DNA from: Crenothrix sp. D3
Lineage (GTDB): Bacteria > Pseudomonadota > Gammaproteobacteria > Methylococcales > Methylomonadaceae
Length of the DNA stretch: 64,000 bases
Reading direction: 5' to 3'
Assembly (NCBI GenBank): GCA_002134785.1
Contig: MBQZ01000015.1
Span: forward strand, 1-64,000
Shown here: piece after piece, positions 1 through 64,000 of the stretch
How the letters are laid out: each line of letters opens with the position of its first letter
How positions within the stretch are numbered: the stretch's first letter is position 1
The notes under the pieces: generated by a model
What the model saw: only the letters and a program-made list of their open reading frames with translations
What the model was told of the DNA's origin: nothing
Databases searched by the model: none
Made by a program: the position numbers and the translations under genes

Positions 1-2
1 GG

Positions 3-188
3 GGCTTGAATGAGAACACCAATGGCTTGATTCGTCAGTATTTCCCCAAAGGCAGCAGTTTTGAGGACATTACCGATGAACAGGTTGAAGCAGTCATGCA
101 CCGCCTCAACCACCGCCCTCGAAAAGGATTAAATTACCAAACACCTTATGCGGTGTTTTTTGCACAAGTTGAACGCAAAGCTGCATGA
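3..188 (+). CDS. IS30-family transposase, C-terminal fragment (cut by window edge)
   Basis: The reading frame is open from the first bases and ends with TGA at 186-188. The roughly 61 residues visible begin with a GLNENTNGLIRQYFPKG-type motif and continue to NHRPRKGLNYQTP, which is the conserved C-terminal end of the DDE integrase-like domain of IS30-family transposases (the E of the catalytic triad lies near the N-E-N-T-N-G block). The rest lies outside the window, so intactness cannot be judged. An IS30-like terminal sequence follows at about 195-221. Confidence 0.88.
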   Translation, partial: GLNENTNGLIRQYFPKGSSFEDITDEQVEAVMHRLNHRPRKGLNYQTPYAVFFAQVERKAA

Positions 189-194
189 ACTCTG

Positions 195-221
195 GAATTG
201 CATTTATGACTTGAATCCAAG
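195..221. repeat. Probable right terminal inverted repeat of the IS30-type element
   Basis: A stretch containing TTGCATTTATGACTTGAATCC starts seven bases after the transposase stop. Its TGCATTT...TTGAATCC pattern resembles IS30-family ends as I remember them. The partner end lies outside the window, so the assignment is inferred from position and pattern only. Confidence 0.5.
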
Positions 222-672
222 AAACCAATGCAACAATTAACTACACCGTCAAAATTTTACGATAGTTTGGGTTTAGAGAGCCTACTTTTTTGTCGGTTAA
301 GCTGGCGCAAACAAAACACCATAAACGTCAACCACGTTCCTTAACAAAAACCTGCGTAGGAAAATTTTTGCGCCCAATTTGATAGTGCTGATTTGTTTGC
401 TTTGTTGCAAAATTTCCCGCGAGACGTTCAATGGCAAGGAATCGGCATCAATCACACCGCGTAATACAAAGTGTGGTATGACTTGCCGTTTGAAGATTAT
501 TGATTTATAAACCAGACAAAAGCGGTGTGGCTGGGTGAATTATCTTCATACGCGCTGAATTGTTTGAATGTAGCGTTGCTTTTGTGAATTGCCCCAGATT
601 CCGCTACACTCCATTTGGGCTTGTATTTACTTGCTGTGTGATAGTGTAACAAGATGTGCTGGCAATAGTTTC
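222..672. other. Gene-free stretch with possible decayed coding remnant
   Basis: No intact gene is visible. A short reading frame at about 363-455 (ending in ...VQWQGIGINHTA then stop) looks protein-like but was not recognised and has no start. It may be the tail of a decayed gene disrupted by the IS30-type element. No RNA gene or clear promoter was seen. Confidence 0.3.
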
Positions 673-704
673 GTAGGATGGGTAGAGCGATAGCGAAACC
701 CATC
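673..704. repeat. REP-like palindrome upstream of the RAYT gene
   Basis: The sequence GTAGGATGGGTAGAGC, then a short loop GATAGCG, then AAACCCATC forms an imperfect hairpin (GATGGGT pairs with ACCCATC). The same unit appears twice downstream of the transposase at 1277-1353, as expected of REP sequences mobilised by RAYT transposases. Confidence 0.75.
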
Positions 705-731
705 AAACACAATATTAAATATCATCTAAAA

Positions 732-1256
732 ATGACTAACTACCGACGCTATCGTATCAATGGCGGCACCTATTTTTTTACAGTCAACCTAGCAGAGCGT
801 CAACGTAGCTTATTGACAGAGCGCGTTGATAGCTTGCGAGAGGCTTTTCGAGAAGTCAAAAATGCTCATCCGTTTGTGATTGATGCAGTGGTTATTTTGC
901 CAGAACATCTGCATACAATATGGACTCTACCGCAGGGTGATGATGACTTTAGTTTGCGTTGGCGACAGATAAAATCAGCTTTTTCCAGAGCCATAGAAAA
1001 AGACGAGCGAATCTCAAACAGTCGCTTGCGTAAACAAGAACGCGGCGTGTGGCAACGGCGATTTTGGGAACACGCCATTCGTGATGAACAAGATTTTAAT
1101 CGCCGCGTTGATTACATCCATATCAATCCTGTCAAACACGGTTATGTAAAGCGGGCGGCAGATTGGCAGTTTTCATCGTTTCATCGTTATGTAAAATTAG
1201 GCATTTTGTCAGCCGATTGGGCGGGAACGGGAAATGATAGCCTCGATTTGAAATAA
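732..1256 (+). CDS. REP-associated tyrosine transposase (RAYT, Y1_Tnp / IS200-like)
   Basis: This 174-residue protein has the single-stranded-DNA HUH nuclease fold of IS200/RAYT transposases. The HLH metal-binding pair is at about residues 59 and 61 in ILPEHLHTIW, and the catalytic Tyr is at about residue 128 in DYIHINPVKHG. The start at 732 (MTNYRRYRINGG) fits the family. A longer open frame begins at 678 inside the REP palindrome and is less likely. Family members recognise and process REP hairpins. Here the gene is flanked by such hairpins on both sides, including an inverted pair downstream, so the unit looks complete and possibly active. No accessory gene accompanies it. Confidence 0.92.
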   Translation: MTNYRRYRINGGTYFFTVNLAERQRSLLTERVDSLREAFREVKNAHPFVIDAVVILPEHLHTIWTLPQGDDDFSLRWRQIKSAFSRAIEKDERISNSRLRKQERGVWQRRFWEHAIRDEQDFNRRVDYIHINPVKHGYVKRAADWQFSSFHRYVKLGILSADWAGTGNDSLDLK

Positions 1257-1276
1257 TTAATTTAAAATGTGAAATG

Positions 1277-1353
1277 TAGGATGGGTAGAACGCAGTGAAA
1301 CCCATCATTTACGCGGAATTGTGATGGGTTTCGCAAGCTCTACCCATCCTACG
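1277..1353. repeat. REP pair in inverted orientation downstream of the RAYT gene
   Basis: A direct copy of the upstream REP (GTAGGATGGGTAGAACG ... ACCCATC, 1278-1307) is followed by an inverted copy (GATGGGTTTCGC ... CTACCCATCCTAC, 1324-1352), giving a BIME-like head-to-tail pair. A further partial unit ATGACCCATCTTACG follows. The two REPs could pair with each other or fold separately. Confidence 0.72.
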
Positions 1354-1388
1354 ATGACCCATCTTACGAGTTAATGGCGAATTGCCAT

Positions 1389-2759
1389 TTACCAACGACC
1401 AATATAAGCAGCATCAAGCCCGAATGAAAAGGACTCACCATTACCAAAGGAATAGCCAACGGAAGGGCTTATTTGAAATTGCTTGCTCAATACATACGAC
1501 AGGCTTGTTGAAGCTAAAAAGCTACGTTGAAACTGATTGTCTGCGCCTTTTTTATTATGCCCATCATTGACTGTAAAACCAACTGAACCCAAATAACGGT
1601 CAGCAAACGGTTTATTGGCACTAACAAAACCTGATACTTGATATTCTGCTAATGAGGCATCAGCTCGTTTATTTTGACTAAATGCTTTATTAACAGAGCC
1701 GCCTATTATAAATTGAGCAAAACTGGTATTGGCATAACCCATTGTATTAACACCACCGCCAAATACCGTATATTTATCAACAGCATCATTTAAAACACTA
1801 CGATTTTCTGTGAATGAAGTGCTTAAGCCCGCTATAATTCCATTTTGATTAGTCTCATCTAATGAAAACCGATTATTAATATATAAAGAATATTCTCTGT
1901 TTTCTCCATTAGTAATAAGTATATTATCGGTAACATCCGTTTTTTGTCTATTATCGTCATAACTTACAGATGCACCTATTTCAGCATTATCAGTAACACC
2001 ATAACTAATATTTAGATTGTTGACATAATCGCGTGAATGGCTACGAATGCCATTATTATTGTTTTTTCCCAGCGACGCATTAAAACCATAATCAGCAATA
2101 AACTGACCTTCTTTAGTAATGGTTGTTAAGGTAATGAGATTTGATTGTTCTGCTGTTATATGGCTGCGGATTCTTTCGCTTTCAATGAGTGATAAATAAA
2201 GCGAAGAGTCTTGTGGTTTATTGGCGGATGGATTAATCGCCATTACATACCAATCGGGATATTTTGTGTTAGTTCCTTCGGTAATTAATTGACTGTAAGG
2301 GGTACGAATATTACCTCTTATCGAATCAGCTAAAAACGCTTCACCATTTTCAATACCTTTTAAAACGACAAAATGAGGAAACTCGCTGTTGATTCCAATG
2401 AGTAACATAACAGGCTGTTTAATTTTAACTAACTCAGTCGTTGCTACTTTTCGCCATTCTGCATAGAAACCTAATTTTTTACTGGCTTCTGCCAGTTCTA
2501 TTAAGGTGTAACCTTCTTCTTTTTTTGCTTTATTAGCTGTAATGATGTTGATAATATCCATTTCAAAAACATGACTGTTTTCAATAGTCCCAGTAATTAA
2601 AGTTGACAGGGCGGCTGCGCCACAACTGTAATCGTGGCTTTGTTTTATAACACCTTTGAATAAGGTATCGCTATTAATGTCTTGAGCAAATGCACAATGA
2701 ATAAACATAAAGATAAAAATTAATTTAATTAAATCAATTTTTAACATTTTAAATTTCAT
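1389..2759 (-). CDS. Sec-exported C39-like double-glycine peptidase fused to a predicted outer-membrane beta-barrel
   Basis: The protein is about 456-458 residues. It has a hydrophobic signal peptide ending near AFA (residues 1-28). Residues 35-175 form a papain-like C39-type peptidase domain with the expected catalytic set: Gln42 (oxyanion), Cys48 in DYSCGAAAL, His131 in PHFVVLKG, Asp147 in FLADS. From about residue 215 to the end there are alternating polar/aromatic strands rich in Gly, Asn and Ser, and the chain ends with Trp, as outer-membrane barrels do. C39 peptidases normally sit on the cytosolic face of bacteriocin ABC exporters, so a Sec-exported C39 tied to a barrel places cleavage in the periplasm. 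Two ATGs compete. The second (2759) has better spacing from AAGGG; the first is at 2765. Substrates are probably the two precursor genes just upstream. Specificity and a transport role are inference. Confidence 0.8.
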   Translation of the reverse strand: MKFKMLKIDLIKLIFIFMFIHCAFAQDINSDTLFKGVIKQSHDYSCGAAALSTLITGTIENSHVFEMDIINIITANKAKKEEGYTLIELAEASKKLGFYAEWRKVATTELVKIKQPVMLLIGINSEFPHFVVLKGIENGEAFLADSIRGNIRTPYSQLITEGTNTKYPDWYVMAINPSANKPQDSSLYLSLIESERIRSHITAEQSNLITLTTITKEGQFIADYGFNASLGKNNNNGIRSHSRDYVNNLNISYGVTDNAEIGASVSYDDNRQKTDVTDNILITNGENREYSLYINNRFSLDETNQNGIIAGLSTSFTENRSVLNDAVDKYTVFGGGVNTMGYANTSFAQFIIGGSVNKAFSQNKRADASLAEYQVSGFVSANKPFADRYLGSVGFTVNDGHNKKGADNQFQRSFLASTSLSYVLSKQFQISPSVGYSFGNGESFSFGLDAAYIGRW

Positions 2760-2773
2760 TTTCATCCCTTTTT

Positions 2774-2801
2774 AAAAAACCCACGATATTAGTCGTGGGT
2801 T
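2774..2801 (-). terminator. Intrinsic terminator/attenuator between precursor gene and C39-barrel gene
   Basis: On the minus strand a perfect 9-bp stem (AACCCACGA / TCGTGGGTT, 6-nt loop) is followed by TTTTTT. It lies after the 105-residue precursor gene and just before the C39-barrel start. Partial read-through would give abundant precursor and little protease. That consequence is inference. Confidence 0.75.
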
Positions 2802-2810
2802 ATACATATT

Positions 2811-3128
2811 TTATGCTTTATGCTCTACGCATTTACCTTTTGGGCATGTCATCAACTTCACAGGATTTTGTACATTTCTCTTAATCAGCCACCCCAAAGG
2901 TCCTAACCCCATACCACGTAGTCCTTCACCAGACACTTGATTTAATTCTGTTGGTGAAACATGGCTGGAATTAATGTCCTGAAATGCTGTAATAGCAGAG
3001 GCATTAGCTGTTTTTTGAGTAGCAAAATCCGCAAAGGATTTTGTGCTATAAGTTGATGGTTCATCTGCAAAAGCAGAAGATGCGCATAATAACGTGGCAA
3101 CAGAAAAAGCCGTCATAATTTTTTTCAT
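2811..3128 (-). CDS. Sec-exported double-glycine-type peptide precursor 1
   Basis: This 105-residue protein is not assignable to a named family. It has a clean signal peptide (residues 1-21, cleavage after AFA), a Ser/Thr/Ala-rich leader starting DEPST, and then SPTELNQVSGEG at about residues 58-69. That block matches the EL..VSG(G) leader motif recognised by C39 peptidases. The presumed core after GEG is about 36 residues, Gly-rich then strongly basic, with Cys95 and Cys100 in CPKGKC. The ribosome-binding site GAGGTGA is strong. It is paralogous to the next gene upstream and precedes the C39-barrel gene. Role as bacteriocin, signal or surface peptide is undetermined. Confidence 0.72.
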   Translation of the reverse strand: MKKIMTAFSVATLLCASSAFADEPSTYSTKSFADFATQKTANASAITAFQDINSSHVSPTELNQVSGEGLRGMGLGPLGWLIKRNVQNPVKLMTCPKGKCVEHKA

Positions 3129-3149
3129 GGTTCACCTCATCAAATTAAA

Positions 3150-3179
3150 AAAATAGGCGCATATTTTTCAATATGCGCC
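3150..3179 (-). terminator. Intrinsic terminator after precursor gene 2
   Basis: On the minus strand a perfect 9-bp stem GGCGCATAT / ATATGCGCC with a 6-nt loop is followed by TATTTTTTT. It separates the two precursor genes, so precursor 2 is probably made in excess of precursor 1 unless precursor 1 has its own promoter. Confidence 0.8.
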
Positions 3180-3191
3180 GACTAAAAACTA

Positions 3192-3509
3192 TTAACAAGG
3201 AAACTTACATGAACCTTTTCTCATGCCAGTTGCTTTTCGCCATATCTCTTTAATTGTTGGCCAAATACCCCCATCCCCAGAAACCGCATTTAATTCAACG
3301 GGTGACACTGCGTTGGTAGGAATACCCGCAAACGCATTTAATTGACTTTTTGACGGTATGCTTGTCAATGTGGATGAGCTAACGTGCGATACCGCCCCTG
3401 TTGTAATGCCCACAGAATTGATTGTTGAAGGTGTATCGGCAAATGCAGTTGAAGCCACTACCAATGAGCCAATAATCAATGCGGACTTAATAAATTTCGC
3501 GTTTTTCAT
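3192..3509 (-). CDS. Sec-exported double-glycine-type peptide precursor 2
   Basis: Starting at the ATG at 3509 (AGGT ribosome-binding site 5 nt upstream) the protein is 105 residues, exactly as long as precursor 1. It has a signal peptide to about residue 24 (cleavage after AFA), a leader starting DTPST, and SPVELNAVSGDG at about residues 69-80, aligned with the same block in precursor 1. The presumed core of about 25 residues (GIWPTIKEIW..., two Cys in SCKFPC) is cationic and could form an amphipathic helix. A longer in-frame start at 3566 would hide the signal peptide and is rejected. The two proteins share signal, leader and cleavage block but have divergent cores, the pattern of a precursor family. 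Confidence 0.72.
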   Translation of the reverse strand: MKNAKFIKSALIIGSLVVASTAFADTPSTINSVGITTGAVSHVSSSTLTSIPSKSQLNAFAGIPTNAVSPVELNAVSGDGGIWPTIKEIWRKATGMRKGSCKFPC

Positions 3510-3559
3510 AAAAACCTCGATAATAATCGTTAAAATAATAAAAAATGTACGCTGACTTC

Positions 3560-3579
3560 TTGCCAAGTACCCATGGCAA
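3560..3579. promoter_or_regulatory. Inverted repeat in the divergent promoter region (operator candidate)
   Basis: TTGCCA, 8 nt, TGGCAA forms a perfect 6+6 inverted repeat between the precursor 2 start and the divergent XRE gene. Its position suits a binding site controlling the peptide operon. Which protein binds is inference. Confidence 0.45.
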
Positions 3580-3610
3580 AATAGTAAGCCGATTTTTTAT
3601 TTTTCACCAT

Positions 3611-3623
3611 CAAGTGGCACTTG
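3611..3623. promoter_or_regulatory. 13-bp palindrome upstream of the XRE regulator (operator candidate)
   Basis: CAAGTG-G-CACTTG is a perfect palindrome around one central base, about 12 bases before the TAGGGG ribosome-binding site of the XRE gene. XRE repressors commonly bind short dyads like this over their own promoter. Confidence 0.5.
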
Positions 3624-3650
3624 TTCTTTTATCGGTAGGGGTTTGTGTTT

Positions 3651-4043
3651 ATGGCAGTACACGAAAAAATTCGGCTTTTCAGAAAAGCTAAAGGTTTGAC
3701 CTTGGAAGAAGTAGCCCATCAACTAGATATGTCTACTAATGGTTATGGCGATATTGAACGCGGTGTAACTGATATTAACTTATCCAGATTGGAGCAAATA
3801 GCTGGACTATTTGGTATGGAATTATCAGAGTTAATGGATTTAAATGAGAAAAATGTTTTTAATTTTTTAGGCACGGAAAATACTGGTATAGGCACACAAA
3901 ATCATTGCACCATTAACCAAGACTTATCTGAGCTGTTACAATTAAAATTCCAACTTGAAAAGCAACAACTTATTATTGACCAACAAACACAAGAAGTTAT
4001 TTATTTAAAAGAAATTATTGCTTTGATGAAAAAAGAAAGCTAA
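3651..4043 (+). CDS. XRE-family helix-turn-helix regulator with C-terminal coiled coil
   Basis: An N-terminal HTH_3 domain (about residues 6-60: KIRLFRKAKGLTLEEVAHQL ... NGYGDIERG) is followed by a linker containing a GIGTQNH-like segment and a C-terminal Leu/Gln-rich predicted coiled coil (about 90-128) likely for dimerisation. ATG at 3651 lies 9 nt after TAGGGG; an in-frame GTG at 3645 is an alternative. The gene is divergent from the peptide precursors and lies 9 nt before the BrnT gene, so it may regulate both units. Its target is not shown by sequence. Confidence 0.82.
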   Translation: MAVHEKIRLFRKAKGLTLEEVAHQLDMSTNGYGDIERGVTDINLSRLEQIAGLFGMELSELMDLNEKNVFNFLGTENTGIGTQNHCTINQDLSELLQLKFQLEKQQLIIDQQTQEVIYLKEIIALMKKES

Positions 4044-4052
4044 AAAATATCT

Positions 4053-4337
4053 ATGAAATTTGAATGGGACGAAAATAAAAATCAAATAAATATCCGTAAG
4101 CATGGTATTGATTTTCATGATGCTGCTTATGTATTTTCTGACCCTTTCGCATTAAGCATACCCGATGATGAACATTCAGACAGGGAAGAGCGGTGGCTTT
4201 TGTTGGGAAATAACTTAAATGAGCAGTTATTATTGGTTGTTCATGTATTTCGTTGTGATGAGGTGATTAGAATTATTTCTGCTAGAAAGGCAACCGCTAA
4301 CGAGAAAACCACTTATATAAAGAGGCTAACAAAATGA
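4053..4337 (+). CDS. brnT: BrnT-family ribonuclease toxin
   Basis: The 94-residue protein matches BrnT: N-terminal KFEWDENKNQINIRKHGI, central VFSDPFA and EERW, and C-terminal VIRIISARKATANEK. BrnT toxins are small RNase-fold proteins that block translation and are neutralised by BrnA. The stop codon overlaps the ATG of the next gene by 4 nt, as in toxin-antitoxin pairs. The preceding XRE gene is 9 nt away. All recognisable family blocks are present and there is no sign of truncation. Confidence 0.88.
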   Translation: MKFEWDENKNQINIRKHGIDFHDAAYVFSDPFALSIPDDEHSDREERWLLLGNNLNEQLLLVVHVFRCDEVIRIISARKATANEKTTYIKRLTK

Positions 4338-4537
4338 AAGACGAATATGATTTTTCTAATGCTGAACAAGGTAAATTTTATGTGCCTGTTGAACAGATTG
4401 AATTACCGATTTATTTAGATAAAGACCTCGTGCTATGTCTTGAGAAAAAATGCCAAGCATCACATGAAAGTTTACAGATTTTGGTGAATAAATTATTGCG
4501 TAGCGCGATTGAAAATGATTCTATCGCTACACCATAA
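4334..4537 (+). CDS. BrnA-like / ribbon-helix-helix antitoxin
   Basis: This 67-residue protein overlaps the BrnT gene by 4 nt. It begins DEYDFSNAEQGKFYVPVEQ, a disordered toxin-binding-type N-terminus seen in BrnT partners. It then has a predicted short strand LPIYLDKDL and two helices, consistent with a CopG/ribbon-helix-helix DNA-binding fold. Such antitoxins repress their own operon. It is shorter than typical BrnA, so the antitoxin assignment rests mainly on position and the N-terminal pattern. Confidence 0.75.
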   Translation: MKDEYDFSNAEQGKFYVPVEQIELPIYLDKDLVLCLEKKCQASHESLQILVNKLLRSAIENDSIATP

Positions 4538-4566
4538 TTTTAGTTAAAAATTGTGATGAAAGCGGG

Positions 4567-4720
4567 GTAGCCGCCTCACTGCCATTAAGTTAAGCCGTTC
4601 GTGGTGAGCTTGTCGAACCATGAACGGCTTAACTTCGGGGCTTCGGATGTTTCCATTCACCCTTCGACAGGCTCAGGGCGAACGGAAAAATCCTTAACTT
4701 AATGGCAGTGAGTAGCCGCC
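4567..4720. mobile_element. MITE-like element (family A, copy 1) with 9-bp target duplication
   Basis: The termini TCACTGCCATTAAGTTAAG (4576-4594) and its exact inverse (4693-4711) enclose 98 bp. The element is bracketed by the direct repeat GTAGCCGCC (4567-4575 and 4712-4720), a target duplication. There is no coding capacity. The interior consists of two copies of the common CGTTCG...TGTCGAA palindrome family, so a repeat is nested in a repeat. Other copies are at 49629-49721 and 53105-53229. The parent transposase is not in the window. Confidence 0.85.
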
Positions 4721-4827
4721 TAGGTTGGATCGCCGTCTTTTTTAATTATTATTGGCAGCTTTCACCTGTAGTGGGTAATAAGTTAATAACAAGAAATCAG
4801 AAGGTATATACGGCTCAAGCCAAGTCG

Positions 4828-4925
4828 TCGTTATTCCAGCATAAATGCTGGAATCCAGTGCCAAGGATGGCATGACATTAAACACATCCCTGTGACTGGA
4901 TTCTGGCATCCCTGCCAGAATAACG
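4828..4925. repeat. Large inverted-repeat element (CGTTATTCCAGCAT type)
   Basis: The arm CGTTATTCCAGCATAAATGC at 4828 and the inverse arm ending GCCAGAATAACG at 4925 flank an interior; each arm can also fold on itself (CCAGCAT...ATGCTGG). This is a dispersed-repeat pattern common in proteobacteria. The short open frame across it (4742-4936) is not a convincing gene. Confidence 0.65.
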
Positions 4926-5081
4926 TTTTTATACATACGAACTTATTACGATGAACTTATAGGCGCGTAACACCAGTGAATAACTAGGCTTGATACATAA
5001 TTGATTTTTGCCAGTATTACCCAGCAACGCGCTTGCGTAGTTATACACAACCTGACTGCTAACTTTTATCACAAAACACAT

Positions 5082-5107
5082 AAAAAAGCCCCGATGAAAT
5101 CGGGGCT
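5082..5107 (-). terminator. Intrinsic terminator of pckA
   Basis: On the minus strand a 9-bp stem AGCCCCGAT / ATCGGGGCT with a 3-nt loop is followed by TTTTTT, starting 10 bp after the pckA stop codon. Confidence 0.9.
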
Positions 5108-5116
5108 ATGTTGATA

Positions 5117-6733
5117 TTATGATTTTGGTCGTCCTGATTCGAGAATCGCTGACTCCATATCAGGAAATTTCATTGCCATATTGGCATGAAAAAGCTGGTT
5201 TAGCTCTTGGCAAGCCGCATGGTATGACGTTTTATCGTCCCACATATTCAATGGATTGAGGTTGCGTTCATCCACGCCTGCAACGTGTTTAGGGACTAAC
5301 AAGTTATGTTCAGTCAGTAACACTAAATCCTCATCGTGAATTTTGTTGTGTTGTATGGCGTGGACAATATTTCTGGAGGTTGCAATAGAGAATCGTCTGC
5401 CAGCTGGAGAACCCATCGGGCCACCTGTCCACCCCGTATTAACCAAATACACAGGGACATTGTGTTCACGCAATTTAGTCTGGAATAAATCGAGATAGTA
5501 TTTGCTTAACAGCGGAAAAAAGACTTCGCCAAAATACGCACTGAATGTGGGTTCAAAATCATGCAAACTATTGGCTTCGGTACTGCCGATTTTGGTGGTG
5601 TAGCCTGCGGCAAAATAATACGCCGCTTGTTCAGCAGATAGTTTGGCAACAGGCGGCAATACACCATACATATCACAAGTCAGGAAAATAATTGCGTCTG
5701 GGTGTCCTGCGTGTTCAGCGGGATAGACATCGTCAATAAAATCCATTGGATAGAGACCACGAATATTTTCGGGGCCAATTTCAAAATCGGGCAGGCGGTT
5801 ATTATCCAGCACCACATTTTCCATGATAGTGCCAAAGTGCAACGCGTCCCAGATTAGCTGTTCACGTTCTCGAGTAATATCGTGTAGTTTCGCATAGCAA
5901 CCACCCGCAATATTAAAGATGCCATTAGGTCCCCAACCATGCCCATCATCACCAATCAATAGACAGTCTGGATCAGCAGAGAGCGCGGTTTTTCCTGTGC
6001 CTGATAGCCCTAAAAATAGCGTGACATGACCTTCTTTTTTAGTGATATTCGCGCCGCAGTGCATGGTAAGCACATCATCAAAAGGCAGTAGCGTGTTCAT
6101 TGCCGTAAAAAAGGCTTTCCATTCACAGCCGCCATAAGTACGGTTGGCGATTAAAATAACTTGTTCGTCCAAGTCAATAGCAATCACGCCATCACTGTGA
6201 GTGGAATCGCGTTCTGGAACGGTAATAAATGACGGAACGCTTAATAATGTCCACGGTTTTTTATTGCCATCGTGCGCTTCACCTTTGATAAAAAAGTTGC
6301 GTCCAAACAGGTGATGCCACGCGTATTTTGTGACTAGGCGTATCGGTTGACGGTATTGACTGTCTTTGCCTATATAAAGATCATCGGAGAAAAACAATGG
6401 TTCATCCAGTGTGTCTGCATGATTCATGACTTTATCCATGAGCGCGAGAAACACATCGCGCGGCATTTCTTTGTTGACTGAATTCCAGTTAATTTGTGAT
6501 GAATATTTGCCTGCAACGATGTATCGGTCAGCGGGTGAGCGTCCTGTGCGGTTGGTATCAACACATAACGCGCCATTCGATGCTAAACGCGCGTTGATAG
6601 GGGCTTTACTTTCGTATTTTATCGAATGCTCAATAAGTTCGATGTCACACGTTGGTTGTCTAAAGCGTCCATGATTAAGAATTATCGCTGACAAGTTGTC
6701 AGATTGATTTTTGCTTCCCTGTTGTTCTGGCAT
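5117..6733 (-). CDS. pckA: Phosphoenolpyruvate carboxykinase (ATP)
   Basis: A 538-residue cytosolic enzyme of gluconeogenesis: oxaloacetate + ATP gives PEP + ADP + CO2. The P-loop kinase motif GLSGTGKTALS, the metal-binding block LLIGDDGHGW, and the downstream YAKLHDITRE and TGWTGG blocks identify the ATP-dependent family and its usual length. The start at 6733 (MPEQQGSKNQ) has a strong GGGAGG site 5 nt upstream. A longer frame to 6802 is not needed. It is transcribed alone, with its own terminator. With the downstream glucokinase operon it suggests that this region handles both ends of hexose metabolism, though the genes are not co-transcribed. Confidence 0.97.
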   Translation of the reverse strand: MPEQQGSKNQSDNLSAIILNHGRFRQPTCDIELIEHSIKYESKAPINARLASNGALCVDTNRTGRSPADRYIVAGKYSSQINWNSVNKEMPRDVFLALMDKVMNHADTLDEPLFFSDDLYIGKDSQYRQPIRLVTKYAWHHLFGRNFFIKGEAHDGNKKPWTLLSVPSFITVPERDSTHSDGVIAIDLDEQVILIANRTYGGCEWKAFFTAMNTLLPFDDVLTMHCGANITKKEGHVTLFLGLSGTGKTALSADPDCLLIGDDGHGWGPNGIFNIAGGCYAKLHDITREREQLIWDALHFGTIMENVVLDNNRLPDFEIGPENIRGLYPMDFIDDVYPAEHAGHPDAIIFLTCDMYGVLPPVAKLSAEQAAYYFAAGYTTKIGSTEANSLHDFEPTFSAYFGEVFFPLLSKYYLDLFQTKLREHNVPVYLVNTGWTGGPMGSPAGRRFSIATSRNIVHAIQHNKIHDEDLVLLTEHNLLVPKHVAGVDERNLNPLNMWDDKTSYHAACQELNQLFHANMAMKFPDMESAILESGRPKS

Positions 6734-6832
6734 TTTTGCCTCCCGCGCTATTCGCGTTGTTGTTGAAGAATATAAGGTTTCAGAAAGCAAACACCATACC
6801 AATCACATCAATGCCACTCATGTTATGTGACA

Positions 6833-7666
6833 CTATAATCTAGCCAGCAGTTCCGCTTTTTTAGTGCTGTATTCAGCATCGGTCAAAATGCCTTTATCTT
6901 TTAGCGCGGCTAATTTTTCAAGAGCATCGAATATATTTGCGTCTTGATTGGTCAGCGGAGTATTCATAGAGCTGGGTTGCGGGTGATTCGGCGTTTGTAC
7001 GGGTACGTTGTCGATAGAAATAATGGGCAGGGTTTTAACATCGACTAGCCCGTATTGACTGGTAAAAGTAATCGAGCCGCCGACGGATTGTTGCTGAGAA
7101 AAACCACCAATCTGGTGATCCAGCGTATCGTACAGCGTTACCTGTCCGTTGACTTCGATAGCCAACCGCCGAATGGTAGCAAAATACGCATAACGGACGT
7201 TATTTTGCGCACCCGTGCTGTTAGGAAATTGCAAACCTGCTGGCCACCAGTTGCCCGAACTGCCCGCAGGTGGCGGTACAAACAAGCTGACTGCCTCCGT
7301 AGCTCCCGAATTATTTTGTTGTTGCTGATTGCCACCGTAGTTGCCTTGTTGCTGATTACCTTGGCTTTGCGATTGAAAGCTGCCGCTTTGAATCAGGTTC
7401 GGTTGATTAGCAATCAAATTAGCCAGTTCTTGGCATAAGTTGCCGACGCTGTTTTTTAAGCCATTGTTGAACATATCGCCCAACATAATCATGCCGCCGC
7501 GCATCCATTGCCCAGAGCCACCAAATTCAGGGTGATTAAACTGCGCCATAGAACCGTTGCCGTTAATGACTGATTGCAACATACTGAATACAGCGTCAGA
7601 GCTAAAGTTAGTGCGTTGTGCAATGTTATTAATTATTTGCTGCCCTTCGGGCGTTAGTTGTCTCAT
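6833..7666 (-). CDS. SHOCT-domain protein of unknown function
   Basis: About 277 residues, starting MRQLTPEGQQ at 7666 (an extra in-frame ATG lies 12 nt upstream at 7678). The N-terminal helical region (residues 1-95) carries the FSSDAVFSMLQSVINGNGSM and QFNHPEFGGSGQWMRGGMIM blocks that I recall from uncharacterised proteobacterial proteins. A Gln/Asn/Gly-rich low-complexity linker follows (about 95-125), then a beta-rich middle part, and a C-terminal SHOCT motif (LEKLAALKDKGILTDAEY...KKAELLARL), a short helical oligomerisation module. There is no signal peptide or membrane segment. The biological role is not known. Confidence 0.75.
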   Translation of the reverse strand: MRQLTPEGQQIINNIAQRTNFSSDAVFSMLQSVINGNGSMAQFNHPEFGGSGQWMRGGMIMLGDMFNNGLKNSVGNLCQELANLIANQPNLIQSGSFQSQSQGNQQQGNYGGNQQQQNNSGATEAVSLFVPPPAGSSGNWWPAGLQFPNSTGAQNNVRYAYFATIRRLAIEVNGQVTLYDTLDHQIGGFSQQQSVGGSITFTSQYGLVDVKTLPIISIDNVPVQTPNHPQPSSMNTPLTNQDANIFDALEKLAALKDKGILTDAEYSTKKAELLARL

Positions 7667-7807
7667 GAAAAAGTCCAATTAATTGAAGAATCAGGCAATG
7701 CTATAACAGTTGCCTGATTTAATTTAATTGTCAGTGTAAATTATCAGCCCATTAAAATCGATTATTAATCGACTCGTGTGCAGCAATCAATAAGAACGCG
7801 CTTTTTC

Positions 7808-7960
7808 GGTGCAGACAATTGAAATTTACGGTCAATTTGGTGCAACTTATAACTTAACTCAAAGGTTTCGACTTCTTTTACTATTTTACGTTACTGGCTG
7901 GATTTGGTAGAAACAGAGTCTAAACCCGTGTTTAAAATAATTTTGGCATAACATCTGCTT
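7808..7960 (+). promoter_or_regulatory. Sigma-54-type promoter with two upstream GGTGCA sites
   Basis: TTGGCATAACATCTGCTT at 7943-7960 fits the -24/-12 pattern (GG at 7945, GC at 7957, 10 bp between). Upstream, GGTGCA occurs at 7808 and 7839, exactly 31 bp apart. The same arrangement precedes the ATP-grasp gene at 12302-12406. Transcription would start near 7970, before the ATG at 8012. This is pattern recognition; no activator is identified here. Confidence 0.6.
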
Positions 7961-8011
7961 AAAATTTCCTATGAGTAACATTATTACTGCAAAATCGACC
8001 TATTGCCCAAC

Positions 8012-11000
8012 ATGAAACCGACAAATTCGCACGAAAAATTGGATGCTTACTACCAGCAGGTGCAAGACATTATCCTTAATAAACAGGATTGGGTCAGTGG
8101 TTTGCTACCCGCCAGTACCGCTGTGACGGCGCATGGCAACTACACCGATGCGTGGGTGCGGGATAATGTTTATAGCATTCTTTCCGTGTGGGGTTTGGCA
8201 TTGGCTTATCGGCGTATTGACGAACAACGAGATCGTACTTACGTTCTGGAGCAAAGTGTTGTTAAATTAATGCGCGGACTATTGACGGCAATGATGCGTC
8301 AAGCTGCGAAAGTTGAAAAATTTAAACAGTCTCAGAATCCAATGGATGCACTACACGCCAAATACGACACCAAATCGGGGGTTTGTGTGGTGGGTGATGA
8401 TGAATGGGGGCATTTACAACTTGATGCCACGTCATTATTTCTGTTGATGCTAGCGCAAATGACGGCTTCGGGGTTGCGCATTGTCTTTACCATTGATGAA
8501 GTCAATTTTGTCCAAAATCTGGTTCACTATATCAGCCGAACCTATCGCACCCCTGATTATGGTATTTGGGAGCGCGGTAATAAAATTAATCATGGTATCG
8601 CTGAATTAAATGCCAGCTCAGTTGGCATGGCAAAAGCCGCATTGGAAGCCCTTTCGGGGTTTAATTTATTTGGTAAAGACGGCGGACAAGCCTCTGTACT
8701 CCATGTGATTAGTGATGACATTGCCCGCACCCGCATTGCTTTGGAATCATTGTTACCCAGAGAATCCATTTCTAAAGAGACCGATGCGGCTCTACTCAGT
8801 ATCACTGGATTTCCTGCGTTTGCGGTGGATAATCAAAGCCTACGCACTAAAACCGAAGCGATTATTTCTGACAAATTACAAGGTCACTATGGCTGCAAAC
8901 GGTTTCTATTAGATGGTCACCAAACTGCGATAGAAGACAGCTATCGCCAATATTACGATCCGCATGAATTAAAACAATTCATGGACATTGAATGTGAATG
9001 GCCGTTATTTTTTACTTATTCATTGCTTAATAAGTTGTGTGCGGGGGACAACGAAGCGGCTATTACTTACCGTAATAAACTGGAAAATTTACTGGTTGAA
9101 CAACACGGACAACAGTTATTACCTGAATTATATAGCGTGCCAATCGATTTGGTTGCCGCAGAAAAAGCCAATCCACACAGTCAACAACGCGTACCCAATG
9201 ACAATATTCCGTTAGTGTGGGCGCAAAGTCTATTTATATTGGGTTGCCTCATTCAAGAGGGCTTATTGGAAATCGATGATATAGACCCATTAGGGCGACA
9301 CAAAGTTGTTAAGCAAACACAGGCGTGTACTGTACAAATTCAGTTACTCTCCCAAGATGAAGCCGTACAAAACAGCCTACTAGAATACGGTATTCACTCG
9401 CAAACGCTGGCTGAAATCGCCCCTATTCAAATACGAGAAGCCATTGAGTTAGCTGAAGCCTACACCCATGTTGGCAGAAATGATCGTATTGGCTTAACAG
9501 GTAGACCGTTGCGCCAGTTACGCACATTAGCAACCTCGAAAATGTATATTTTAGCGGGTGAAAAACTGCTGTTTTTACCGCAATGTCTGAATCAAAAAGG
9601 TTTTTATCTGGCAATGGATAACCGTTTGTTGATTCAGCGGTTACGCTTAGAGCTGTCCTATATTCATAAGCATTGGGATATAGCAGGTAATCCGCTGGTG
9701 GTGATGTCGATAAAACAGAATATGTTGGGCAACCAACACGGCGACATTCTCATTAAATTTATTCAGGAACTGCAACAAGGTAGTACGCAAGGCATTCCCG
9801 TACAACTGGGCAGCGTTTTGGACTTTGCCGACACCGCCAGTCATGAAAAAATTAATTATTTACATGATTTTCAATTTTCCAAAGCCTCTTGGGATGATGC
9901 CGAACGCCCGTTTTTTCATGTATTACCGATAGATAACGCGGCAGATCAACTGTTAGATACTGAAGTATTAACAGAATGGGAAATTAGTGATGATGAAACA
10001 CTGGTTGATCAATTAAAAACCAATACTAATCTTTACGCGCAAATGGAAGCTTTAAGTTTACTGAGCAGTCGTCATGGTCTGGATTACGACACAGGATTAG
10101 CATCAGCGCGGGTGCGTGATTTATTGGAAGAAATTTATGAACGGGCTGGCGATACTCACCTGTGGGATATTGTCAGACGCTGTGCGGGTTTACTGGGTAA
10201 ATATGATATAAATTTAGAACAAGCGGCAACTGAAATACTGGTGCGGCAACACGCACTTACTTTAGGTCGTGCCTACAGTAGCCAAGCAACATTAACACGC
10301 CCTGCCGATTCCTCAGACATTTTACGAACCATCCGCGACTGCAATAATCATGATGTTAGTGAACACATTATGCTTCAGGAATTGACTATTTATCTGGGAA
10401 TGTTAATCAAATCCGCCCCTGAACTGTTCGCCGATATGCACACGGTACGCGTCGGGCATATCCTGCAACTGCTTATTGTCAAACAACAACGTGAATTCGG
10501 TCGTCACACATTAGTTCAAGCGTTTAACGACATTCTTGCTTTACCACCTTATCAATTATTCCAAAAAGTACAGGAAACACTGGAAGACTATCACAACACT
10601 GAAGATCAATTGAGCAACGCTGAAACGCTACATTATGAAGGTGATTGTCCTGAACTAGGTGGTGTGCATTTTTCAAGCAGTAGCGAATCCAAAAGTCTTA
10701 AAGACATTGATAACTGGTACGCATGGCGTGAACAGCAAGGCAGTGTTGGCAGAGAAAACAATGCCTTCTATGCCAATGTCTGGGCTATATTACACCACTG
10801 CGAAGGCTTAACCATCGGTGAAAAACTCAACAGTAAAAATCGGCTGGATAGCGAAAACACCTTGTCACAATCAACCTCTGGTGAACAAAGTTTCAAACTG
10901 CACGTTAATCATTTGCTGAACAAAATTCAAGCCCCCGTTTATCGTCAGTTGACAGTAGAAGCACTCAAAGCAATGGCATCCATTTTTCACGCCAATGAAT

Positions 11001-11203
11001 CCTTATCTATTGAAGATACCTTATACACAGACATTATCATTAGCCATGCGGTCAGAATTAACTGGTTACAAGCTCACCCAGAAAGTTTAAAAGACTACCA
11101 AAGCACCGAACCCTCAGCGTGGCAAGATTTTTACCGATTACCGCCTCATCAAGTTGCCAATGCTATACTTGACGCGTTGAACCATCTACTTAACAATGAC
11201 TAA
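8012..11203 (+). CDS. Phosphorylase kinase alpha/beta-subunit-like glucoamylase-fold protein (GH15-like)
   Basis: A protein of about 1063 residues. The first ~450 residues resemble the glucoamylase-like domain of eukaryotic phosphorylase kinase alpha/beta subunits: YTDAWVRDNVYSILSVWGLA near the N-terminus, then IWERGNKINHGIAELNASSVGMAKAALEAL, then CKRFLLDG ... YYDPHELKQF ... IECEWPLFFTY. These blocks are closely alike in PHKA/PHKB. The long C-terminal half is alpha-helical and less recognisable. There is no signal peptide, so it acts in the cytosol, probably binding or hydrolysing alpha-glucans. The ATG at 8012 is chosen over an in-frame TTG at 8003. Glucokinase follows 11 bp later in the same operon, consistent with glucose release or glucan sensing. 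The exact activity is unproven. Confidence 0.82.
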   Translation: MKPTNSHEKLDAYYQQVQDIILNKQDWVSGLLPASTAVTAHGNYTDAWVRDNVYSILSVWGLALAYRRIDEQRDRTYVLEQSVVKLMRGLLTAMMRQAAKVEKFKQSQNPMDALHAKYDTKSGVCVVGDDEWGHLQLDATSLFLLMLAQMTASGLRIVFTIDEVNFVQNLVHYISRTYRTPDYGIWERGNKINHGIAELNASSVGMAKAALEALSGFNLFGKDGGQASVLHVISDDIARTRIALESLLPRESISKETDAALLSITGFPAFAVDNQSLRTKTEAIISDKLQGHYGCKRFLLDGHQTAIEDSYRQYYDPHELKQFMDIECEWPLFFTYSLLNKLCAGDNEAAITYRNKLENLLVEQHGQQLLPELYSVPIDLVAAEKANPHSQQRVPNDNIPLVWAQSLFILGCLIQEGLLEIDDIDPLGRHKVVKQTQACTVQIQLLSQDEAVQNSLLEYGIHSQTLAEIAPIQIREAIELAEAYTHVGRNDRIGLTGRPLRQLRTLATSKMYILAGEKLLFLPQCLNQKGFYLAMDNRLLIQRLRLELSYIHKHWDIAGNPLVVMSIKQNMLGNQHGDILIKFIQELQQGSTQGIPVQLGSVLDFADTASHEKINYLHDFQFSKASWDDAERPFFHVLPIDNAADQLLDTEVLTEWEISDDETLVDQLKTNTNLYAQMEALSLLSSRHGLDYDTGLASARVRDLLEEIYERAGDTHLWDIVRRCAGLLGKYDINLEQAATEILVRQHALTLGRAYSSQATLTRPADSSDILRTIRDCNNHDVSEHIMLQELTIYLGMLIKSAPELFADMHTVRVGHILQLLIVKQQREFGRHTLVQAFNDILALPPYQLFQKVQETLEDYHNTEDQLSNAETLHYEGDCPELGGVHFSSSSESKSLKDIDNWYAWREQQGSVGRENNAFYANVWAILHHCEGLTIGEKLNSKNRLDSENTLSQSTSGEQSFKLHVNHLLNKIQAPVYRQLTVEALKAMASIFHANESLSIEDTLYTDIIISHAVRINWLQAHPESLKDYQSTEPSAWQDFYRLPPHQVANAILDALNHLLNND

Positions 11204-11214
11204 AGGCGTTTATC

Positions 11215-12189
11215 ATGATACTGGCAGGCGACATCGGCGGCACAAAAACGGTCTTATCCCTTTTAACCAGAGATGCCAACGGCTCACTGGAATGCTTACA
11301 AGAACAGACTTATCCTAGTCAACAATTTTTCACATTTGATGCTATTTTGACGGACTTTTTGCCCGCTGATGTCATCATCACTTCCGCGTGTTTTGGGGTT
11401 GCAGGGCCTGTGGTTAATCAGCGGTGTCAAACCACTAATTTACCGTGGTTGTTGGATGCTGAAGCCCTGAAAATAAAATTAAATACAGTCAAAGTAAAGC
11501 TATTAAATGATTTGGAAGCAATGGCATTGGGTATGTTATACCTGCCTGAACATGACCTCATTGAGTTAAACCCCAACGCAGAAATTCAAACGGGCAATAT
11601 CGCCGTCATCGCCGCAGGCACAGGTTTAGGCGAAGCAATTTTGTATTGGGATGGCAACAAACACTACCCAATGGCAACCGAAGGCGGTCACAGTGATTTT
11701 GCCGCACAAAATGCCCAGCAAGATTTACTTTTAGCCTATCTAAGAAAACTGTATCCCGATCATGTTAGTTATGAGCGAGTGCTGTCAGGTATCGGTTTCA
11801 GTCATTTGTATGATTTTCTGTGTGAACAAGGCGTTGCACCACCTTGCGCGGCTGTGCCTGACATGGATAGCGATGTTGATAGAAATGCCGTTATTTCTCA
11901 ACTGGGTGTCGTGGGTGTAGATCCCTTATGTAGCGAAGCAGTTAAACTATTTGTTGAACTGTATGGCGCGGAAACAGGCAATCTGGCATTAAAATCGCTT
12001 GCCACAGGCGGAATTTTTATCGGTGGAGGTATCGGCGCGAAAATATTACCCGCACTACAAAACGGTCGCTTTATGCAGGCGTTTACGGCGAAAGGTCGTT
12101 TTCTCCCCTTGCTCAATAAAATCTCAGTAAAATTATCATTAAACCCCCGCACACCGCTCATTGGTACAATTAATTATTTTGATTTATGA
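11215..12189 (+). CDS. glk: Glucokinase
   Basis: 324 residues of the bacterial Glk family (not ROK). An N-terminal ATP-binding motif LAGDIGGTKT is followed by ACFGVAGPV, LNDLEAMALG, the glycine-rich AAGTGLGEAIL, EGGHSDFA (contains the sugar-contacting Glu and His) and a C-terminal GGIFIGGGIGAKILP. It phosphorylates glucose to glucose-6-phosphate in the cytosol. The start is 11 bp after the phosphorylase-kinase-like gene and they very likely share the sigma-54-type promoter. The pairing implies that free glucose produced or sensed by the upstream protein is fed to central metabolism. That coupling is inference. Confidence 0.95.
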   Translation: MILAGDIGGTKTVLSLLTRDANGSLECLQEQTYPSQQFFTFDAILTDFLPADVIITSACFGVAGPVVNQRCQTTNLPWLLDAEALKIKLNTVKVKLLNDLEAMALGMLYLPEHDLIELNPNAEIQTGNIAVIAAGTGLGEAILYWDGNKHYPMATEGGHSDFAAQNAQQDLLLAYLRKLYPDHVSYERVLSGIGFSHLYDFLCEQGVAPPCAAVPDMDSDVDRNAVISQLGVVGVDPLCSEAVKLFVELYGAETGNLALKSLATGGIFIGGGIGAKILPALQNGRFMQAFTAKGRFLPLLNKISVKLSLNPRTPLIGTINYFDL

Positions 12190-12220
12190 GTCTTCATCAT
12201 GCTCTAAACCTGCCATTTTC

Positions 12221-12280
12221 AGGGGCAATCCCTTGTGATTGCCCTGATAACGACCCGTTAAAGGGCTGGCACAAGGCTTA
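12221..12280. repeat. Repeat family C, truncated copy (reverse)
   Basis: AGGGGCAATCCCTTGTG ... GGGCTGGCACAAGGC is an inverted, truncated copy of the element at 24784-24857 and 53131-53202. It lies just after glk and could act as its transcription end through the AGGGGCAATCCCT/GGGCTGG pairing. Confidence 0.7.
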
Positions 12281-12301
12281 ATTACATTAATGCTCTAAAT
12301 A

Positions 12302-12406
12302 GGTGCAAATTCATCACATACCAAGCTTATTTGGTGCAATAACAGCCGTTTCACGTTCTTATTACACTGCAAAATACGGCAATAGTCTTATGGCATAACT
12401 ATTGCT
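12302..12406 (+). promoter_or_regulatory. Sigma-54-type promoter with two upstream GGTGCA sites (second instance)
   Basis: TGGCATAACTATTGCT at 12391-12406 is a good match to the sigma-54 consensus (TGGCAC-N5-TTGCA/T). GGTGCA occurs at 12302 and 12333, again exactly 31 bp apart, as at 7808/7839. An apparent in-frame upstream start for the next gene (12402) falls inside this promoter and is therefore rejected. Confidence 0.65.
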
Positions 12407-12464
12407 TTATTTAAGTCAAGAACCAAAAAATATTTTAACGAAACATTTTTGCATAGCACTCAGC

Positions 12465-13892
12465 ATGACTACGAAAAATTTAACAAAATATTTTAACGAA
12501 ATGTATGCCGATAATGGCGAAGTTCGTGAAATTTACGACACCTACACGCGTTGGCTAAAAGAATTGCCGACGGGTACATTGGAACGCAGAAACGCGGAAG
12601 CGGAGTTGCTGTTTCGTCGCTTGGGTATCACCTTTGCAGTTTATGGTGAAACCAGTGGGACGGAAAGGATGATTCCATTTGATATTGTGCCACGCATTTT
12701 TGGCGCGGCGGAATGGCAACGTTTGGAACGTGGCCTTAAGCAACGAGTAACCGCGTTAAATGCTTTTCTGCATGATATTTATCACGATCAGGAAATCATT
12801 AAGGCAGGGGTTATTAGCGCACATCAGGTGCTTGATAACGAAATGTATCGCCCTGAGATGCAGGGTGTTGATTTACCTAATCAGGTTTATGCGCACATCG
12901 CGGGTATCGATTTGGTGCGTGTTGCGGAAAACGATTTTTATGTACTGGAAGATAACCTACGCACGCCATCGGGGGTTTCTTATATGCTGGAAAATCGCAG
13001 AACCATGATGCGCTTATTCCCTGATTTATTTGTCAGTCACAGCATTAAGCCAGTTGAACACTATCCGCAAATGTTGCTCAATACGCTACGCGAAGCCGCG
13101 CCGCCTAATGTGTCTGATCCTGTTATTGTCGTTATGACACCGGGTTCATATAACAGTGCTTATTTTGAACACGCCTTTCTTGCCAGTCAAATGGGGGTCG
13201 AATTGGTTGAAGGTCAAGATATGTTTGTGCATCAGAAAAAAGTGTATATGCACACTACCGAAGGCCCACAACAAGTCCATGTTATTTATCGGCGCGTCGA
13301 TGATGATTTTATTGATCCACGCGTGTTCCGTAGCGATTCTAGCCTCGGCGTACCTGGTTTAATGGAAGCCTATTGCAGCGGCAATGTCGCACTGGCGAAT
13401 GGCGTTGGTACGGGCGTAGCGGATGACAAGTCTACCTATTTATTTGTTCCCGACATGATTCGTTTTTATCTCGGCGAAGAACCGCTACTCTCTAATGTAC
13501 CGACGTGGCGTTTAAGTGAGCCTGAAGAGTTGAAATATGTACTCGCGAATTTACCCGAATTAGTGGTCAAAGAAGTGCAAGGTTCTGGCGGTTACGGAAT
13601 GCTGGTTGGTCCAGCCAGTACCAAGGAAGAAATAAAAGCCTATAAACAAAGGATTCTGGCAGAACCTGCCAAATTTATTGCTCAGCCTACGCTGGCATTG
13701 TCAGGTTGCCCAACTTTAGTCGAATCAGGTATTGCACCTCGCCATGTCGATTTAAGACCGTTCGTATTATCAGGCAAAGAAGTTCGCCTAGTCGCTGGCG
13801 GTTTAACACGCGTAGCACTTAGCGAAGGCTCGTTAGTCGTTAATTCCTCACAGGGAGGCGGCACTAAAGACACTTGGGTATTGGAGGACTAA
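12465..13892 (+). CDS. Circularly permuted type-2 ATP-grasp protein (DUF404/DUF407)
   Basis: 475 residues starting MTTKNLTKYFNEMY at 12465. The family signature is clear: YNEMYADNGEVREIYDTY-like N-terminus, AEWQRLERGLKQRVTALNAFLHDIYHDQ, LEDNLRTPSGVSYMLENR, YRRVDDDFIDP, KEVQGSGGYGML and HVDLRPFVLSG. ATP-grasp enzymes join a carboxylate to an amine using ATP. This subfamily is always found with alpha-E proteins and is suspected to form a peptide-like bond on an unknown substrate. The stop is 3 bp before the alpha-E gene. The family's frequent partner, a transglutaminase-like protease, is absent here. Confidence 0.93.
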   Translation: MTTKNLTKYFNEMYADNGEVREIYDTYTRWLKELPTGTLERRNAEAELLFRRLGITFAVYGETSGTERMIPFDIVPRIFGAAEWQRLERGLKQRVTALNAFLHDIYHDQEIIKAGVISAHQVLDNEMYRPEMQGVDLPNQVYAHIAGIDLVRVAENDFYVLEDNLRTPSGVSYMLENRRTMMRLFPDLFVSHSIKPVEHYPQMLLNTLREAAPPNVSDPVIVVMTPGSYNSAYFEHAFLASQMGVELVEGQDMFVHQKKVYMHTTEGPQQVHVIYRRVDDDFIDPRVFRSDSSLGVPGLMEAYCSGNVALANGVGTGVADDKSTYLFVPDMIRFYLGEEPLLSNVPTWRLSEPEELKYVLANLPELVVKEVQGSGGYGMLVGPASTKEEIKAYKQRILAEPAKFIAQPTLALSGCPTLVESGIAPRHVDLRPFVLSGKEVRLVAGGLTRVALSEGSLVVNSSQGGGTKDTWVLED

Positions 13893-13895
13893 ATC

Positions 13896-14852
13896 ATGCT
13901 ATCTCGCACCGCTGATAATTTATTTTGGATGGCTCGTCATATTGAACGTGCTGAAAACATTGCTCGTGTGTTAGATGTAGCGCACAGCACTTCATTACTA
14001 CCGTTAGACATAGAAGGCACTGATGCCTATTTGTGGTACGCACCGCTTAATATCACAGGTTGCGCTGACGGTTATGAAGTGAAACACGGGCTGGCTAGAG
14101 CCGACACCGTTACGCATTATATGGCGTTAGATTCGGGCAACCCGACCAGTATTTATAACTGCCTGTGGTATGCACGCGAGAATGCCCGCGCAGTACGCGG
14201 CGCAATTACCTCAGAAATGTGGGAAGTCATCAATGAGACGTGGTTGGAACTCAATCGCCTATCACAACAGATGGATTCCGATAAACTGCAAGATTTTTTC
14301 GACTGGGTAAAAAATCGCTCACACCTGTTTCGCGGTGTGACACTAGGAACAATACGCAAAGACGTTGCCCTGAGTTTTATCAGGTTAGGTACTTTTCTCG
14401 AACGCGCTGACAATACTGCCCGCATATTGGATGTGAAATATCACATTCTACTGCCCAGCGTCAATGATGTCGGCGGCGCGGCAGATTATTATCAATGGGG
14501 GTCGCTGTTAAAATCAGTCAGTGCGTTTGAAGCGTACCGTAAAATTTATCGCGATGCCATTTCGCCGCAACGGGTGAGTGAATTGTTAATTCTAAGAGAA
14601 GATATGCCACGCTCGCTACACGCTTGTATGAACGAAGTAGAAGCGGCTTTAATTGCCATTAATGGCTTATCAGGTCAAGAGGCTAGACGGCTAGCGGGCG
14701 AGCAACACGCCGCTTTGCATTTTGGTCGTATTGAAGACGCATTTACTCTCGGTTTACATGAATATCTCACTGATTTTTTACAAAATACTGCCCTGTTGAG
14801 CAGAGAAATTCGTGACTCTTATTTGTCGCGCCGTGACACGCTTAAAATATAA
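13896..14852 (+). CDS. Alpha-E domain protein (DUF403)
   Basis: 318 residues of the all-helical alpha-E family: starts MLSRTADNLFWMARHIERAENIARVLD and later repeats the theme in SFIRLGTFLERADNTARILDVKYH, with RSHLFRGVT between. It is the obligate partner of the upstream ATP-grasp protein. The two are 3 bp apart and certainly co-transcribed from the sigma-54-type promoter. No catalytic residues are known for the family and its role is likely scaffolding or substrate binding. No signal peptide is present. Confidence 0.93.
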   Translation: MLSRTADNLFWMARHIERAENIARVLDVAHSTSLLPLDIEGTDAYLWYAPLNITGCADGYEVKHGLARADTVTHYMALDSGNPTSIYNCLWYARENARAVRGAITSEMWEVINETWLELNRLSQQMDSDKLQDFFDWVKNRSHLFRGVTLGTIRKDVALSFIRLGTFLERADNTARILDVKYHILLPSVNDVGGAADYYQWGSLLKSVSAFEAYRKIYRDAISPQRVSELLILREDMPRSLHACMNEVEAALIAINGLSGQEARRLAGEQHAALHFGRIEDAFTLGLHEYLTDFLQNTALLSREIRDSYLSRRDTLKI

Positions 14853-15121
14853 ATTAAGGCGCGGTGTAATTTGTTGGTTTTTCTGCGACAACAGGCATTT
14901 GCCCGACACATTTTAAAACGCATTCATCAACAGATTTTTGACAATAGCAGGGCGAAATGATTAATCGACTGCCAACCAGCGGTCGGCAGTTGGTTTGACT
15001 AATAAGCGGTTTTTAATTTTAACTAAGGAGGAGTTTACTTCCATGACAGCATTGTGATTTTTTGTGAATTAAGAAAGGGGCTTAAGTTACGCGGGTTATT
15101 CAAAAGGTATTTTACGCCGTG
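14853..15121. other. Convergent intergenic stretch between alpha-E gene and recB
   Basis: No gene is visible. ACTGCC (14968-14973) and GGCAGT (14985-14990) can form a hairpin followed by a T-rich tract and may end the ATP-grasp operon. A strong AAGGAGGAG at about 15026 precedes a 4-codon frame MTAL-stop; this is too short to call. Confidence 0.35.
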
Positions 15122-18100
15122 TTATATGCCAAACAACGCGCTTAATTGATTAATCCGCTGATAATCAGGTTTATCTTGATACACGCCGCTCATTGCTACA
15201 TCAGGCTGCATACCGCGCACGAACAAATAACGCACGCCGCCAAAGTGATGTTCATAATCATAATTAGGCAAACGGTTTTGTAAATAACGGTGTAACACCA
15301 CGGTATAAATCCAGTATTGCAAGCCGTAGTTATGTTCACGCATCGCCAGCGTTAAATTGGCTTCATTATAGTCAGTTAAATAATTGGTTTTATAATCCAT
15401 AACATAATAACGCCCGTCATATTCACAAATCAAATCAATAAAGCCTGTCAAATAACCGCACAGTGCTTTGCTGCTTAAGGCTTGATAAGCGGGCGTATCC
15501 TGTAAAATTTTATTAATCTGTTGAGCATCCATGTCCTGCACGGCTAAATAAAACGGCATTTCTTTTAAACACTGCGCTTCTGCTAAATTCATTAAACACA
15601 CATCGGTGTTGGTAGAGAATAGCGGCGTTTTGACCACGTTTTCTAACAGTTCATCGAGCAATTCAGGCTTATCAAGTTTTAAGCTGTAACGCTGACAGGC
15701 TTTATCGCGTGCAACACTAATGTCTTTTCGCTGAGCTAAATAGCTGAACGCATGATTTTCCAGTAAATCATGCACCACGTTGCCCGTGTGCGCGCCTTTA
15801 GGGAGTTCGTCCAGCGTGGCGCGGGGTATCAATAATTCGCCTTGTTCACGCGCTTTGTCTTCGGGCAATTCAGGCGCGTCGTGTTGACTTAATGCTGATA
15901 ACGCGGTGTAGCTACTCATTTGCCAATGCGTGTATAACCGCCGTTGCCGTTGTTTAGCCTGCAAGGTGTGGATTTTTTGCTGTTTTTGATAACTGCCGTG
16001 AATGCTGTTGCTTATGTCTAGCAGTTGATAAGTAAAACTGTGCGGATAGGATTCAGCTAGATTTTCTAAAATCGCTTGTTGCTGAGAAAAATCGCAGTCG
16101 GCAAATTCAAACAAATGCGCCATTGCTGAATCATTGGATTTTTCTTTGGTACGCACATCTGCCCACGCAAGATAACAACGGTATTTAGCACGCGTCACCG
16201 CCACATAAACGACGCGCAAATCTTCCGCAAGTTCTTCCATAACGGCTTGCTCACGGTGTTTTTCAAAATGTTCTGAGCCTAAATCGACAATCATTTTGTC
16301 ATCGTCATGACAGGTGATTGATTGCTTTTCGCGGTGTAAACGGTCGCTACGTTGCCACAGAAAAGGGCAGAAAACAATCGGGTATTCCAAGCCTTTTGAG
16401 CGGTGCATGGTGACGATTTTTACTGCATCTTCGTCACTTTCTAGGCGCAATTGTTGGGCTTCGGAGCTACTGTTTTTGTGCTGCGCCGCGTGTAACCAAT
16501 CCAAGGTTTTGTTAATACCCAGATGGTCATTCACAGCGGTTTGGTGTGTCAGTTCAATCACATGATAAATATTAGTCAGTTGCCGTTCGACACGATTGGT
16601 TTTAGCAAGATGCAAGCGTACCGCTTCCTGTGTTAGCAATTGTTGCATCATTGCCATTAAGCCCAGCTTTTGCCACGCTTGATAATAGGTTGAAAACCGC
16701 GCCATCCACGCATCTAACGCTATTTCATCATTAAATAATGCGTATAACGCCTGCCCATCCAAGGCAAACCAACTCAAGGTCAACGCGTGTTTCAGTAAGC
16801 CGCTATCACTGGGATTCGCCACTGCATTTAATAGCGTGTGCAGTTCAGCCGCTTCAGGGCTGGAGAAGATAGATTCGACACTGTTCAATACCGCAGGTAC
16901 GCCCACTTCACGCAACGCCGCTTGATAATCTTGGGCTTGCTGATTGGTTTTTACCAAGATGGCAATGTCTTTTGGTTGTACCGCTTGATTATTGGGTTGT
17001 AGGCGATAATCATTGGTTAATAAATTAACAATCTCATCACAGACAGCCGTGCAGATGGCTTGCTCCGCGTCTTTTTTGCCCCAATAACCTTTGTTCTCGT
17101 CAGGCGGTAATTGCCATAACATCATCGGCGCAATGGCTACATTTTGCTCATGCAGTTCACCATCGGCGGCTGATTTGGCAGGTACAACAGGGTGAAAGGT
17201 TAATTCGGGTAATAAAAATGGGTCTTGTCGTTGAAAAAGCGCGTTCACCGCATTGACTAACTGCGGATGTGATCGCCAATTTTTGCCTAAACTGAATTCA
17301 TAATCCGCTAGGTCGCGAGCGGCGAGATACGAATAAATATCCGCGCCACGGAATTTATAAATCGCTTGTTTAGGATCACCAATTAAATATAAAAAATGAC
17401 TGTCTGATGCAAACACCGTGGAAAAAATGCCCCACTGACTGTCATCAGTATCTTGAAACTCATCAATTAACGCCGCAGTAAAACGCACCCGCAATTCTGT
17501 AGTCAGTAACTCGGCTTTATCGCCTGTTAATGCGTCTGCTAAGCGGGTGATTAAATTATCAAAGGATAATAAATTTAGTTGTTGCAAGCGTTTGTCGAGT
17601 TGGGTGCGTAGCGTTTCTAATAAAGTACGGCGCAACACTAAGGTGACGTGTTGTACTGCGTCGGCGAGTTGTTCAAATGGTGTGGGATTAATGTCCAAAC
17701 TGGCGACATAATCGGCTTTACGTTCTGCCGCTGTTTCGCTTTTATTGGCTCTGAATTTATTACCATTCAAACCCGCTAATAAACCATCACCCGTCAACAA
17801 TGCCAAACTATCGGCAGCAGGAATTTGTGTACTGCCACCCTGTAACCAAGCGGCTAATAACGGATAGCCTTCCTCAAATGCACTGCGATAACTGGCGTTA
17901 AATTTATCATCGGCAAAACTGGCGCGTATCGCGACGGCATAATCATCTAACTCAGTGTTTGCCTGATTCACCGCGCTTTCTAAGGCGAGTAGCGCGTTGT
18001 CTAAATTTTCATAACTTGGATAAACCGTGACATGATTGGCAACCACCTGAATACTCGCGAGTAATGCGTCAGGCGTGGCATACTGAGCCGTCAACACCGC

Positions 18101-18625
18101 GACTTGCCATTGTGTGCGACTATAAATCTGTTCCCGCCAGAAATCATCCACGCAGGCTTGTTTAATACTGGCTAAATCATCGGTCAATTCGGCATCAAAT
18201 AACTGCCCACTTTCTAACGCGTGTTCTCGCAACACCCGTTGACAAAAACTATGAATGGTAAAAATACTGGCTTGGTCAATGTTTAATAACGCCAGCTCTA
18301 AACGTTGCTTGATAATCTCAGGTTCGAGTTCAAGCTGTTCCAACCACACCAACACCGTCTCTTCATCATCATTTGCCGCTTCAAACGACTCCAGAATTCG
18401 TTTTGCCATCGCCAAGCGACTACGCACTCTATCTCTTAACTCCTCAGTTGCCGCCTTAGTAAACGTCACCACCAATATTTTTTCAATCGCAATGTCTTGT
18501 TCCACCACAAAGCGCAACACCAACATAGCAATGGCGAAGGTTTTACCCGTCCCCGCACTGGCTTCTATCAGATTAATCCCTTGCAATAATTCAGTGTGCG
18601 CCGCGTCGAAATAATCAATGTGCAT
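15122..18625 (-). CDS. recB: RecBCD exonuclease V beta subunit
   Basis: 1167 residues (E. coli about 1180). The N-terminal superfamily 1A helicase Walker A motif is EASAGTGKTFAI (about residues 22-33). Further SF1 blocks are VVTFTKAATEELRDRV, LIDEFQDTD, YLIGDPKQAIYKFRGAD and VKIVTMHRSKGLEYPIVF. Near the C-terminus (about 1065-1100) the RecB nuclease motif shows GFIDLICEYDGRYYVMDYKTNYL with the metal-binding Asp and the catalytic Asp-Tyr-Lys. RecB is the 3'-5' helicase and sole nuclease of RecBCD, which repairs double-strand breaks and degrades phage DNA. recC and recD are not in the window, so the operon is split or continues elsewhere. Confidence 0.97.
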   Translation of the reverse strand: MHIDYFDAAHTELLQGINLIEASAGTGKTFAIAMLVLRFVVEQDIAIEKILVVTFTKAATEELRDRVRSRLAMAKRILESFEAANDDEETVLVWLEQLELEPEIIKQRLELALLNIDQASIFTIHSFCQRVLREHALESGQLFDAELTDDLASIKQACVDDFWREQIYSRTQWQVAVLTAQYATPDALLASIQVVANHVTVYPSYENLDNALLALESAVNQANTELDDYAVAIRASFADDKFNASYRSAFEEGYPLLAAWLQGGSTQIPAADSLALLTGDGLLAGLNGNKFRANKSETAAERKADYVASLDINPTPFEQLADAVQHVTLVLRRTLLETLRTQLDKRLQQLNLLSFDNLITRLADALTGDKAELLTTELRVRFTAALIDEFQDTDDSQWGIFSTVFASDSHFLYLIGDPKQAIYKFRGADIYSYLAARDLADYEFSLGKNWRSHPQLVNAVNALFQRQDPFLLPELTFHPVVPAKSAADGELHEQNVAIAPMMLWQLPPDENKGYWGKKDAEQAICTAVCDEIVNLLTNDYRLQPNNQAVQPKDIAILVKTNQQAQDYQAALREVGVPAVLNSVESIFSSPEAAELHTLLNAVANPSDSGLLKHALTLSWFALDGQALYALFNDEIALDAWMARFSTYYQAWQKLGLMAMMQQLLTQEAVRLHLAKTNRVERQLTNIYHVIELTHQTAVNDHLGINKTLDWLHAAQHKNSSSEAQQLRLESDEDAVKIVTMHRSKGLEYPIVFCPFLWQRSDRLHREKQSITCHDDDKMIVDLGSEHFEKHREQAVMEELAEDLRVVYVAVTRAKYRCYLAWADVRTKEKSNDSAMAHLFEFADCDFSQQQAILENLAESYPHSFTYQLLDISNSIHGSYQKQQKIHTLQAKQRQRRLYTHWQMSSYTALSALSQHDAPELPEDKAREQGELLIPRATLDELPKGAHTGNVVHDLLENHAFSYLAQRKDISVARDKACQRYSLKLDKPELLDELLENVVKTPLFSTNTDVCLMNLAEAQCLKEMPFYLAVQDMDAQQINKILQDTPAYQALSSKALCGYLTGFIDLICEYDGRYYVMDYKTNYLTDYNEANLTLAMREHNYGLQYWIYTVVLHRYLQNRLPNYDYEHHFGGVRYLFVRGMQPDVAMSGVYQDKPDYQRINQLSALFGI

Positions 18626-18651
18626 GGTGGTTGTTATCAGTGATAGAACGG

Positions 18652-18975
18652 TTACAAAGCAGCAATTGCAGATTTAGCATTACATTGTGCGGTTATGTCT
18701 GCTAACTGAGATTCAGCCAGCTTGTGTTTAATAGCCTCAGATCCATTTAAATCAAACACTTGATAATCCTTTTTAGCAAAAGTCACGATGCGGCATTTTT
18801 TAAAAGGCTGATTATCAAAAGGCATTATTGGCGTATTTACATTTAACGGTGCAGCACCTTCTAAACTGGGCGCGTAAATAATAAATTCACCTTTCATTGC
18901 CAGCACAGCGCGATATTGCTTGGCACTGGTCAAATATAAATAGCCCACTTCAACGTCTTTTTCTTTTAACTTCAT
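18652..18975 (-). CDS. Small conserved-type hypothetical protein
   Basis: 107 residues, no recognised family, no signal peptide or membrane segment. The first ~85 residues look like a small beta-rich fold (VGYLYLTSAKQYRAVLAMKGEFIIYAP), the tail is helical and Ala-rich. It overlaps the upstream GIY-YIG gene by 4 nt (ATGA), so the two are translated together, and it ends 26 bp before recB. The overlap is the main evidence that it is real. Confidence 0.6.
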   Translation of the reverse strand: MKLKEKDVEVGYLYLTSAKQYRAVLAMKGEFIIYAPSLEGAAPLNVNTPIMPFDNQPFKKCRIVTFAKKDYQVFDLNGSEAIKHKLAESQLADITAQCNAKSAIAAL

Positions 18976-19265
18976 TCGATTTTATCCTTGATTGTGTCAT
19001 GCCAACTTACACCTAACGCCCGTTTTTTAGCAGGAGTCAGTTGTTTAATCTGGTATTCCAGTTTGCTTGCTGCTGAACGATTTTCACAGGGTTTACTCGC
19101 CATTATATGAGAAGGTGGATTCATTTTGGTGAACTTCGCCCCTTTGCCCGCAAGATGTTTGTTAAATCGTGCATCAACATCGGTAGTAATGCCTGTGTAA
19201 ATTTTACCATTCAGACATTCCAGCAAATAGACAAACCAGATGCTTGTTGTTTTGGTTATTTTCAA
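18972..19265 (-). CDS. GIY-YIG nuclease family protein (YhbQ/UPF0213 type)
   Basis: 97 residues with the GIY-YIG fold: WFVYLLECLNGKIYTGIT at the N-terminus (the Y-L and Y-T-G signature pair), Arg in DARFNKHLAGKGAKFT, and a C-terminal Glu in SKLEYQIKQL that would bind metal. Small single-domain members like this are found widely, and some cut branched or single-stranded DNA. The stop overlaps the start of the downstream 107-residue gene. Co-transcription into recB is possible given the short gaps, which would fit a DNA repair context, but that is inference. Confidence 0.87.
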   Translation of the reverse strand: MKITKTTSIWFVYLLECLNGKIYTGITTDVDARFNKHLAGKGAKFTKMNPPSHIMASKPCENRSAASKLEYQIKQLTPAKKRALGVSWHDTIKDKIE

Positions 19266-19298
19266 CCCTATCCTATCGCACTAATTTTCAATTTGTAG

Positions 19299-19325
19299 CC
19301 CGTGTGAAGTGTAGCGGAACACGGG
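19299..19325. repeat. REP-like palindrome (CCCGTGT ... ACACGGG)
   Basis: CCCGTGT, a 13-nt interior GAAGTGTAGCGGA, then ACACGGG forms a 7-bp stem in the gap between the GIY-YIG gene and the Septu genes. It resembles the dispersed GTAGCCCG-type REP units seen in many gammaproteobacteria. Confidence 0.55.
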
Positions 19326-19374
19326 GAAAGACAAGCTCCATGCTGACTATTCGCTACAAGCTACAAAGCCTAAG

Positions 19375-20004
19375 TTAAATAGCTAGAAATTGTTTGAGAA
19401 TGTTGATTAGCACAGGACTATAAGGAAGTAGTTGTCCATTTACTGGATACTGAAAATCATTTAATAAGTCAGTCAATAATTCATCTTCGATAAGCTGTAA
19501 TCCGTTTAGGTCATCTGGCACTATCAGACTATCGACCATTTGTTTGCGCTCTTCTCGAATCGCTCTTGTATCCAAACCTAGCACCTTAATAGAGTCAGTG
19601 GCTCTGGGTGTTAATCCTTCAACTTTTCCCGATATTTTAAATCGCAATTCAGTTTCACATCCATCCATTAATGGCGTTAAAGATAGCGGTTGCGACTTGC
19701 GCTCTTCATTACACCTTCCTTTTGTTGTGCAGGAAGCCACAATATTACTAAAATCCAACGTGCGATTAGGTGCTAGGGCTTGAGCAACAACGTGTTCATT
19801 ATTAGTAGTTCTGCTTGTGCCATCAATTATTTTGCAACAATACGCACACAAGCCAAACTGCTCCTTATATGCGTCTCTTCTAATTGCTTGTCTAACTGTT
19901 GAACCCTCCTCGTTATCAGGCAAATCATTGTAGCGGCTATTTGGATGTTTGCGTTTCCATGCTACAAGCTCTTGTGGCTCTAGTCCTTTAGTGATTTTTC
20001 GCAT
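19375..20004 (-). CDS. ptuB: Septu defence HNH endonuclease PtuB (TIGR02646-type)
   Basis: 209 residues. It starts MRKITKGLEPQELVAWKRKHPN, the typical N-terminus of TIGR02646 proteins, and carries an HNH-type zinc nuclease: Cys53-x2-Cys56 (CAYC), Glu70-His71 in NNEHVVAQ, Asn87 in FSNIVASC, and Cys92/Cys98. In Septu systems this nuclease cuts DNA once its ATPase partner senses phage infection. The gene overlaps the ATPase gene by 17 nt, strong evidence of an operon. All key residues are present, so the system looks functional. Alternative: nuclease of an Ec78-type retron, but no reverse transcriptase is nearby. Confidence 0.87.
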   Translation of the reverse strand: MRKITKGLEPQELVAWKRKHPNSRYNDLPDNEEGSTVRQAIRRDAYKEQFGLCAYCCKIIDGTSRTTNNEHVVAQALAPNRTLDFSNIVASCTTKGRCNEERKSQPLSLTPLMDGCETELRFKISGKVEGLTPRATDSIKVLGLDTRAIREERKQMVDSLIVPDDLNGLQLIEDELLTDLLNDFQYPVNGQLLPYSPVLINILKQFLAI

Positions 20005-21412
20005 TCTGAATTTCCAATCTGCGTATTAATAAGCGTGCTTTGCTTAATTCAATGTGGTCTTTAGAAATTTTTTGTTCAAGTGCGACTAAAAGTTCTTTCG
20101 CTTCATCTAAATTTCCATCTTGCAATGTATCGCGTAAATTATCGAAAGCATCTTGTATATCAGCATTACGAATTTCGGCATTCATATCTTGTAATAACAC
20201 TTGATTCACATCCATGCCGTACAGATTACTGAGCTTTTCCAGCTTGCCATCATTTAGCGAATAACAAAGTAGATTTGGTATTTCACTAATCACAATGGGT
20301 GAATGCGTAGTTAAAATAAATTGGCAATTAGGAAAGGTTGTATTAAGTCTGCTAATAATAATGCGTTGCCATTTTGGGTGTAGGTGCATATCGACTTCGT
20401 CTATAAGAACAATACCTTCCCCTTCTAATGGATTTTCTAAGGCTGGATTTAATATAGCCAAACGCCGCGCTATATCGCCTACTAATGCCATTAATGATTT
20501 TTCACCTTGGGACAATTGGGTAACGTCTAAAGTATCAATTATTTCACCAATATCTTTATCAACTAACATTTGTAATCGTGGTTTACGCTGTATTCTTAAA
20601 TTATCAAAATCAGGCATAAAGGATTTGATGGCAGTACGAACAGCTACAAGCTGATAATCATAAAATGTTGCATTATTTAATTGGGAAAAATATGCCTTAG
20701 TCGCTTCATCCATAGAAATGCTACCAGTTTGGTATTGGCTATATAAGTCGGTAAATTTTTGCTCTAATTGTTTTGAACGCATTTCATTTTCAGCATCTTC
20801 TCTATCTCTAAACCACTCAAAAAAACGCCTAAAATCAACCCCTTGTTTCAATGAATTATCATAAGCATCTAATTGACCAAAATTATGACGAGTTTTAATT
20901 TTTAATGGAATATCTAAAACAGCTCGTTCAACAGGATAATAAGCAATTAATGGTAATGATGCGTTTTCATTAATTGTGAGTTGCTCTCTAAAAATAGAAG
21001 CCAATTGAGTAGTTTCAGTTGTACTACTAATAGCAGCTATTACTATAAATTCATTCTTTGATATTTTATTAATTGCTTGTACTGGTGAATGTCCTTTAAG
21101 AGTTTTGACCAGTCTCCAACGATACGGCAATTGATTACATTCTAGTTGCAATTCAATAGATGCAGTAATTTCGCCATTTAAAATATCCATATCCGTAATA
21201 CTACTGCCATTGCCTTTCTCACGATTAATCCGCGCAATTAACCAGCTTAGACTCATAGCTAAGGCATTCAGAATAGCCGTTTTTCCCGCGCCATTATCAC
21301 CGATAAAAACCACCGTATTGATATTTTCAGTCGGAGATTCGTCGTTAAAGAAAGGAATAGTTAAACCACCAAAACGGCGAAAATTAACTAATTTGAGTTG
21401 TTTAATATGCAC
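19988..21412 (-). CDS. ptuA: Septu defence ATPase PtuA (SMC/ABC-like AAA)
   Basis: 474 residues of the OLD/SMC-like ATPase class: N-terminal MHIKQLKLVNFRRFGGL, Walker A GDNGAGKT (about 38-45), ABC-type signature QLSQGEKSL, Walker B IVLIDEVDMHLHPKWQ (about 335-350), and an H-loop FILTTHSPIVIS. A C-terminal helical extension (DNLRDTLQDGNLDEAKELL...) with Asn/Asp/Leu repeats is typical of PtuA. It forms a complex with PtuB and is the sensor in Septu anti-phage defence. It is first in the two-gene operon. Base composition is AT-richer than recB next door, as expected for a transferred defence cassette (by eye). Confidence 0.87.
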   Translation of the reverse strand: MHIKQLKLVNFRRFGGLTIPFFNDESPTENINTVVFIGDNGAGKTAILNALAMSLSWLIARINREKGNGSSITDMDILNGEITASIELQLECNQLPYRWRLVKTLKGHSPVQAINKISKNEFIVIAAISSTTETTQLASIFREQLTINENASLPLIAYYPVERAVLDIPLKIKTRHNFGQLDAYDNSLKQGVDFRRFFEWFRDREDAENEMRSKQLEQKFTDLYSQYQTGSISMDEATKAYFSQLNNATFYDYQLVAVRTAIKSFMPDFDNLRIQRKPRLQMLVDKDIGEIIDTLDVTQLSQGEKSLMALVGDIARRLAILNPALENPLEGEGIVLIDEVDMHLHPKWQRIIISRLNTTFPNCQFILTTHSPIVISEIPNLLCYSLNDGKLEKLSNLYGMDVNQVLLQDMNAEIRNADIQDAFDNLRDTLQDGNLDEAKELLVALEQKISKDHIELSKARLLIRRLEIQNAKNH

Positions 21413-21948
21413 GAAATGATTCCTTTGTACTGCTTACATAATGATATTGGAGTTATTATCCCATTATCGTATTGTTAAATACAAAACTAACGGGGTGATG
21501 TAGCAAGCGAAATTCAACAAAAACAATAAACTAACTGTAAATATTGGAGTTTGTACCTCACCGCAATCTATATAACACGATAAAGTACGCTACATAGGAT
21601 GTTGACCTATTCATGGGCTTTATCATTGGCAAACCGTGGAAAGAAACGGGCTTTATTTAGCCCAGTTTACACGGGGGATGATGTGCAAGTGGTGTCTTAT
21701 TTTGCTTATTTTCATGACTATATGCGGGAAAATGAGCATTTTGATCCAAAACACGGTGCGCGTGGTTCTCAGCCGAGTAGAGCGTGTTAGCGATAGCGTA
21801 ACCCGACATTTTGGGCAACCCCAACGCATTACAAATCTAATTATTAGATAGCACTATCGAATATCATCGTTTCACTTGAGAAACGCATCTGTTTATCATT
21901 GAATCCAACGAAGAAGCGCGTGATTGGTGCTTCAATTAGAGGATATGA
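21413..21948. other. Long gap between ptuA and cysT
   Basis: This region of about 535 bp should hold the divergent promoters of ptuA and the sulfate operon. A 63-codon frame at 21599-21790 starts with a protein-like segment but is not recognised and runs into a repeat, so it is not called. A degenerate REP unit (GTGTTAGCGATAGCGTAACCCG) is at about 21784-21805. No CysB site or riboswitch could be assigned. Confidence 0.4.
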
Positions 21949-22821
21949 ATGATGAATAAAACCAATATCTTGCCAGCGTTTAAACCTGCATTGGGTTTTA
22001 CTTTGCTGTACTTGGGTCTGGTGGTGTTAATTCCACTTAGCACTCTATTATTTAAAACTTTACAGCCTGAATCCTTGCTCAGTTGGCAGGGTTATCTCAA
22101 TATCATCAGCAATGAGCGGGTACAAGCGGCGTTTAAAGTTAGTTTTTTGGCGGCGTTACTGGCGGCGGCGATTGCGTTGGTGTTGGGTTTTGTGATTGCG
22201 TGGACGTTGGTACGGTATACGATTCCTGCTAAACGCTTTTTCGATGCCATTATTGATTTGCCGTTTGCGTTACCGACGGCGGTGGCGGGAATTGTGTTGG
22301 CTTCGTTGTACGCGCCCAATGGTTTACTCGGTAAGCCGCTAACCGAACTGGGTTTTAAAGTGGCGTTCACACCAGCGGGGATTGTTATCGCGCTAATTTT
22401 TATCGGTTTGCCGTTTATTGTCCGTACCATCGAACCCGTGTTGCAAGAGCTGGATACCAGCATGGAAGAAGCCGCGTCTTCAATGGGTGCGTCACGCTGG
22501 CAGATTTTTCAGCGCATTATTTTTCCCAATGTATTTCCAGCGGCGTTGACGGGTTTTGCAATGGCATTTGCACGCGGTGTTGGTGAATACGGTTCGGTGA
22601 TTTTTATTGCGGGTAATTTGCCTTACGTTTCCGAAATTGTGCCGTTGTTGATTATTACTAAATTGGAACAATACGATTACGCGGGGGCGACGGCGTTGGC
22701 GTTGACTATGTTGCTGGTGTCGTTTCTGTTGTTACTGACTATTAATATAGTGCAGATGTTATTACGCAGACGCGCTGTCATCGTTGAAGCCTTGATACCT
22801 GTCGTTATTATTGAGCAATAA
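21949..22821 (+). CDS. cysT: Sulfate/thiosulfate ABC transporter permease CysT (CysU)
   Basis: 290 residues with six predicted membrane helices and the BPD permease EAA loop (MEEAASSMGASRWQIFQRIIFPN) that contacts the ATPase. The N-terminal PALGFTLLYLGLVVLIPL and the ARGVGEYGSVIFIAGN block are characteristic of CysT. ATG at 21949 or 21952; GAGGA lies just upstream. First gene of cysT-cysW-cysA. No periplasmic sulfate-binding protein gene (sbp/cysP) is in this cluster, so it must be encoded elsewhere. Confidence 0.95.
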   Translation: MMNKTNILPAFKPALGFTLLYLGLVVLIPLSTLLFKTLQPESLLSWQGYLNIISNERVQAAFKVSFLAALLAAAIALVLGFVIAWTLVRYTIPAKRFFDAIIDLPFALPTAVAGIVLASLYAPNGLLGKPLTELGFKVAFTPAGIVIALIFIGLPFIVRTIEPVLQELDTSMEEAASSMGASRWQIFQRIIFPNVFPAALTGFAMAFARGVGEYGSVIFIAGNLPYVSEIVPLLIITKLEQYDYAGATALALTMLLVSFLLLLTINIVQMLLRRRAVIVEALIPVVIIEQ

Positions 22822-22830
22822 GGGAACTTT

Positions 22831-23667
22831 ATGAACACACACAAATTAACAAAAATCGCTATTAATGATCCTGCGTGGGTACGTTATAGCTTAATCGCGC
22901 TGAGTTTAGCGACCATCGGCTTGTTTTTACTGTTACCGCTGGCGACTATTTTTATTGAAGCGTTTGCTAAAGGCTGGCAACGCTATGCAACTGAACTTGC
23001 AGATCCCAACGCGCTTGCCGCTATTCGCCTAACTTTATTAGTGGCATTCATCTGTGTGCCGTTGACTACGGTGTTTGGTATTGCCTCGGCGTGGGCAATT
23101 GCACGGTTTGAATTTCGTGGTAAAAGTTTATTGACTACCTTGATTGATTTACCGTTTTCCGTATCGCCTGTCACCGCTGGTTTAATTTTCGTGTTGCTGT
23201 TTGGCGCACAAGGTTGGTTTGGCGAGTGGTTACAAGACCATAACATCAAAATTATTTTTGCTACCACGGGCATCGTGTTAGCCACCTTATTTATTACCTG
23301 CCCGTTTGTGGCGCGTGAGCTGATTCCGTTAATGCAGGAAATGGGCAGTGAAGAGGAAGAAGCCGCTTTGTCACTAGGGGCGAGCAGTTGGACGATGTTT
23401 TGGCGCGTGACCTTACCGAATATTAAATGGGGTTTGTTGTATGGCGTGGTGTTGTGTAATGCGCGGGCGATGGGGGAATTTGGCGCGGTGTCGGTGGTGT
23501 CGGGGCATATTCAAGGGTTGACTAACACGTTACCTCTTCATGTTGAAAATACTTATAACGAATACAACGCGGTCGGGGCGTTTGCCGCTGCGTCATTATT
23601 GACGGTATTGGCGGTGGTGACACTGGTATTAAAAAGTTTTCTGGAATGGAAGCAACAACGTACTTAA
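22831..23667 (+). CDS. cysW: Sulfate/thiosulfate ABC transporter permease CysW
   Basis: 278 residues, six predicted membrane segments, EAA loop in [31 protein letters not shown], and the CysW block [27 protein letters not shown]. It pairs with CysT in the inner membrane to import sulfate. It starts 9 bp after cysT and ends 13 bp before cysA, so all three are one transcript. Full length compared with family (about 290). Confidence 0.95.
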
Positions 23668-23680
23668 CAAAGAGATTTTT

Positions 23681-24733
23681 ATGAGCATTATTCTGAACAA
23701 CATATCCAAAAAGTTCGGTAACTTCTCCGCGCTGAACAACATTAATTTAGAAATTCCCGAAGGCGAATTAGTGGCGTTACTAGGGCCTTCTGGGTGTGGT
23801 AAAACCACGCTACTGCGCATTATTGCTGGCTTAGAGCGTTCTGACAGTGGGCAGGTTTTATTACAAGGCGAAGATAAAACGCACAAAGATATTCGTGAAC
23901 GCGGCATTGGTTTTGTGTTTCAACATTACGCGCTGTTTCGCCACATGACCGTGTTTGAAAATATTGCTTTTGGCTTGCGGGTGAAGCCGCGCAAACTTCG
24001 CCCGAATGAAGCGGAGATTAACAAAAAAGTTCACGCGCTGTTAGAGTTGGTACAGTTGGATTGGCTGCATGATCGTTATCCCGACCAACTCTCAGGCGGA
24101 CAACGTCAGCGTATTGCATTGGCGCGAGCCTTAGCAGTTGAACCTGAAGTATTGTTATTAGATGAACCGTTTGGCGCGTTAGATGCCAGCGTGCGTAAAG
24201 ATTTACGCCAGTGGTTACGGCATTTGCATGAAAACTTAAATGTCACCAGTATTTTTGTGACCCACGACCAAGAAGAAGCGATGGAAGTGGCGAGTCGCGT
24301 GGTTGTATTTAATCACGGTAATCTGGAACAACAAGGCACGCCTAGCGAAATTTACGACAACCCAGCCAATGAATTCGTGTCGCGGTTTATCGGAGATACC
24401 AATGTTATTGCGTTGGAAAAACATAATACTGACTGGCTGAAATTATCAGGGCTAGTCATTGCACCAGAAACCTCAGCCAATTCGGTGCATATTCGTCCGC
24501 ATGATCTGGAAATTACTAAATCAACTGACGATAATGCTGCCTCCGCAACGCTGAAAGACTGGCAACACCTTGGCGCGTTAATTCGGATTGAATTGGCGAA
24601 ACAAGGCGCGAATGGGTCGCCTGAAACACTGTATGCGGAAATGCCTAATGAGCAGTTTAAACGCTTGCAATTAGACAAAGGTGATAAAGTTGATTTGCGT
24701 ATACGGCACGCGCATTGGTTTGATGCTGCGTAA
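23681..24733 (+). CDS. cysA: Sulfate/thiosulfate ABC transporter ATPase CysA
   Basis: 350 residues. ATPase domain 1-235 has Walker [11 protein letters not shown]-loop [12 protein letters not shown], signature [16 protein letters not shown], Walker [13 protein letters not shown] and H-loop [13 protein letters not shown]-terminal TOBE-like regulatory domain with [10 protein letters not shown] follows. It energises sulfate import through CysT/CysW. Third gene of the operon, 13 bp after cysW. A nested repeat element follows, separating it from the CysB-type regulator. Confidence 0.96.
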
Positions 24734-24742
24734 AATCATCTA

Positions 24743-24897
24743 GTTCCCACGCGCTGTGTCACTGCTCACAGTTAAGCCGACAATGTAGGGGCTGTGCCTT
24801 GTGCTAGCCCTTAATATCAGGTCGTTATCAGGGCAACCACAAGGGATTGCCCCTACAATATTTCTTAACTGTGGGCAGTATCGCGCTGCGTGGGAAC
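24743..24897. repeat. Nested inverted-repeat element between cysA and the LysR gene
   Basis: Outer imperfect arms of about 34 bp (GTTCCCACGCGCTG...CACAGTTAAG at 24743-24776; CTTAACTGTG...GCGTGGGAAC at 24864-24897) enclose a full family C element (24784-24857: TGTAGGGGCTGTGCC ... GGATTGCCCCTACA). The same inner unit sits inside different outer arms at 53105-53229. It could form a large cruciform or terminate cysA transcription. Confidence 0.82.
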
Positions 24898-24916
24898 GAG
24901 AAAAAAAGGAATAATC

Positions 24917-25813
24917 ATGAACTTAAGCCAAATAGAGCTATTGCGCGTACTGCAAGAAACCCAGTTAAATATGACCAAAGCCGCCGACAAAATGCACATT
25001 GTGCAGTCGGCTGTCAGTCGGCAATTACAACTGTTTGAAGAAGAACTGGGGTCGCCGTTATTTGAACGACTAGGCAAAAAATTGTCGGGATTGACACCAT
25101 TAGGTAAGCGCGTTATGGAAGAAGTCGCCATCATCAACCAAGCCAAAAATAATATCACCTCCATTGCGGCAGATTTTTTGGATAGCGATAAAGGCACGTT
25201 ACACATTGCCACCACGCACACGCAGGCGAAATATTTTTTACCGATGGCGATTCAGCGGTTTCGGAAAAAATACCCCAACGTCAATATCTACATGGTACAA
25301 GCGTCACCTGAACAACTGATAGACCAACTGCACACCCGCAAAGCGGATATTGCGATTTGTACAGAAAGAGTCGATCAAGAAACCGATTTAGTGCTGGAAA
25401 AATGCTACGACTGGCATCACGCTATCGTTATGCCGCACAATCACCCACTGTGTGATGGTGAAATAACACTGGAACGCTTAGCCGCATATCCTATTCTTAC
25501 TTATAACTTTGGTTTTACAGGGCGGTCAACGATTGATAAAGCCTTTAAAGCGAAAGACTTAGAGCTGGATATTGTGCTGGCAGCCGCCGATTCGGATGTG
25601 ATAAAAACTTATGTGCGTTTAGGTTTAGGTGTGGGCTTGATTGCCGACATCGCTTATGATGCGGTAATAGATCAAGACCTAATGGTTCACAACCTAGCCC
25701 ATCTTATTCCTAGCTCTAGCACCAAAATTGCGTATTTAAAAAACAATTATCTACCGTTATTTAGCCAGCATTTTATTGAGGAGTTATTGATTGCAGCACG
25801 GGAATTTGTCTAA
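24917..25813 (+). CDS. cysB: LysR-type regulator of the CysB/Cbl group
   Basis: 298 residues starting MNLSQIELLRVLQETQLNMTKAA at 24917 with AGGA 7 nt upstream; a longer frame from 24890 lacks that site. N-terminal winged helix (IVQSAVSRQLQLFEEELGSPLFER) and C-terminal two-lobed effector domain with TTHTQAKYFLPMAI, a strong CysB/Cbl hallmark. CysB-type proteins activate sulfate-assimilation genes with O-acetylserine as inducer. Position directly after cysTWA supports that role. Slightly shorter than E. coli CysB (324), so Cbl-like is possible. Confidence 0.88.
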   Translation: MNLSQIELLRVLQETQLNMTKAADKMHIVQSAVSRQLQLFEEELGSPLFERLGKKLSGLTPLGKRVMEEVAIINQAKNNITSIAADFLDSDKGTLHIATTHTQAKYFLPMAIQRFRKKYPNVNIYMVQASPEQLIDQLHTRKADIAICTERVDQETDLVLEKCYDWHHAIVMPHNHPLCDGEITLERLAAYPILTYNFGFTGRSTIDKAFKAKDLELDIVLAAADSDVIKTYVRLGLGVGLIADIAYDAVIDQDLMVHNLAHLIPSSSTKIAYLKNNYLPLFSQHFIEELLIAAREFV

Positions 25814-25868
25814 ATTCAAGGTTTTTTTTGATGCGGATGGGTTTAACATTTTCCTGTCGCCATTCACC

Positions 25869-25985
25869 ATTAGAGCTAAAGCACAATAAAATGATACTGT
25901 GCGTAATGAGCCATCCGATTACGCTTATGAGAGCCTTGTCGAACCACATTCACGCTTTGACAAGCTCAGTGCCTATAGGGCTTAT
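25869..25985. mobile_element. MITE-like element family B, copy 1 (partial)
   Basis: The left end AGAGCTAAAGCACAATAAAA matches the family B ends at 37678 and 40615. The interior contains the TTGTCGAACCA / TTTGACAAGCTCA palindromes common to the other copies. The right end is degraded. Confidence 0.6.
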
Positions 25986-25999
25986 CGGCTTCTGTCGCT

Positions 26000-26152
26000 G
26001 GCGAAATAATCGATTTTGCGGTGGCTGACTGTTATCAAGTCGATGCAACAGCCACGGCAGACTCAATCTCCTTATACGTTTTACCCGCCTACCATCAGCG
26101 AGGCATTGAAACAAATTTAACGCAACAATTACAAACCTTGCTTAACGAATAA
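26000..26152 (+). pseudogene. Remnant C-terminal reading frame, unrecognised
   Basis: An open frame of 50 codons encoding GEIIDFAVADCYQVDATATA ... VLPAYHQRGIE ... LQTLLNE then TAA follows the family B element. Its composition is protein-like, but there is no start or upstream domain. The insertion probably removed or separated the 5' part. The VLPAYHQRGI piece faintly resembles GNAT motif A but is too little for an assignment. Confidence 0.4.
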
Positions 26153-26491
26153 CAAAGTTAAATTTGCCTGTGCCGAGAGAACAAATAAAGCCAGAATAAT
26201 TGCTAAATTATTTTCTCTCTTTACTCGATCAAGAAATCACATAAGTTTCGCATTGCCGCACTGTTTACCTGTGTTGACACAGCCAAGTAAAGCGTGTATT
26301 TTCGTCTACTGGGTATAAATACTACCCTCTATAATTTACAGTTTACAATTTTTTAACAAGATTTGTAACAGAGTGTAACAAAAGATGAAATTGTTACAAA
26401 AATAAATCACGATAACTTGCTATCTATGTAAAATTCAAAATGCAATGAGCGTAGAAGAAAAATCTGCGTTTAGTCCCTCGAAACGGCTGTC
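26153..26491. other. AT-rich upstream region of the RTX gene
   Basis: No gene is visible. It contains TTGTAACA/GTGTAACA repeats and the inverted TGTTACAA at about 26365-26400, plausibly a regulatory site or hairpin of the RTX gene. No confident promoter assignment. Confidence 0.35.
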
Positions 26492-26572
26492 TCACTTTTT
26501 TAAAATTATAGGACACTAAATATGAACCAAGATGAATTGAAACAAAAAGTTGCTCAAGCAGGTATTCCTTAT
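26492..26572 (+). repeat. Copy of the rpiA leader and first 17 codons in front of the RTX gene
   Basis: These 81 bp match 27847-27927 at all but about 5 positions, covering the AT-rich leader, the TATAGGA ribosome-binding site, the start codon, and codons for an N(T)[11 protein letters not shown]-type sequence up to IPY. Identity stops abruptly after codon 17. Confidence 0.92.
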
Positions 26573-27751
26573 ACCAGCAATGTTGATAACGATACGTTAC
26601 CTGATAATGTTGGGGTGTTTCTGTTTGGTGCTGGTGTAAATAGGGGGTTGGGTAATGCGCAAGACAATTATCTATTGGGCAACTCGCTGGATAATATAAT
26701 CGATGGCGGACAAGGTAATGATGTGATGGCAGCTTATGCGGGTAATGATACCTATTGTATTGACAGTACCAATATCAATGCCGATTGGAGTTTTGATTTC
26801 GCGATTGGGGATATAGTCGTTGAAAACGTGGACGACGGCACAGATACCGTCAGTGCCAGCGCGTCTTATATTCTCAGTGCGAACATCGAAAACCTCGTGC
26901 TAATAGGCAATGCGCGTGGTGGTGGCGGTAACGCATTAAACAATAGCATCACGGGTAACGCCGCTGATAATATCATCAATGGTGGCGCGGGGGTCGATAC
27001 CGCTATGGGTGGCGCAGGTAATGATTGGTATTTTATTGATGAAACCAACGATGTCACCACAGAACTGGGCGGCGAAGGCACGGATCTTGTGTTTTCAAGC
27101 GCGACGGATTATGTCCTCAATGCCAATGTTGAACATCTGATACTCTGGGGTACTGGATTGAATTGCACAGGCAATGCGGGTGATAACATCATTTACGGCA
27201 ACGCGTTGAATAATACACTGGTTGACGGTGCAGGTTCTGATATTTTAGTAGGTTGTCGTGGTCAAGATACTTACACGATGAGTGTCGATAACACCACAGA
27301 TACTCTGTATTTCAATGCAGGTGATAGCCTAGTCATAGGCTATGACCAAGCCAATAACTTTAACTTAGGTAGCAGTGCAACCAGTTCAGTAGGTGCAGAT
27401 AGACTGGATTTACCGAGTACCACCATTGCCACGAATGCGATAGTAAACGGTGTTAATGCTGGCACGATTATGAGCCACAGTATTAGCAACGGCATCATTA
27501 GCTTTGGTAATGCTGATAGTTTTACCGCCCCCGCCACTGTTATCGCAACAAACGTGTTAGCCGATGTATTGGCTTATTTACAAAGCAATATCACAGGGGG
27601 TGATACCGTTGCGTTTGTTGTCGAAGGTAACACGTTTGTATTTCAAGATGGGGGTATTGATGTTGCAGATACCGTCATTGAATTACTCGGTGTTCAAGCA
27701 ACTAGTGTGAGTAATACAGGCTTAGCAGTGGGTTCAGTTTGCATTATGTAA
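26522..27751 (+). CDS. RTX / hemolysin-type calcium-binding repeat protein with captured RpiA N-terminus
   Basis: 409 residues. The first 17 ([17 protein letters not shown]) copy the N-terminus of RpiA encoded 1.35 kb downstream. The body has glycine/aspartate-rich nonapeptide repeats (DGGQGNDVM, NGGAGVDTAMGGAGND, DGAGSDILVG) alternating with longer DTVSASASYILSANIENL-type segments typical of secreted Ca-binding beta-rolls. The C-terminal ~60 residues (VAFVVEGNTFVFQDGGIDVADTVIELLGVQ) resemble the C-terminal type I secretion region of RTX proteins. No ABC/HlyD exporter is nearby. It has no signal peptide. Function unknown, with surface or secreted location inferred. Confidence 0.82.
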   Translation: MNQDELKQKVAQAGIPYTSNVDNDTLPDNVGVFLFGAGVNRGLGNAQDNYLLGNSLDNIIDGGQGNDVMAAYAGNDTYCIDSTNINADWSFDFAIGDIVVENVDDGTDTVSASASYILSANIENLVLIGNARGGGGNALNNSITGNAADNIINGGAGVDTAMGGAGNDWYFIDETNDVTTELGGEGTDLVFSSATDYVLNANVEHLILWGTGLNCTGNAGDNIIYGNALNNTLVDGAGSDILVGCRGQDTYTMSVDNTTDTLYFNAGDSLVIGYDQANNFNLGSSATSSVGADRLDLPSTTIATNAIVNGVNAGTIMSHSISNGIISFGNADSFTAPATVIATNVLADVLAYLQSNITGGDTVAFVVEGNTFVFQDGGIDVADTVIELLGVQATSVSNTGLAVGSVCIM

Positions 27752-27846
27752 ATTCTACTTTCTCTAATAGTAGCCCTAGAGAAGAAAGGTGTTTAAAAAT
27801 CGGCTGAAGAATAACGGCTTATGGCGTATTATTATCCACCCTTTAT

Positions 27847-27927
27847 TCACTTTTTTAAAATTATAGGATGCTAAATATGACCCAAGATGAATTGAAACAA
27901 AAAGTTGCTCAAGCCGCTATTCCTTAT
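27847..27927 (+). repeat. rpiA leader and 5' coding segment (source copy of the duplication)
   Basis: See the copy at 26492-26572. The TATAGGA site and AT-rich leader are shared. In the rpiA copy an extra ATG (27868) lies in the leader, which in the RTX copy is changed to ACA; this supports 27877 as the true rpiA start. Confidence 0.9.
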
Positions 27928-28530
27928 GTGAGAGATGTTGCCATTATCGGTGTTGGTACAGGTTCTACCATTAATCACTTTATTGATTGTTTGGCTGATT
28001 TTAAAGCCGATATTGAAGGCGCGGTATCAAGTTCTATCGCTAGCACTGAACGCTTAAAAAAATTAGGTATTCCTGTGTTTGATTTGAATGCAGTGGGTAC
28101 GTTGGATGTGTATGTGGACGGTGCGGATGAAATTAGCCCACATAAACATTTAATTAAAGGCGGTGGTGGTGCATTAACGCGTGAAAAAATTATTGCGGCA
28201 GCGAGTAAAAAATTCGTTTGTATCGCCGATGGTTCTAAGCAAGTTGATGTATTGGGTGCATTCCCATTACCTGTTGAAGTGATTCCGATGGCAAGAAGTT
28301 ATGTTGCCAGAGAGTTGGTTAAATTAGGCGGTCAACCTGTGTGGCGTGAAAACTATATTACTGACAATCACAATGAAATTCTCGATGTGCATAATTTGAA
28401 TATTCTTAATCCGATTGAATTGGAACAAATCATCAATAATATTGTTGGCGTGGTTTGTGTGGGTATTTTTGCACTGCGTCCTGCGGATGTGGTGTTAGTC
28501 AGCGTTGGTAACGAGATTATTACCCTGTAA
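27877..28530 (+). CDS. rpiA: Ribose-5-phosphate isomerase A
   Basis: 217 residues from ATG 27877. Interconverts ribose-5-phosphate and ribulose-5-phosphate in the pentose phosphate pathway. Phosphate-binding loop [12 protein letters not shown] (25-36); active-site residues Asp81 and Asp84 in VDGADEI, Lys94 in IKGGGGAL and Glu103 in TREK line up with the known RpiA catalytic set. Length normal. It follows the RTX gene with 125 bp between and has its own leader. A 10-bp hairpin follows the stop. Confidence 0.97.
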
Positions 28531-28547
28531 ACGGTATTCTGTTTTGT

Positions 28548-28570
28548 AATCTACGGTTAAACCGTAGATT
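28548..28570. terminator. Hairpin after rpiA
   Basis: A perfect 10-bp stem AATCTACGGT / ACCGTAGATT with a 3-nt loop lies 18 bp after the rpiA stop codon. No U-run follows, so it may be a weak terminator or an mRNA 3'-end stabiliser. Confidence 0.6.
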
Positions 28571-28613
28571 GCATTTGCAGGTAAGACATTCAAATAAGAG
28601 GGAGAATCAAGCA

Positions 28614-28760
28614 GTGAATGATTATAACGACAGTAAAAAAGCACGGCGGGTGACAGCTGTTATTTACTTACTCATTATGGCAGTGGTGATGGGCGGAACG
28701 TATTTATCAGAACAAAAAAAAGCTGCGGCTAAAGTGGCGCAGAATTTACCTGTTCGTTAA
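28614..28760 (+). CDS. Small single-span membrane protein
   Basis: A 48-residue protein starting at GTG 28614, with GAGGGAG about 10 nt upstream. The sequence is a charged N-terminus (NDYNDSKKARR), one predicted membrane helix (VTAVIYLLIMAVVMGGTYL) and a basic C-terminal tail. It follows rpiA by about 80 bp and could be co-transcribed. No family recognised; the good ribosome-binding site and clear topology make it plausible as a real microprotein. Confidence 0.55.
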   Translation: MNDYNDSKKARRVTAVIYLLIMAVVMGGTYLSEQKKAAAKVAQNLPVR

Positions 28761-28822
28761 AAGATGAAGCTCCAGCGTTATGTAACGCTGAAGCGTGGAG
28801 ATGTAAATTCAGGCTATAAATT

Positions 28823-28847
28823 GGACAACCACAAGGGATTGCCCCTA
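28823..28847. repeat. Repeat family C, short copy overlapping the Hsp70 gene end
   Basis: GGACAACCACAAGGGATTGC followed by CCCTA is the 3' arm of family C. The CTA at 28845-28847 is the stop codon (TAG) of the minus-strand Hsp70 gene, so the repeat borders or supplies the gene end. Confidence 0.7.
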
Positions 28848-30884
28848 TTCTCCAGCCCTCACGTCAAATTCAATTTTCCATTGTCCATCGTCTTTTTGCG
28901 ACACCGCGTGTAGTTCTAATGTGCCAACTTCGGTAACGGCGGCGCGTAAATGCACGGGAACAACTTCACCCACACGGCGACCATCTTCGGCGAGAGTGAT
29001 TTCAATTTCATCCAGCTCCGATAATTCGTCATCTGTCCAATAATCTAAACGTGTGCCGACTGTATCCTCACGGCGCGTATTAGACGCGAAGAACCGAAAC
29101 CGTACAGGTTCACCAATAACTAAACCAAATTCATCATCGGGTAGTTCTTTTTGTGTGCCTTCTTCCATACCAAATGGGGCGATACACAGGGCTTCAATTT
29201 CAGGCGGTAGACCAGGAATGGCTGGCATTGCACTTTCTATGCCGACATAATACGCGGCGGCTGTGCCACCTTTAATGCGCACACCTTTACCTAGTCTTAC
29301 AAACCCGTAATAAGCCGCGCCTCTGGCAACCGCTAGGTCTAAATCTGCTCCTGCTAATAATCTAGCTTCTGGGGCTTTTTCTGCCTGTAGCCATGAGTTT
29401 AAAACGTCCATTAAACGGTTGGCTAATACATCTGCTTTGAGTACGCCGCCATTAAATAACACCGCTGTAGGGTGTAAAAACGTCGCGTGTTCAGGCAGGT
29501 TAATGTCTTTTAAGTCTTCAGTGGCATTTTGTTGTTTAGCGAGGAATGCCGCTAAGTGGCGAGTGATGGCTGCATCTTGCGCATAAGGTAAGCCAGCAGT
29601 TCGTAAACCAGCACGCGTGCGACTGACAGGTCTATCACTGGCGGCGACTTTTGGTAAAAAGCCTTCGACTAATACGCGGTTGACTTCGTCGCGGGTCAGT
29701 TCAGTGCGTAATGTGCCGCCGATTAAGGATGAGCCACGATTGGCAACTACTAAGGGGATGGTGTCCACATCTGCTTGGGTGAAGAGCTTTTCTTTGGCAT
29801 CACGGCAACCGTGCGTTAAGGCTTGGATTTGCCAAGGCTCTAAACGTTTGCCGTCTTTTTCGAGTTTGGCTTTGACGGTGTACGCCAGTGCCAAGTCCAT
29901 GTTATCACCGCCTAATAGGATATGGTCACCGACGGCTACGCGAGTCAGTTCCAGATTGCCGTTTTGTTCAGTAACTGCAATCAATGATAAGTCAGTTGTA
30001 CCGCCACCCACGTCGATGACTAAAATAACATCGCCACATTTCGCTTGTTTGCGCCATTCACCGTGGCTTTTTTCTATCCAGCTATAGACGGCAGCTTGGG
30101 GTTCTTCTAATAAAATTGCTTGGTGTAAACCGACAGCACGCGCCGCTTCCACAGTTAATTCACGCGCCGCAGGGTCAAATGACGCTGGCACAGTGATGAC
30201 TAGCTCTTGTTCTGACAGTGGCGAATTTGGGTGTTGGTGTTGCCACGCATCACGGATGTGTTGCAAATAGGCAGTAGTAGCTTGAAAGGGCGAGACACGC
30301 TCGATTTCTTCGGGGGCATCGGCAGGCAGTATCGGAGCTTTGCAATCCACACCCGCATGACAAAGCCAGCTTTTCGCGCTGGATACGAGGCGTATTGGGG
30401 TTTTGCTGCCCAGATTACGCGCCACTTCACCGACTAAATAATCGGGTTTATGCGTCCACGGTAAAGCAGTTGAACCATCGGCAATTTCCGCTTCGTGGGC
30501 TTGATAGAGAAAAGACGGTAATTGGTATTTGTCTTCGACCATGCCCAGTGAGGTTAATTGCGGAATCGCCATGACTTGTTGCGAAAATTCAGCCTCTTCA
30601 TCATCGCTGGCAATAGCGTAGGACAATACGCAATGCGTTGTACCTAAGTCGATACCAACAAAAAAATGTTGGTCGGTGGCATCATCGGGCGTGTTTGTTG
30701 CTGTGGATTCTTCTGTTTCACCACCGCCTATAGGCGTGAATGGCTCAGACGCTGAAACCGTTTTCACTGGCTGAGTTGCGTCGATCTGTTCGGTTGGTTT
30801 ACCCATATTGGCAAATGCTGACGTGGTCGGCGTAGTCGTTGTTTCAGGAGATTTAGGTTTTTTGATGTGATCAAATAAGCTCAT
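28845..30884 (-). CDS. Hsp70-family protein (DnaK/HscC-like ATPase, partner of DUF2760)
   Basis: 679 residues. A disordered Thr/Pro-rich N-terminal extension (1-70) precedes an actin-like ATPase domain starting FFVGIDLGTTHCVLSYA, with VVITVPASFDPAARELTVEAAR, LLEEPQAAVYSWIEKS, VIDVGGGTTDLSLI and VLFNGGVLKADVLANRL as the Hsp70 nucleotide-binding blocks. The C-terminal substrate region is short and divergent from DnaK. No DnaJ or GrpE gene adjoins. It overlaps the DUF2760 gene by 4 nt. These two are known to travel together, so a specialised chaperone pair is likely. Client unknown. Confidence 0.9.
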   Translation of the reverse strand: MSLFDHIKKPKSPETTTTPTTSAFANMGKPTEQIDATQPVKTVSASEPFTPIGGGETEESTATNTPDDATDQHFFVGIDLGTTHCVLSYAIASDDEEAEFSQQVMAIPQLTSLGMVEDKYQLPSFLYQAHEAEIADGSTALPWTHKPDYLVGEVARNLGSKTPIRLVSSAKSWLCHAGVDCKAPILPADAPEEIERVSPFQATTAYLQHIRDAWQHQHPNSPLSEQELVITVPASFDPAARELTVEAARAVGLHQAILLEEPQAAVYSWIEKSHGEWRKQAKCGDVILVIDVGGGTTDLSLIAVTEQNGNLELTRVAVGDHILLGGDNMDLALAYTVKAKLEKDGKRLEPWQIQALTHGCRDAKEKLFTQADVDTIPLVVANRGSSLIGGTLRTELTRDEVNRVLVEGFLPKVAASDRPVSRTRAGLRTAGLPYAQDAAITRHLAAFLAKQQNATEDLKDINLPEHATFLHPTAVLFNGGVLKADVLANRLMDVLNSWLQAEKAPEARLLAGADLDLAVARGAAYYGFVRLGKGVRIKGGTAAAYYVGIESAMPAIPGLPPEIEALCIAPFGMEEGTQKELPDDEFGLVIGEPVRFRFFASNTRREDTVGTRLDYWTDDELSELDEIEITLAEDGRRVGEVVPVHLRAAVTEVGTLELHAVSQKDDGQWKIEFDVRAGE

Positions 30885-31519
30885 AATTCAACCTCAGCGG
30901 CGGCGATAATTGCGGCGTTATAACCTTGAGTCAGTTTGGGTAATCGCACACTGGTCACTTGCCAGCCCTTGTGTATCAAGCTACCCGTAAATGGTGCATT
31001 GCCGACAATATGACCTGTTAAGCGCACAGTTGAAGCATCAAAGCCGTGTTGTAAAGTGATTTTATTGCCTTCGGCTTCACTACGCACGGGGGCTAAGGTG
31101 AAATGTTCTTTAATGGCTTTACTACACCCTTCATGAACTACCCGTGCCGCGATACCAATATCAGCATCACTATACGCCGCAATATCTTCTTCAATAAAGT
31201 CGATGAAACGGGCTTCTTTTTGTAATAAACCTAACAATTGCAAAGCGGCATCGGGGGTGGATTCTTTTAAAACCACAGGTTCAGGTGTGGGTGCTTGCAC
31301 CAGTTTTTCAATTTCAACGATTTTTTCGACTTCGACAATTTTTACGATGGGTTCAGCGGGAATTGTGATGGTTTCTGGTTTGCGGCGCAGACTCATCACC
31401 ATGCCTATCAGCACAATAATCAGGGTCAACGCTAACACCGCCACTGTACCTGCAAGGCAAACGTGCCATAAATCAAACGTGGTCGGCTGTAAGGATAAAT
31501 CAATAGTGTAGGTATTCAT
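30881..31519 (-). CDS. DUF2760 protein, membrane-anchored
   Basis: 212 residues. An N-terminal membrane helix (about 18-42: VCLAGTVAVLALTLIIVLIGMVMSL) is followed by a charged EKIVEIEK-type linker and a C-terminal DUF2760 domain (from about 105: LQLLGLLQKEARFIDFIEEDIAAYSDADIGIAARVVHEGCSKAI...). It overlaps the Hsp70 gene by 4 nt (ATGA), so the products are translationally coupled. It probably recruits the chaperone to the inner membrane; that role is inference. Confidence 0.88.
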   Translation of the reverse strand: MNTYTIDLSLQPTTFDLWHVCLAGTVAVLALTLIIVLIGMVMSLRRKPETITIPAEPIVKIVEVEKIVEIEKLVQAPTPEPVVLKESTPDAALQLLGLLQKEARFIDFIEEDIAAYSDADIGIAARVVHEGCSKAIKEHFTLAPVRSEAEGNKITLQHGFDASTVRLTGHIVGNAPFTGSLIHKGWQVTSVRLPKLTQGYNAAIIAAAEVEL

Positions 31520-31535
31520 GTAAAAGACTCGTTAA

Positions 31536-31919
31536 TTACTTGGATTGACCCGATGCACGCGCCGCTTCAGCGTACATCATATTTTGTAAAGTATCGCGCG
31601 TAGTTTGCAGGCGCATTTGTTTTAAATGACGATCAGCAATCACTTCGGGGACTTGTTCAGCCAGATAAACTTCGCGCATTTGAGTCAACACAGGCTCACA
31701 TTCTTTGATGATGACTTCGGTTGCTTGGCGACTTTCTTGTGTGGCATACACCGCTTTTTGCATTTCATCACTGACGCATTTTTTATACTCAAACTTAGCC
31801 GCTTGAATTTTTGCTATCGTTGCTTCGGAAATAGTGGTGTTTTGCCATTCATTTTTGCTGGTTTCAGCATAACTATTGGTCGCCAACAATATGGCGGCTA
31901 AACAGAGTATTTTTTTCAT
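31536..31919 (-). CDS. Small exported helical protein upstream of the DUF2760-Hsp70 pair
   Basis: 127 residues with a signal peptide (residues 1-18, ...LLATNSYA). The mature part is strongly helical and charged with two Cys (KKCVSDE, IIKECEPV) that could form a disulfide in the periplasm. Family not recognised. It lies 16 bp before the DUF2760 gene, so it is probably the first gene of a three-gene operon linking a periplasmic protein, a membrane anchor and a cytosolic chaperone. GGAG-type ribosome-binding site just upstream. Confidence 0.72.
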   Translation of the reverse strand: MKKILCLAAILLATNSYAETSKNEWQNTTISEATIAKIQAAKFEYKKCVSDEMQKAVYATQESRQATEVIIKECEPVLTQMREVYLAEQVPEVIADRHLKQMRLQTTRDTLQNMMYAEAARASGQSK

Positions 31920-31937
31920 TGGAGTCCTTAATAGTAG

Positions 31938-31966
31938 ACCTGCGCCGTTTTAAAAACGACGCAGGT
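31938..31966 (-). terminator. Hairpin after htpX
   Basis: ACCTGCG-C-CGTTTT and AAAACG-A-CGCAGGT pair over 14 positions with one mismatch, a stable hairpin 14 bp after the htpX stop and before the next gene. It probably ends or attenuates htpX transcription. Confidence 0.65.
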
Positions 31967-31980
31967 CTTGTTAGTCAAAA

Positions 31981-32859
31981 TTAACGAAGATTTTGTAAAG
32001 CGGTAATACGCTCTTCTAATGGGGGGTGACTCATAAATAAACGCATTACACCGCCGCCACCACTGATACCAAAAGCGGCTAATGAACCCGCTAACGGCGG
32101 TGCTTCATGATTACGTTGTAAAGCGCGTAATGCGCTAATCATTTTTACGCGTCCTGCTAAATTTGCACCGCCTGCATCGGCTTTAAATTCGCGGTAACGG
32201 GAAAACCACATCACTATCATAGAAGCCAAAATGCCCAAGACGATTTGTGCCAACAGTTGCACAACATAATAAGCAATGCCATTACCACGTTCAGTTTTAA
32301 ACACCAGCTTGTCAACCGTATGACCAATAATGGTCGCGAAAAAATACACAAAGGTATTCAATACGCCCTGCATTAACGCCATCGTCACCATATCGCCATT
32401 GGCAACGTGCGTCATTTCATGACCGATAACCGCTTCGACTTCATCTTGGTTCATGGTTTGTAATAGACCTGTGCTAATAGCAACTAAGGAGCTGTTTTTA
32501 GTCATACCTGTCGCAAAGGCATTCGGTTCTGGAGTATTAAAAATACCGACTTCAGGCATATCAATCCCTAGTCGTTGCGCTTGGCGAGTCACTACTTCAA
32601 TTAACCAGCGTTCAGTTTGGTCTTGGGGTTGTTCAATCACCTGAACCCCCATCGCTCTTTTAGCTGACCATTTGGACATGGCTAGCGAAATAAACGAACC
32701 CGTCATGCCAATAACAGCCGACATCACTAATAAGGCATTGAGATTAAGATCGACACCTTGCGCGTCCAATGTACCGCTCAAGCCTAACACACTGAAAACA
32801 ATACTAATAACAATCATTATGGCGACGTTAGTCGCTAAAAAAAGCAAAATACGCATCAT
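31981..32859 (-). CDS. htpX: Membrane zinc metalloprotease HtpX
   Basis: 292 residues, M48B family. Two N-terminal membrane helices (8-28, 42-62), the zinc motif His147-Glu148-x2-His151 in GHEMTHVANGD with the third ligand Glu in YREFKADAGGANLAG, and two more membrane helices between (about 158-215). HtpX degrades misfolded inner-membrane proteins and belongs to the heat-shock/envelope stress response. A sigma-32-like promoter is visible upstream. Its neighbour, the Hsp70/DUF2760 operon, is also a protein-quality-control unit. Confidence 0.96.
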   Translation of the reverse strand: MMRILLFLATNVAIMIVISIVFSVLGLSGTLDAQGVDLNLNALLVMSAVIGMTGSFISLAMSKWSAKRAMGVQVIEQPQDQTERWLIEVVTRQAQRLGIDMPEVGIFNTPEPNAFATGMTKNSSLVAISTGLLQTMNQDEVEAVIGHEMTHVANGDMVTMALMQGVLNTFVYFFATIIGHTVDKLVFKTERGNGIAYYVVQLLAQIVLGILASMIVMWFSRYREFKADAGGANLAGRVKMISALRALQRNHEAPPLAGSLAAFGISGGGGVMRLFMSHPPLEERITALQNLR

Positions 32860-32891
32860 GGAAGTAGCCTCTTGTAGGTTGACGTTCGACG

Positions 32892-32921
32892 TTATATGGG
32901 GATTGAATCAATTAATTCAAT
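32892..32921 (-). promoter_or_regulatory. Sigma-32-type heat-shock promoter of htpX
   Basis: On the minus strand ATTGAAT (-35, consensus CTTGAA) is followed, 14 bp after TTGAA, by CCCCATATAA (-10, consensus CCCCATnT). Transcription would start about 25 bp upstream of the htpX ATG. The -35 overlaps a small palindrome (ATTGAAT...ATTCAAT). Confidence 0.65.
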
Positions 32922-32985
32922 GTTTTTTCAGGATGATACTATAAACGCATTGCCATTAATTGAGCATCCTGTATTTGTTACTGAG

Positions 32986-33396
32986 TTAGGAATATAGCCC
33001 AATGACTAACAATATGATTTGCCCGCAAAAACTATAAGCCTGCCAACGCAATAGCCCTATCGCACCTTGCACTCGCTCATCCAGTGAGCGGGATGCAAGA
33101 TTTTCTCCGCGCAGTTTCCAACGTGTTAATAGTCGGTCAAAGCCTTCATATTGCGTGGTTTCTCCACCTAAAGCCGCAAATACCGCCGCATCAAAAGTAC
33201 AACGGGCAGCAAAATAGGCTTGTATCAGTGCCGCACTCACCGACGCAAGCAAAAAAATGCTGTTTGCTTTTAAGCCAATGATAAGTATTGCCGCTAATGC
33301 CAATAGCATTGACCAATTGTTCAGCACGTTACCCATAGAACGAAGGAACGCCGCGCTTATCGTAGCGGTTAATTGCTCATCGTTGGTTTCGTTCAT
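32986..33396 (-). CDS. Small membrane protein linked to the ynbD-like gene
   Basis: 136 residues with two to three predicted membrane segments (about 28-46, 48-66, 118-135) and a charged loop between. No family recognised. It overlaps the 3' end of the PAP2/phosphatase gene by 20 nt, so translation is coupled and the product is likely part of the same process, i.e. phospholipid-type or polyol-phosphate metabolism at the inner membrane. It does not resemble the YnbA or YnbB partners known from E. coli. Confidence 0.65.
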   Translation of the reverse strand: MNETNDEQLTATISAAFLRSMGNVLNNWSMLLALAAILIIGLKANSIFLLASVSAALIQAYFAARCTFDAAVFAALGGETTQYEGFDRLLTRWKLRGENLASRSLDERVQGAIGLLRWQAYSFCGQIILLVIGLYS

Positions 33397-34675
33397 ACCA
33401 GTCCTCCAGTTTTGCTCTATGCAAAGCCGATAATACCAATCTGGGACGGGCTTTGCGTACTGTGTTTACCGCCTCATCAATACTTGCCGCCTGTCCTAAT
33501 TCAATCAGACTGGCAATAACAAGCACCGCACTGCGCGAATAACCCAGCGCACAAAACACCAGTGTGTTACCCGTTTGTCGGGCGGCGTTAATGACTGTCA
33601 CGCCTTGTTCGATTTGTGCCACTTCAGGGGCGAGTAAATCCAACATCGGCACGCCATAAACCACTTGACCGCAAGATAGAACAGGCAATTCAGCGCAACA
33701 ATCTACTAAGGTGACAGTTTGTAATTGCTTAATTACTGAACGCGAAGGTAAACGCGACAGCCACAAACCCGCTACAATTTCGCTGGGTTCAGGATGTCTA
33801 ACCGTCCAACAACGCGAATTAAGCCACGCGCATAATAAATACGGTGCGAGTAACACCAGCACCGCTTCTTCCATGCGTCCATTGTGATTGCGAAACAACA
33901 AGGGATTGCCCAAAAAGTAAATGATAGCAACGGCGGTTAAGGCACACGCACCCCATAATAGCCATAGCCACGCACCTTGCAATAACACGGCTAACACCGC
34001 CAGCACGACCGCGCCTGTCAAATAATACGCACCCAACACAAAGCGGTGCGGGTCACGTTGCCTAATCGCAGTGTGTGGCTGTAGCGGAAATAACATCACC
34101 GCGATACAACCGACTAACGCGCCAGTGGGTATATCAATAAAATGGTGTTGATAAGTGGTTAATACTGACAAACCGATGGACACCGCAATCAACCGTAATA
34201 GCCATAACCACCCGCCCGATAGATGACGCGCATACAGTGTCCACAGTATGACTAATAAGCTGATATGCAGTGAAGGTGCTTGATTAAACGGTTTGTCGAA
34301 ACCCAGCAACACATCAAACAGCCAGCCAAACACACCGCTGGTTTCGGGACGCTCAAAACTAAAGCGTAACGGGAAGGCAATAAAACACAGCACGGAAATA
34401 ACTTGCGCAGTGAATAAGCGTTTCGCGTGCGCATCAAGTTCATCACGCGAACGCGGTATCAGCAACGATAAGCCATAAAACAAATCAATCACCCAATAAG
34501 GCAGAATCGTCCACGGCACAAACGGCATTCCGATTTCCCACTCAAAGACCACTGAGCCGACATCAGTACGTTGTGCGGCAAGCCAATTGCTAAAGCTATA
34601 AGTGGTAAAAAAGAACGGCGCGAGTAACAGCAACCACGCCAGTCCGCGTTTCCAAGGGCGTGCTTGCTCAACCAT
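33377..34675 (-). CDS. ynbD: PAP2 / dual-specificity phosphatase fusion (YnbD-like)
   Basis: 432 residues. An N-terminal multi-pass PAP2-type lipid phosphatase region has NQAPSLHISLL and HHFIDIPTGALVG as the conserved His-containing blocks. It is fused to a C-terminal cytosolic dual-specificity phosphatase domain with the signature CALGYSRS (Cys-x5-Arg) at about 375. E. coli YnbD has the same fusion. Stop and start overlap the neighbours by 20 and 8 nt, giving a tight operon with the upstream hydrolase/methyltransferase. Substrates are unknown, probably a phospholipid and its headgroup phosphate. Confidence 0.88.
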   Translation of the reverse strand: MVEQARPWKRGLAWLLLLAPFFFTTYSFSNWLAAQRTDVGSVVFEWEIGMPFVPWTILPYWVIDLFYGLSLLIPRSRDELDAHAKRLFTAQVISVLCFIAFPLRFSFERPETSGVFGWLFDVLLGFDKPFNQAPSLHISLLVILWTLYARHLSGGWLWLLRLIAVSIGLSVLTTYQHHFIDIPTGALVGCIAVMLFPLQPHTAIRQRDPHRFVLGAYYLTGAVVLAVLAVLLQGAWLWLLWGACALTAVAIIYFLGNPLLFRNHNGRMEEAVLVLLAPYLLCAWLNSRCWTVRHPEPSEIVAGLWLSRLPSRSVIKQLQTVTLVDCCAELPVLSCGQVVYGVPMLDLLAPEVAQIEQGVTVINAARQTGNTLVFCALGYSRSAVLVIASLIELGQAASIDEAVNTVRKARPRLVLSALHRAKLEDWYERNQR

Positions 34676-36404
34676 TGCGTTGGGCGAGGCTGACAGTGAA
34701 AATACCCCAATCGTCTATGCGTTGTTCGAGCTTAGTAAAGCCAGCCGCTTCGACGAGCTGATCCATTTCTGCTTGTGTGCGGCGACGCATTACCCACGCT
34801 GAATCTTGGCGATGACTGGTCAACGCGCGGGCAATGAATTCTAACTGCGGATGCCACGGTTGGCAGGTGTAAATCAAATAGCCACCTGCGGGGATTGCCG
34901 AACTAAGACCCGCCAGAGAGCGACGCACTTGTTCATTATCAGCAAACAATTCATACAAACCCGACACAATACCGATGGTTGGACGCGGTTTGATTGCCGC
35001 TAAATTATCGGCATTAAATGCGTCGCCTTTTTCAAAACGGGCAATGGCTTCCAGCCCTTTTTGACGAATCAACGCCGAGCCGTCACGCACATTAATATCG
35101 CTGTAATCCCGCAATAAAATGGAATCAGGTTTAACATCGCTATTGGTGAGGGCTTCCAGTACATAACGCCCGTGTCCTGCGGCTATATCAACAATATGGA
35201 TTTTTTTATTCGCCGCCGCCAATAAAGACATGGCTTTGCAGAGCAATTCTTCAACATGAATTTTACGCTGCCGAATACCGCGCCAGCCGATAGAGTTAAG
35301 ATAATTTTTGTCGATTAACTTACCCAATGGCGTGAGACCAGACGGTTGATTGCGATAGACATAATCTAAGGTACTGCCTGAATCAAAACCTGTTTGATGC
35401 CCCAGCTTGATACCCTTGGATAGCAAACCAAACACTTTTAAGCAGAAACGGGTTGCTGACCAATACAGTCTGCGGCTTGGTTCAGCGAGCGCGTCTGCTT
35501 CCCGCTTGGTAAAACCTGCTAAATGCGCATCGAGTAAACTTTCACGCGGCGGTGATTCGCTAAACAGTCGCACGATAAAACGCCGTGCTTTGCTAACGGC
35601 TAAGGCGCGGTCTTTTTCGCCAAAGGTGTCATGAAAAAAGCCAGCCAATAAATGCACTTCTTTGATGCTTGCACCTACTCTAGCAAGGAATTCATATTGC
35701 GGCAGGTGATGCACTACCCAATCATCGCCCGAAATTAACAACTGCGTAGGAACTTGTATCGCTTCGGCATCGGCAACAATACGTTCAGCAGTTTCGTACA
35801 GTGCGAGCAGAATATTAACCGAGATGGGGCGCGTAATTAGCGGGTCGCTGTTATAACTGGCAATACGTTCTGGGTCGTGGGTCAAAAACTTGGCTTTCAC
35901 ATAGCTATTGACGAAAAAATTCCCGCGTAGCGACTGGATTAATTTCAGATTAAACCGCGCAAACGGCATATACAACTTTACTTTAAATGCAGGGGAAGCC
36001 AGCACCATGCAGCGAATTTTCGGCGCGTAATCATGCGCCCACGTTGCCGCCGCCACCGCGCCCACGCTCTGCGCGACGACGGCGATATTTTCAACGGGGA
36101 TTTTGTAGCTGTCGGCAATATGATCGATAAAGGTTTGTACATCACGCACCGATGTACCAAGGCTAGGGCTAAAACCACGCACTCCTAGAGAACGTCCGTA
36201 ACCGCGTGCATCGTAGGCAAAAAACGCATACTCAGGCAGTTGCAATTCATCAACCAAATGCGCCATGCGCCCCGAATGCTCATGACCGCGATGAATTAAT
36301 ACAATCGCCCCACGCGGCTTAGCTGAACTAGACCAATAGCGGTAAAACAGTTCCACATCATCGTGAGTGCGGAAGGTTTTTTCTTGCAGTGTTGACCTTG
36401 GCAT
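34668..36404 (-). CDS. ynbC: Bifunctional alpha/beta hydrolase / SAM-dependent methyltransferase (YnbC-like)
   Basis: 578 residues from the ATG at 36404 (GAGGGG 3 nt upstream). Residues 1-290 are a monoglyceride-lipase-type hydrolase: HRGHEHSGRMAHLVDEL, FAYDARGYGRS, nucleophile Ser in VVAQSVGAVAAATW, Asp in SGDDWVVHH and His in GFFHDTFGE. The second half (about 365-578) is a class I methyltransferase with VDIAAGHGRYVLEA and LRDYSDINVRDG. The fusion is that of E. coli YnbC. It overlaps the YnbD-like gene by 8 nt. The CDP-alcohol transferase and CdsA-like partners (YnbA/YnbB) are missing from this region. Confidence 0.87.
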   Translation of the reverse strand: MPRSTLQEKTFRTHDDVELFYRYWSSSAKPRGAIVLIHRGHEHSGRMAHLVDELQLPEYAFFAYDARGYGRSLGVRGFSPSLGTSVRDVQTFIDHIADSYKIPVENIAVVAQSVGAVAAATWAHDYAPKIRCMVLASPAFKVKLYMPFARFNLKLIQSLRGNFFVNSYVKAKFLTHDPERIASYNSDPLITRPISVNILLALYETAERIVADAEAIQVPTQLLISGDDWVVHHLPQYEFLARVGASIKEVHLLAGFFHDTFGEKDRALAVSKARRFIVRLFSESPPRESLLDAHLAGFTKREADALAEPSRRLYWSATRFCLKVFGLLSKGIKLGHQTGFDSGSTLDYVYRNQPSGLTPLGKLIDKNYLNSIGWRGIRQRKIHVEELLCKAMSLLAAANKKIHIVDIAAGHGRYVLEALTNSDVKPDSILLRDYSDINVRDGSALIRQKGLEAIARFEKGDAFNADNLAAIKPRPTIGIVSGLYELFADNEQVRRSLAGLSSAIPAGGYLIYTCQPWHPQLEFIARALTSHRQDSAWVMRRRTQAEMDQLVEAAGFTKLEQRIDDWGIFTVSLAQRNG

Positions 36405-36498
36405 ATTCCCCTCTTTCTGCGCTTTAGCAGGTTGATTGCTGATACAAATCATAGCTCTGGTTTTTAGCTTGATTTTACGCCAGCCAACAGTAACACAC

Positions 36499-37431
36499 CT
36501 AAAAATCTTTGCTCAAATCCATGCCCGCATACAACGCAGCAACTTGTTCACCATAACCATTAAACGGCAACGTTGGACGTTTGAGAAAATCACCAATGCG
36601 TCGCTCTTTGGCTTGACTCCAGCGTGCATGATCGACATCTGGATTCACATTTGAGTAAAAACCGTATTCATTAGGATTGGCTTCCACCCAACTGGACATA
36701 GGCATTTTTTCTACCAAACGAATTTTGACAATAGATTTAGCACTTTTAAAGCCATATTTCCACGGTACAACAATGCGTATCGGTGCGCCGTTTTGATTCG
36801 GTAATACTTCACCATACAGACCAACAGCTAACAGCGTCAACGGGTGCATGGCTTCATCGATGCGTAAACCTTCTTTATACGGCCAGTTGAGCGTGGGTGA
36901 TTTTTGCCCCTGCATTTGTTCAGGATCGTGCAAACTGATGAATTCGACAAACTTAGCATTACCCGTCGGTTCAACTTGTTTCAATAATGCGGCTAGCGAA
37001 TAACCCACCCACGGTATCACCATCGACCACGCCTCTACACAACGCAAACGATAAATCCGCTCTTCTAAGGGTGCGAGTTTCAGCAATTCCTCAATATCAA
37101 ATACTTTCGGCTTATTCACTTCGCCTTCGACAGTAATCGTCCACGGGCGGGTTTTTAAACTACCTGCGTTTTTTGCGGGGTCTTCTTTGCCCGTGCCGAA
37201 TTCGTAGAAATTGTTGTAACTGGTGATGTCTTTCAGCGGCGTGAGTTCATCAATTAAGCGGTCAGTGGATTTTGTAACGCCCGCTAATGGTTCGCCCGCA
37301 AAAGCATTTTGCGGTAATAAAGCAGTCAAAGACGCACCCGCTGCTAACTGCATAAACCGCCGTCTGTCATGAAACAAGTCGCGGGGCGTAATTTCTGAGG
37401 ATTGAATAGGCGGTAGTTTATAGGCAGTCAT
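36499..37431 (-). CDS. msrP: Periplasmic methionine-sulfoxide reductase catalytic subunit MsrP (YedY)
   Basis: 310 residues. A twin-arginine signal ([25 protein letters not shown], about 22-45) precedes a sulfite-oxidase-fold molybdopterin domain with [19 protein letters not shown] containing the molybdenum-ligand Cys, and [19 protein letters not shown]. MsrP repairs oxidised methionines in periplasmic proteins and normally takes electrons from the heme membrane protein MsrQ. No msrQ gene adjoins here, so it must be elsewhere or another donor is used. Single-gene transcript. It opposes a repeat-rich intergenic region. Confidence 0.95.
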
Positions 37432-37677
37432 GGTGAGGCTCGCTGTTTGAGTTAAAAGGTAATGACTTGATAGCCGTTGTTGATTAATTTAACGTAGCTC
37501 ATGTTTTACAACGTTGTTTGCTTGTTAAAATCAAGCAAGCTGGTATTGAGTAAACAATCAGGGATGATTAGCTTTGTTTGGGTAGTCCTAAAATACGAGT
37601 GATTTTTCATGTGTTGATGTGTTGGAATATAAACCTAGGCTTGCATTCGCTTTTTTCATCGTTCCTTCGCCAAGCGT

Positions 37678-37818
37678 TATAGAGCTAAAGCACAATAAAA
37701 TGATAACGTTCGCACTGAGCCTGTCGAAGCCTGTCATGAGCTTGTCGAATTTTGTGAGCGTGGTTCGACAAGCTCACCACGAACGGTTTTGTAATCATTT
37801 TATAGCGGTTAGCTATAT
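37678..37818. mobile_element. MITE-like element family B, copy 2
   Basis: Terminal inverted repeats TATAGAGCTAAAGC... (left) and ...GGTTAGCTATA (right) with the AGCACAATAAAATGAT / ATCATTTTATAGCGGTT sub-terminal match. The interior has several TTCGACAAGCTCA palindromes. TA at both outer ends would fit a TA-duplicating (IS630/mariner type) mobiliser. No coding capacity. Confidence 0.72.
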
Positions 37819-38034
37819 ATGCCCGCGCTAGTCGCAACACACCATGAAACCCATATCAAAGCCTATTACCAGCATTTGATTATCGATAATGGCTTGAAAA
37901 AAATTCAAGCCGTGTGCGCCGTTATGCGGAAATTATTACACGCTATTCATGGTATGTTAAAAACCAATAAAACTTTTGAGGGGGCTAGATTTTATTCTTT
38001 GCCCCTTCAAGCGAATTCACTCGATATTTTGTGA
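37819..38034 (+). pseudogene. IS110-family transposase C-terminal remnant
   Basis: Residues MPALVATHHETHIKAYYQHLIIDNGLKKIQAV... with MRKLLHAIHGMLKTNKTF form the C-terminal end of an IS116/IS110/IS902-type transposase. The frame starts exactly at the right end of the family B element and has no upstream portion in the window: immediately before it the element provides an in-frame stop. The remnant is therefore dead, and the element either inserted next to it or caused the truncation. Confidence 0.8.
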
Positions 38035-38078
38035 TTTTTACAATATTGCGCTTGTGTTTTAAGAGAGTATCTACAAAA

Positions 38079-38336
38079 TTAAGATTTTGGACAGCTACTG
38101 GTATTGCACGCACTTGACGGTGCGCTGGCTTCACCTGCGACATTTTTCTTAGCACCGCTTTTAAAATCGGTTTCGTACCAGCCTGTGCCTTTTAAACGAA
38201 AGCCAGCGGCGGAGATTTTTTTCATTAATTCGGGTCTTGTGCAAGCAGGGCAAACGATTAACGGTTCAGCGTTGAGTTTTTGTAATGCTTCGTGGGTGTG
38301 ACCGCACGATTTGCATTGATATTCATAAATTGGCAT
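38079..38336 (-). CDS. FmdB-family zinc-ribbon protein
   Basis: 85 residues starting MPIYEYQCKSCGHTHEALQK, the standard FmdB/CxxC_CxxC_SSSS start, with the second CxxC at CPAC and the family's GFRLKGTGWYETDFK block. Small zinc-ribbon proteins of this family are common; their role is unsettled (regulatory or complex assembly). The Ser/Cys-rich tail SSACNTSSCPKS may bind a further metal. It is divergent from pyrC. No operon partner. Confidence 0.93.
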   Translation of the reverse strand: MPIYEYQCKSCGHTHEALQKLNAEPLIVCPACTRPELMKKISAAGFRLKGTGWYETDFKSGAKKNVAGEASAPSSACNTSSCPKS

Positions 38337-38433
38337 AAAGACTCCGTAAAAAACAGTTGATAGTGAGGTGAGTGTTAGTTTTTCAACACACTTACCTATA
38401 GAATAACCCGCTATTTTACAGATTTACGGCTTA

Positions 38434-39459
38434 ATGATGAAAACATTAACGATTACCCGCCCTGATGATTGGCATACACACGTTAGAAATGGCGCGATTT
38501 TACAGGCAGTTTTACCGCATACGGCAACACAATTTGCTCGCGCAATTATTATGCCTAATCTCAAACCGCCTGTCACCACGGTGACGCAAGCCCTAGTGTA
38601 TCGGGAAGAAATTTTACAGGCTTTGCCCACAGGTGCAAATTTTACCCCGTTGATGACTTTATATCTAACCGCAGCGACCACTGTAGAAGATATTAAAGCC
38701 GCTGCTGAATCTGACGCTATTCATGCGTTTAAATTATACCCAGCAGGCGCGACGACTAATTCTGACGCAGGTGTCGCTAATATTGCGACCATTTATCCGT
38801 TGTTAGCCGCACTGGAAAAGCACCAGCTACCGTTGCTACTGCATGGTGAAGTGACCGATGAATCGTGCGATATTTTTGATAGAGAACGCGTCTTTATCGA
38901 CCGTCATTTGACTACTATCACGCGTGATTTTCCTAGTTTACGCGTGGTGTTAGAACACGTTACCACCAGTGAAGCCGTACAATTTGTGGTAGCGGCAGGT
39001 GATAATGTTGCCGCGACCATTACGCCGCAACATTTGCTGTTTAATCGTAATGCGATGTTAGTCGGCGGCATTAAACCGCATTATTATTGTCTGCCAATTT
39101 TAAAGCGCGAATCACATAGACAGGCGTTAATTAATGCCGCTATCAGTGGCAGTGCTAAATTCTTTTTAGGCACAGATTCCGCACCACACACACGGGATTT
39201 AAAAGAAAATTCCTGTGGTTGTGCAGGTTGTTACAGTGCGTTTGGCGCATTAGAATTGTATACCGAAGCTTTTGAACAAGCGGATGCACTGGATAAATTA
39301 GAAGGCTTTGCTAGTTTTTATGGTGCCGATTTTTACCGTTTGCCGAGAAATACTGACACAGTGACTTTGGAAAAATCGACTTGGACGATACCCAGCAGTT
39401 ATGGTGATATTACGCCGTTAAAAGCAGGTGAAACTTTGAGTTGGAAATTAATCAGGTAG
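38434..39459 (+). CDS. pyrC: Dihydroorotase, homodimeric type
   Basis: 341 residues (E. coli PyrC 348), third step of pyrimidine synthesis (carbamoyl-aspartate to dihydroorotate). The zinc-binding DDWHTHVR opens the domain; [22 protein letters not shown] (carboxylated Lys), [26 protein letters not shown] and [13 protein letters not shown] (Asp) complete the active site. Start at 38434 or 38437 (tandem ATG). Its TAG stop lies in the first bases of a family E palindromic repeat, which follows directly. Confidence 0.96.
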
Positions 39460-39536
39460 AGATGTTGCATCGCAACGTCTGCATTACATATTTATAGATA
39501 GCACACTCAAAGACGTTGCAGTATAACGTCTCTACA
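39456..39536. repeat. Repeat family E (GTAGAGACG-type palindrome)
   Basis: GTAGAGATGTTGCATCGCAA ... and the inverse arm AGACGTTGCAGTATAACGTC followed by TCTACA flank a 30-bp AT-rich loop. A perfect 28-bp relative is at 63086-63113. The pyrC stop codon (39457-39459) is part of the left arm. Also a plausible pyrC terminator. Confidence 0.75.
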
Positions 39537-39562
39537 ATATTATTTGGATTGACACAAACTTA

Positions 39563-40186
39563 ATGGAAAACCCAATTATCCCGCTAGAAAAACGCTTTAG
39601 AGGTTATTTACCTGTTGTTATTGACATCGAAACCGCAGGCTTTAATGCCAAAAAAAATGCTTTATTAGAAATCGCTGCGGTTATTGTGGAGCTGAACAGT
39701 GAGTGTGAATTACACATTACTGAGCATTACACCACACACGTTGTGCCGTTTAAAAATTCTGAATTGGACGAAGCCGCACTTAAATTTAATGGCATAGATC
39801 CTTATCATCCGTTTCGTATGGCGATTGATGAGAAAGATGCGCTAGAGATGCTATTTAAACCGATTAGAGCCGCAATTAAGCGCAATAACTGCACGAAAGC
39901 GATTTTAGTCGGACATAATCCTGCGTTTGATATTGCCTTTTTAAATGCAGCGGTTCATCGCACACAAACGAAACGCTGCCCATTTCATCCATTCAGTACG
40001 TTTGATACGGCGACACTAGGCGGTTTAGCCTACCAACAAACAGTATTGGCAAAGGTGGCAATGGCGGCGGGGATGGAGTGGGATAATGAGAAAGCGCATT
40101 CTGCACTGTATGACGCAGAAAAAACCGCAGAATTATTTTGTAAGATTGTGAATCGCTGGAAACATTTGGAAGCGAAAGACGTGTAG
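39563..40186 (+). CDS. rnt: Ribonuclease T
   Basis: 207 residues of the DEDDh exonuclease family: motif I VIDIETAGF (Asp, Glu), motif II LVGHNPAFDIAFLNAA (Asp), motif III HSALYDAEKTAELF (His and Asp). RNase T trims 3' ends of tRNA and stable RNAs and acts as a homodimer in the cytosol. The length and FRGYLPVVIDIETAGFN start agree with E. coli Rnt (215). Separated from pyrC by the family E repeat; it may read through from it. Confidence 0.96.
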   Translation: MENPIIPLEKRFRGYLPVVIDIETAGFNAKKNALLEIAAVIVELNSECELHITEHYTTHVVPFKNSELDEAALKFNGIDPYHPFRMAIDEKDALEMLFKPIRAAIKRNNCTKAILVGHNPAFDIAFLNAAVHRTQTKRCPFHPFSTFDTATLGGLAYQQTVLAKVAMAAGMEWDNEKAHSALYDAEKTAELFCKIVNRWKHLEAKDV

Positions 40187-40218
40187 GCGCGAATGAATTC
40201 GCGCCCACAATAGTGAAA

Positions 40219-40533
40219 TTATTCGGCTGTTGTTGCCAACATCGCGGCTAATTCACCTTTTTGATACAGGTCAGTAATAATGTCACAACCGCCGACTAAC
40301 TCACCGTTAATATACAGTTGTGGATAAGTTGGCCAGTGTGAATATTCTTTTAAGGCTTCACGCAATTCAGCATCTTCAAAAATATTTACCGCCATGTATT
40401 TGGCATTGCAAGCGGCTAATACTTGTACGGTTTGCCCAGAAAAACCACATTGTGGAAAATCAGGTGTGCCTTTCATGTATAAAACCACTGGGTTATTTTC
40501 CAATTGATCTTTAATTCTTTCTATAACGCTCAT
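40219..40533 (-). CDS. grxD: Monothiol glutaredoxin Grx4
   Basis: 104 residues from MSVIERIKDQ at 40533 (an in-frame start four codons upstream is unlikely). Thioredoxin fold with the monothiol active site CGFS (Cys29), preceded by KGTPDFPQ and followed by WPTYPQLYINGELVGGCDI with the glutathione-binding TYPQ and GGCD. CGFS glutaredoxins carry and transfer [2Fe-2S] clusters together with BolA partners. Convergent with rnt. Length matches E. coli GrxD (115, which has an extended tail). Confidence 0.96.
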   Translation of the reverse strand: MSVIERIKDQLENNPVVLYMKGTPDFPQCGFSGQTVQVLAACNAKYMAVNIFEDAELREALKEYSHWPTYPQLYINGELVGGCDIITDLYQKGELAAMLATTAE

Positions 40534-40614
40534 AAGAGTAACCACTTAATAATTAATAAATAAAAACCCACTAAGTTTATCAACTTTAGGCTCGTTTTGC
40601 CAATGTGTGGTTTA

Positions 40615-40745
40615 TATAGCTAAAGCACAATAAAATGATGCCGTTCGTGGTGAGCTTGTCGAACCACCACAGCCCTTCGACTGTTCGACAAGCTCACAGC
40701 TCAGGGCGGACGGTTTTTTAATCAATTTAAATTACGTTAGCTATA
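40615..40745. mobile_element. MITE-like element family B, copy 3 (best preserved)
   Basis: 131 bp. Left end TATAGCTAAAGC and sub-terminal AGCACAATAAAATGAT pair with the right end ATCAATTTAAATTACGTTAG then CTATA; about 17 of 25 terminal positions match. The interior is a pair of GTGAGCTTGTCGAACCA / TCGACAAGCTCA palindromes. It lies just upstream of hemF and may alter its transcription. Confidence 0.78.
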
Positions 40746-40799
40746 GTTGTTTTATCCGTAACCAATATTTATTTAACAAACAATACACAGGCTAACCCC

Positions 40800-41714
40800 A
40801 TGAATACCGATGATATTGCCAAAGTAAAAACCTATTTACTTAATTTACAAGACCATATTTGTGCCGCGTTGGAAGGCGAAGAACCCGAAGTACGTTTTAT
40901 TGAAGATAAATGGCAGCGTGCTGAAGGCGGCGGCGGTAGAACGCGGGTTTTAACCAATGGACAAGTATTTGAACAAGCGGGGGTGAATTTTTCCCACGTC
41001 ACAGGGTTTAAATTACCGCCATCCGCGACGGCTAAACGTCCTGAATTAGCGAATCGACAATTTCAAGCAATGGGCGTGTCATTGGTGATTCATCCTAAAA
41101 ATCCATTCGTACCGACTTCACACGCTAATGTACGGTTTTTAATTGCCGAAAAAGAGGGTGAACCTGACGTGTGGTGGTTTGGTGGTGGCTTTGATTTAAC
41201 ACCTTATTATCCATTCAAAGACGATGTACTTCATTGGCATAAGACGGCGTTTGCGGCGTGTCAGCCTTTTGGTAAAGGTGTCTATCCTAAGTATAAAAAA
41301 TGGTGTGATGATTACTTTTTCTTACCACATCGCAATGAAACACGCGGTGTGGGTGGCTTGTTTTTTGATGATGTAAATGAAGGCGGTTTTGAACGTTGCT
41401 TTGAATTCATGTGTAGTGTGGGCGATCATTACATTCTTGCTTATTTACCGATTGTTCAAAAACGCAAAGACACACCCTACAGTACGAAAGAGCGTGATTT
41501 TCAACTCTATCGCCGTGGACGTTATGTGGAGTTTAATTTTATTTATGACCGTGGCACGTTGTTTGGCTTGCAATCAGGTGGACGCACCGAATCTATTTTA
41601 ATGTCCATGCCGCCTGTCGCGCACTGGCAATATAATTGGAGTCCTGAAATAGGTAGTCCAGAAGAAGAGCTTTATGATATTTATTTGAAACCGCAAAAAT
41701 GGCTAGGTATTTAA
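40800..41714 (+). CDS. hemF: Oxygen-dependent coproporphyrinogen III oxidase
   Basis: 304 residues. Heme biosynthesis: converts coproporphyrinogen III to protoporphyrinogen IX with O2. Family blocks: [67 protein letters not shown] and [17 protein letters not shown]. Full length (E. coli 299). The enzyme implies at least some aerobic life. A solid bidirectional terminator follows. Confidence 0.97.
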
Positions 41715-41735
41715 CTGACAAGACGATGAAAATCA

Positions 41736-41760
41736 GGAGTCCAAAAATATTTTGGACTCC
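41736..41760. terminator. Bidirectional terminator between hemF and the DUF4870 gene
   Basis: GGAGTCCAAAA and TTTTGGACTCC form a perfect 11-bp stem with a 3-nt loop, between two convergent genes. Confidence 0.85.
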
Positions 41761-41776
41761 GTATATTGTCATCGCG

Positions 41777-42154
41777 TTATTTTAGAATGTTAATAGCCAT
41801 TGGGTAATGCCAAAGTTCGCCGTTGTTTGCCTTAATACCGCCAATAATAGGAAATATCACAGCAAGAATGCCTAAAACCATCAGCATTGGAAAACCAATG
41901 ACGATAAAGACCAGTGCGAAGCAAATCGCGCCGTAAATGAGTTCTGAAATAATCCAATTCACTACCGCTTTGCCATGTTCATCGAGTATCGGGTACTCGT
42001 CTTTTTTCATTTGCCATATCACAATCGGGGCTATCAAGCCAACCAATGGAATGATATAACCCGCTAATTGTGATAGATGTAAAAACATAGCCCATTGCCG
42101 TGCTTGTTGTTCGTCTGGGTCGATTGGGTTGAGTTGGTTTTTTGAAATATCCAC
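41777..42154 (-). CDS. DUF4870 membrane protein
   Basis: 125 residues with three to four predicted membrane helices. ARQWAMFLHLSQLAGYIIPLVGLIAPIVIWQMKKDEYPILDEHGKAVVNW is the DUF4870 start (the hallmark is the H-G-K-x-x-x-N-W and polar DE). The C-terminal VIFPIIGGIKANNGELWHYPM fits too. Function is unknown, found throughout bacteria. No operon partner; convergent with hemF. Confidence 0.9.
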   Translation of the reverse strand: MDISKNQLNPIDPDEQQARQWAMFLHLSQLAGYIIPLVGLIAPIVIWQMKKDEYPILDEHGKAVVNWIISELIYGAICFALVFIVIGFPMLMVLGILAVIFPIIGGIKANNGELWHYPMAINILK

Positions 42155-42310
42155 TTGATGCCTCCATCATGGTTATTGGGTAACGCTCAGGGCAGGGCAT
42201 GATTGCCTTGCTATTCTTTCAGCTTGAAATTACACAATCCTGTTTTAAATAGCAAGTTATTATAGATACGTTGTATTTAATTCATTCCAACTCATAAAAA
42301 GGATTTCATC

Positions 42311-42685
42311 ATGTTAAAAAACGATCTTATTTTGCACCACGCCAGTTTTGTTGTGGCTAATACTGAAGCCTCATTAGCATTTTATGCGGGTGTGTTGGGA
42401 TTAGAGCAAATGGAACGCCCAGATTTAGGTTTTGCAGGGGCGTGGTTACGTTTAGGGGAACAGCAGCAATTGCATTTGTTGGAGTTGCCGAATATGGATC
42501 CGACGACAGGTCGTCCAGCACATGGCGGACGTGATCGCCATGTTGCCTTGAGTACCGCTAACATTGATCCGATACGCGACAGGCTGGATAAAATGGGTGT
42601 TCCTTATACCCTGAGCATATCAGGGCGGCGTGCGTTTTTTTGTCGAGATCCAGATGGTAATGCGGTAGAGATTTTGGAGCTGTGA
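42311..42685 (+). CDS. VOC-superfamily protein (glyoxalase/bleomycin-resistance fold)
   Basis: 124 residues with the paired beta-alpha-beta-beta-beta units of VOC proteins: LHHASFVVANTEASLAFYAGVLGLE in the first half and DRHVALSTANIDPIRDRLDKMGV with FFCRDPDGNAVEILEL in the second. His near the N-terminus (LHHAS) and the C-terminal Glu in EILEL are likely metal ligands. The AGG at 42301 serves as ribosome-binding site. Substrate cannot be told. It ends immediately before a family B repeat. Confidence 0.88.
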   Translation: MLKNDLILHHASFVVANTEASLAFYAGVLGLEQMERPDLGFAGAWLRLGEQQQLHLLELPNMDPTTGRPAHGGRDRHVALSTANIDPIRDRLDKMGVPYTLSISGRRAFFCRDPDGNAVEILEL

Positions 42686-42838
42686 TATAGCTGGACAGTA
42701 TTTGTGACTAAAAAATCGTTCGCGCTTAGCTGTTAGTTTATCGAACAGTCGAAGCGTGAATGTGGTTCGACAAGCTCACCACGAACGGTATCATTAAGTT
42801 CACCACGAACGGTATTATTTTATTGTGCGTTATTAAGC
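42686..42838. mobile_element. MITE-like element family B, copy 4 (degraded)
   Basis: TATAGC at the left, many TTCGACAAGCTCA / CACCACGAACGG palindromes inside, and at the right ATTATTTTATTGTGC with GTTATTAAGC, the inverted sub-terminal sequence of the family. The convergent HD-domain gene's stop codon (42833-42835) lies in the right end. Confidence 0.6.
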
Positions 42839-43255
42839 CTCATTTAACAACTGCCACGCCGCGTGATATTTAGCGACTCGTGCTAAATCGGTTTCATTTA
42901 AAGTCAATAACCGCAGCACGTTAATGTTGTCTTCAATATCGGCTAGTTTAACTTTTCGAGCAAGGGTGTTTTGTTTGGCTCTTAAAACAAATTCAGAGTA
43001 ATTTTCGCCTGCTTGTTTAGTCAAACATAACACCGCTTCAACGACTTCACTAGGAATGCCTTCGGCAAGTAAATCGGCGGCGGTAATGTCAGAATCTTCA
43101 ATCACATCATGCAATAAAGCCACCGCCATTTCACTGTCGCTGGTCATTTTTGCCATCAGTCTTAGTGGATGGTGAATATAGTCGCGTCCTGCTTTATCGG
43201 TTTTTCCTGTATAAGCGCGAAGAGCAATCGTTAATGATTTTTCGATGAGCGTCAT
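42833..43255 (-). CDS. HD-domain phosphohydrolase (RelA/SpoT hydrolase-like)
   Basis: 140 residues from the ATG at 43255 (MTLIEKSLTIALRAYTGKTD); a leading stretch to 43285 looks non-coding. HD motif: HHPLRLM and then LLHDVIEDSDI with the metal-binding His-Asp, plus KLADIEDN near the end. The domain resembles the hydrolase half of RelA/SpoT proteins and small MESH1-like alarmone hydrolases. Without the synthetase domain it may hydrolyse (p)ppGpp or another nucleotide; this is inference. The stop codon lies in a repeat. Confidence 0.83.
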   Translation of the reverse strand: MTLIEKSLTIALRAYTGKTDKAGRDYIHHPLRLMAKMTSDSEMAVALLHDVIEDSDITAADLLAEGIPSEVVEAVLCLTKQAGENYSEFVLRAKQNTLARKVKLADIEDNINVLRLLTLNETDLARVAKYHAAWQLLNEA

Positions 43256-43330
43256 AGTGATGAGGATAAGAAATAGGGAGTTCAATTTTTAAGGTTGAAC
43301 TCTGTAAATGAGAGCAGCGTGTGGAAGTAA

Positions 43331-43501
43331 TTATTCTTCCAGCTTAAAAAAACTTTTCGGTGCGCCACAAATTGGGCAAGCCCAACTGTCAGGAATATCT
43401 TGCCAACGTGTTCCAGCAGCAATGCCACTGTGAGGACAGCCTTTTTCCTCATCATAAACGTGTTCACACTCTAAGCAACGGTACTTTTTAAAATCAGACA
43501 T
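43331..43501 (-). CDS. Rubredoxin
   Basis: A 56-residue protein, start CAT at 43499-43501, GAGGAC ribosome-binding site. Two CxxC knuckles bind one iron: YRCLECEHVYDEEKG (Cys9, Cys12) and SWACPICGAPKSFF (Cys42, Cys45), with the typical GIAAGTRWQDIPDSW segment between. Rubredoxins are single-electron carriers, used with alkane hydroxylases, rubrerythrin or reductases. It lies 60 bp downstream of a Gfo/Idh oxidoreductase, but no electron partner is evident. Clear and full length. Confidence 0.95.
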   Translation of the reverse strand: MSDFKKYRCLECEHVYDEEKGCPHSGIAAGTRWQDIPDSWACPICGAPKSFFKLEE

Positions 43502-43561
43502 AATGTCCTCACAATTATTTTTGTATTTTAGTTATTGTTCGAATCAGTGATAGCTTAAATT

Positions 43562-44569
43562 TCACTTAGCAACTTGCTGTTCTTTCACTGATTGTAAAGC
43601 GGCAACAATCAGTTGGCAGTTGTTCTTTGCATCGTCCAAAGACAGTAAAGGTGGTTTACCCGCTAATGCACATTGGCTAAAATGCTCTACTTCCAATTGA
43701 AAATGATTGGCTGGGGGAAGTTGTTCTTCGGCGTGTTGACCGTCTTCACTCCACCATGAAATAACGGGGGTATCAGACGGCATAACCCAAACATTGTGGC
43801 ATTTGATTCCGCCTTTAGTACCGATGATTTCGTACTCACAACGTCGGGCGCGTTCAAAGCTAAAATCGAAATGGGCGAATTTACCGTCACCAAAATCAAT
43901 GATGCCACTGGTGCTAATGTCTGCCCCACTTTCAACGTGTTTGGATAGTGCGGTAACTGCAACAGGGGCTTGATTGAAAAATAACCGTGCGCAATGAATG
44001 GCATAACAACCGATGTCCCACATTGCACCGCCACCGTTTTCAACACTTTCTGCTAAGCGGTATAGTCTTTCAGGACGCATCATGAAAGAAAAACTGCTAC
44101 GAATTGAGCGAACTTCACCGATGATACCCGACTGTATTAATGCTTGTACGCGTTCGTGTTGTGGGTGAAAACGGTACATAAAACCTTCCATGACGGTGAC
44201 TTTATGCTCCTGCGCAGCAAGATGAATAGCTTCGATAGCCGCTACATTTAACGCCATTGGTTTTTCACATAAAACGTGTTTTCCCTGTTTAATAGCGCGT
44301 AACGCCCATTCGGCGTGTTCGTGATTGGCAAGTGGAATATAGACAGCATCTATATCAGGGTCGTTGAGTAAGGCTTCACGGTCGTTATATATGCGTACAT
44401 TCTGTTGGTCTGGCGCATATTTTGCCAATGTTTGCACCGCAGCATCAGGACGGCGACTGGCAATCGCCACTAATTCGGCATTGAATGCAGCAACAATAGC
44501 AGGCATTAAGCGTTCATTGATACGAGCAGCACCTAAAATACCCCAGCGTAATTTTGTTTTGTCGTTCAT
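43562..44569 (-). CDS. Gfo/Idh/MocA-family NAD(P)-dependent oxidoreductase
   Basis: 335 residues. Rossmann N-terminal domain (LRWGILGAARINERLMPAI; DPDIDAVYIPLANHEHAEWALRAIKQGKHVLCEKPMALN with the catalytic-type Lys of EKP) and a C-terminal substrate domain containing GGGAMWDIGCYAIHCAR (the conserved D-x-G-x-H/Y type motif). Members act on sugars or inositols, including D-xylose/1,5-anhydro sugars. No sugar operon adjoins, so the substrate is open. Shows the usual family length. Confidence 0.94.
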   Translation of the reverse strand: MNDKTKLRWGILGAARINERLMPAIVAAFNAELVAIASRRPDAAVQTLAKYAPDQQNVRIYNDREALLNDPDIDAVYIPLANHEHAEWALRAIKQGKHVLCEKPMALNVAAIEAIHLAAQEHKVTVMEGFMYRFHPQHERVQALIQSGIIGEVRSIRSSFSFMMRPERLYRLAESVENGGGAMWDIGCYAIHCARLFFNQAPVAVTALSKHVESGADISTSGIIDFGDGKFAHFDFSFERARRCEYEIIGTKGGIKCHNVWVMPSDTPVISWWSEDGQHAEEQLPPANHFQLEVEHFSQCALAGKPPLLSLDDAKNNCQLIVAALQSVKEQQVAK

Positions 44570-44703
44570 TTTGGCTTACCTTTTTGTTGATGATGAGTAA
44601 CTGTAGCGTTATAGTAATTTTATTCTTACGAGCTTTTAATTGCCAAAATAATAATTGCTGGTTAGGATAATCCCTTCTTTTCCTACTTAAAATAAAGAGG
44701 TGC

Positions 44704-45843
44704 ATGATGGATGATTATACTGAAATAACTAGCGAGTCGTGGTTTAGTCGCATTGCGGATTCTATTAAAGGAATTCTATTTGGGTTTATATTGTTTGTCA
44801 TTGCCTTTCCGTTGTTATGGTGGAATGAAGGGCATTCAGTCGAACGCTATAATAGTTTAAAAGAAGGGCAGGGCGTTGTTATTTCCATCCCTGCAACCGC
44901 CGTTGATACAGGCAACAATGGCAAATTAGTTCACACCCAAGGCATGGCAACTACCGAAGAAATATTACAAGATGATGTGTTTGGCGTGTCTGCCCCTGCC
45001 ATTAAAGTGCAACGCACCGTGTCCATGTATCAATGGAAAGAAACCGAAAAATCCGAAACCAAAGAACAGGTCGGCGGTTCAAAAACCACTAAAAAAACCT
45101 ATTCCTACGACAAACAATGGAGTGAGGATGCAATCAACTCCAGCCAATTTAAAGACGCATCAGGGCATAGTAATCCACCCATGCCGCACAAAAGCAAAAC
45201 GTTTCAAGCGCAAGATGTCAGTTTAGGCGCGTTTAAACTCAACGCTGACCAAATTTCCCGCTTATCGGGTGCGCAAGATTTAAACATACAAGAGCAATTA
45301 GCAGGACAACAATTAACGAGCGCGGGTAATGGCATTTATTTAGGTGGTAATGCTGCCAGCCCACAAATTGGTGATTTACAAATCACGTTTAAAGTCGTTA
45401 AACCTGCTGATGTGAGTATTATTGCGCAACAACAAGGTAATAGTTTTAGTGCCTACCCAACTCAAGCAGGCAGTGCAGTCGATTTATTAGAAATGGGCTT
45501 AATGGATGCCAACGCGCTATTTGCTATCGCCCAAAGTGAAAACACGATGATAACGTGGGCGATTCGTATCGGTGGATTTTTGTTAATGTGGATAGGTTTG
45601 TCTATGATGCTGAAACCACTGTCCGTGTTAGCCGCCGTACTGCCTTTTTTAGGCGATTTAATTGCAATGGGTACAGGGCTTTTTGCATTCTTGCTGTCCT
45701 TGCCTTTTACGATGGTAACAATTGCCATTGCGTGGATTGCTTATCGACCGCTATTAGCGGGTGTTCTTATCGTAGTTGCTGTGGGTGCGGTAATTGCGAT
45801 GAAGATTATGCCACGGCGTAGTGTAAGTCTTGCTCACGCTTAG
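44704..45843 (+). CDS. TMEM43-family membrane protein
   Basis: 379 residues (tandem ATGs at 44704/44707). An N-terminal membrane helix (ILFGFILFVIAFPLLWWNEG) is followed by a large extracytoplasmic region (about 50-285) and three to four C-terminal helices (about 290-370). The WWNEGHSVERYNSLKEGQ motif is characteristic of the TMEM43/LUMA family, best known from eukaryotic nuclear membranes but also present in bacteria. Function in bacteria is unknown. Single gene; the following GNAT frame starts just after the stop codon. Confidence 0.9.
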   Translation: MMDDYTEITSESWFSRIADSIKGILFGFILFVIAFPLLWWNEGHSVERYNSLKEGQGVVISIPATAVDTGNNGKLVHTQGMATTEEILQDDVFGVSAPAIKVQRTVSMYQWKETEKSETKEQVGGSKTTKKTYSYDKQWSEDAINSSQFKDASGHSNPPMPHKSKTFQAQDVSLGAFKLNADQISRLSGAQDLNIQEQLAGQQLTSAGNGIYLGGNAASPQIGDLQITFKVVKPADVSIIAQQQGNSFSAYPTQAGSAVDLLEMGLMDANALFAIAQSENTMITWAIRIGGFLLMWIGLSMMLKPLSVLAAVLPFLGDLIAMGTGLFAFLLSLPFTMVTIAIAWIAYRPLLAGVLIVVAVGAVIAMKIMPRRSVSLAHA

Positions 45844-45871
45844 AAATAATCAACTCAGCAAGGTGATAAAA

Positions 45872-46711
45872 ATGCAAAATTTTCATATTCGTTGTATTAA
45901 TTATGAAGAATTAGCCATTCCGTTGCGTTGGGCAAAAGAAGAGGGTTGGCAACCAGCACTAGACGATGCTAAGCATTTTTATGCAGCTGACCCGAATGGT
46001 TTTTTTATGGGTTTTCTGAATGATGAACCGATAGGTTGTATTTCAGCAGTGGCTTATGATGATAGCTATGGTTTTATTGGCTTATACATCGTGCGCCCTG
46101 AATTTCGTCATCAAGGTTTTGGTATTGCGTTGTGGAATACGGCGATGCAACGCTTGCAAGGGCGAAATATTTGCTTGGATGGTGTCATTGCTCACCAAAG
46201 TAATTATCAAAAATCGGGGTTTAAAATCGCGTATCGTCATTTGCGTTTTCAAACCTTCGGAACTGGAAAAATGTCGTCTCATTCCGATATTGTCGCGTTA
46301 TCGACAGTGCCTTTTGCAGAGATTTTAGCATTCGACGTGTTTCCTGTTCCGCGCCCCGTATTTTTACAATCGTGGCTGCAACAAAAACACGGTATGGCAT
46401 TGGGTGTTATTCATAATAAACAATTGGTTGCTTATGGGGTGATTCGTGCGTGTCATGACAGTTTTAGAATTGGCCCTTTATTTGCCGACTCGGCTGAAAT
46501 TGCGGAAAATTTGTTGACGGCTTTATTGGCTTACGCACCCAGCAATAGCCCTGTGTTTATTGATATGCCTGAAACTAACGCGAGTGCGTTAGCCTTGGCA
46601 AAACGTCATGCGATGCCTTTAGTATTTGAAGCTGCTAGAATGTACACGCAAGACGCACCTAACTTAGATGTGAATAAAATTTATGGCATTACCACCTTGG
46701 AGCTGGGTTAA
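45872..46711 (+). CDS. GNAT acetyltransferase, two-domain type (YitI-like)
   Basis: 279 residues from ATG 45872 (AAGGTG upstream). An N-terminal GNAT domain contains the acetyl-CoA-binding motif IVRPEFRHQGFGIALW, and the second half carries a second GNAT-like or DUF-type domain (LVAYGVIRACHDSFRIGPLFADSAEIAENLL). Similar two-domain proteins are of unknown substrate. The stop codon and next start are 27 bp apart, so it may be co-transcribed with the DUF1499 gene. Confidence 0.88.
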   Translation: MQNFHIRCINYEELAIPLRWAKEEGWQPALDDAKHFYAADPNGFFMGFLNDEPIGCISAVAYDDSYGFIGLYIVRPEFRHQGFGIALWNTAMQRLQGRNICLDGVIAHQSNYQKSGFKIAYRHLRFQTFGTGKMSSHSDIVALSTVPFAEILAFDVFPVPRPVFLQSWLQQKHGMALGVIHNKQLVAYGVIRACHDSFRIGPLFADSAEIAENLLTALLAYAPSNSPVFIDMPETNASALALAKRHAMPLVFEAARMYTQDAPNLDVNKIYGITTLELG

Positions 46712-46738
46712 TAACATCATTTTTTGAGGCATTTACTC

Positions 46739-47170
46739 ATGAACTTTAAAACTATTTTTTATATTACTTTTATGATTTTCGGAACAATAAGCCACGCGGC
46801 AGAGAAAAAAAGTTTGCCACCCTGTCCAAATAGCCCTAATTGCGTGTCTAGTCTGGCAACGGATCAGGCGCATTTTATTGCGCCGTTTAAAATTGTTGGT
46901 GCAATTGATACCGCCAGTGTCGCGCTAAAAAACGCGCTATTAAGCCAAAGCCGTACCGTAATAACGCTAGAAGTGGAAAATACGCTTCATGCAGAAGCGA
47001 CTTCGCTAATTTTTCGCTTTGTTGATGATGTGGATGTGCTATTAGACAGCGAAGCGCGAGTGTTTCATATCCGTTCGGCTTCACGCGTGGGCTATGGTGA
47101 TTTTGGAGTCAATCGTAAACGTGTCGAAAACTTACGATCACAATTGCAAGCCGCTGGCGTAATTGAGTAA
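46739..47170 (+). CDS. DUF1499 exported protein
   Basis: 143 residues from ATG 46739, with a signal peptide to about residue 20 (MIFGTISHA). The mature start LPPCPNSPNCVSSLATDQAHFI contains the DUF1499 hallmark CPNSPNCVSS (two Cys, probably a disulfide). The family is widespread and uncharacterised; members are often lipoprotein-like or membrane-attached. The later VDVLLDSEARVFHIRSASRVGYGDFGVNRKR matches the family's C-terminal block. Confidence 0.9.
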   Translation: MNFKTIFYITFMIFGTISHAAEKKSLPPCPNSPNCVSSLATDQAHFIAPFKIVGAIDTASVALKNALLSQSRTVITLEVENTLHAEATSLIFRFVDDVDVLLDSEARVFHIRSASRVGYGDFGVNRKRVENLRSQLQAAGVIE

Positions 47171-47182
47171 GTAACTCGGATA

Positions 47183-47218
47183 ACTGGGATAATGCGCAGC
47201 AAAATCCCAGTGTTCTTT
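47183..47218 (+). terminator. Terminator between DUF1499 and bacteriohemerythrin genes
   Basis: ACTGGGAT and ATCCCAGT form an 8-bp stem with a 13-nt loop, followed on the plus strand by TGTTCTTTTA. Convergent gene pair, so it may serve both. Confidence 0.7.
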
Positions 47219-47616
47219 TAACCATTTAATGCTTCTGAGTAGGCTCTGTCGTATTCGGGAATATGGCTTTCAAACCAAGATTTAATGAGTTGACAAATTC
47301 TTTCTGTTAATTCTAATTCACCTGCTTTAATTTTTATTTCCATCGCAGTACAGGTATTTATTAGCTCATCATGTTCTATTTTATGGCGTTCATAATCGAT
47401 GAATTTTTTTACCCGCATTTCAGTTTCTTCGTGGGAAAAATGATCTGCGACAATAGCAAGTAAAACGTTTAATTGCTCAGTTATTTCAGGAGTTCCTGCC
47501 CCTTCCATTCTTAAATCGTAGAGTATATTCAGATTGTGAAACACCTTCTGGTGTTCAGTATCAGCAAAGCTAACGTTTGTCCCATGTTGTTCAATCGTCC
47601 AAGTCATTAAAGACAT
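47218..47616 (-). CDS. Bacteriohemerythrin
   Basis: 132 residues, a four-helix bundle binding a di-iron O2 site. Ligands: His in DTEHQKVF, His and Glu in HFSHEETEM, His in DYERHKIEHDELI, and the C-terminal His-x4-Asp in ESHIPEYDRAY. The first helix reads FADTEHQ, where the family usually has ID.QHK, an acceptable variation. Bacteriohemerythrins bind or buffer oxygen in microaerobic bacteria. GGGGTGAAAG-type ribosome-binding region upstream. Confidence 0.92.
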   Translation of the reverse strand: MSLMTWTIEQHGTNVSFADTEHQKVFHNLNILYDLRMEGAGTPEITEQLNVLLAIVADHFSHEETEMRVKKFIDYERHKIEHDELINTCTAMEIKIKAGELELTERICQLIKSWFESHIPEYDRAYSEALNG

Positions 47617-47720
47617 TTTCTTTCACCCCTCATTATTATTATGTTATTCACTTGCTTAGAATTAACACTTAGAGTGTGGAATTATCGGATACATTGTTAT
47701 TAAGGTCAATTTTCGCATTT

Positions 47721-49571
47721 TTATAATTGCTGTGTAATGAGTGCTTGATGCAAGTCTTGTACTATCAGTCCAAAGAGTTCATCACGCCCTTCAAACAAAC
47801 AATTGATAGCGGCACGTCCGTCTAGGTTGGAGCGTATGGCTAAGCGTTCTTCGTGATTATTTATCAAGCGTAAGGCGGCTTGAATGTAGTCCTCAGTGTT
47901 GGTAGTCACTAACCAATCAGGCATTCCCAGTCGTTCAAATAAGCCTTGGTCGATGTGTTCGTGCGGTTCATCACCTGATAGACAGACACCCACTAAACCA
48001 ACGGACAGTAAATCGACAATACTGTTCATGTTGCCGAACGGAAACGGATTAATATATAAATCACAGTTTGCTAATTGCTGACAATAATACTCATAACCCT
48101 GTTGTAAATTAACTGTTGCCCATTTTCCTAAATAACGCTCGACCACTTGTGTGACTTGTAAGCCAACTAAGCCGCGTGCTGCACCGATAAAGAATTGAAA
48201 ATGCACGGGCGTGGGGGATTGTTCAGCAATTTGCCGACACGCGTATAAAAAGTCTGGATTGAGTTTCATGGTAGATGCCACCATCGCAATTTCTACTACA
48301 GCGGGCGCGGCGCGTAATGGAGCTTGTGGTAGTTCATCTAGGCTTTGTGCAAACGGTGTAAAAGGAAACGCATCGGTCGGTGTTTTAATGACAGTTTCAG
48401 AAAAACACGCCTCATTACCCACAAAATCCTCGTCAATAATGAAATAATCCATTTGTGGTGCGAAGGTACTGGCAGAATGCCCTAATGTAGTGATTTGTAA
48501 CGGTGCGAAGCGTAAATTAGCCAAAAACATGGTGTATAGCGTCATGCCTACGCTGGGCATATACAGCACTTGCACATCACGCTCTTCAGCAATATTAATC
48601 AGTTGATGAAATAAATTAGGAATATCACCGTCACCGCTTCTAGGAATAAATTCATCAAATACTGCCCGCCCTGTGTCATCTATGGTTAACTCATCACCTA
48701 CACCAATGAGATAAAATTGATCGCGGGCTTTGCGTATCGCTTTAGCTAATACGCGATAGACAGCGTGGGTTGAATAAAACCATTCCAATACCACTAGCAT
48801 GACAGGTTTGCCTGTTGCGGGTAGTCGTGCGGGTACGATTCTATCGCTAAAGCCTAGCTCTTCAATTTTATACCGCAGTAATTGATTAATGGCTGCTTTA
48901 ATGTTGTGTTTACCCGCGTAACCCGAATAACTACAGTGCATATAGACATCGTGAAAAATGCCGACAGGCAGTTGATCTATCGTGCCTATCTCCGCTAAAT
49001 GTTCAGGTAGCCAACGTAATAAAGATTCGCGTTTACCATGCGCTTCTGGGCTAGAAATAAACCGTGAGGACATCAATACTAAATATAAATTCACGGCGAG
49101 TAGTTTGTTAGTTTGCCAAAAAATATCCCAATCAATTTCAATTTCTGATTCTAATGAATACAACAAACAAAATTTAGCTAAGTTGCTGTTATCCATTTGT
49201 AGTGGTGTGCTGAAATGCCCATTTAAATTAAATGAACGAATAATATGATCGGCGTTGCGAAATGGACTTACCGCAAATAACACAGAGATCCAGCGGTGAT
49301 ATTGAATAACTTGAATAAAGCCTGTTTCGGAAAAGTGAAATTCGGGATCAGAAAATAATGCCGTAGTCGCCGCTGCAATGCGAGTCAAAATATGTAAATC
49401 AATTAAGTCGGACGTTACCTGCATAGCTTGTATGGAAGAGGAGCTAAAATTCTCGTTGAATGAACCATAACCGCTGTCCAACATTTGCAATAATTTCAGT
49501 AATTCTTGCATCGCTAATTCATATTGACGCGAATAAGCGAGGCATTCAAATCGTTCTAATTGAAAATCCAT
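47721..49571 (-). CDS. HMW1C-like N-glycosyltransferase (GT41)
   Basis: 616 residues (HMW1C about 620). N-terminal all-alpha domain about 1-240, then a GT-B fold. The UDP-sugar region matches HMW1C: YINPFPFGNMNSIVDLLSVGLVGVCL then PHEHIDQGLFERLGMPDWLV. HMW1C attaches glucose or galactose to Asn in N-x-S/T of adhesins in the cytosol. Here no adhesin or two-partner secretion pair adjoins, so it is an orphan. The RTX protein encoded at 26522 has several N-x-S/T sites and could be a target, but this is only speculation. Strong family match otherwise. Confidence 0.9.
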   Translation of the reverse strand: MDFQLERFECLAYSRQYELAMQELLKLLQMLDSGYGSFNENFSSSSIQAMQVTSDLIDLHILTRIAAATTALFSDPEFHFSETGFIQVIQYHRWISVLFAVSPFRNADHIIRSFNLNGHFSTPLQMDNSNLAKFCLLYSLESEIEIDWDIFWQTNKLLAVNLYLVLMSSRFISSPEAHGKRESLLRWLPEHLAEIGTIDQLPVGIFHDVYMHCSYSGYAGKHNIKAAINQLLRYKIEELGFSDRIVPARLPATGKPVMLVVLEWFYSTHAVYRVLAKAIRKARDQFYLIGVGDELTIDDTGRAVFDEFIPRSGDGDIPNLFHQLINIAEERDVQVLYMPSVGMTLYTMFLANLRFAPLQITTLGHSASTFAPQMDYFIIDEDFVGNEACFSETVIKTPTDAFPFTPFAQSLDELPQAPLRAAPAVVEIAMVASTMKLNPDFLYACRQIAEQSPTPVHFQFFIGAARGLVGLQVTQVVERYLGKWATVNLQQGYEYYCQQLANCDLYINPFPFGNMNSIVDLLSVGLVGVCLSGDEPHEHIDQGLFERLGMPDWLVTTNTEDYIQAALRLINNHEERLAIRSNLDGRAAINCLFEGRDELFGLIVQDLHQALITQQL

Positions 49572-49619
49572 AATAATGTTCTCAGGTGTGGAGGGTAGGG
49601 GATGCGCAATATGTTACTA

Positions 49620-49730
49620 GTTGTAGATTCACTACCTTAAGTTAAGGGTTGTTATCGTGGTAGGTGCGAATAAATTCACACCAACACAAAACACGGTTTT
49701 TCCTTAGCTTAATGGCAGTGAGTTGTAGGT
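49620..49730. mobile_element. MITE-like element family A, copy 3, with near-perfect 9-bp target duplication
   Basis: The termini TCACTACCTTAAGTTAAG (49629-49646) and CTTAGCTTAATGGCAGTGA (49703-49721) enclose 56 bp of other sequence. Flanking 9-mers GTTGTAGAT (49620-49628) and GTTGTAGGT (49722-49730) match 8 of 9. The interior differs entirely from copy 1. Confidence 0.82.
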
Positions 49731-50127
49731 TGGGTTAGTGATAGCCTAACCTCTCCAAACCAAAGCAGGAAAGTGATATATTGCTTAGCTAGTAGTATAT
49801 CAGAGTGCATGAACAGAGTTTGTACCCAACCTTAGACGCAAGTCTGTGACGTAGATAAAACCCATCACTATGGCAACTGGAAGTACTAGAAATACGCACC
49901 TGTGAGCCTTACTTGCGTGTTTTGACGGCATCGAAAAAACAGGCAAGAAAAAGCGGTGATTGGTGAAGTAATTCACTCATTAATAAACACGATAAACTCA
50001 AGGGATGATTTTTCTGCTTGTGATTGATTTGGAGAGATATAAGGTTGGGTTGCGGTTTTTTGCAAACCCAACAAACACGATGAACAAATAATAGTTGCAA
50101 TCATAATCGTGTGGCTGCAATTTACAT
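49731..50127. repeat. Repeat-rich gap including family D copy 1
   Basis: A REP-like GGTTGGGTTAGTGATAGCC... AACC is at about 49728-49750. Family D copy 1 (GGTTGGGTTGCGGTTTTTTG ... ACACGATGAACAAATAA ... at 50041-50113) is a near copy of 53239-53312. No gene is visible in about 400 bp. Confidence 0.7.
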
Positions 50128-50718
50128 TTAAGGTGGGGCTGATGCCGTCGTACTACCCCCTCCTCCAAGCCACGCACCTTGTGTTTTTCCGTGACCAGTA
50201 TCCGCATCATATTGTTTCTCTTTTATCTTGTATTCATCCAATATTTGATAACCTAAACCATTTGCAGTGGCTTCAAGCTCTTTACAACTGGACATTTCGG
50301 GTAAGGAGGCTATACCACTGTCAATCACATTGGCGGCTTGTTTGCCAATATCATAATGACCTAACTCATGGGTACGAAGAGCGGTTAAATAATTATTGAA
50401 CGCCTGTTCTTGCGCTGAATCTGCGCCTGTCAGCTCAGGTAGCTTAATGCTACTGGTATATGTTGTCGTTACCTTAGTGATTTTACAACGCCCGTCGGGC
50501 TGCTCAAACCATCGGTAATTCCACTTTACATACCATTTAGTTAACCCGTGAAAAGTATGATTATTTATTTTAATGGGCGATGCTTTGTTTAATACGCTCA
50601 GTAATGAATCATTGGGATCGGCATTTACGGTGTAATAGACATAATCAAGATTTTCACTGACATCCGCACTGACAGTTTTGGTGATTATCAAGAAACAAAG
50701 CGGCAGTAGTTTACGCAT
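50128..50718 (-). CDS. DUF922 exported zinc protease
   Basis: 196 residues with a signal peptide (1-18, ...TKTVSA). The DUF922 domain carries the metalloprotease signature His117-Glu118-x2-His121 (RTHELGHYDIG) and the family's TWKIKW/ WYVKWNYRW-type beta region with YTSSIKLPE. An extracytoplasmic protease role is expected. Two Cys (Cys78, CKE 144) may form a disulfide. A Gly/Ser/Thr-rich tail follows. A divergent exported HNH protein gene is its neighbour. Confidence 0.87.
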   Translation of the reverse strand: MRKLLPLCFLIITKTVSADVSENLDYVYYTVNADPNDSLLSVLNKASPIKINNHTFHGLTKWYVKWNYRWFEQPDGRCKITKVTTTYTSSIKLPELTGADSAQEQAFNNYLTALRTHELGHYDIGKQAANVIDSGIASLPEMSSCKELEATANGLGYQILDEYKIKEKQYDADTGHGKTQGAWLGGGGSTTASAPP

Positions 50719-50881
50719 ATAAGCACCTTTAAGAGACGTGGAATAATGACCAAAAAGAGTATCCTATCATGTTAAAGCGCGTAGTTGACAGTCGCTGTCA
50801 TAAAGGTGAACAAGCAATATGGTAACGGCGTTTTTTGGGGCATCGGAGCTTGCCCATATCAAATCAATTAATGAGCAGATT

Positions 50882-51487
50882 ATGAAATATCGATTAGCAA
50901 TTTTACTTTTGTTGAGTTTTTCTTGTTACGCTTTTGCGAATGATGCTTGTGATACTGACAAAGATGGCATTGTATCTGGTAGTGAACAATACTTATGTTC
51001 CTATTCGGAACATAAAAAATCAGTGCGTAGCGATAACACTATATTGCCATTTTTCAGCACTGGACAGCAAACAGTCACACCAACACCTAGCCAACAACGA
51101 GTTACCATTGTGCGGGATGCAAACGGTAAAATTCACCGAAGTGAGTCAGCAAAAAACAACTTTAAAAAACAACAGCCTTGCCCAGCAAATGGACATACTT
51201 CTGGTTCATGCCAAGGCTATGTTATTGATCACATCAACCCATTAGCGTGTGGTGGTGCTGATAATCCAAGTAATATGCAATGGCAAACAGTGAGAGCTGG
51301 GAAAGCTAAAGATAAAACGGAACGCGATAATTGCCAACAACCCAAAACAGCCAATATTCAGCCTGCACAAAGGACACATAAAAGTAATCCTAAAAGTAAT
51401 TCAGGCAGTGGAAAAGTTTACACGGGTTCGCATGGTGGTCGTTATACGATAACGTCAAGTGGACATAAACATTATATAAAACGTTAA
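50882..51487 (+). CDS. Exported HNH endonuclease with EF-hand-like loop
   Basis: 201 residues from ATG 50882; the 21 codons upstream look non-coding. Signal peptide to about residue 19 (CYAFA). An EF-hand-type calcium loop follows directly (DTDKDGIVSGSE, 24-35), flanked by Cys23 and Cys39. An HNH nuclease motif lies at about 113-135 (VIDHINPLACGGADNPSNMQW: Asp116-His117, Asn131), and the C-terminal tail is basic and rich in Lys, Ser and Gly (KVYTGSHGGRYTITSSGHKHYIKR). This is a secreted or periplasmic DNase. No immunity gene is obvious nearby, so nutrient DNA degradation is as likely as a toxin role. Confidence 0.85.
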   Translation: MKYRLAILLLLSFSCYAFANDACDTDKDGIVSGSEQYLCSYSEHKKSVRSDNTILPFFSTGQQTVTPTPSQQRVTIVRDANGKIHRSESAKNNFKKQQPCPANGHTSGSCQGYVIDHINPLACGGADNPSNMQWQTVRAGKAKDKTERDNCQQPKTANIQPAQRTHKSNPKSNSGSGKVYTGSHGGRYTITSSGHKHYIKR

Positions 51488-51588
51488 AACGTTATGGGAT
51501 GGTGATGGCATTGTCATACCCGCTGGTATTGGGCATGAGTAGATTGGGTTGCGGCTTTTCCTCTGGATAAACCTTTTTTGCTCACTGT

Positions 51589-53007
51589 TTAAAAATTGCA
51601 ATTAATTGGATTTTTGTGTTCACTCGATTGTCCTTCTTCAACCTCTGTTTTAGAACCCACATAACAATCTCCAATAGGAATGCTAAAGCCCTCCGCTTTA
51701 GGTTTCTTGGTATTTTGTGCCGCAGACTCTTCTTGTGGCGTAATGTCGCCATAATTTTTCCGTTCTTTAAAGATAATCGAGCCTAGTTTTTTACCTGATT
51801 TTCCCTGCTGTTCTGCGGGCAAACTGTCTTTATCCATATTGCCTTGAATGACCTCTTTGGTATGAAAACGATCATCGGTCATAAATTGTTCGGGAATAGC
51901 CTCTGGCTTTGTCTGGCTCACGGCATTCTCTTGACTGGTTTGTTCTGTACTATTTTCAACAGGGACGGATTGCACCACTGCACGCGAAGGTGTGGGTGCA
52001 ACGGGAGGCACAGTAATCTCTTCTAAATCTTTAAGCCATCCTTGTGCTATCAGCCGAACGACTTGCGGAAAAACTGGCATAAACGAGATCACATTATCTT
52101 GCAATGATTCTAAGCGTTGCTGAAACGCTGACTGTTTGACCGTATTAACAGCTACAGGTGTAGACTGGCTAGTTTGAATAGGTACTTGCTTGACTGGTGG
52201 CGCGGGTATCGACATTTCAGGCTCAGGCGTATCGGCGATACGCTCAGGAACGAGTGGAATACTTTTTTGTACGGACTGAACTGGCGTGGGCGGAGCTACG
52301 GACTTAACAACGTCAGGCACAGGGACTTTTTGTACCATCGTAGGCTGTGGCTGGCTAATTACAGGCTTGGTCTGAACGGGCGTGGTTGCTTGCACAGGAA
52401 TACCAATACGCGGCAAATTCTGCATATCACTGGGCATATTGGACGTAATTACCGCTGGTTGCGGTTGCGGCGGCGGTTGTACAGGAATGCCAATTCTGGG
52501 CAAATTAGCCATATTATCTGGCATATTCGATTTAGCGACAGGCGCAGATACACGCGCTGGTTGAACAGGTGCAGGCGTTCTTCGCACAGGAACGTGTGAT
52601 TGTTTCGCTACGCTGGCTTTAGCAACTGCCGAATGCTGAACAGGCGGAGCTTTAATATAACGTTGCCGCACTGCATTTGTAGGTGGTGGCGTTTTGGCAA
52701 CGACTACTGGACGCGGAATTTTTTTAGCAACAACAGGCGCGGGTAACGTCTTTTCTGGCTCTACTTTTTTAACAAGGATAGGTCTAGGTGCATTATTAGC
52801 AACAGGCGGCGGCTTTATTGGCAAAGGCGCGGCTTGTAAAATCAGCGTGATAGATTTGTTGGGTTTGCGTTTATCAGGTATAGGCATTGATAGCTTAATA
52901 TCAATGCTGAGCATAATGATGATATGCAGTAAAAATGAGAGTGGAACAAAAAACTTCCAACGATCCATCGCTTGATAACTCAATTTTCGTTGATACCTTA
53001 CCCCCAT
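51589..53007 (-). CDS. Proline-rich envelope-spanning protein, TonB-like N-terminus
   Basis: 472 residues, start at 53007 with a strong AGAGGAAAC site. One N-terminal membrane anchor (FFVPLSFLLHIIIMLSIDIKL, about 18-38) and the rest is extracytoplasmic: a long Pro/Val/Lys-rich stretch with PPPV, APVAK and two diverged repeats NMPDNMANLPRIGIPVQ and NMPSDMQNLPRIGIPVQ. N-terminus and Pro-rich region resemble TonB/energy transducers, but the C-terminus (GDCYVGSKTEVEEGQSSEHKNP with two Cys) is not the TonB fold. Function not known. The Cys-ended short C-terminus may be disulfide bonded. Confidence 0.72.
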   Translation of the reverse strand: MGVRYQRKLSYQAMDRWKFFVPLSFLLHIIIMLSIDIKLSMPIPDKRKPNKSITLILQAAPLPIKPPPVANNAPRPILVKKVEPEKTLPAPVVAKKIPRPVVVAKTPPPTNAVRQRYIKAPPVQHSAVAKASVAKQSHVPVRRTPAPVQPARVSAPVAKSNMPDNMANLPRIGIPVQPPPQPQPAVITSNMPSDMQNLPRIGIPVQATTPVQTKPVISQPQPTMVQKVPVPDVVKSVAPPTPVQSVQKSIPLVPERIADTPEPEMSIPAPPVKQVPIQTSQSTPVAVNTVKQSAFQQRLESLQDNVISFMPVFPQVVRLIAQGWLKDLEEITVPPVAPTPSRAVVQSVPVENSTEQTSQENAVSQTKPEAIPEQFMTDDRFHTKEVIQGNMDKDSLPAEQQGKSGKKLGSIIFKERKNYGDITPQEESAAQNTKKPKAEGFSIPIGDCYVGSKTEVEEGQSSEHKNPINCNF

Positions 53008-53104
53008 GTTTCCTCTAAAAAGCTCTTGGTGTTATTGTGCTGTGCGTTGTTTAAACGCGTATCTTAACACTGCATAACAAAAAGGGACTATTACCAGAAT
53101 ATCA

Positions 53105-53229
53105 TCACTGCCATTAAGTTAAGACAAAAATGTAGGGGCTGTGCCTTGTGCCAGCCCTGTGAACAGGTCGTTATCAGGGCAACCACAAGGGATTGCCCCT
53201 ACGGTAAATCCTTAACTTAATGGCAGTGA
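53105..53229. mobile_element. MITE-like element family A, copy 2, carrying nested family C
   Basis: The termini TCACTGCCATTAAGTTAAG (53105-53123) and its exact inverse (53211-53229) enclose a complete family C element (53131-53202). Unlike copies 1 and 3 no clean target duplication is seen (flanks AGAATATCA and TGCAGGAGG). Confidence 0.85.
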
Positions 53230-53238
53230 TGCAGGAGG

Positions 53239-53355
53239 TAGGTTGGGTTGCGGTTTTTTGCAACCCAACAAACACGATGAACAAATAACAGTTGTAATTA
53301 TAATTGTGCGTGGTTGTGTTGGGTTGCCAAAAAGACGGCAACCCAACCTACGCGG
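53239..53355. repeat. Family D copy 2 plus adjoining hairpin
   Basis: GTAGGTTGGGTTGCGGTTTT ... ACACGATGAACAAATAACAG matches 50041-50113 nearly throughout. A second hairpin TTGGGTTGCC ... GGCAACCCAACCTACG follows at about 53318-53350. The GGTTGGGTTGC / GCAACCCAAC pairing suggests a strong local hairpin. Confidence 0.75.
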
Positions 53356-53379
53356 CTTAAATAAAAGTCGAGCATCGCG

Positions 53380-54375
53380 TTAAATAATATATTTCCCATA
53401 GAAACTCACCAAATTAGATCCCATCTGGCTGTTATCAATATTAACGAAATATTTCAGTAAATCACGAAGTTCATCATCAATTTTGTCATATCCAACACCC
53501 CACGATCTGTACATTGTTGGTACGAGGTAATACAAAAATAATCTTGACTCAAAACTCTCCAAATAATTAGGCTTTTCCTTTTCTCCCGATACGAACCCAG
53601 TAAGATCGGATATATGCGGAGTTGGACTAAAAGTCCTTTTGTACATTATTAGTGAAGGTGTTATAGTTGGAAAATTTTCGTTGGCAACGTTGCGAGCATT
53701 AAAAAAACCAGCAACGGTACAGTAAGGAAACCACCCGATTTCAGGATCAAAAGGTATTCGACCTGAAAAAACATTGTCGAACCCTTTATCCATTCTTAAA
53801 TTAACAATCTGCCCTTTGTAATTTGGATTGCTATTTATCATTGCAAGTGGTGGGTAGTCACATAACACCCAAGTACAGTTGGAGTGATTAGCCGATTCTA
53901 ATAACACAGGGTTTGTGGATAAAGAATCCTTACAACAGATACTTCCACTAACCACTACAAATTTTGAATCAAGGGAATTTTGAGAGCTATTGGAAAAAAG
54001 CGGTGTTTTGTTGCTGTAATGACAATTAGTTACTGACGAGAACAAACGCCCAGATTTAAGAGCATTTTTTGACTCTTTTTCAAACCATTCGGTCAATGTT
54101 CTTTGTGCATCATATTTATCATATAGAACAGCCAAGTCTTCGATTATTGTTTCTTTATCGGGGGACAATAAATTAATGTCGGCAAAAGCGTTCACTATGT
54201 GTGCTATGGAAATTCTTTTTCCAAATAGTCTAACTATTTGTGAAATTAATCCTTTTTGATTCACATACTCCTGTAATTCTGAGTAGTTGTTGATGTACTC
54301 AAATATAACCGTAGAGTCATAGTATTGTTTCCACCAAGGTGATACAAACATATAGTGATTGTAGTTTTTAGGCAT
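53380..54375 (-). CDS. Hypothetical protein, unrecognised
   Basis: 331 residues. No signal peptide, membrane segment or domain is recognised. The sequence is rich in aromatic and polar residues (starts MPKNYNHYMFVSPWWKQYYDST), with two close Cys in SGSICCKDS. AT-rich and Asn-rich compared with its neighbours, suggesting recent acquisition. It stands alone with short repeats on both sides. The ribosome-binding region has AAGGAGTG (54382-54389, minus), which supports a real gene. Confidence 0.55.
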   Translation of the reverse strand: MPKNYNHYMFVSPWWKQYYDSTVIFEYINNYSELQEYVNQKGLISQIVRLFGKRISIAHIVNAFADINLLSPDKETIIEDLAVLYDKYDAQRTLTEWFEKESKNALKSGRLFSSVTNCHYSNKTPLFSNSSQNSLDSKFVVVSGSICCKDSLSTNPVLLESANHSNCTWVLCDYPPLAMINSNPNYKGQIVNLRMDKGFDNVFSGRIPFDPEIGWFPYCTVAGFFNARNVANENFPTITPSLIMYKRTFSPTPHISDLTGFVSGEKEKPNYLESFESRLFLYYLVPTMYRSWGVGYDKIDDELRDLLKYFVNIDNSQMGSNLVSFYGKYII

Positions 54376-54513
54376 CGCTCACTCCTTTCTGAAAATAGTT
54401 GCTCTCTAAATTTATGATGCCTAACATGAATGGTTGCTCAATCTTTATTTAGACACCTCAAGAGGTATTATTGTAGGCGTACAGTTTTTGCTAGTTGTTA
54501 TAAAAACGACATT

Positions 54514-54550
54514 CTCAACCTGCTAAGTTTATTAAACTCAACAGGTTGAG
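54514..54550 (-). terminator. Terminator after epmB
   Basis: CTCAACCTG and CAGGTTGAG form a 9-bp outer stem, with an inner AGTTT/AAACT pairing. On the minus strand it is followed by GTTTTTAT, consistent with an intrinsic terminator about 75 bp after the epmB stop. Confidence 0.7.
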
Positions 54551-54623
54551 AGATTATAACTATTTGTCTCTAAAATAAAGCAAAGTATTTATTTTACGCC
54601 CCAATACTGATGATAAGTATGCT

Positions 54624-55637
54624 TCACCCCACCACATACCGCTTAGAATCCGCCCCCGCGACTTCTTTAACCAGCTTAGGCACAAGATAGCCCGAAAGAC
54701 ACGCTTGTACCCGTTCCATTAATAATAAAGCCTCAATTTCTGACACCGCAAAATGCCCTGTACCTGTGGCTTTATCTAATAGATGCAGGTAGTAGGGAAT
54801 CACGCCGTGTTGAAATAAACGTTCGCTGAGTTCACACAGTACCGCCGCGTCGTCATTGACTCCTTTTAACAGCACGGATTGATTCAATAAGGTGATGCCG
54901 TAGTTTTTGAGTTGTTGGCAGGCGGTGATGACGCGCTCATTGAGTTCGTTGGCGTGGTTGCAATGTAGCACTAGGATGATTTGTTTGGGGCTTTGGGTTA
55001 GGGTGTGAATGAGTGCTGGGGTGATACGCGCAGGCAGGACGATGGGCAGGCGGCTATGGATGCGGATGCGTTTGATGTGGTCGATTTGGTTGATTTGTTC
55101 AATCAGGCGGGTGAGTCTGGCATCGTTGAGTAATAAGGGGTCGCCACCGCTGAAAATGACTTCGTGGATGCTGGGGTCGTTTTCTATGCTGAGGATGGCG
55201 GCGTGTTCTTGTTGTTTGCTGAGTTGTAAGTCGGCGTAGGGGAAGTTACGGCGGAAACAATAGCGGCAGTTAATCGCACAACTGCCTGTGTTGATGAGTA
55301 ATACGCGCCCTTGGTATTTGTGCAATATGCCTGTTTGAGTGGCAGCGGGTAAGTCACCGACAGGGTCGTTGTTGTAGCCTGCATAAAAGTCGAGTTCATC
55401 TGTTATGGGTAATACTTGGCGCAACAAGGGGTCGAAAGGATTGCCTTTTTCCATGCAGGCGGCAAAACTTAACGGCACGCGCATGGCGAACTGTTGCGCG
55501 GCGGTTGCTGATACAGGTAAGTCACTGGGATTTAAGTCTAAATACCGACATAGGTCGTCTATATTGGTGAATGCTTGGGCAAGTTGTTGTTGCCAATTTT
55601 GGCAAAAATGAGCGGTCTCGTGCGTTGATTCTGTCAT
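54624..55637 (-). CDS. epmB: EF-P beta-lysylation radical SAM aminomutase EpmB
   Basis: 337 residues of the KamA-like lysine 2,3-aminomutase family. The [4Fe-4S] cluster motif is Cys120-x3-Cys124-x2-Cys127 (GSCAINCRYCFRR). Later blocks HEVIFSGGDPLLL, RIRIHSRLPIVLPARIT and NQSVLLKGVNDD are typical. EpmB converts alpha-lysine to (R)-beta-lysine, which EpmA attaches to EF-P. The gene is divergent from efp-epmA with an 82-bp promoter region between, so all three are in one locus. Length matches E. coli EpmB (342). Confidence 0.96.
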   Translation of the reverse strand: MTESTHETAHFCQNWQQQLAQAFTNIDDLCRYLDLNPSDLPVSATAAQQFAMRVPLSFAACMEKGNPFDPLLRQVLPITDELDFYAGYNNDPVGDLPAATQTGILHKYQGRVLLINTGSCAINCRYCFRRNFPYADLQLSKQQEHAAILSIENDPSIHEVIFSGGDPLLLNDARLTRLIEQINQIDHIKRIRIHSRLPIVLPARITPALIHTLTQSPKQIILVLHCNHANELNERVITACQQLKNYGITLLNQSVLLKGVNDDAAVLCELSERLFQHGVIPYYLHLLDKATGTGHFAVSEIEALLLMERVQACLSGYLVPKLVKEVAGADSKRYVVG

Positions 55638-55719
55638 GTGTCGAGGTTTTTAGGTTTCTATCCGTAGGAGGCTTACATTATAATGGTTCGTTTACATTGT
55701 TTATCATCTTGAGGATAAA

Positions 55720-56289
55720 ATGGCTAGTTATAGTACGAGTGAGTTTAAAGCAGGGTTAAAAGTCATGTTAGACAATGACCCGTGTGCGATTATTGAAAAT
55801 GAATTTGTTAAACCGGGTAAGGGTCAGGCGTTTAATCGCGTTAAGATTAGAAACTTGAAAACAGGTCGCGTGATTGAAAGAACATTTAAATCAGGCGAGT
55901 CGTTGGAAGGCGCGGATATAGTCGAGATGGAGATGCAATATCTGTATAACGATGGCGAGTTTAGACATTTTATGAACAATGAAAGCTTTGAACAGTATCA
56001 ATGTGATGAAAAAATCGTTGGCGATACGGGTAAATGGTTGAAAGATCAGGATATGTGTACGGTTATGTTATGGAATGACGCGCCCATTGGTGTAACACCT
56101 GCCAATTTTGTGGAATTAACCATTGTGGAAACGGATCCTGGTGTGCGCGGTGATACGTCAGGCGGCGGCGGTAAACCTGCTAAACTGGAAACAGGCGCGG
56201 TGGTGCGTGTACCATTGTTTGTACAAACCGATGAAATGATTAAAGTCGATACCCGCACTGGCGAATATATTTCGCGCGTTAAAGAATGA
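55720..56289 (+). CDS. efp: Elongation factor P
   Basis: 189 residues: KOW-like domain I with the modification site Lys34 in VKPGKGQAF, followed by two OB domains ([48 protein letters not shown] and the C-terminal [24 protein letters not shown]). EF-P rescues ribosomes stalled at polyproline stretches; the beta-lysylated Lys34 form is the active one in gammaproteobacteria. Its stop overlaps the epmA start (ATGA). Both modification enzymes are adjacent. Confidence 0.98.
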
Positions 56290-57269
56290 TGCAGACCCCT
56301 TGGCAGCCTAGTTGCTCTATCGAAATGCTGCATTTAAGAGCGTGGCTGTTAGCAAAAATTCGCGCGTTTTTTTTAGAAAAAGCGGTGTTGGAAGTGGAAA
56401 CGCCGCTGTTGAGTCATACTATTGGCACTGATCCGTCTTTGGCATTTTTTGCCACACACTATAATTTGCCGCCCTTTTATCATCGATTATTTCTGCAAAC
56501 GTCTCCTGAATTTGCGATGAAACGCTTGCTTGCCGCAGGCTGTGGTTCTATTTATCAAATTGCCAAGGCGTTTAGAAATGGTGAATCGGGACGGTTTCAT
56601 AATCCTGAATTTACGCTGTTGGAATGGTATCGGGTTGGCTTTACGTTGCCAGAATTGATGGATGAAGTGGCTGAATTAATCGTGTCTCTATTTGCTGAAC
56701 ACGCCGCTTTATCGGGTGTAGAGCGACATAGTTATCAAGCGATTTTTCAGCAGTACACAGGCTTAGACGCGCTGGTTTTTTGTTATGAGGATTATTGTGC
56801 TTACGCACTGGCGAATGAATTGCCTGAGGCTGTGGCGTTGTGTGAATATGACCACGCGTTGTGGCTGGATGTGTTATTCAGCCATAAAGTGCAGCCGTAT
56901 TTAGGTAAAAACTCACTCTGTATGATTTACGGCTATCCTGCTTGTCAGTCCTCATTGGCGCGTATTAATGCTGATAATTCATTAGTAACTGATCGCGTGG
57001 AGTTGTTTATTAATGGCGTTGAATTGGGTAATGGTTTTTATGAATTAACCGATGCTGTTGAACAAAATCAACGCTTTGATGCTGAAATAGCGGTTAGGCA
57101 ACAGAATAATCTAGCTGCTGTGGTTAAAGATGAGCGGTTGATTGCCGCTTTAAATGCTGGCTTACCTGAGTGTTCGGGCATAGCCATTGGCTTGGATAGA
57201 TTACTGATGTTGTTATCAAAAAGTGCCTCCATAGACGAAGTTCTGAGTTTTTCAATACACAGGGCTTAA
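56286..57269 (+). CDS. epmA: EF-P--(R)-beta-lysine ligase EpmA (GenX/PoxA)
   Basis: 327 residues of the class II lysyl-tRNA-synthetase-like family without the tRNA-binding domain: [67 protein letters not shown] and the ATP-binding C-terminal [12 protein letters not shown]. It attaches (R)-beta-lysine to EF-P Lys34. It overlaps efp by 4 nt and so is translationally coupled. EpmC (the hydroxylase) is not in this locus. Full length (E. coli 325). Confidence 0.97.
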
Positions 57270-57349
57270 GCAGTTTGAATATTTACTGTGTTATAATTCG
57301 CCAATATTTTGTTATTCGTTCATAGACGCTTTATTTTTTAGATACTTAC

Positions 57350-59752
57350 ATGAAACTAAATACTTTTTCTCGCTTGTTATTATTATCCTTGCTTGCGTCA
57401 CAAGCTGTTGAAGCGGGGGATGAATTCATCGTTAGAGACATTCAAGTCAAAGGTTTGCAACGGATTTCTGCGGGTACGGTTTATAACGATTTTCCTGTGA
57501 ATGTCGGTGAGCGATTTTCCTTAGACCACTCCGCAGCCGCGATAAGAGCTTTATTTAAAACAGGTTTTTTTAAGGACGTGTCGCTGTCAAGAGAAGGCTC
57601 AACGCTGGTTATTAAGGTTGTCGAGCGTCCTACCATTGCAAAAATTGCGTTTGAAGGCAATAAAGACCTGAGTAAAGACGATTTAACCAAAGCCTTGGAT
57701 AAAATTGGTTTATCCGAAGGTAAAGTATTTGATAAGCAAGTATTAGATAAAGTCGAGCAAGAGTTAAGCCGTCAGTATCTCAGTCATGGCAAATACGGGC
57801 TACAGATTAAAACCGATGTGACAACCATGACGCGAAATCGTGTCGGCATTAATATTACTATTTCTGAAGGTCGTGTTACCAAAATTAAACAGGTTAACAT
57901 CGTTGGGAACAACGCCTTTGATGATAAAACCTTGCTGAGTAAATTTGAGTTAAGCCCGTCTAATTTATTGTCGTTTTATACTAAAAATGACCAATATTCC
58001 AAGCAAAAACTATCCGCCGATTTAGAAAGTTTACTGTCTTATTATTTAGATCGCGGTTATATTAATTTTGCGATTGAATCGACGCAAGTCGCTATTACGC
58101 CTGACAAAAAAGATATTTATGTCACCATTAATGTCAAAGAAGGTGATGTTTACACGCTGAATAAAGTTAAATTAGCGGGTAACTTAGTTGTGCCACCCGA
58201 TCAATTAACTAAATTAGTCAGTGTAGGACCTGGTGAGGTTTTTTCTCGCAAAAATGCTACCCAAACATCTAAGGCAATTCAAGACCGTTTAGGCGATGAA
58301 GGTTATGCGTTTGCTAACGTCAATATGGTGCCAGAAATTATCGAAGCTACTAAAACCGTCGATATGACGTTTGCGGTTGATCCAGGTAAACGTGTTTATG
58401 TGAATCGTATCAATATACGCGGCAATGCGACCACCCGCGATGAAGTATTGCGTCGTGAAATGCGCCAAATGGAATCAAGCTGGGCTTCCAGTTCAAAAAT
58501 TGAACGTTCAAAAGTCCGTTTGGAACGTTTAGGGTATTTTGAATCAGTGAATGTAGAAACTCCGCCTGTTGCAGGCGCGGCTGACAAAATTGATGCCAAT
58601 TACACCGTAGTGGAAAAAGCATCGGGTAATTTATCAGCAGGGGTTGGTTACTCACAGGTTCAAGGGATTATATTAAATGCCAATGTAGCTCAAGATAACG
58701 TATTTGGCTCAGGTAAACGTATTAACCTCGCGTTTAACAACAGTACCTTTACCACTAATTATCAATTTGGTTTTTTTAATCCCTATTTTACGGTTGATGG
58801 TGTCAGTCAAGGCTACAATCTTGGTTATGCCAAACGTAACGCGGGGGCTATAAATTTGGCTAACTACACCACTGATGTCGCGAATGCTGGCACCAATTTT
58901 GGTATTCCGTTAAATGAATTTGATTCGATACGTTTTGATACTGACCTAAGGCACACGAATTTAAAAATCAATCAATACGATAACGATGTGTATGGAAACA
59001 CCAGTAATGTTTATAGTTCTAAACAAATCCGTGATTTTTTCCAGCAAGAAGGCTGTTCGCAGACAGTATTTTTAAACGGCGGTACTGTACCTGTAGCCAT
59101 ACCTGACAATAGCTGTAAGTTTTTGACCTTAGGCGAAACAATCAGTTGGACGCACGATACACTGAATAGAGCAATATTCCCTAGTGAAGGTGGGCAACAA
59201 CGTGCTTCTGCTCAAGCAACCGTTCCAGGTAGTGACTTAACTTATTTTAAACTCGGTTACAGACACCAACATTATTTCCCTATAGCCAAAGATTTTACCT
59301 TTAAACTAAATGGTGAAATTGGTTATGGTGACGGTTATGGTGGTACTCAGGGCTTGCCGTTTTTTGAAAATTATTTTGCAGGCGGTACAGGTTCAGTGCG
59401 TGGCTTTAGAAACAATACGCTAGGGCCTACAGATACTCAAGATAATGTATTAGGCGGCACTGTTATTCAGGGCAATCCCATTGGTGGTTCTACTAAAATC
59501 ATTGGTAATGCTGAATTGTTTTTTCCTGTGCCTTTTATGACAGAGACAAAATCAGTTAGATTAGGGACGTTCTTCGATGCAGGAACCGTCAGCAATGGTT
59601 TTTCAGTCGGTCAAATGCGCTATTCTACAGGGCTTTCAGGTGAGTGGTTATCACCCTTTGGCGCATTATCTGTCAGTGCCGCAGTTCCTCTTAACTCTCA
59701 GACTACCGATCAAAAACAAGCCTTTCAATTTAACTTCGGTCAAAATTTCTGA
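57350..59752 (+). CDS. bamA: Outer-membrane protein assembly factor BamA
   Basis: 800 residues. Signal peptide (1-22, QAVEA), five POTRA repeats (about 25-350: FIVRDIQVKGLQRISAGTVYND, IAKIAFEGNKDLSKDDL, ...VTKIKQVNIVGNNAFDDKTL, TLNKVKLAGNLV, VNRINIRGNATTRDEVLRREM) and a C-terminal 16-strand barrel ending in ...FQFNFGQNF. The lid-loop GSVRGFRNNTLGP is the essential VRGF motif. BamA folds outer-membrane proteins, perhaps including the C39-barrel protein here. Extra Cys pair in a barrel loop (EGCSQTVF, NSCKFL). Unlike E. coli, it follows epmA, not rseP. Confidence 0.97.
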   Translation: MKLNTFSRLLLLSLLASQAVEAGDEFIVRDIQVKGLQRISAGTVYNDFPVNVGERFSLDHSAAAIRALFKTGFFKDVSLSREGSTLVIKVVERPTIAKIAFEGNKDLSKDDLTKALDKIGLSEGKVFDKQVLDKVEQELSRQYLSHGKYGLQIKTDVTTMTRNRVGINITISEGRVTKIKQVNIVGNNAFDDKTLLSKFELSPSNLLSFYTKNDQYSKQKLSADLESLLSYYLDRGYINFAIESTQVAITPDKKDIYVTINVKEGDVYTLNKVKLAGNLVVPPDQLTKLVSVGPGEVFSRKNATQTSKAIQDRLGDEGYAFANVNMVPEIIEATKTVDMTFAVDPGKRVYVNRINIRGNATTRDEVLRREMRQMESSWASSSKIERSKVRLERLGYFESVNVETPPVAGAADKIDANYTVVEKASGNLSAGVGYSQVQGIILNANVAQDNVFGSGKRINLAFNNSTFTTNYQFGFFNPYFTVDGVSQGYNLGYAKRNAGAINLANYTTDVANAGTNFGIPLNEFDSIRFDTDLRHTNLKINQYDNDVYGNTSNVYSSKQIRDFFQQEGCSQTVFLNGGTVPVAIPDNSCKFLTLGETISWTHDTLNRAIFPSEGGQQRASAQATVPGSDLTYFKLGYRHQHYFPIAKDFTFKLNGEIGYGDGYGGTQGLPFFENYFAGGTGSVRGFRNNTLGPTDTQDNVLGGTVIQGNPIGGSTKIIGNAELFFPVPFMTETKSVRLGTFFDAGTVSNGFSVGQMRYSTGLSGEWLSPFGALSVSAAVPLNSQTTDQKQAFQFNFGQNF

Positions 59753-59846
59753 GAAGTTATTTTAGTTTAATGAACTTATCCCCTATAATTTCACGCCTTG
59801 TTAGTGACTATTTATTTTTTACCCATAATTGGAGATCGATTTAACA

Positions 59847-60347
59847 ATGAAAAAGAAAATTGCTTTATTTTTAGGATTATTACTGGCTAGCAGTGTCAGT
59901 TACGCTGATTTAAAAATTGGTTTCGTTAATATCCCTGCGGTACTTGAAAAAGCACCACAAGCTGAAAAAGCTAAAAAACGTTTGGAAGTAAAATTTTCGC
60001 CGCGTGACAAACAATTAGTTGCACAGCAAAAAGAAATTACTACTATGGAAGAAAAAATGACCAAAGATGCGGCGGTCATGAGTGAATCAGAAAAAGCTAA
60101 TTTAGAAAGAGATATTCTCAATAAAAAAAGAGATGCAAAAAGATCACAACAAGAATTTAGCGAAGACTTTAATGCTAGCCGTAACGAAGAATTAGGTAAA
60201 TTACAAAAGCATATTATCGAAGCAATCCGTGAAATCGCTAAAGATCAAAACTTCGATTTATTGTTAACAGAAGGTGTTATTTACGCCAACGACAAAATTG
60301 ATGTAACTGCCCAAGTTCAACAAAAACTGTTAAAAATACCTGAATAA
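59847..60347 (+). CDS. skp: Periplasmic chaperone Skp/OmpH
   Basis: 166 residues from ATG 59847 (GGAGA site upstream; the open frame to 59829 is not used). Signal peptide 1-20 (SSVSYA). The mature start DLKIGFVNIPAVLEKAPQAEKAKKRLE is a Skp hallmark, followed by long charged helices (KEITTMEEKMTKDAAV..., KRDAKRSQQEFSEDF) forming the tentacles, and the C-terminal DLLLTEGVIYANDKIDVTAQV strand. Skp delivers outer-membrane proteins to BamA. Directly after bamA as in other proteobacteria. Confidence 0.95.
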   Translation: MKKKIALFLGLLLASSVSYADLKIGFVNIPAVLEKAPQAEKAKKRLEVKFSPRDKQLVAQQKEITTMEEKMTKDAAVMSESEKANLERDILNKKRDAKRSQQEFSEDFNASRNEELGKLQKHIIEAIREIAKDQNFDLLLTEGVIYANDKIDVTAQVQQKLLKIPE

Positions 60348-60401
60348 AATATTGTCCTTAAGCAATACCCCCCAACCTTTAATAAAAACTCTCCCTACGC
60401 C

Positions 60402-60845
60402 ATGTCTATTACGTTGGATATTTTACAAATACAAGCCTTCTTGCCTCATCGATACCCTTTCTTATTGGTCGATAAGGTCATTGAGTGTGAACCTGGAATC
60501 AGGCTATTAGGCGTAAAAAATGTTACTTATAATGAACCTTTTTTTCAAGGGCATTTTCCACAAAAGCCCATTATGCCAGGCGTTCTTATTTTAGAATCAT
60601 TAGCTCAAGCAACGGGTTTACTTGCTTCGGAAACGGCAGGTGATGAACTAGAAGGCATGATCTATTATTTGGTGGGTATTGATAAAGCCAAATTTAAAAG
60701 ACCTGTTGTACCAGGGGATCAACTCATGTTGGAAGCCAAATTTCTCAAAAGTAGACGTAATATTTGGGCATTTGAATGTCGTGCCGAAGTGGATGGTGAT
60801 TTTGTAGCGAGTGCAGAAATTCGATGCGCAGCGGTAGTGAATTAG
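60402..60845 (+). CDS. fabZ: 3-hydroxyacyl-[acyl-carrier-protein] dehydratase FabZ
   Basis: 147 residues, hotdog fold. [13 protein letters not shown], active-site His in [19 protein letters not shown] and Glu in LESLAQATG. Dehydrates 3-hydroxyacyl-ACP in fatty acid and lipid A precursor synthesis. It directly follows skp, so the lpxD gene normally found between them is absent. It overlaps lpxA by 22 nt. Confidence 0.96.
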
Positions 60846-61621
60846 TTTTGATTCATCCATCTGCCATTATTGATAGTCGCGCTGAACTCGCTACGGATGT
60901 GTCGATAGGTGCTTTTTCTGTTATTGGTGCTGATGTCAAAATAGATTCAGGCACAGTGATAGGTCCTCATGTTGTCATCAAAGGGCCTACTTCCATCGGT
61001 AAGGACAATCGTATCTATCAATTCACTTCTATAGGCGAAGATCCGCAAGATAAAAAATATGCGGCTGAAATCACACGTCTTGAAATTGGCGATAGAAATA
61101 CTATTCGAGAATTTACCTCCATGCACCGAGGCACGGTTCAAGATCATAGTGTCACCCAAATAGGTAATGACAACTTGTTCATGGCTTACACCCACGTTGC
61201 TCACGATTGCATTATTGGTGACCACGTCATCATGGCAAACGGCGCATCATTGGCAGGTCATGTTCATTTACATGACCACGCCATTTTGGGTGGCTTTACC
61301 TTAGTACACCAATTTACCCAAATAGGTCAATACAGCTTTGCCGCAATGGGTAGTGCGATTACGCAAGATATTCCACCTTTTGTTATGGTCGGCGGCAAAC
61401 CCACTAGACCCCACGGCATTAATTCGGTGGGCATGGAGCGTGGTGGTATATCAGCGGATGATATTCGCTTAATAAGAAATGCCTATAAAATTATCTACAA
61501 AATGAATTTACGCTTAGAAGATGCGATAGAGCAAATCGTAGAACTAGCCGCTGACGACAGCCAAGAATTAGCCAATATGGTCAGTTTTTTGCGTAATGTT
61601 CGTCGTGGCATATTACGTTAG
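60824..61621 (+). CDS. lpxA: UDP-N-acetylglucosamine acyltransferase LpxA
   Basis: 265 residues. A left-handed beta-helix of hexapeptide repeats ([26 protein letters not shown]), with [21 protein letters not shown] and [14 protein letters not shown] (catalytic His) as LpxA signatures, and the C-terminal helical domain [24 protein letters not shown]. First step of lipid A synthesis. Start overlaps fabZ by 22 nt; a TTG inside (60848) is an alternative, but ATG gives the family's N-terminus. The usual next gene lpxB is missing. Confidence 0.95.
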
Positions 61622-61635
61622 CCGTTTAACTATTC

Positions 61636-62229
61636 ATGGATGAAATACCCGCGCATTTCCTAATTGCAGGTGTGGATGAAGTCGGGCGAGGCTGTTTAGC
61701 GGGTTGTGTCGTTGCCGCAGCTGTTATTTTAGACCCCAGAAAACCGATTGCTGGATTAGCCGATTCTAAAAAACTCACTGAGCGCAAGCGCGAACAACTC
61801 AGTAAAATCATTCAAGAACAAGCCTTGAGCTGGGCTATAGCAGAAGCCAGCGTCATCGAAATAGACACCCTCAATATTCTTCAAGCTACATTACTTGCTA
61901 TGCAACGCGCTATTGCAGGCTTACACATAACACCTGATAGCGCATTGATTGATGGTAATCAGCTACCGTATTTAACGATACCCGCGCAAACCATTGTTAA
62001 AGGCGATAGTAAAATACCCGCTATCAGCGCAGCTTCCATCATAGCAAAAGTCTATCGAGATCAACTCATGGTTGATTATCACCAACAATATCCTGATTTT
62101 TCCTTTCATTTGCATAAAAGTTACGGCACGAAACAACACCTATCAGAAATTGAACAATTTGGGTTTTTAGATATTCACCGAAAGAGCTTTAACCCCGTAA
62201 AAACATTGATTGCTTCAAAATTCAATTAA
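61636..62229 (+). CDS. rnhB: Ribonuclease HII
   Basis: 197 residues. Motifs: [14 protein letters not shown] (Asp-Glu), [22 protein letters not shown] (Asp in SALIDG) and [23 protein letters not shown]. It removes RNA from RNA-DNA hybrids, especially single ribonucleotides. Starts 15 bp after lpxA and is probably co-transcribed with it. In E. coli lpxA-lpxB-rnhB is the order; here lpxB is gone and rnhB follows directly. Confidence 0.96.
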
Positions 62230-62298
62230 GGCAATAGTGCGTAACCAGCCAACTGAATGTAAAATCAAACATTCAATTCTAAGCATACATTTTAAGCA

Positions 62299-63903
62299 AT
62301 GAATAAGCCCTTACTGTCTGTCGAACAACTCAGTGTTACTTTTAATCATTCACAGACAGTAGTCGATGCCATTAGTTTTACTATTCAGGCAGGCGAAACC
62401 TTTGCCTTAGTCGGTGAATCAGGCTCAGGTAAATCCATGACTGCGTTGTCAGTGCTACGATTATTACCCAATAATGCCAAAATTTCTGCCCAGCGCATTG
62501 ATTTACAAGGCGATAATCTATTAACACATTCAGAATTCCAGCTGTGTAAAATTCGCGGTCGTCGTATTGGCTTGATTTTTCAAGACCCATTATCATCTTT
62601 AAATCCTGTGATGACCATCGGTAGTCAAATTGCCGAAGTCATTAATATTCATTTCAATTTATCTAAAACTGAGCTAAAACAACGGGTACTGGAATTATTA
62701 CAGCAAGTAGAACTGCCTAATCCAGAGCAACGCCTGAAAGATTATCCGCATCAATTGTCAGGGGGTCAGCGACAACGGGTAATGATTGCTATTGCTTTGG
62801 CAGGTAAACCCGATTTGTTAATTGCTGATGAACCGACCACCGCGTTGGATGTTACTATTCAAGCGCAAATTTTGGCGTTGCTAAAAAATATTCAACAGCA
62901 AACAGGCATGGCGTTGTGGTTGATTAGTCATGATTTAGCGTTAGTATCTACGATGGCTGATAGGGTCGCGGTGATGCAGCAAGGCAAAATTGTTGAAACA
63001 GGTTTAACGGCTGAATTGTTTGCCAATCCGCAACATTCTTATACGAAAAAATTATTGGCAGTTTTGCCTTCTATTCATCATGCGGGTAGAGACGCGATTA
63101 ATCGCGTCTCTACACCGTTATTACAAGTCAGTGATTTTTACTGTCACTATCCAATACGCAAAGGCATTTTTAAGCGAGTAGTCGATTACGTCCGCGCGGT
63201 TGATGGTGTTAGTTTTAGCATTGAGCAAGGTAAAACGCTGGCATTAGTTGGCGAATCAGGTTGCGGTAAAACTACCTTGGGTAAAAGTTTGTTAAATTTA
63301 TTACCCAGTCAGGGCAGGGTGGTAATTAACGGAATTGAATTAAATACCTTGACGGGCGAAGCCTTACGCCAACAACGTGCCAATATTCAAATCGTCTTTC
63401 AAGACCCATTTTCCTCGATGAATCCGCGCTTGCTAATCGGTGATATTATTGCCGAAGGCATCCGCGCCTTGCATCCCGATGTAACAGCCGATGAACGTAT
63501 TGCGCGTGTTAAACGATTATTACAACAAGTCGATTTACCCGAAGACTCACTGTATCGCTATCCGCATGAATTTTCGGGTGGGCAACGGCAACGGATTTGT
63601 ATTGCCCGCGCTTTAGCCGTTGAGCCTAAACTCATTGTCTGTGATGAACCGACTAGCGCGTTAGATGTGTCAGTACAAGCGCAAATTATTCAGTTACTAA
63701 AAACGTTGCAACGGGAACAAGGCGTGAGTTATTTGTTTATTACTCATGATCTCGCGGTCGTGGCTGAAATTGCCCATGAAATTGCCGTCATGTATCAGGG
63801 TAAAATCATCGAGCAAGGTACAGCAAAGCAAGTTTTAACCCAACCACAACACGCTTACACTCGACAATTATTGGCTGCCGTTCCTGTGTTAAAAACAGCC
63901 TGA
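62299..63903 (+). CDS. Peptide-type ABC transporter ATPase, fused tandem domains (YejF/GsiA-like)
   Basis: 534 residues containing two complete ATPase domains. Domain 1 (about 5-255): Walker A GESGSGKS, signature [16 protein letters not shown], Walker B LLIADEPTTALD, H-loop ISHDLALV. Domain 2 (about 275-530): [46 protein letters not shown]. This double form serves YejABEF-type and GsiA-type peptide or microcin C importers. No permease or binding-protein gene is in the window. A 28-bp perfect palindrome lies in the linker between domains and encodes GRDAINRVST. Confidence 0.92.
   Translation: MNKPLLSVEQLSVTFNHSQTVVDAISFTIQAGETFALVGESGSGKSMTALSVLRLLPNNAKISAQRIDLQGDNLLTHSEFQLCKIRGRRIGLIFQDPLSSLNPVMTIGSQIAEVINIHFNLSKTELKQRVLELLQQVELPNPEQRLKDYPHQLSGGQRQRVMIAIALAGKPDLLIADEPTTALDVTIQAQILALLKNIQQQTGMALWLISHDLALVSTMADRVAVMQQGKIVETGLTAELFANPQHSYTKKLLAVLPSIHHAGRDAINRVSTPLLQVSDFYCHYPIRKGIFKRVVDYVRAVDGVSFSIEQGKTLALVGESGCGKTTLGKSLLNLLPSQGRVVINGIELNTLTGEALRQQRANIQIVFQDPFSSMNPRLLIGDIIAEGIRALHPDVTADERIARVKRLLQQVDLPEDSLYRYPHEFSGGQRQRICIARALAVEPKLIVCDEPTSALDVSVQAQIIQLLKTLQREQGVSYLFITHDLAVVAEIAHEIAVMYQGKIIEQGTAKQVLTQPQHAYTRQLLAAVPVLKTA
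63086..63113. repeat. 28-bp perfect palindrome inside the ABC ATPase gene (repeat family E)
   Basis: GTAGAGACGCGATT and AATCGCGTCTCTAC are exact inverses with no spacer. It is in frame, encoding GRDAINRVS (residues 263-271) in the linker between the two ATPase domains. A diverged copy with arms of the same type flanks the pyrC stop (39456-39536). This suggests that a mobile palindrome inserted in a tolerant linker. Confidence 0.85.
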
Positions 63904-64000
63904 TGTTATACGTTAAAAGCAAACACAGTACCGAAGAGATTATTAAGAAATCGCGGTTTATCGGGGTTATTGCGCCGTGTGCAACTGAAAATGAGGTGTT
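63903..64000 (+). CDS. YigZ/IMPACT-family protein, N-terminal part (cut by window edge)
   Basis: ATG at 63903-63905 overlaps the ABC ATPase stop codon (TGATG). The 32 visible residues include STEEIIKKSRFIGVIAPCATENE, the standard N-terminal block of YigZ/IMPACT family proteins. Family members are conserved but of loosely defined function (translation-related). The 1-nt overlap indicates co-transcription with the ABC ATPase gene. Confidence 0.82.
   Translation, partial: MLYVKSKHSTEEIIKKSRFIGVIAPCATENEV

What the first reader, a model, noticed from the sequence alone, without database searches (positions are those of the whole stretch)
1389..3509. Periplasmic double-glycine peptide system: C39 peptidase fused to an outer-membrane barrel with two Sec-exported paralogous precursors
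Seen: the two 105-residue precursors share a signal peptide, a D.PST mature start, the block SP.ELN.VSG(E/D)G, and then diverge into short basic cores (about 36 and 25 residues) with two cysteines each. The next gene encodes a signal-peptide-bearing C39-like peptidase with Gln42, Cys48, His131, Asp147, followed by a probable barrel ending in Trp. Known: C39 domains cleave after GG in ELxxVSGG-type leaders at the cytosolic side of PCAT exporters. Inference: here processing is moved to the periplasm, and one polypeptide may cut the precursor and help release the core through the outer membrane. I know stand-alone Sec-exported C39-like peptidases as a predicted class, but not this barrel fusion with Sec-exported GG-type substrates; I cannot check the literature.
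Basis: partly seen in the sequence, partly recalled or inferred. Interest (0 to 1): 0.93.

Follow-up and report, generated by a model that had tools for sequence, protein, structure and literature searches.

The report
Peptide-cutting enzyme fused to export barrel
A methane-oxidising bacterium carries a small gene cluster in which short, positively charged peptides are exported with a removable leader and, next door, one protein combines the leader-cutting enzyme with a pore-like outer-membrane barrel; in every other relative examined these are two separate proteins.

Summary
Two Sec-signal precursors (105 aa each) precede a protein with a C39 peptidase (Q42, C48, H131, D147) and a C-terminal 12-strand barrel. 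AlphaFold2 (mean pLDDT 82) and Foldseek support both domains: C39 resembles PCAT1 and ComA; the barrel resembles FapF, COG4313 channels and autotransporter translocators.

The fusion is a single clade: four loci in 3 of 237 genomes of this methanotroph family. The own genome has two, and the best family-wide matches to the precursor profile fall in the same three genomes. All four loci have an upstream signal-peptide precursor and hairpins between precursor and fused gene; three have a divergent XRE regulator.

FapD/FapF (Pseudomonas amyloid) and NapP/NapF (Neisseria cationic GG peptides, 2025) are two-protein versions. In every FapD-like locus examined, the peptidase is a gene of its own; where a barrel gene is found it is separate, often next in the order precursor, C39, barrel. 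New here is fusing the two in a Nap-like module.

Likely mechanism: Sec export, periplasmic leader removal near Gly-x-Gly, release of the cationic core through the attached barrel. Cleavage, export and activity are untested. New variant of a known kind.

The parts
1389..2765 (-). Fused protein: signal peptide (about residues 1-27), C39 peptidase (about 36-177; Q42, C48, H131, D147), linker with helices 195-213, 12-strand outer-membrane barrel (221-457) ending in Trp; start possibly at 2759
   Evidence: Pfam C39 E 3.4e-12; NCBIfam partial FilB/FapD matches; AF2 pLDDT 81.8; Foldseek; RBS position
2811..3128 (-). Precursor A, 105 aa: signal peptide to AFA|D, acidic leader with AFQDI and SPTELNQVSGEG, basic 36-aa core with two Cys
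3192..3509 (-). Precursor B, 105 aa: signal peptide to AFA|D, acidic leader with AFAGI and SPVELNAVSGDG, basic 25-aa core with two Cys
3156..3179 (-). Intrinsic-terminator-like hairpin after precursor B (10-bp stem then U-run)
   Evidence: -16.3 kcal/mol, z -4.0
2778..2801 (-). Terminator-like hairpin between precursor A and the fused gene (9-bp stem, U-run)
   Evidence: -13.5 kcal/mol, z -3.6
3651..4043 (+). Divergent XRE/HTH_3 regulator; homologues stand at the same place beside two of the other three loci
   Evidence: HTH_3 E 8e-12; 38% and 29% identity

Best explanation
A small, probably horizontally acquired peptide-secretion module. Precursors cross the inner membrane by Sec and lose the signal peptide at AFA|D. 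In the periplasm the acidic leader, with conserved Phe -20, Ile/Val -17, Val -12, Leu -7, Val -4 and Gly -2, docks on the C39 domain, which cuts near Gly-x-Gly and frees a short cationic core (disulphide-bonded where it has two Cys). The C39 domain hangs on the periplasmic side of a FapF-like 12-strand barrel, so the core is cut at the mouth of the channel that releases it. Hairpins after each precursor gene make more precursor than enzyme; the XRE protein regulates. By analogy with Neisseria Naps the cores are bacteriocin-like or self-lytic peptides. Shown by computation: domains, catalytic residues, barrel fold, precursor family, co-occurrence, hairpins. Inferred: cleavage, periplasmic orientation, passage through the barrel, peptide activity.
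For: Domains and fold: (PCAT1 C39 TMt 0.80, ComA 0.82; FapF 0.66, COG4313 channel 0.65). The barrel profile is nearer to barrel genes beside standalone C39 genes (prob 85%, E 6e-6, 63 columns) than to autotransporters of the same order (13%, 2e-3) or FadL-like barrels (0.9%, 0.06). Fused C39 domains form one clade, support 100/98. Co-occurrence: fused barrel in 3 of 237 family genomes; the precursor profile's best matches fall in the same three genomes (1e-43, 2e-37, 1.4e-6; next 9e-4 lies inside an unrelated long reading frame). Linkage: signal-peptide precursor upstream of 4 of 4 loci; hairpin between precursor and fused gene in 4 of 4. The own genome has no other C39 domain, hence no PCAT exporter of the usual kind. 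Adjacent gene order precursor, C39, barrel in several unfused loci, for instance L017 with 4 bp between C39 and barrel. Function by analogy: PMC11798529, PMC5557850.
Against: No biochemical data. The sites are Gly-Glu, Gly-Asp, Gly-Asn or Gly-Thr rather than Gly-Gly, which cytosolic C39 enzymes are not known (to me) to prefer. The precursor at the C84 locus is not significantly similar in sequence to the others, so its membership rests on place, signal peptide and GAG motif. AF2 domain orientation is uncertain (pTM 0.56), and best Foldseek E-values are to autotransporters. The hhalign link to FapF-like barrels covers only 63 columns. No immunity gene is evident.
Confidence: 0.62

Rival explanations
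1. The fused protein is a type Va autotransporter: the barrel carries the C39 domain to the cell surface, where it cuts leader or other proteins outside; the precursors leave by another route.
For: N-terminal enzyme, C-terminal 12-strand barrel and linker helix fit the autotransporter plan; best Foldseek E-values are NalP and EstA.
Against: Profile comparison is nearer to FapF-like barrels than to autotransporters of the same order; Pfam Autotransporter does not match; catalytic partners FapD and NapP are periplasmic; FapF, with the same fold, keeps its N-terminus in the periplasm (PMC5557850); co-encoded precursors need a cutter before or during release.
Confidence: 0.17
2. A reduced Fap- or Fil-like surface-fibre system: the cores assemble on the surface as a small fibre or coat rather than acting as free peptides.
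For: The C39 domain partly matches FilB and FapD models; Fap-like loci in the same family use the same logic.
Against: Cores are 20-53 aa, strongly basic, sometimes with Cys pairs, without the Asn/Gln repeats of FapB/FapC; no FapA/B/C/E genes nearby.
Confidence: 0.1
3. C39 and barrel serve separate jobs (the barrel is an anchor or general porin, the precursors periplasmic or outer-membrane-active peptides that are never exported through it).
For: Barrel fold alone does not show transport; 25-36-residue peptides might leave by other channels or act from inside.
Against: The barrel is conserved only with the C39 domain and precursors, in one clade; its relatives sit beside C39 genes.
Confidence: 0.11

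Closest known systems
Neisseria nap island: NapABC peptides, NapP (C39), NapF (FapF homologue), NapR (PMC11798529)
   Same: Low-GC island; short cationic peptides (36, 16, 31 aa after cleavage, pI 9-10) released at a GG motif; regulator; C39 peptidase; FapF-like export channel; periplasmic cleavage proposed
   Different: NapP and NapF are separate genes at opposite ends of the island; leaders carry a GG motif whereas here it is mostly G-x-G; napI and napH have no counterpart here
Pseudomonas Fap amyloid system: FapD and FapF (PMC5557850)
   Same: Sec-exported C39 protease active in the periplasm; 12-strand barrel of the same fold; both needed for secretion of Sec-exported substrates
   Different: Separate proteins; FapF has a trimeric coiled-coil instead of the peptidase; substrates are amyloid proteins
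PCAT / C39-ABC bacteriocin exporters (PCAT1, ComA)
   Same: C39 fold and catalytic residues; leader with hydrophobic positions and glycines before the cut
   Different: Cytosolic, ATP-driven, inner membrane; no Sec signal peptide on the substrate
FilB (NCBIfam NF050078), Acinetobacter putative pilus system
   Same: Best NCBIfam match of the C39 domain, residues 34-154
   Different: 58 bits against a cut-off of 475; not fused to a barrel in that model
Type Va autotransporters (NalP, EstA)
   Same: N-terminal enzyme plus C-terminal 12-strand barrel
   Different: No Pfam Autotransporter match; passenger acts on the surface; no cognate GG-type precursors

Membership tests
Peptidase C39 | Catalytic Cys/His/Asp and oxyanion Gln in a C39 fold | tested here: met
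   Q42, C48, H131, D147; Pfam cut-off passed; PCAT1 domain TMt 0.80
FapD (NCBIfam NF058616) | Equivalog score 330 bits | tested here: not met
   52.5 bits, partial match residues 35-159
FilB (NF050078) | Score 475 bits | tested here: not met
   58.5 bits, partial
FapF/COG4313-type barrel | 12-strand barrel of FapF fold | tested here: met
   12 strands, FapF 5o67 TMt 0.66, COG4313 4rl8 TMt 0.65
FapF/COG4313-type barrel | Sequence-profile homology | tested here: inconclusive
   hhalign prob 85%, E 6e-6 but only 63 columns; no Phenol_MetA_deg Pfam match
Fap amyloid operon | FapA/B/C/E with Asn/Gln amyloid repeats | tested here: not met
   none in the neighbourhood
nap-like island | Short cationic peptides with Gly-type leader, DNA-binding regulator, C39 and FapF-like channel together | tested here: met
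   channel and C39 are one protein here
nap-like island | Separate napP and napF; napI and napH present | tested here: not met
Class II microcin / PCAT pathway | C39-ABC exporter in genome | tested here: not met
   only two C39 domains in the own genome, both barrel fusions
Type Va autotransporter | PF03797 barrel | tested here: not met
   no match; hhalign 13%
Periplasmic processing | Observed cleavage of the precursors by the C39 domain | not testable with these tools
   needs experiment

The most novel reading that the evidence does not exclude
One outer-membrane polypeptide is a complete, ATP-free maturation-and-export unit for small cationic peptides: the C39 domain captures and cuts the Sec-delivered precursor and feeds the core directly into its own barrel.
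Probability: 0.4. Interest if true: 0.82.

Novelty: new variant of a known kind. Interest (0 to 1): 0.63.

Why it matters
How small peptides cross the outer membrane in Fap/Nap-type systems, what the periplasmic C39 enzyme cuts, and whether cutting and release are coupled are open: PMC5557850 states that the target of FapD is unclear. A natural fusion ties peptidase and barrel functionally (a Rosetta-stone argument for FapD-FapF and NapP-NapF) and reduces the system to two genes with short, recognisable substrates, so cleavage and export can be tested in a laboratory E. coli strain. It also adds a likely peptide-interference system to methanotrophs.

Tried and rejected
Chance or mis-called ORFs: rejected, since the same arrangement recurs in four loci with conserved residues. 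Transport by a C39-ABC exporter in the same genome: rejected, none found. Phage origin: no relative in IMG/VR by pattern scan; only C39-domain matches in phage records. Plasmid-borne copies: only C39-domain matches, none covering 80%. Wider spread of the fusion: none in 369 class or 398 phylum genomes sampled apart from the own; the genome-contig scan of 84,980 species found standalone or ABC-type C39 only, but it is pattern-based and can miss distant fusions. HTH operator search between regulator and precursor gave only AT-rich repeats. A simple leader motif among signal-peptide neighbours of 28 standalone C39 genes was enriched (21 of 51 against 8.1 expected), but a few hits are clearly spurious. 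First AF2 run with 4 sequences gave a poor C39 domain; adding 28 C39 domains solved it.

Full report
WHAT IS THERE. On the minus strand of the window, in transcription order: precursor B (3509-3192), precursor A (3128-2811) and a 458-aa protein (2765-1389). The gaps between genes are 63 and 45 bp. Upstream and divergent is an XRE-type regulator (3651-4043 +; HTH_3 E 8e-12). GC is about 34-40% across the module against 42-49% in most flanking blocks. A Y1/REP-type transposase gene (678-1256) lies to the left. The genome carries a PF02461 (AMO/pMMO subunit A) gene, so the organism is very likely a methanotroph.

PRECURSORS. Both have a signal peptide ending AFA|D, an acidic leader (pI 4.3 and 4.5) and a basic core (36 aa pI 10.2; 25 aa pI 10.1) with two Cys. 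They match over residues 2-69 of A (BLASTP E 2e-12); the match with the signal peptide removed exceeds all of 300 shuffles. Besides SP.ELN.VSG.G they share an upstream AF.(D/G)I motif. Counting P1 as the residue after the first Gly (SGE|G), the hydrophobic positions are Val -4, Leu -7, Val -12, Ile -17 and Phe -20 in both (read from the sequence). Positions -4, -7, -12 and -15 are, from memory, those that matter in ComA-type leaders.

FUSED PROTEIN. Pfam finds C39 (3.4e-12) and nothing in the C-terminal half. NCBIfam gives partial, far-below-cut-off matches to FilB and FapD. With an alignment of 32 sequences AlphaFold2 gives mean pLDDT 81.8; blocks of the C39 domain are mostly 83-94 and of the barrel mostly 80-97; 12 strands span 221-457. 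Foldseek aligns the C39 part to PCAT1 (TMt 0.80) and ComA (0.82), and the barrel to NalP (best E 4e-12), FapF (TMt 0.66) and the COG4313 channel (0.65). pTM is 0.56, so the relative placement of the two domains is not known.

RELATIVES OF THE FUSION. The own genome has a second fused gene on another contig (38% identity over 41-458) with its own regulator and signal-peptide precursor (L003). Those two are the only C39 domains in the genome. Among 237 family genomes the barrel occurs in G000, G061 and G250 only; 311 order genomes add none, and samples of 369 class and 398 phylum genomes add none. G250 has a precursor (84 aa...DLNLVSGNGNGIRTLGFTSRPSTIVVVRK) directly upstream. In G061 the fused gene is split by contig ends: one contig begins inside the C39 domain and another ends in the first codons of a signal-peptide gene preceded by a precursor and a divergent regulator. 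That these two contigs belong together is an inference. The catalytic Cys of G061 is not covered.

CO-OCCURRENCE. A profile of the three closest precursors, run over the same 237 genomes, gives its best matches in exactly the three genomes with the fused gene (E 1e-43, 2e-37, 1.4e-6). The next match, 9e-4, lies across an unrelated long reading frame. The third genome's precursor was therefore found by sequence, not by place. The precursor of the own second locus is not significantly similar; it counts only by position, signal peptide and a KGAG motif.

EXPRESSION. A terminator-like hairpin follows each precursor gene in the window (-16.3 and -13.5 kcal/mol, z -4.0 and -3.6), and hairpins lie between precursor and fused gene in L053, L003 and L077 (z -4.2, -3.3, -5.5). 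Four of four loci have it. The simplest reading is partial termination giving more precursor than enzyme; this is inference.

ORIGIN. The four fused C39 domains are one clade (100/98). In the standalone FapD-like loci fetched the C39 protein is 211-394 aa and, where the contig shows it, the barrel is a gene of its own. In non-amyloid loci the order precursor, C39, barrel is common (L021, L022, L026, L027; in L017 C39 and barrel are 4 bp apart). Fusing the last two genes of such an operon would give the window protein. The fused barrel profile is nearer to these barrels (hhalign 85%, 6e-6, 63 columns) than to autotransporter barrels of the same order (13%, 2e-3) or to FadL-like barrels (0.9%). 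The evidence is modest but points away from an autotransporter.

WHAT IS KNOWN. FapD is a Sec-exported C39 protease whose catalytic Cys is needed for FapC secretion, acting in the periplasm beside the 12-strand barrel FapF (PMC5557850). The Neisseria nap island codes for cationic peptides of 36, 16 and 31 aa after cleavage at GG, a regulator, C39 peptidase NapP and FapF homologue NapF, with cleavage in the periplasm proposed (PMC11798529). Literature searches found no C39-barrel fusion; the library holds open-licence papers only.

VERDICT. A new variant of the FapD/FapF-NapP/NapF kind: peptidase and channel in one polypeptide, with a dedicated short cationic precursor family, rare and patchy in methanotrophs. 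Shown by computation: domains, fold, conservation, co-occurrence, hairpins. Inferred: cleavage, periplasmic placement, export through the barrel, bacteriocin-like or self-lytic activity.

Noticed in passing
L017:6269-6787(-), 5494-6285(-), 4296-5489(-): In a genome of the same genus a signal-peptide protein with a leader-like stretch (SLNDHELASVEAKG) carries a CHAP (amidase-type) domain and is followed by a standalone C39 peptidase and a barrel: possibly a C39-processed cell-wall hydrolase. The barrel protein has an HTH_17 domain right after its signal peptide, odd for a periplasmic segment.
   Followed up: partly
L022:4160-5701(-): A barrel gene beside a standalone C39 gene has an N-terminal SPOR (peptidoglycan-binding) domain; its two precursors share an FxALxxIxAxPVxxxELAxTEGG leader with that of L021.
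   Followed up: partly
window 4053-4537: BrnT-type toxin gene (Pfam E 1.5e-29) followed by a short overlapping ORF at the antitoxin's place, directly after the regulator.
   Followed up: no
window 678-1353: Y1 (REP-associated type) transposase gene with GATGGGTTTCGC...CTACCCATCCTACG-type inverted sequence beside it, left of the module.
   Followed up: no
L032, L036, L040, L041 (Desulfobacterota loci): Standalone C39 genes preceded by pairs of signal-peptide proteins with an (E/Q)(L/M)K.(A/T)TAQ.G-type stretch and followed by a barrel and a FadL-like gene: another uncharacterised family of this kind.
   Followed up: no

Follow-up and report, generated by a model that had tools for sequence, protein, structure and literature searches.

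Two adjacent operons of Crenothrix sp. D3 are each preceded by a pair of GGTGCA sites and by a -24/-12-type element, which raises the question of whether one enhancer-binding protein governs both promoters and, if so, which one. We addressed this question in the stretch of 64,000 nucleotides that carries both operons, hereafter the window, in the remainder of the same genome, and in the corresponding upstream regions of related bacteria.

Two promoters with identically spaced paired sites

The four GGTGCA sites described in the initial annotation are all present, at 7808/7839 and 12302/12333, with a spacing of exactly 31 bp in both pairs. Each pair is located upstream of a TGGC-N7-YTGC (-24/-12) element, and the more specific form that had been noted, TGGCAT-N5-(C/T)TGCT, is found at both places, as TGGCATAACATCTGCT and TGGCATAACTATTGCT (Table 1). 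The distances from the second site to the -24 element needed a small correction, since they amount to 105 and 58 bp when counted from start to start, each 1 less than the 106 and 59 bp given previously. Both elements, at 7944 and 12391, also display the GG-N10-GC arrangement of NtrC-activated sigma-54 promoters. Upstream of the first promoter, a weak third half-site (TGTGCA at 7777) had been overlooked; it may be a chance occurrence.

Table 1. Promoter elements and downstream genes in the window
Feature	Coordinates	Strand	Basis and remarks
Weak third half-site, TAATCGACTCGTGTGCA	7766..7782	+	31 bp 5' of 7808; rank 967/63,984, glnA-only matrix
Candidate NtrC box 1, phosphorylase-kinase-like/glk promoter, CGCGCTTTTTCGGTGCA	7797..7813	+	Rank 2/63,984, glnA-only matrix; left half kept in relatives
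Site 2 (half-box), phosphorylase-kinase-like/glk promoter, ACGGTCAATTTGGTGCA	7828..7844	+	31 bp from box 1; rank 643
Putative sigma-54 -24/-12 element, TGGCATAACATCTGCT	7944..7959	+	Pattern match; TGGCACAACATCTGCT or similar in many relatives
GH15 + KPBB_C protein (P0002), phosphorylase kinase alpha/beta relative	8012..11203	+	Pfam; PDB 8jfk alpha subunit, 742.9 bits
Glucokinase	11215..12189	+	PF02685, 318.8 bits
Candidate NtrC box 1, ATP-grasp/alpha-E promoter, TGCTCTAAATAGGTGCA	12291..12307	+	Rank 1/63,984, glnA-only matrix
Site 2 (half-box), ATP-grasp/alpha-E promoter, CAAGCTTATTTGGTGCA	12322..12338	+	31 bp from box 1; rank 116
Putative sigma-54 -24/-12 element, TGGCATAACTATTGCT	12391..12406	+	Pattern match; similar element in many relatives
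Circularly permuted ATP-grasp protein (P0001)	12465..13892	+	PF14403, 546 bits
Alpha-E protein (P0003)	13896..14852	+	PF04168, 325.3 bits

Counts of sites within the window, including those that tolerate two mismatches, proved uninformative, as all of them are at chance level: GGTGCA alone shows no enrichment (37 found versus 35.0 expected), nor do its 31-bp pairs with up to two mismatches (5 versus 5.3), and -24/-12-like elements with up to two mismatches number 80 for 85 expected. The unusual feature is the exact combination of motifs, not the single motifs. The genome scan that had been suggested as a check, run over 3,633,770 bases (3.63 Mb), returned these two places as the only exact 31-bp GGTGCA pairs, and 15 places are listed when up to one mismatch is allowed. 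Furthermore, the composite pattern GTGC-N25-27-GTGC-gap-TGGCNYN6TGC gave, in the whole genome, one match with a gap of 45-75 and one with a gap of 76-106, both of them located at the two promoters (reversed patterns, used as controls, gave 1 and 0 matches); because the patterns were designed after the sites had been seen, they establish uniqueness rather than an unbiased P value. Two more strict -24/-12-like matches, close to each other, occur just past the window, at C15:65463 and 66561.

GGTGCA as half of an NtrC box

GGTGCA corresponds to one half of the 17-bp NtrC box, for which a consensus is published (PMC8743547, PMC4987338) and which the initial annotation had not recognized. We scored the window with a matrix made of 12 glnA-promoter dyads taken from other genomes only, none of them from the window. 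Among the 63,984 positions, 12291 ranks first and 7797 second, and when all pairs spaced by 29-32 bp are considered, the two 31-bp pairs again occupy the first and second ranks; not one of 1000 column-permuted matrices had both of its top matches in the two promoters. An earlier matrix, which included dyads from the more distant ATP-grasp promoters, placed 7797 first and 12291 second (the second sites being 761 and 135), and it was replaced by the glnA-only matrix because of circularity. The sequences at 7797 and 12291 each approximate the 17-bp NtrC consensus (TGCACCAnnnTGGTGCA; PMC8743547), and neither is a perfect dyad. The second sites score poorly against the full box (Table 1), with the 31-bp spacing present. 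A conserved arrangement of GC and GC elements 11 nt apart, reported as a feature of NtrC sites in P. stutzeri (PMC8443478), is seen in both box-1 sites and is absent from both site-2 half-boxes. Based on these sequence comparisons, the enhancer-binding protein common to the two promoters is most probably NtrC.

Three other ways of describing the sites were of less use. A bare GGTGCA direct repeat was dropped as a site model because site 1 turned out to have a left half at the offset of a dyad. A score threshold applied to each promoter on its own is weak, since a score of at least 8 is reached in 25/53 upstream regions of the phosphorylase-kinase-like gene and also in 24/200 random 420-bp pieces of the window. 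When spacings of 17-60 bp are allowed, 31 is not the sole high-ranking spacing in the two regions, because one strong box raises many pairings; the argument from spacing therefore rests on conservation.

The genome encodes the proteins that such promoters would involve. NtrC is present (723.9 bits, above the family cut-off), and the C-terminal domain of the protein can be aligned with 1ntc, a solved structure of the NtrC DNA-binding domain that carries alanine substitutions in the recognition helix. An NtrB-like kinase, assigned from position and translation, is encoded directly upstream of the NtrC gene, and RpoN is encoded as well (480.7 bits). As for the nitrogen genes themselves, NtrC boxes precede glnA at -193/-161, 32 bp apart by the glnA-only matrix, and the P-II gene on contig C43, where they are strong and lie at -178/-149, 29 bp apart, with TGGCACAGTCTGTGCT downstream of the pair. 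The boxes before ntrB, at -171/-131, are 40 bp apart, compared with ∼31 at the two promoters. The same matrix detected no NtrC box at the glnK-amtB promoter (C34:1-3500), and the pattern used for -24/-12 elements marked none upstream of glnA.

Conservation in relatives and competing explanations

For the phosphorylase-kinase-like gene, 56 genomes gave a match, of which three with fragments (G038, G084, and G087) were set aside, leaving 53 upstream regions, that of the window's own genome included. For the ATP-grasp gene, 80 loci less two in which the match is at a contig edge (L029 and L070) left 78, or 79 with the window, which we divided into a nearer set of 45 (L016-L060 plus the window) and a more distant set of 34 (L061-L095); the division follows match rank and is not strictly taxonomic, as the names of L055 (Sulfuriferula) and L087 (Methylococcaceae) show. 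Among relatives that carry a name, those nearest to the ATP-grasp protein belong to Methylococcaceae/Methylococcales, with 87-92% identity over the first 13 loci. Matches to glnA were obtained in 39 genomes, and loci from 30 were used.

RGTGC pairs with a spacing of 29-31 bp are found in 20/53 phosphorylase-kinase-like upstream regions (shuffle mean, 0.135; maximum, 2) and in 17/45 nearer ATP-grasp upstream regions (shuffle mean, 0.09; maximum, 1), the window being included in both and the counts not representing independent events because the sequences are related. The pair is absent from the other 33 and 28 regions, respectively, and the more distant ATP-grasp set contains it once in 34, which is within chance (shuffle mean, 0.295). 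In 17/53 and 15/45 cases, the pair is followed by TGGC-N7-YTGC. Within the window's genus, the pair occurs in all six genomes in which the phosphorylase-kinase-like gene is present, a count that includes the genome of the window; two further genomes of the genus gave no match to the gene. The distance from the pair to the -24 element is often 55-58 bp and reaches 171 bp in the paired ATP-grasp promoters, and it ranges from 56 to 247 bp in the paired phosphorylase-kinase-like promoters, a variability that fits the expectation for an enhancer.

The left half of site 1 points in the same direction as the matrix. Across the 20 paired phosphorylase-kinase-like promoters, the match to TGCAC averages 2.9/5 at the offset of an NtrC dyad, versus 0.4-1.5 at the other 12 offsets. 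At site 2, the dyad offset is no better than the others in relatives, and what is kept there at 7828-7844 is a CAA-rich spacer and TTGGTGCA. The full NtrC dyad, GCAC-N7-GTGC, is present in 27/34 more distant ATP-grasp upstream regions (shuffle mean, 0.26) and in 10/30 glnA upstream regions of the window's genome and its relatives (shuffle mean, 0.09); the glnA of the genome studied here is not among the 10.

The initial annotation had proposed sigma-54 promoters that share an enhancer-binding protein, and this is supported as the best reading, given that the paired element is kept upstream of both genes in relatives. The activator could be one other than NtrC, a protein that recognizes GGTGCA as a tandem direct repeat with a 31-bp spacing: the genome encodes nine clear sigma-54 activator domains, those of NtrC and of 8 others, and site 2 has no clear left half. 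We nevertheless consider this unlikely, in view of site 1, whose NtrC dyad has the correct offset, of 17-mers of the same kind before ntrB, the P-II gene, and glnA of this genome, and of the full NtrC dyads in orthologous ATP-grasp promoters of the more distant set.

A distance of 4.5 kb separates the two promoters, which have TGGCATAAC in common in addition to the 31-bp spacing, so that their likeness might merely reflect a duplicated promoter region and be devoid of regulatory meaning. The sequence between the elements differs, however, as does the distance to -24 (105 versus 58 bp), and each promoter is separately kept in relatives with its own sequence, which makes a duplication very improbable. 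We give equally little credence to a chance juxtaposition of short motifs: the single motifs do occur at chance level in the window, but their combination is unique in the genome, and the frequencies in relatives (20/53 and 17/45) far exceed the shuffle means given above. Altogether, we estimate at roughly 0.88 the probability that the two operons are driven by sigma-54 promoters that depend on NtrC.

Proposed nitrogen control and its relation to known systems

Under NtrC control, nitrogen limitation would cause NtrB to phosphorylate NtrC, dimers of which would occupy two sites separated by three helical turns, the near-complete 17-bp box and the half-box 31 bp downstream of it (Table 1). Bound NtrC would then oligomerize, presumably through cooperativity between the near-full box and the half-box, and would loop to the RpoN holoenzyme at the -24/-12 element. 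Such looping would lead to transcription of both operons, phosphorylase-kinase-like GH15/glucokinase and ATP-grasp/alpha-E, which are thus predicted to respond jointly. The purpose may be a turnover of stored glucan that goes along with a peptide-ligase-like pathway in times of nitrogen shortage. A wider proposal, to which we give somewhat less than even odds, is that in Methylococcales NtrC links nitrogen starvation directly to glucan turnover, via the phosphorylase-kinase-alpha/beta homolog and glucokinase, by means of a lineage-specific enhancer that pairs a near-full NtrC box with a half-box at a distance of three turns. The assignment to NtrC makes of an anonymous motif pair a testable candidate for the NtrC regulon in methanotrophs.

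The arrangement resembles the glnA enhancer of E. coli, in which two 17-bp NtrC sites, 32 bp apart and thus about three helical turns, lie upstream of a sigma-54 promoter. It differs in its spacing of 31 bp, in that each pair consists of a degenerate site and a half-box, and in its target genes, which are not glutamine synthetase.

A nitrogen response of this kind of ATP-grasp gene is already published for Pseudomonas putida, in which both PP_2688, a gene for a circularly permuted ATP-grasp protein, and the promoter of this gene are responsive to the nitrogen source (PMC8050072, which concerns the ATP-grasp/Anbu genes PP_2688 and PP_2685). Anbu is induced in nitrogen-limited P. putida, and an association of ATP-grasp, alpha-E, transglutaminase, and Anbu has been stated (PMC5666114). 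In Burkholderia cenocepacia, a cluster with a transglutaminase-like domain, of the kind reported to accompany ATP-grasp genes (PMC5666114), is targeted by both sigma-54 and NtrC (PMC5491218, where the cited text names neither ATP-grasp nor alpha-E). The ATP-grasp and alpha-E genes of the window differ in having no identified Anbu or transglutaminase gene adjacent to them. The candidate promoter described here adds to the case that nitrogen control is widespread in the ATP-grasp/alpha-E pathway.

The predicted NtrC control of the phosphorylase-kinase-like GH15/glucokinase operon, on the other hand, appears to be new, as the titles and abstracts returned by our searches of open-licence papers contained no report of NtrC control of a phosphorylase-kinase-like GH15 protein. 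In P. stutzeri, glk-1/glk-2 are among the genes with changed expression in an ntrC mutant (PMC8443478). The operon would also provide a regulatory context for bacterial relatives of phosphorylase kinase. The window protein matches the eukaryotic alpha/beta subunits, which have a glucoamylase-like fold, over most of their length (575.1 bits with the beta subunit), and Glu185 and Glu371 of the human alpha subunit, named as catalytic (PMC10978961), align with its Glu187 and Glu372. It differs from them in being bacterial and in being encoded in an operon with glucokinase; human phosphorylase kinase showed no detectable glucoamylase activity. The GH15 + KPBB_C layout of eukaryotic phosphorylase kinase alpha/beta was found as a bacterial protein in 56 of the 151 genomes searched.
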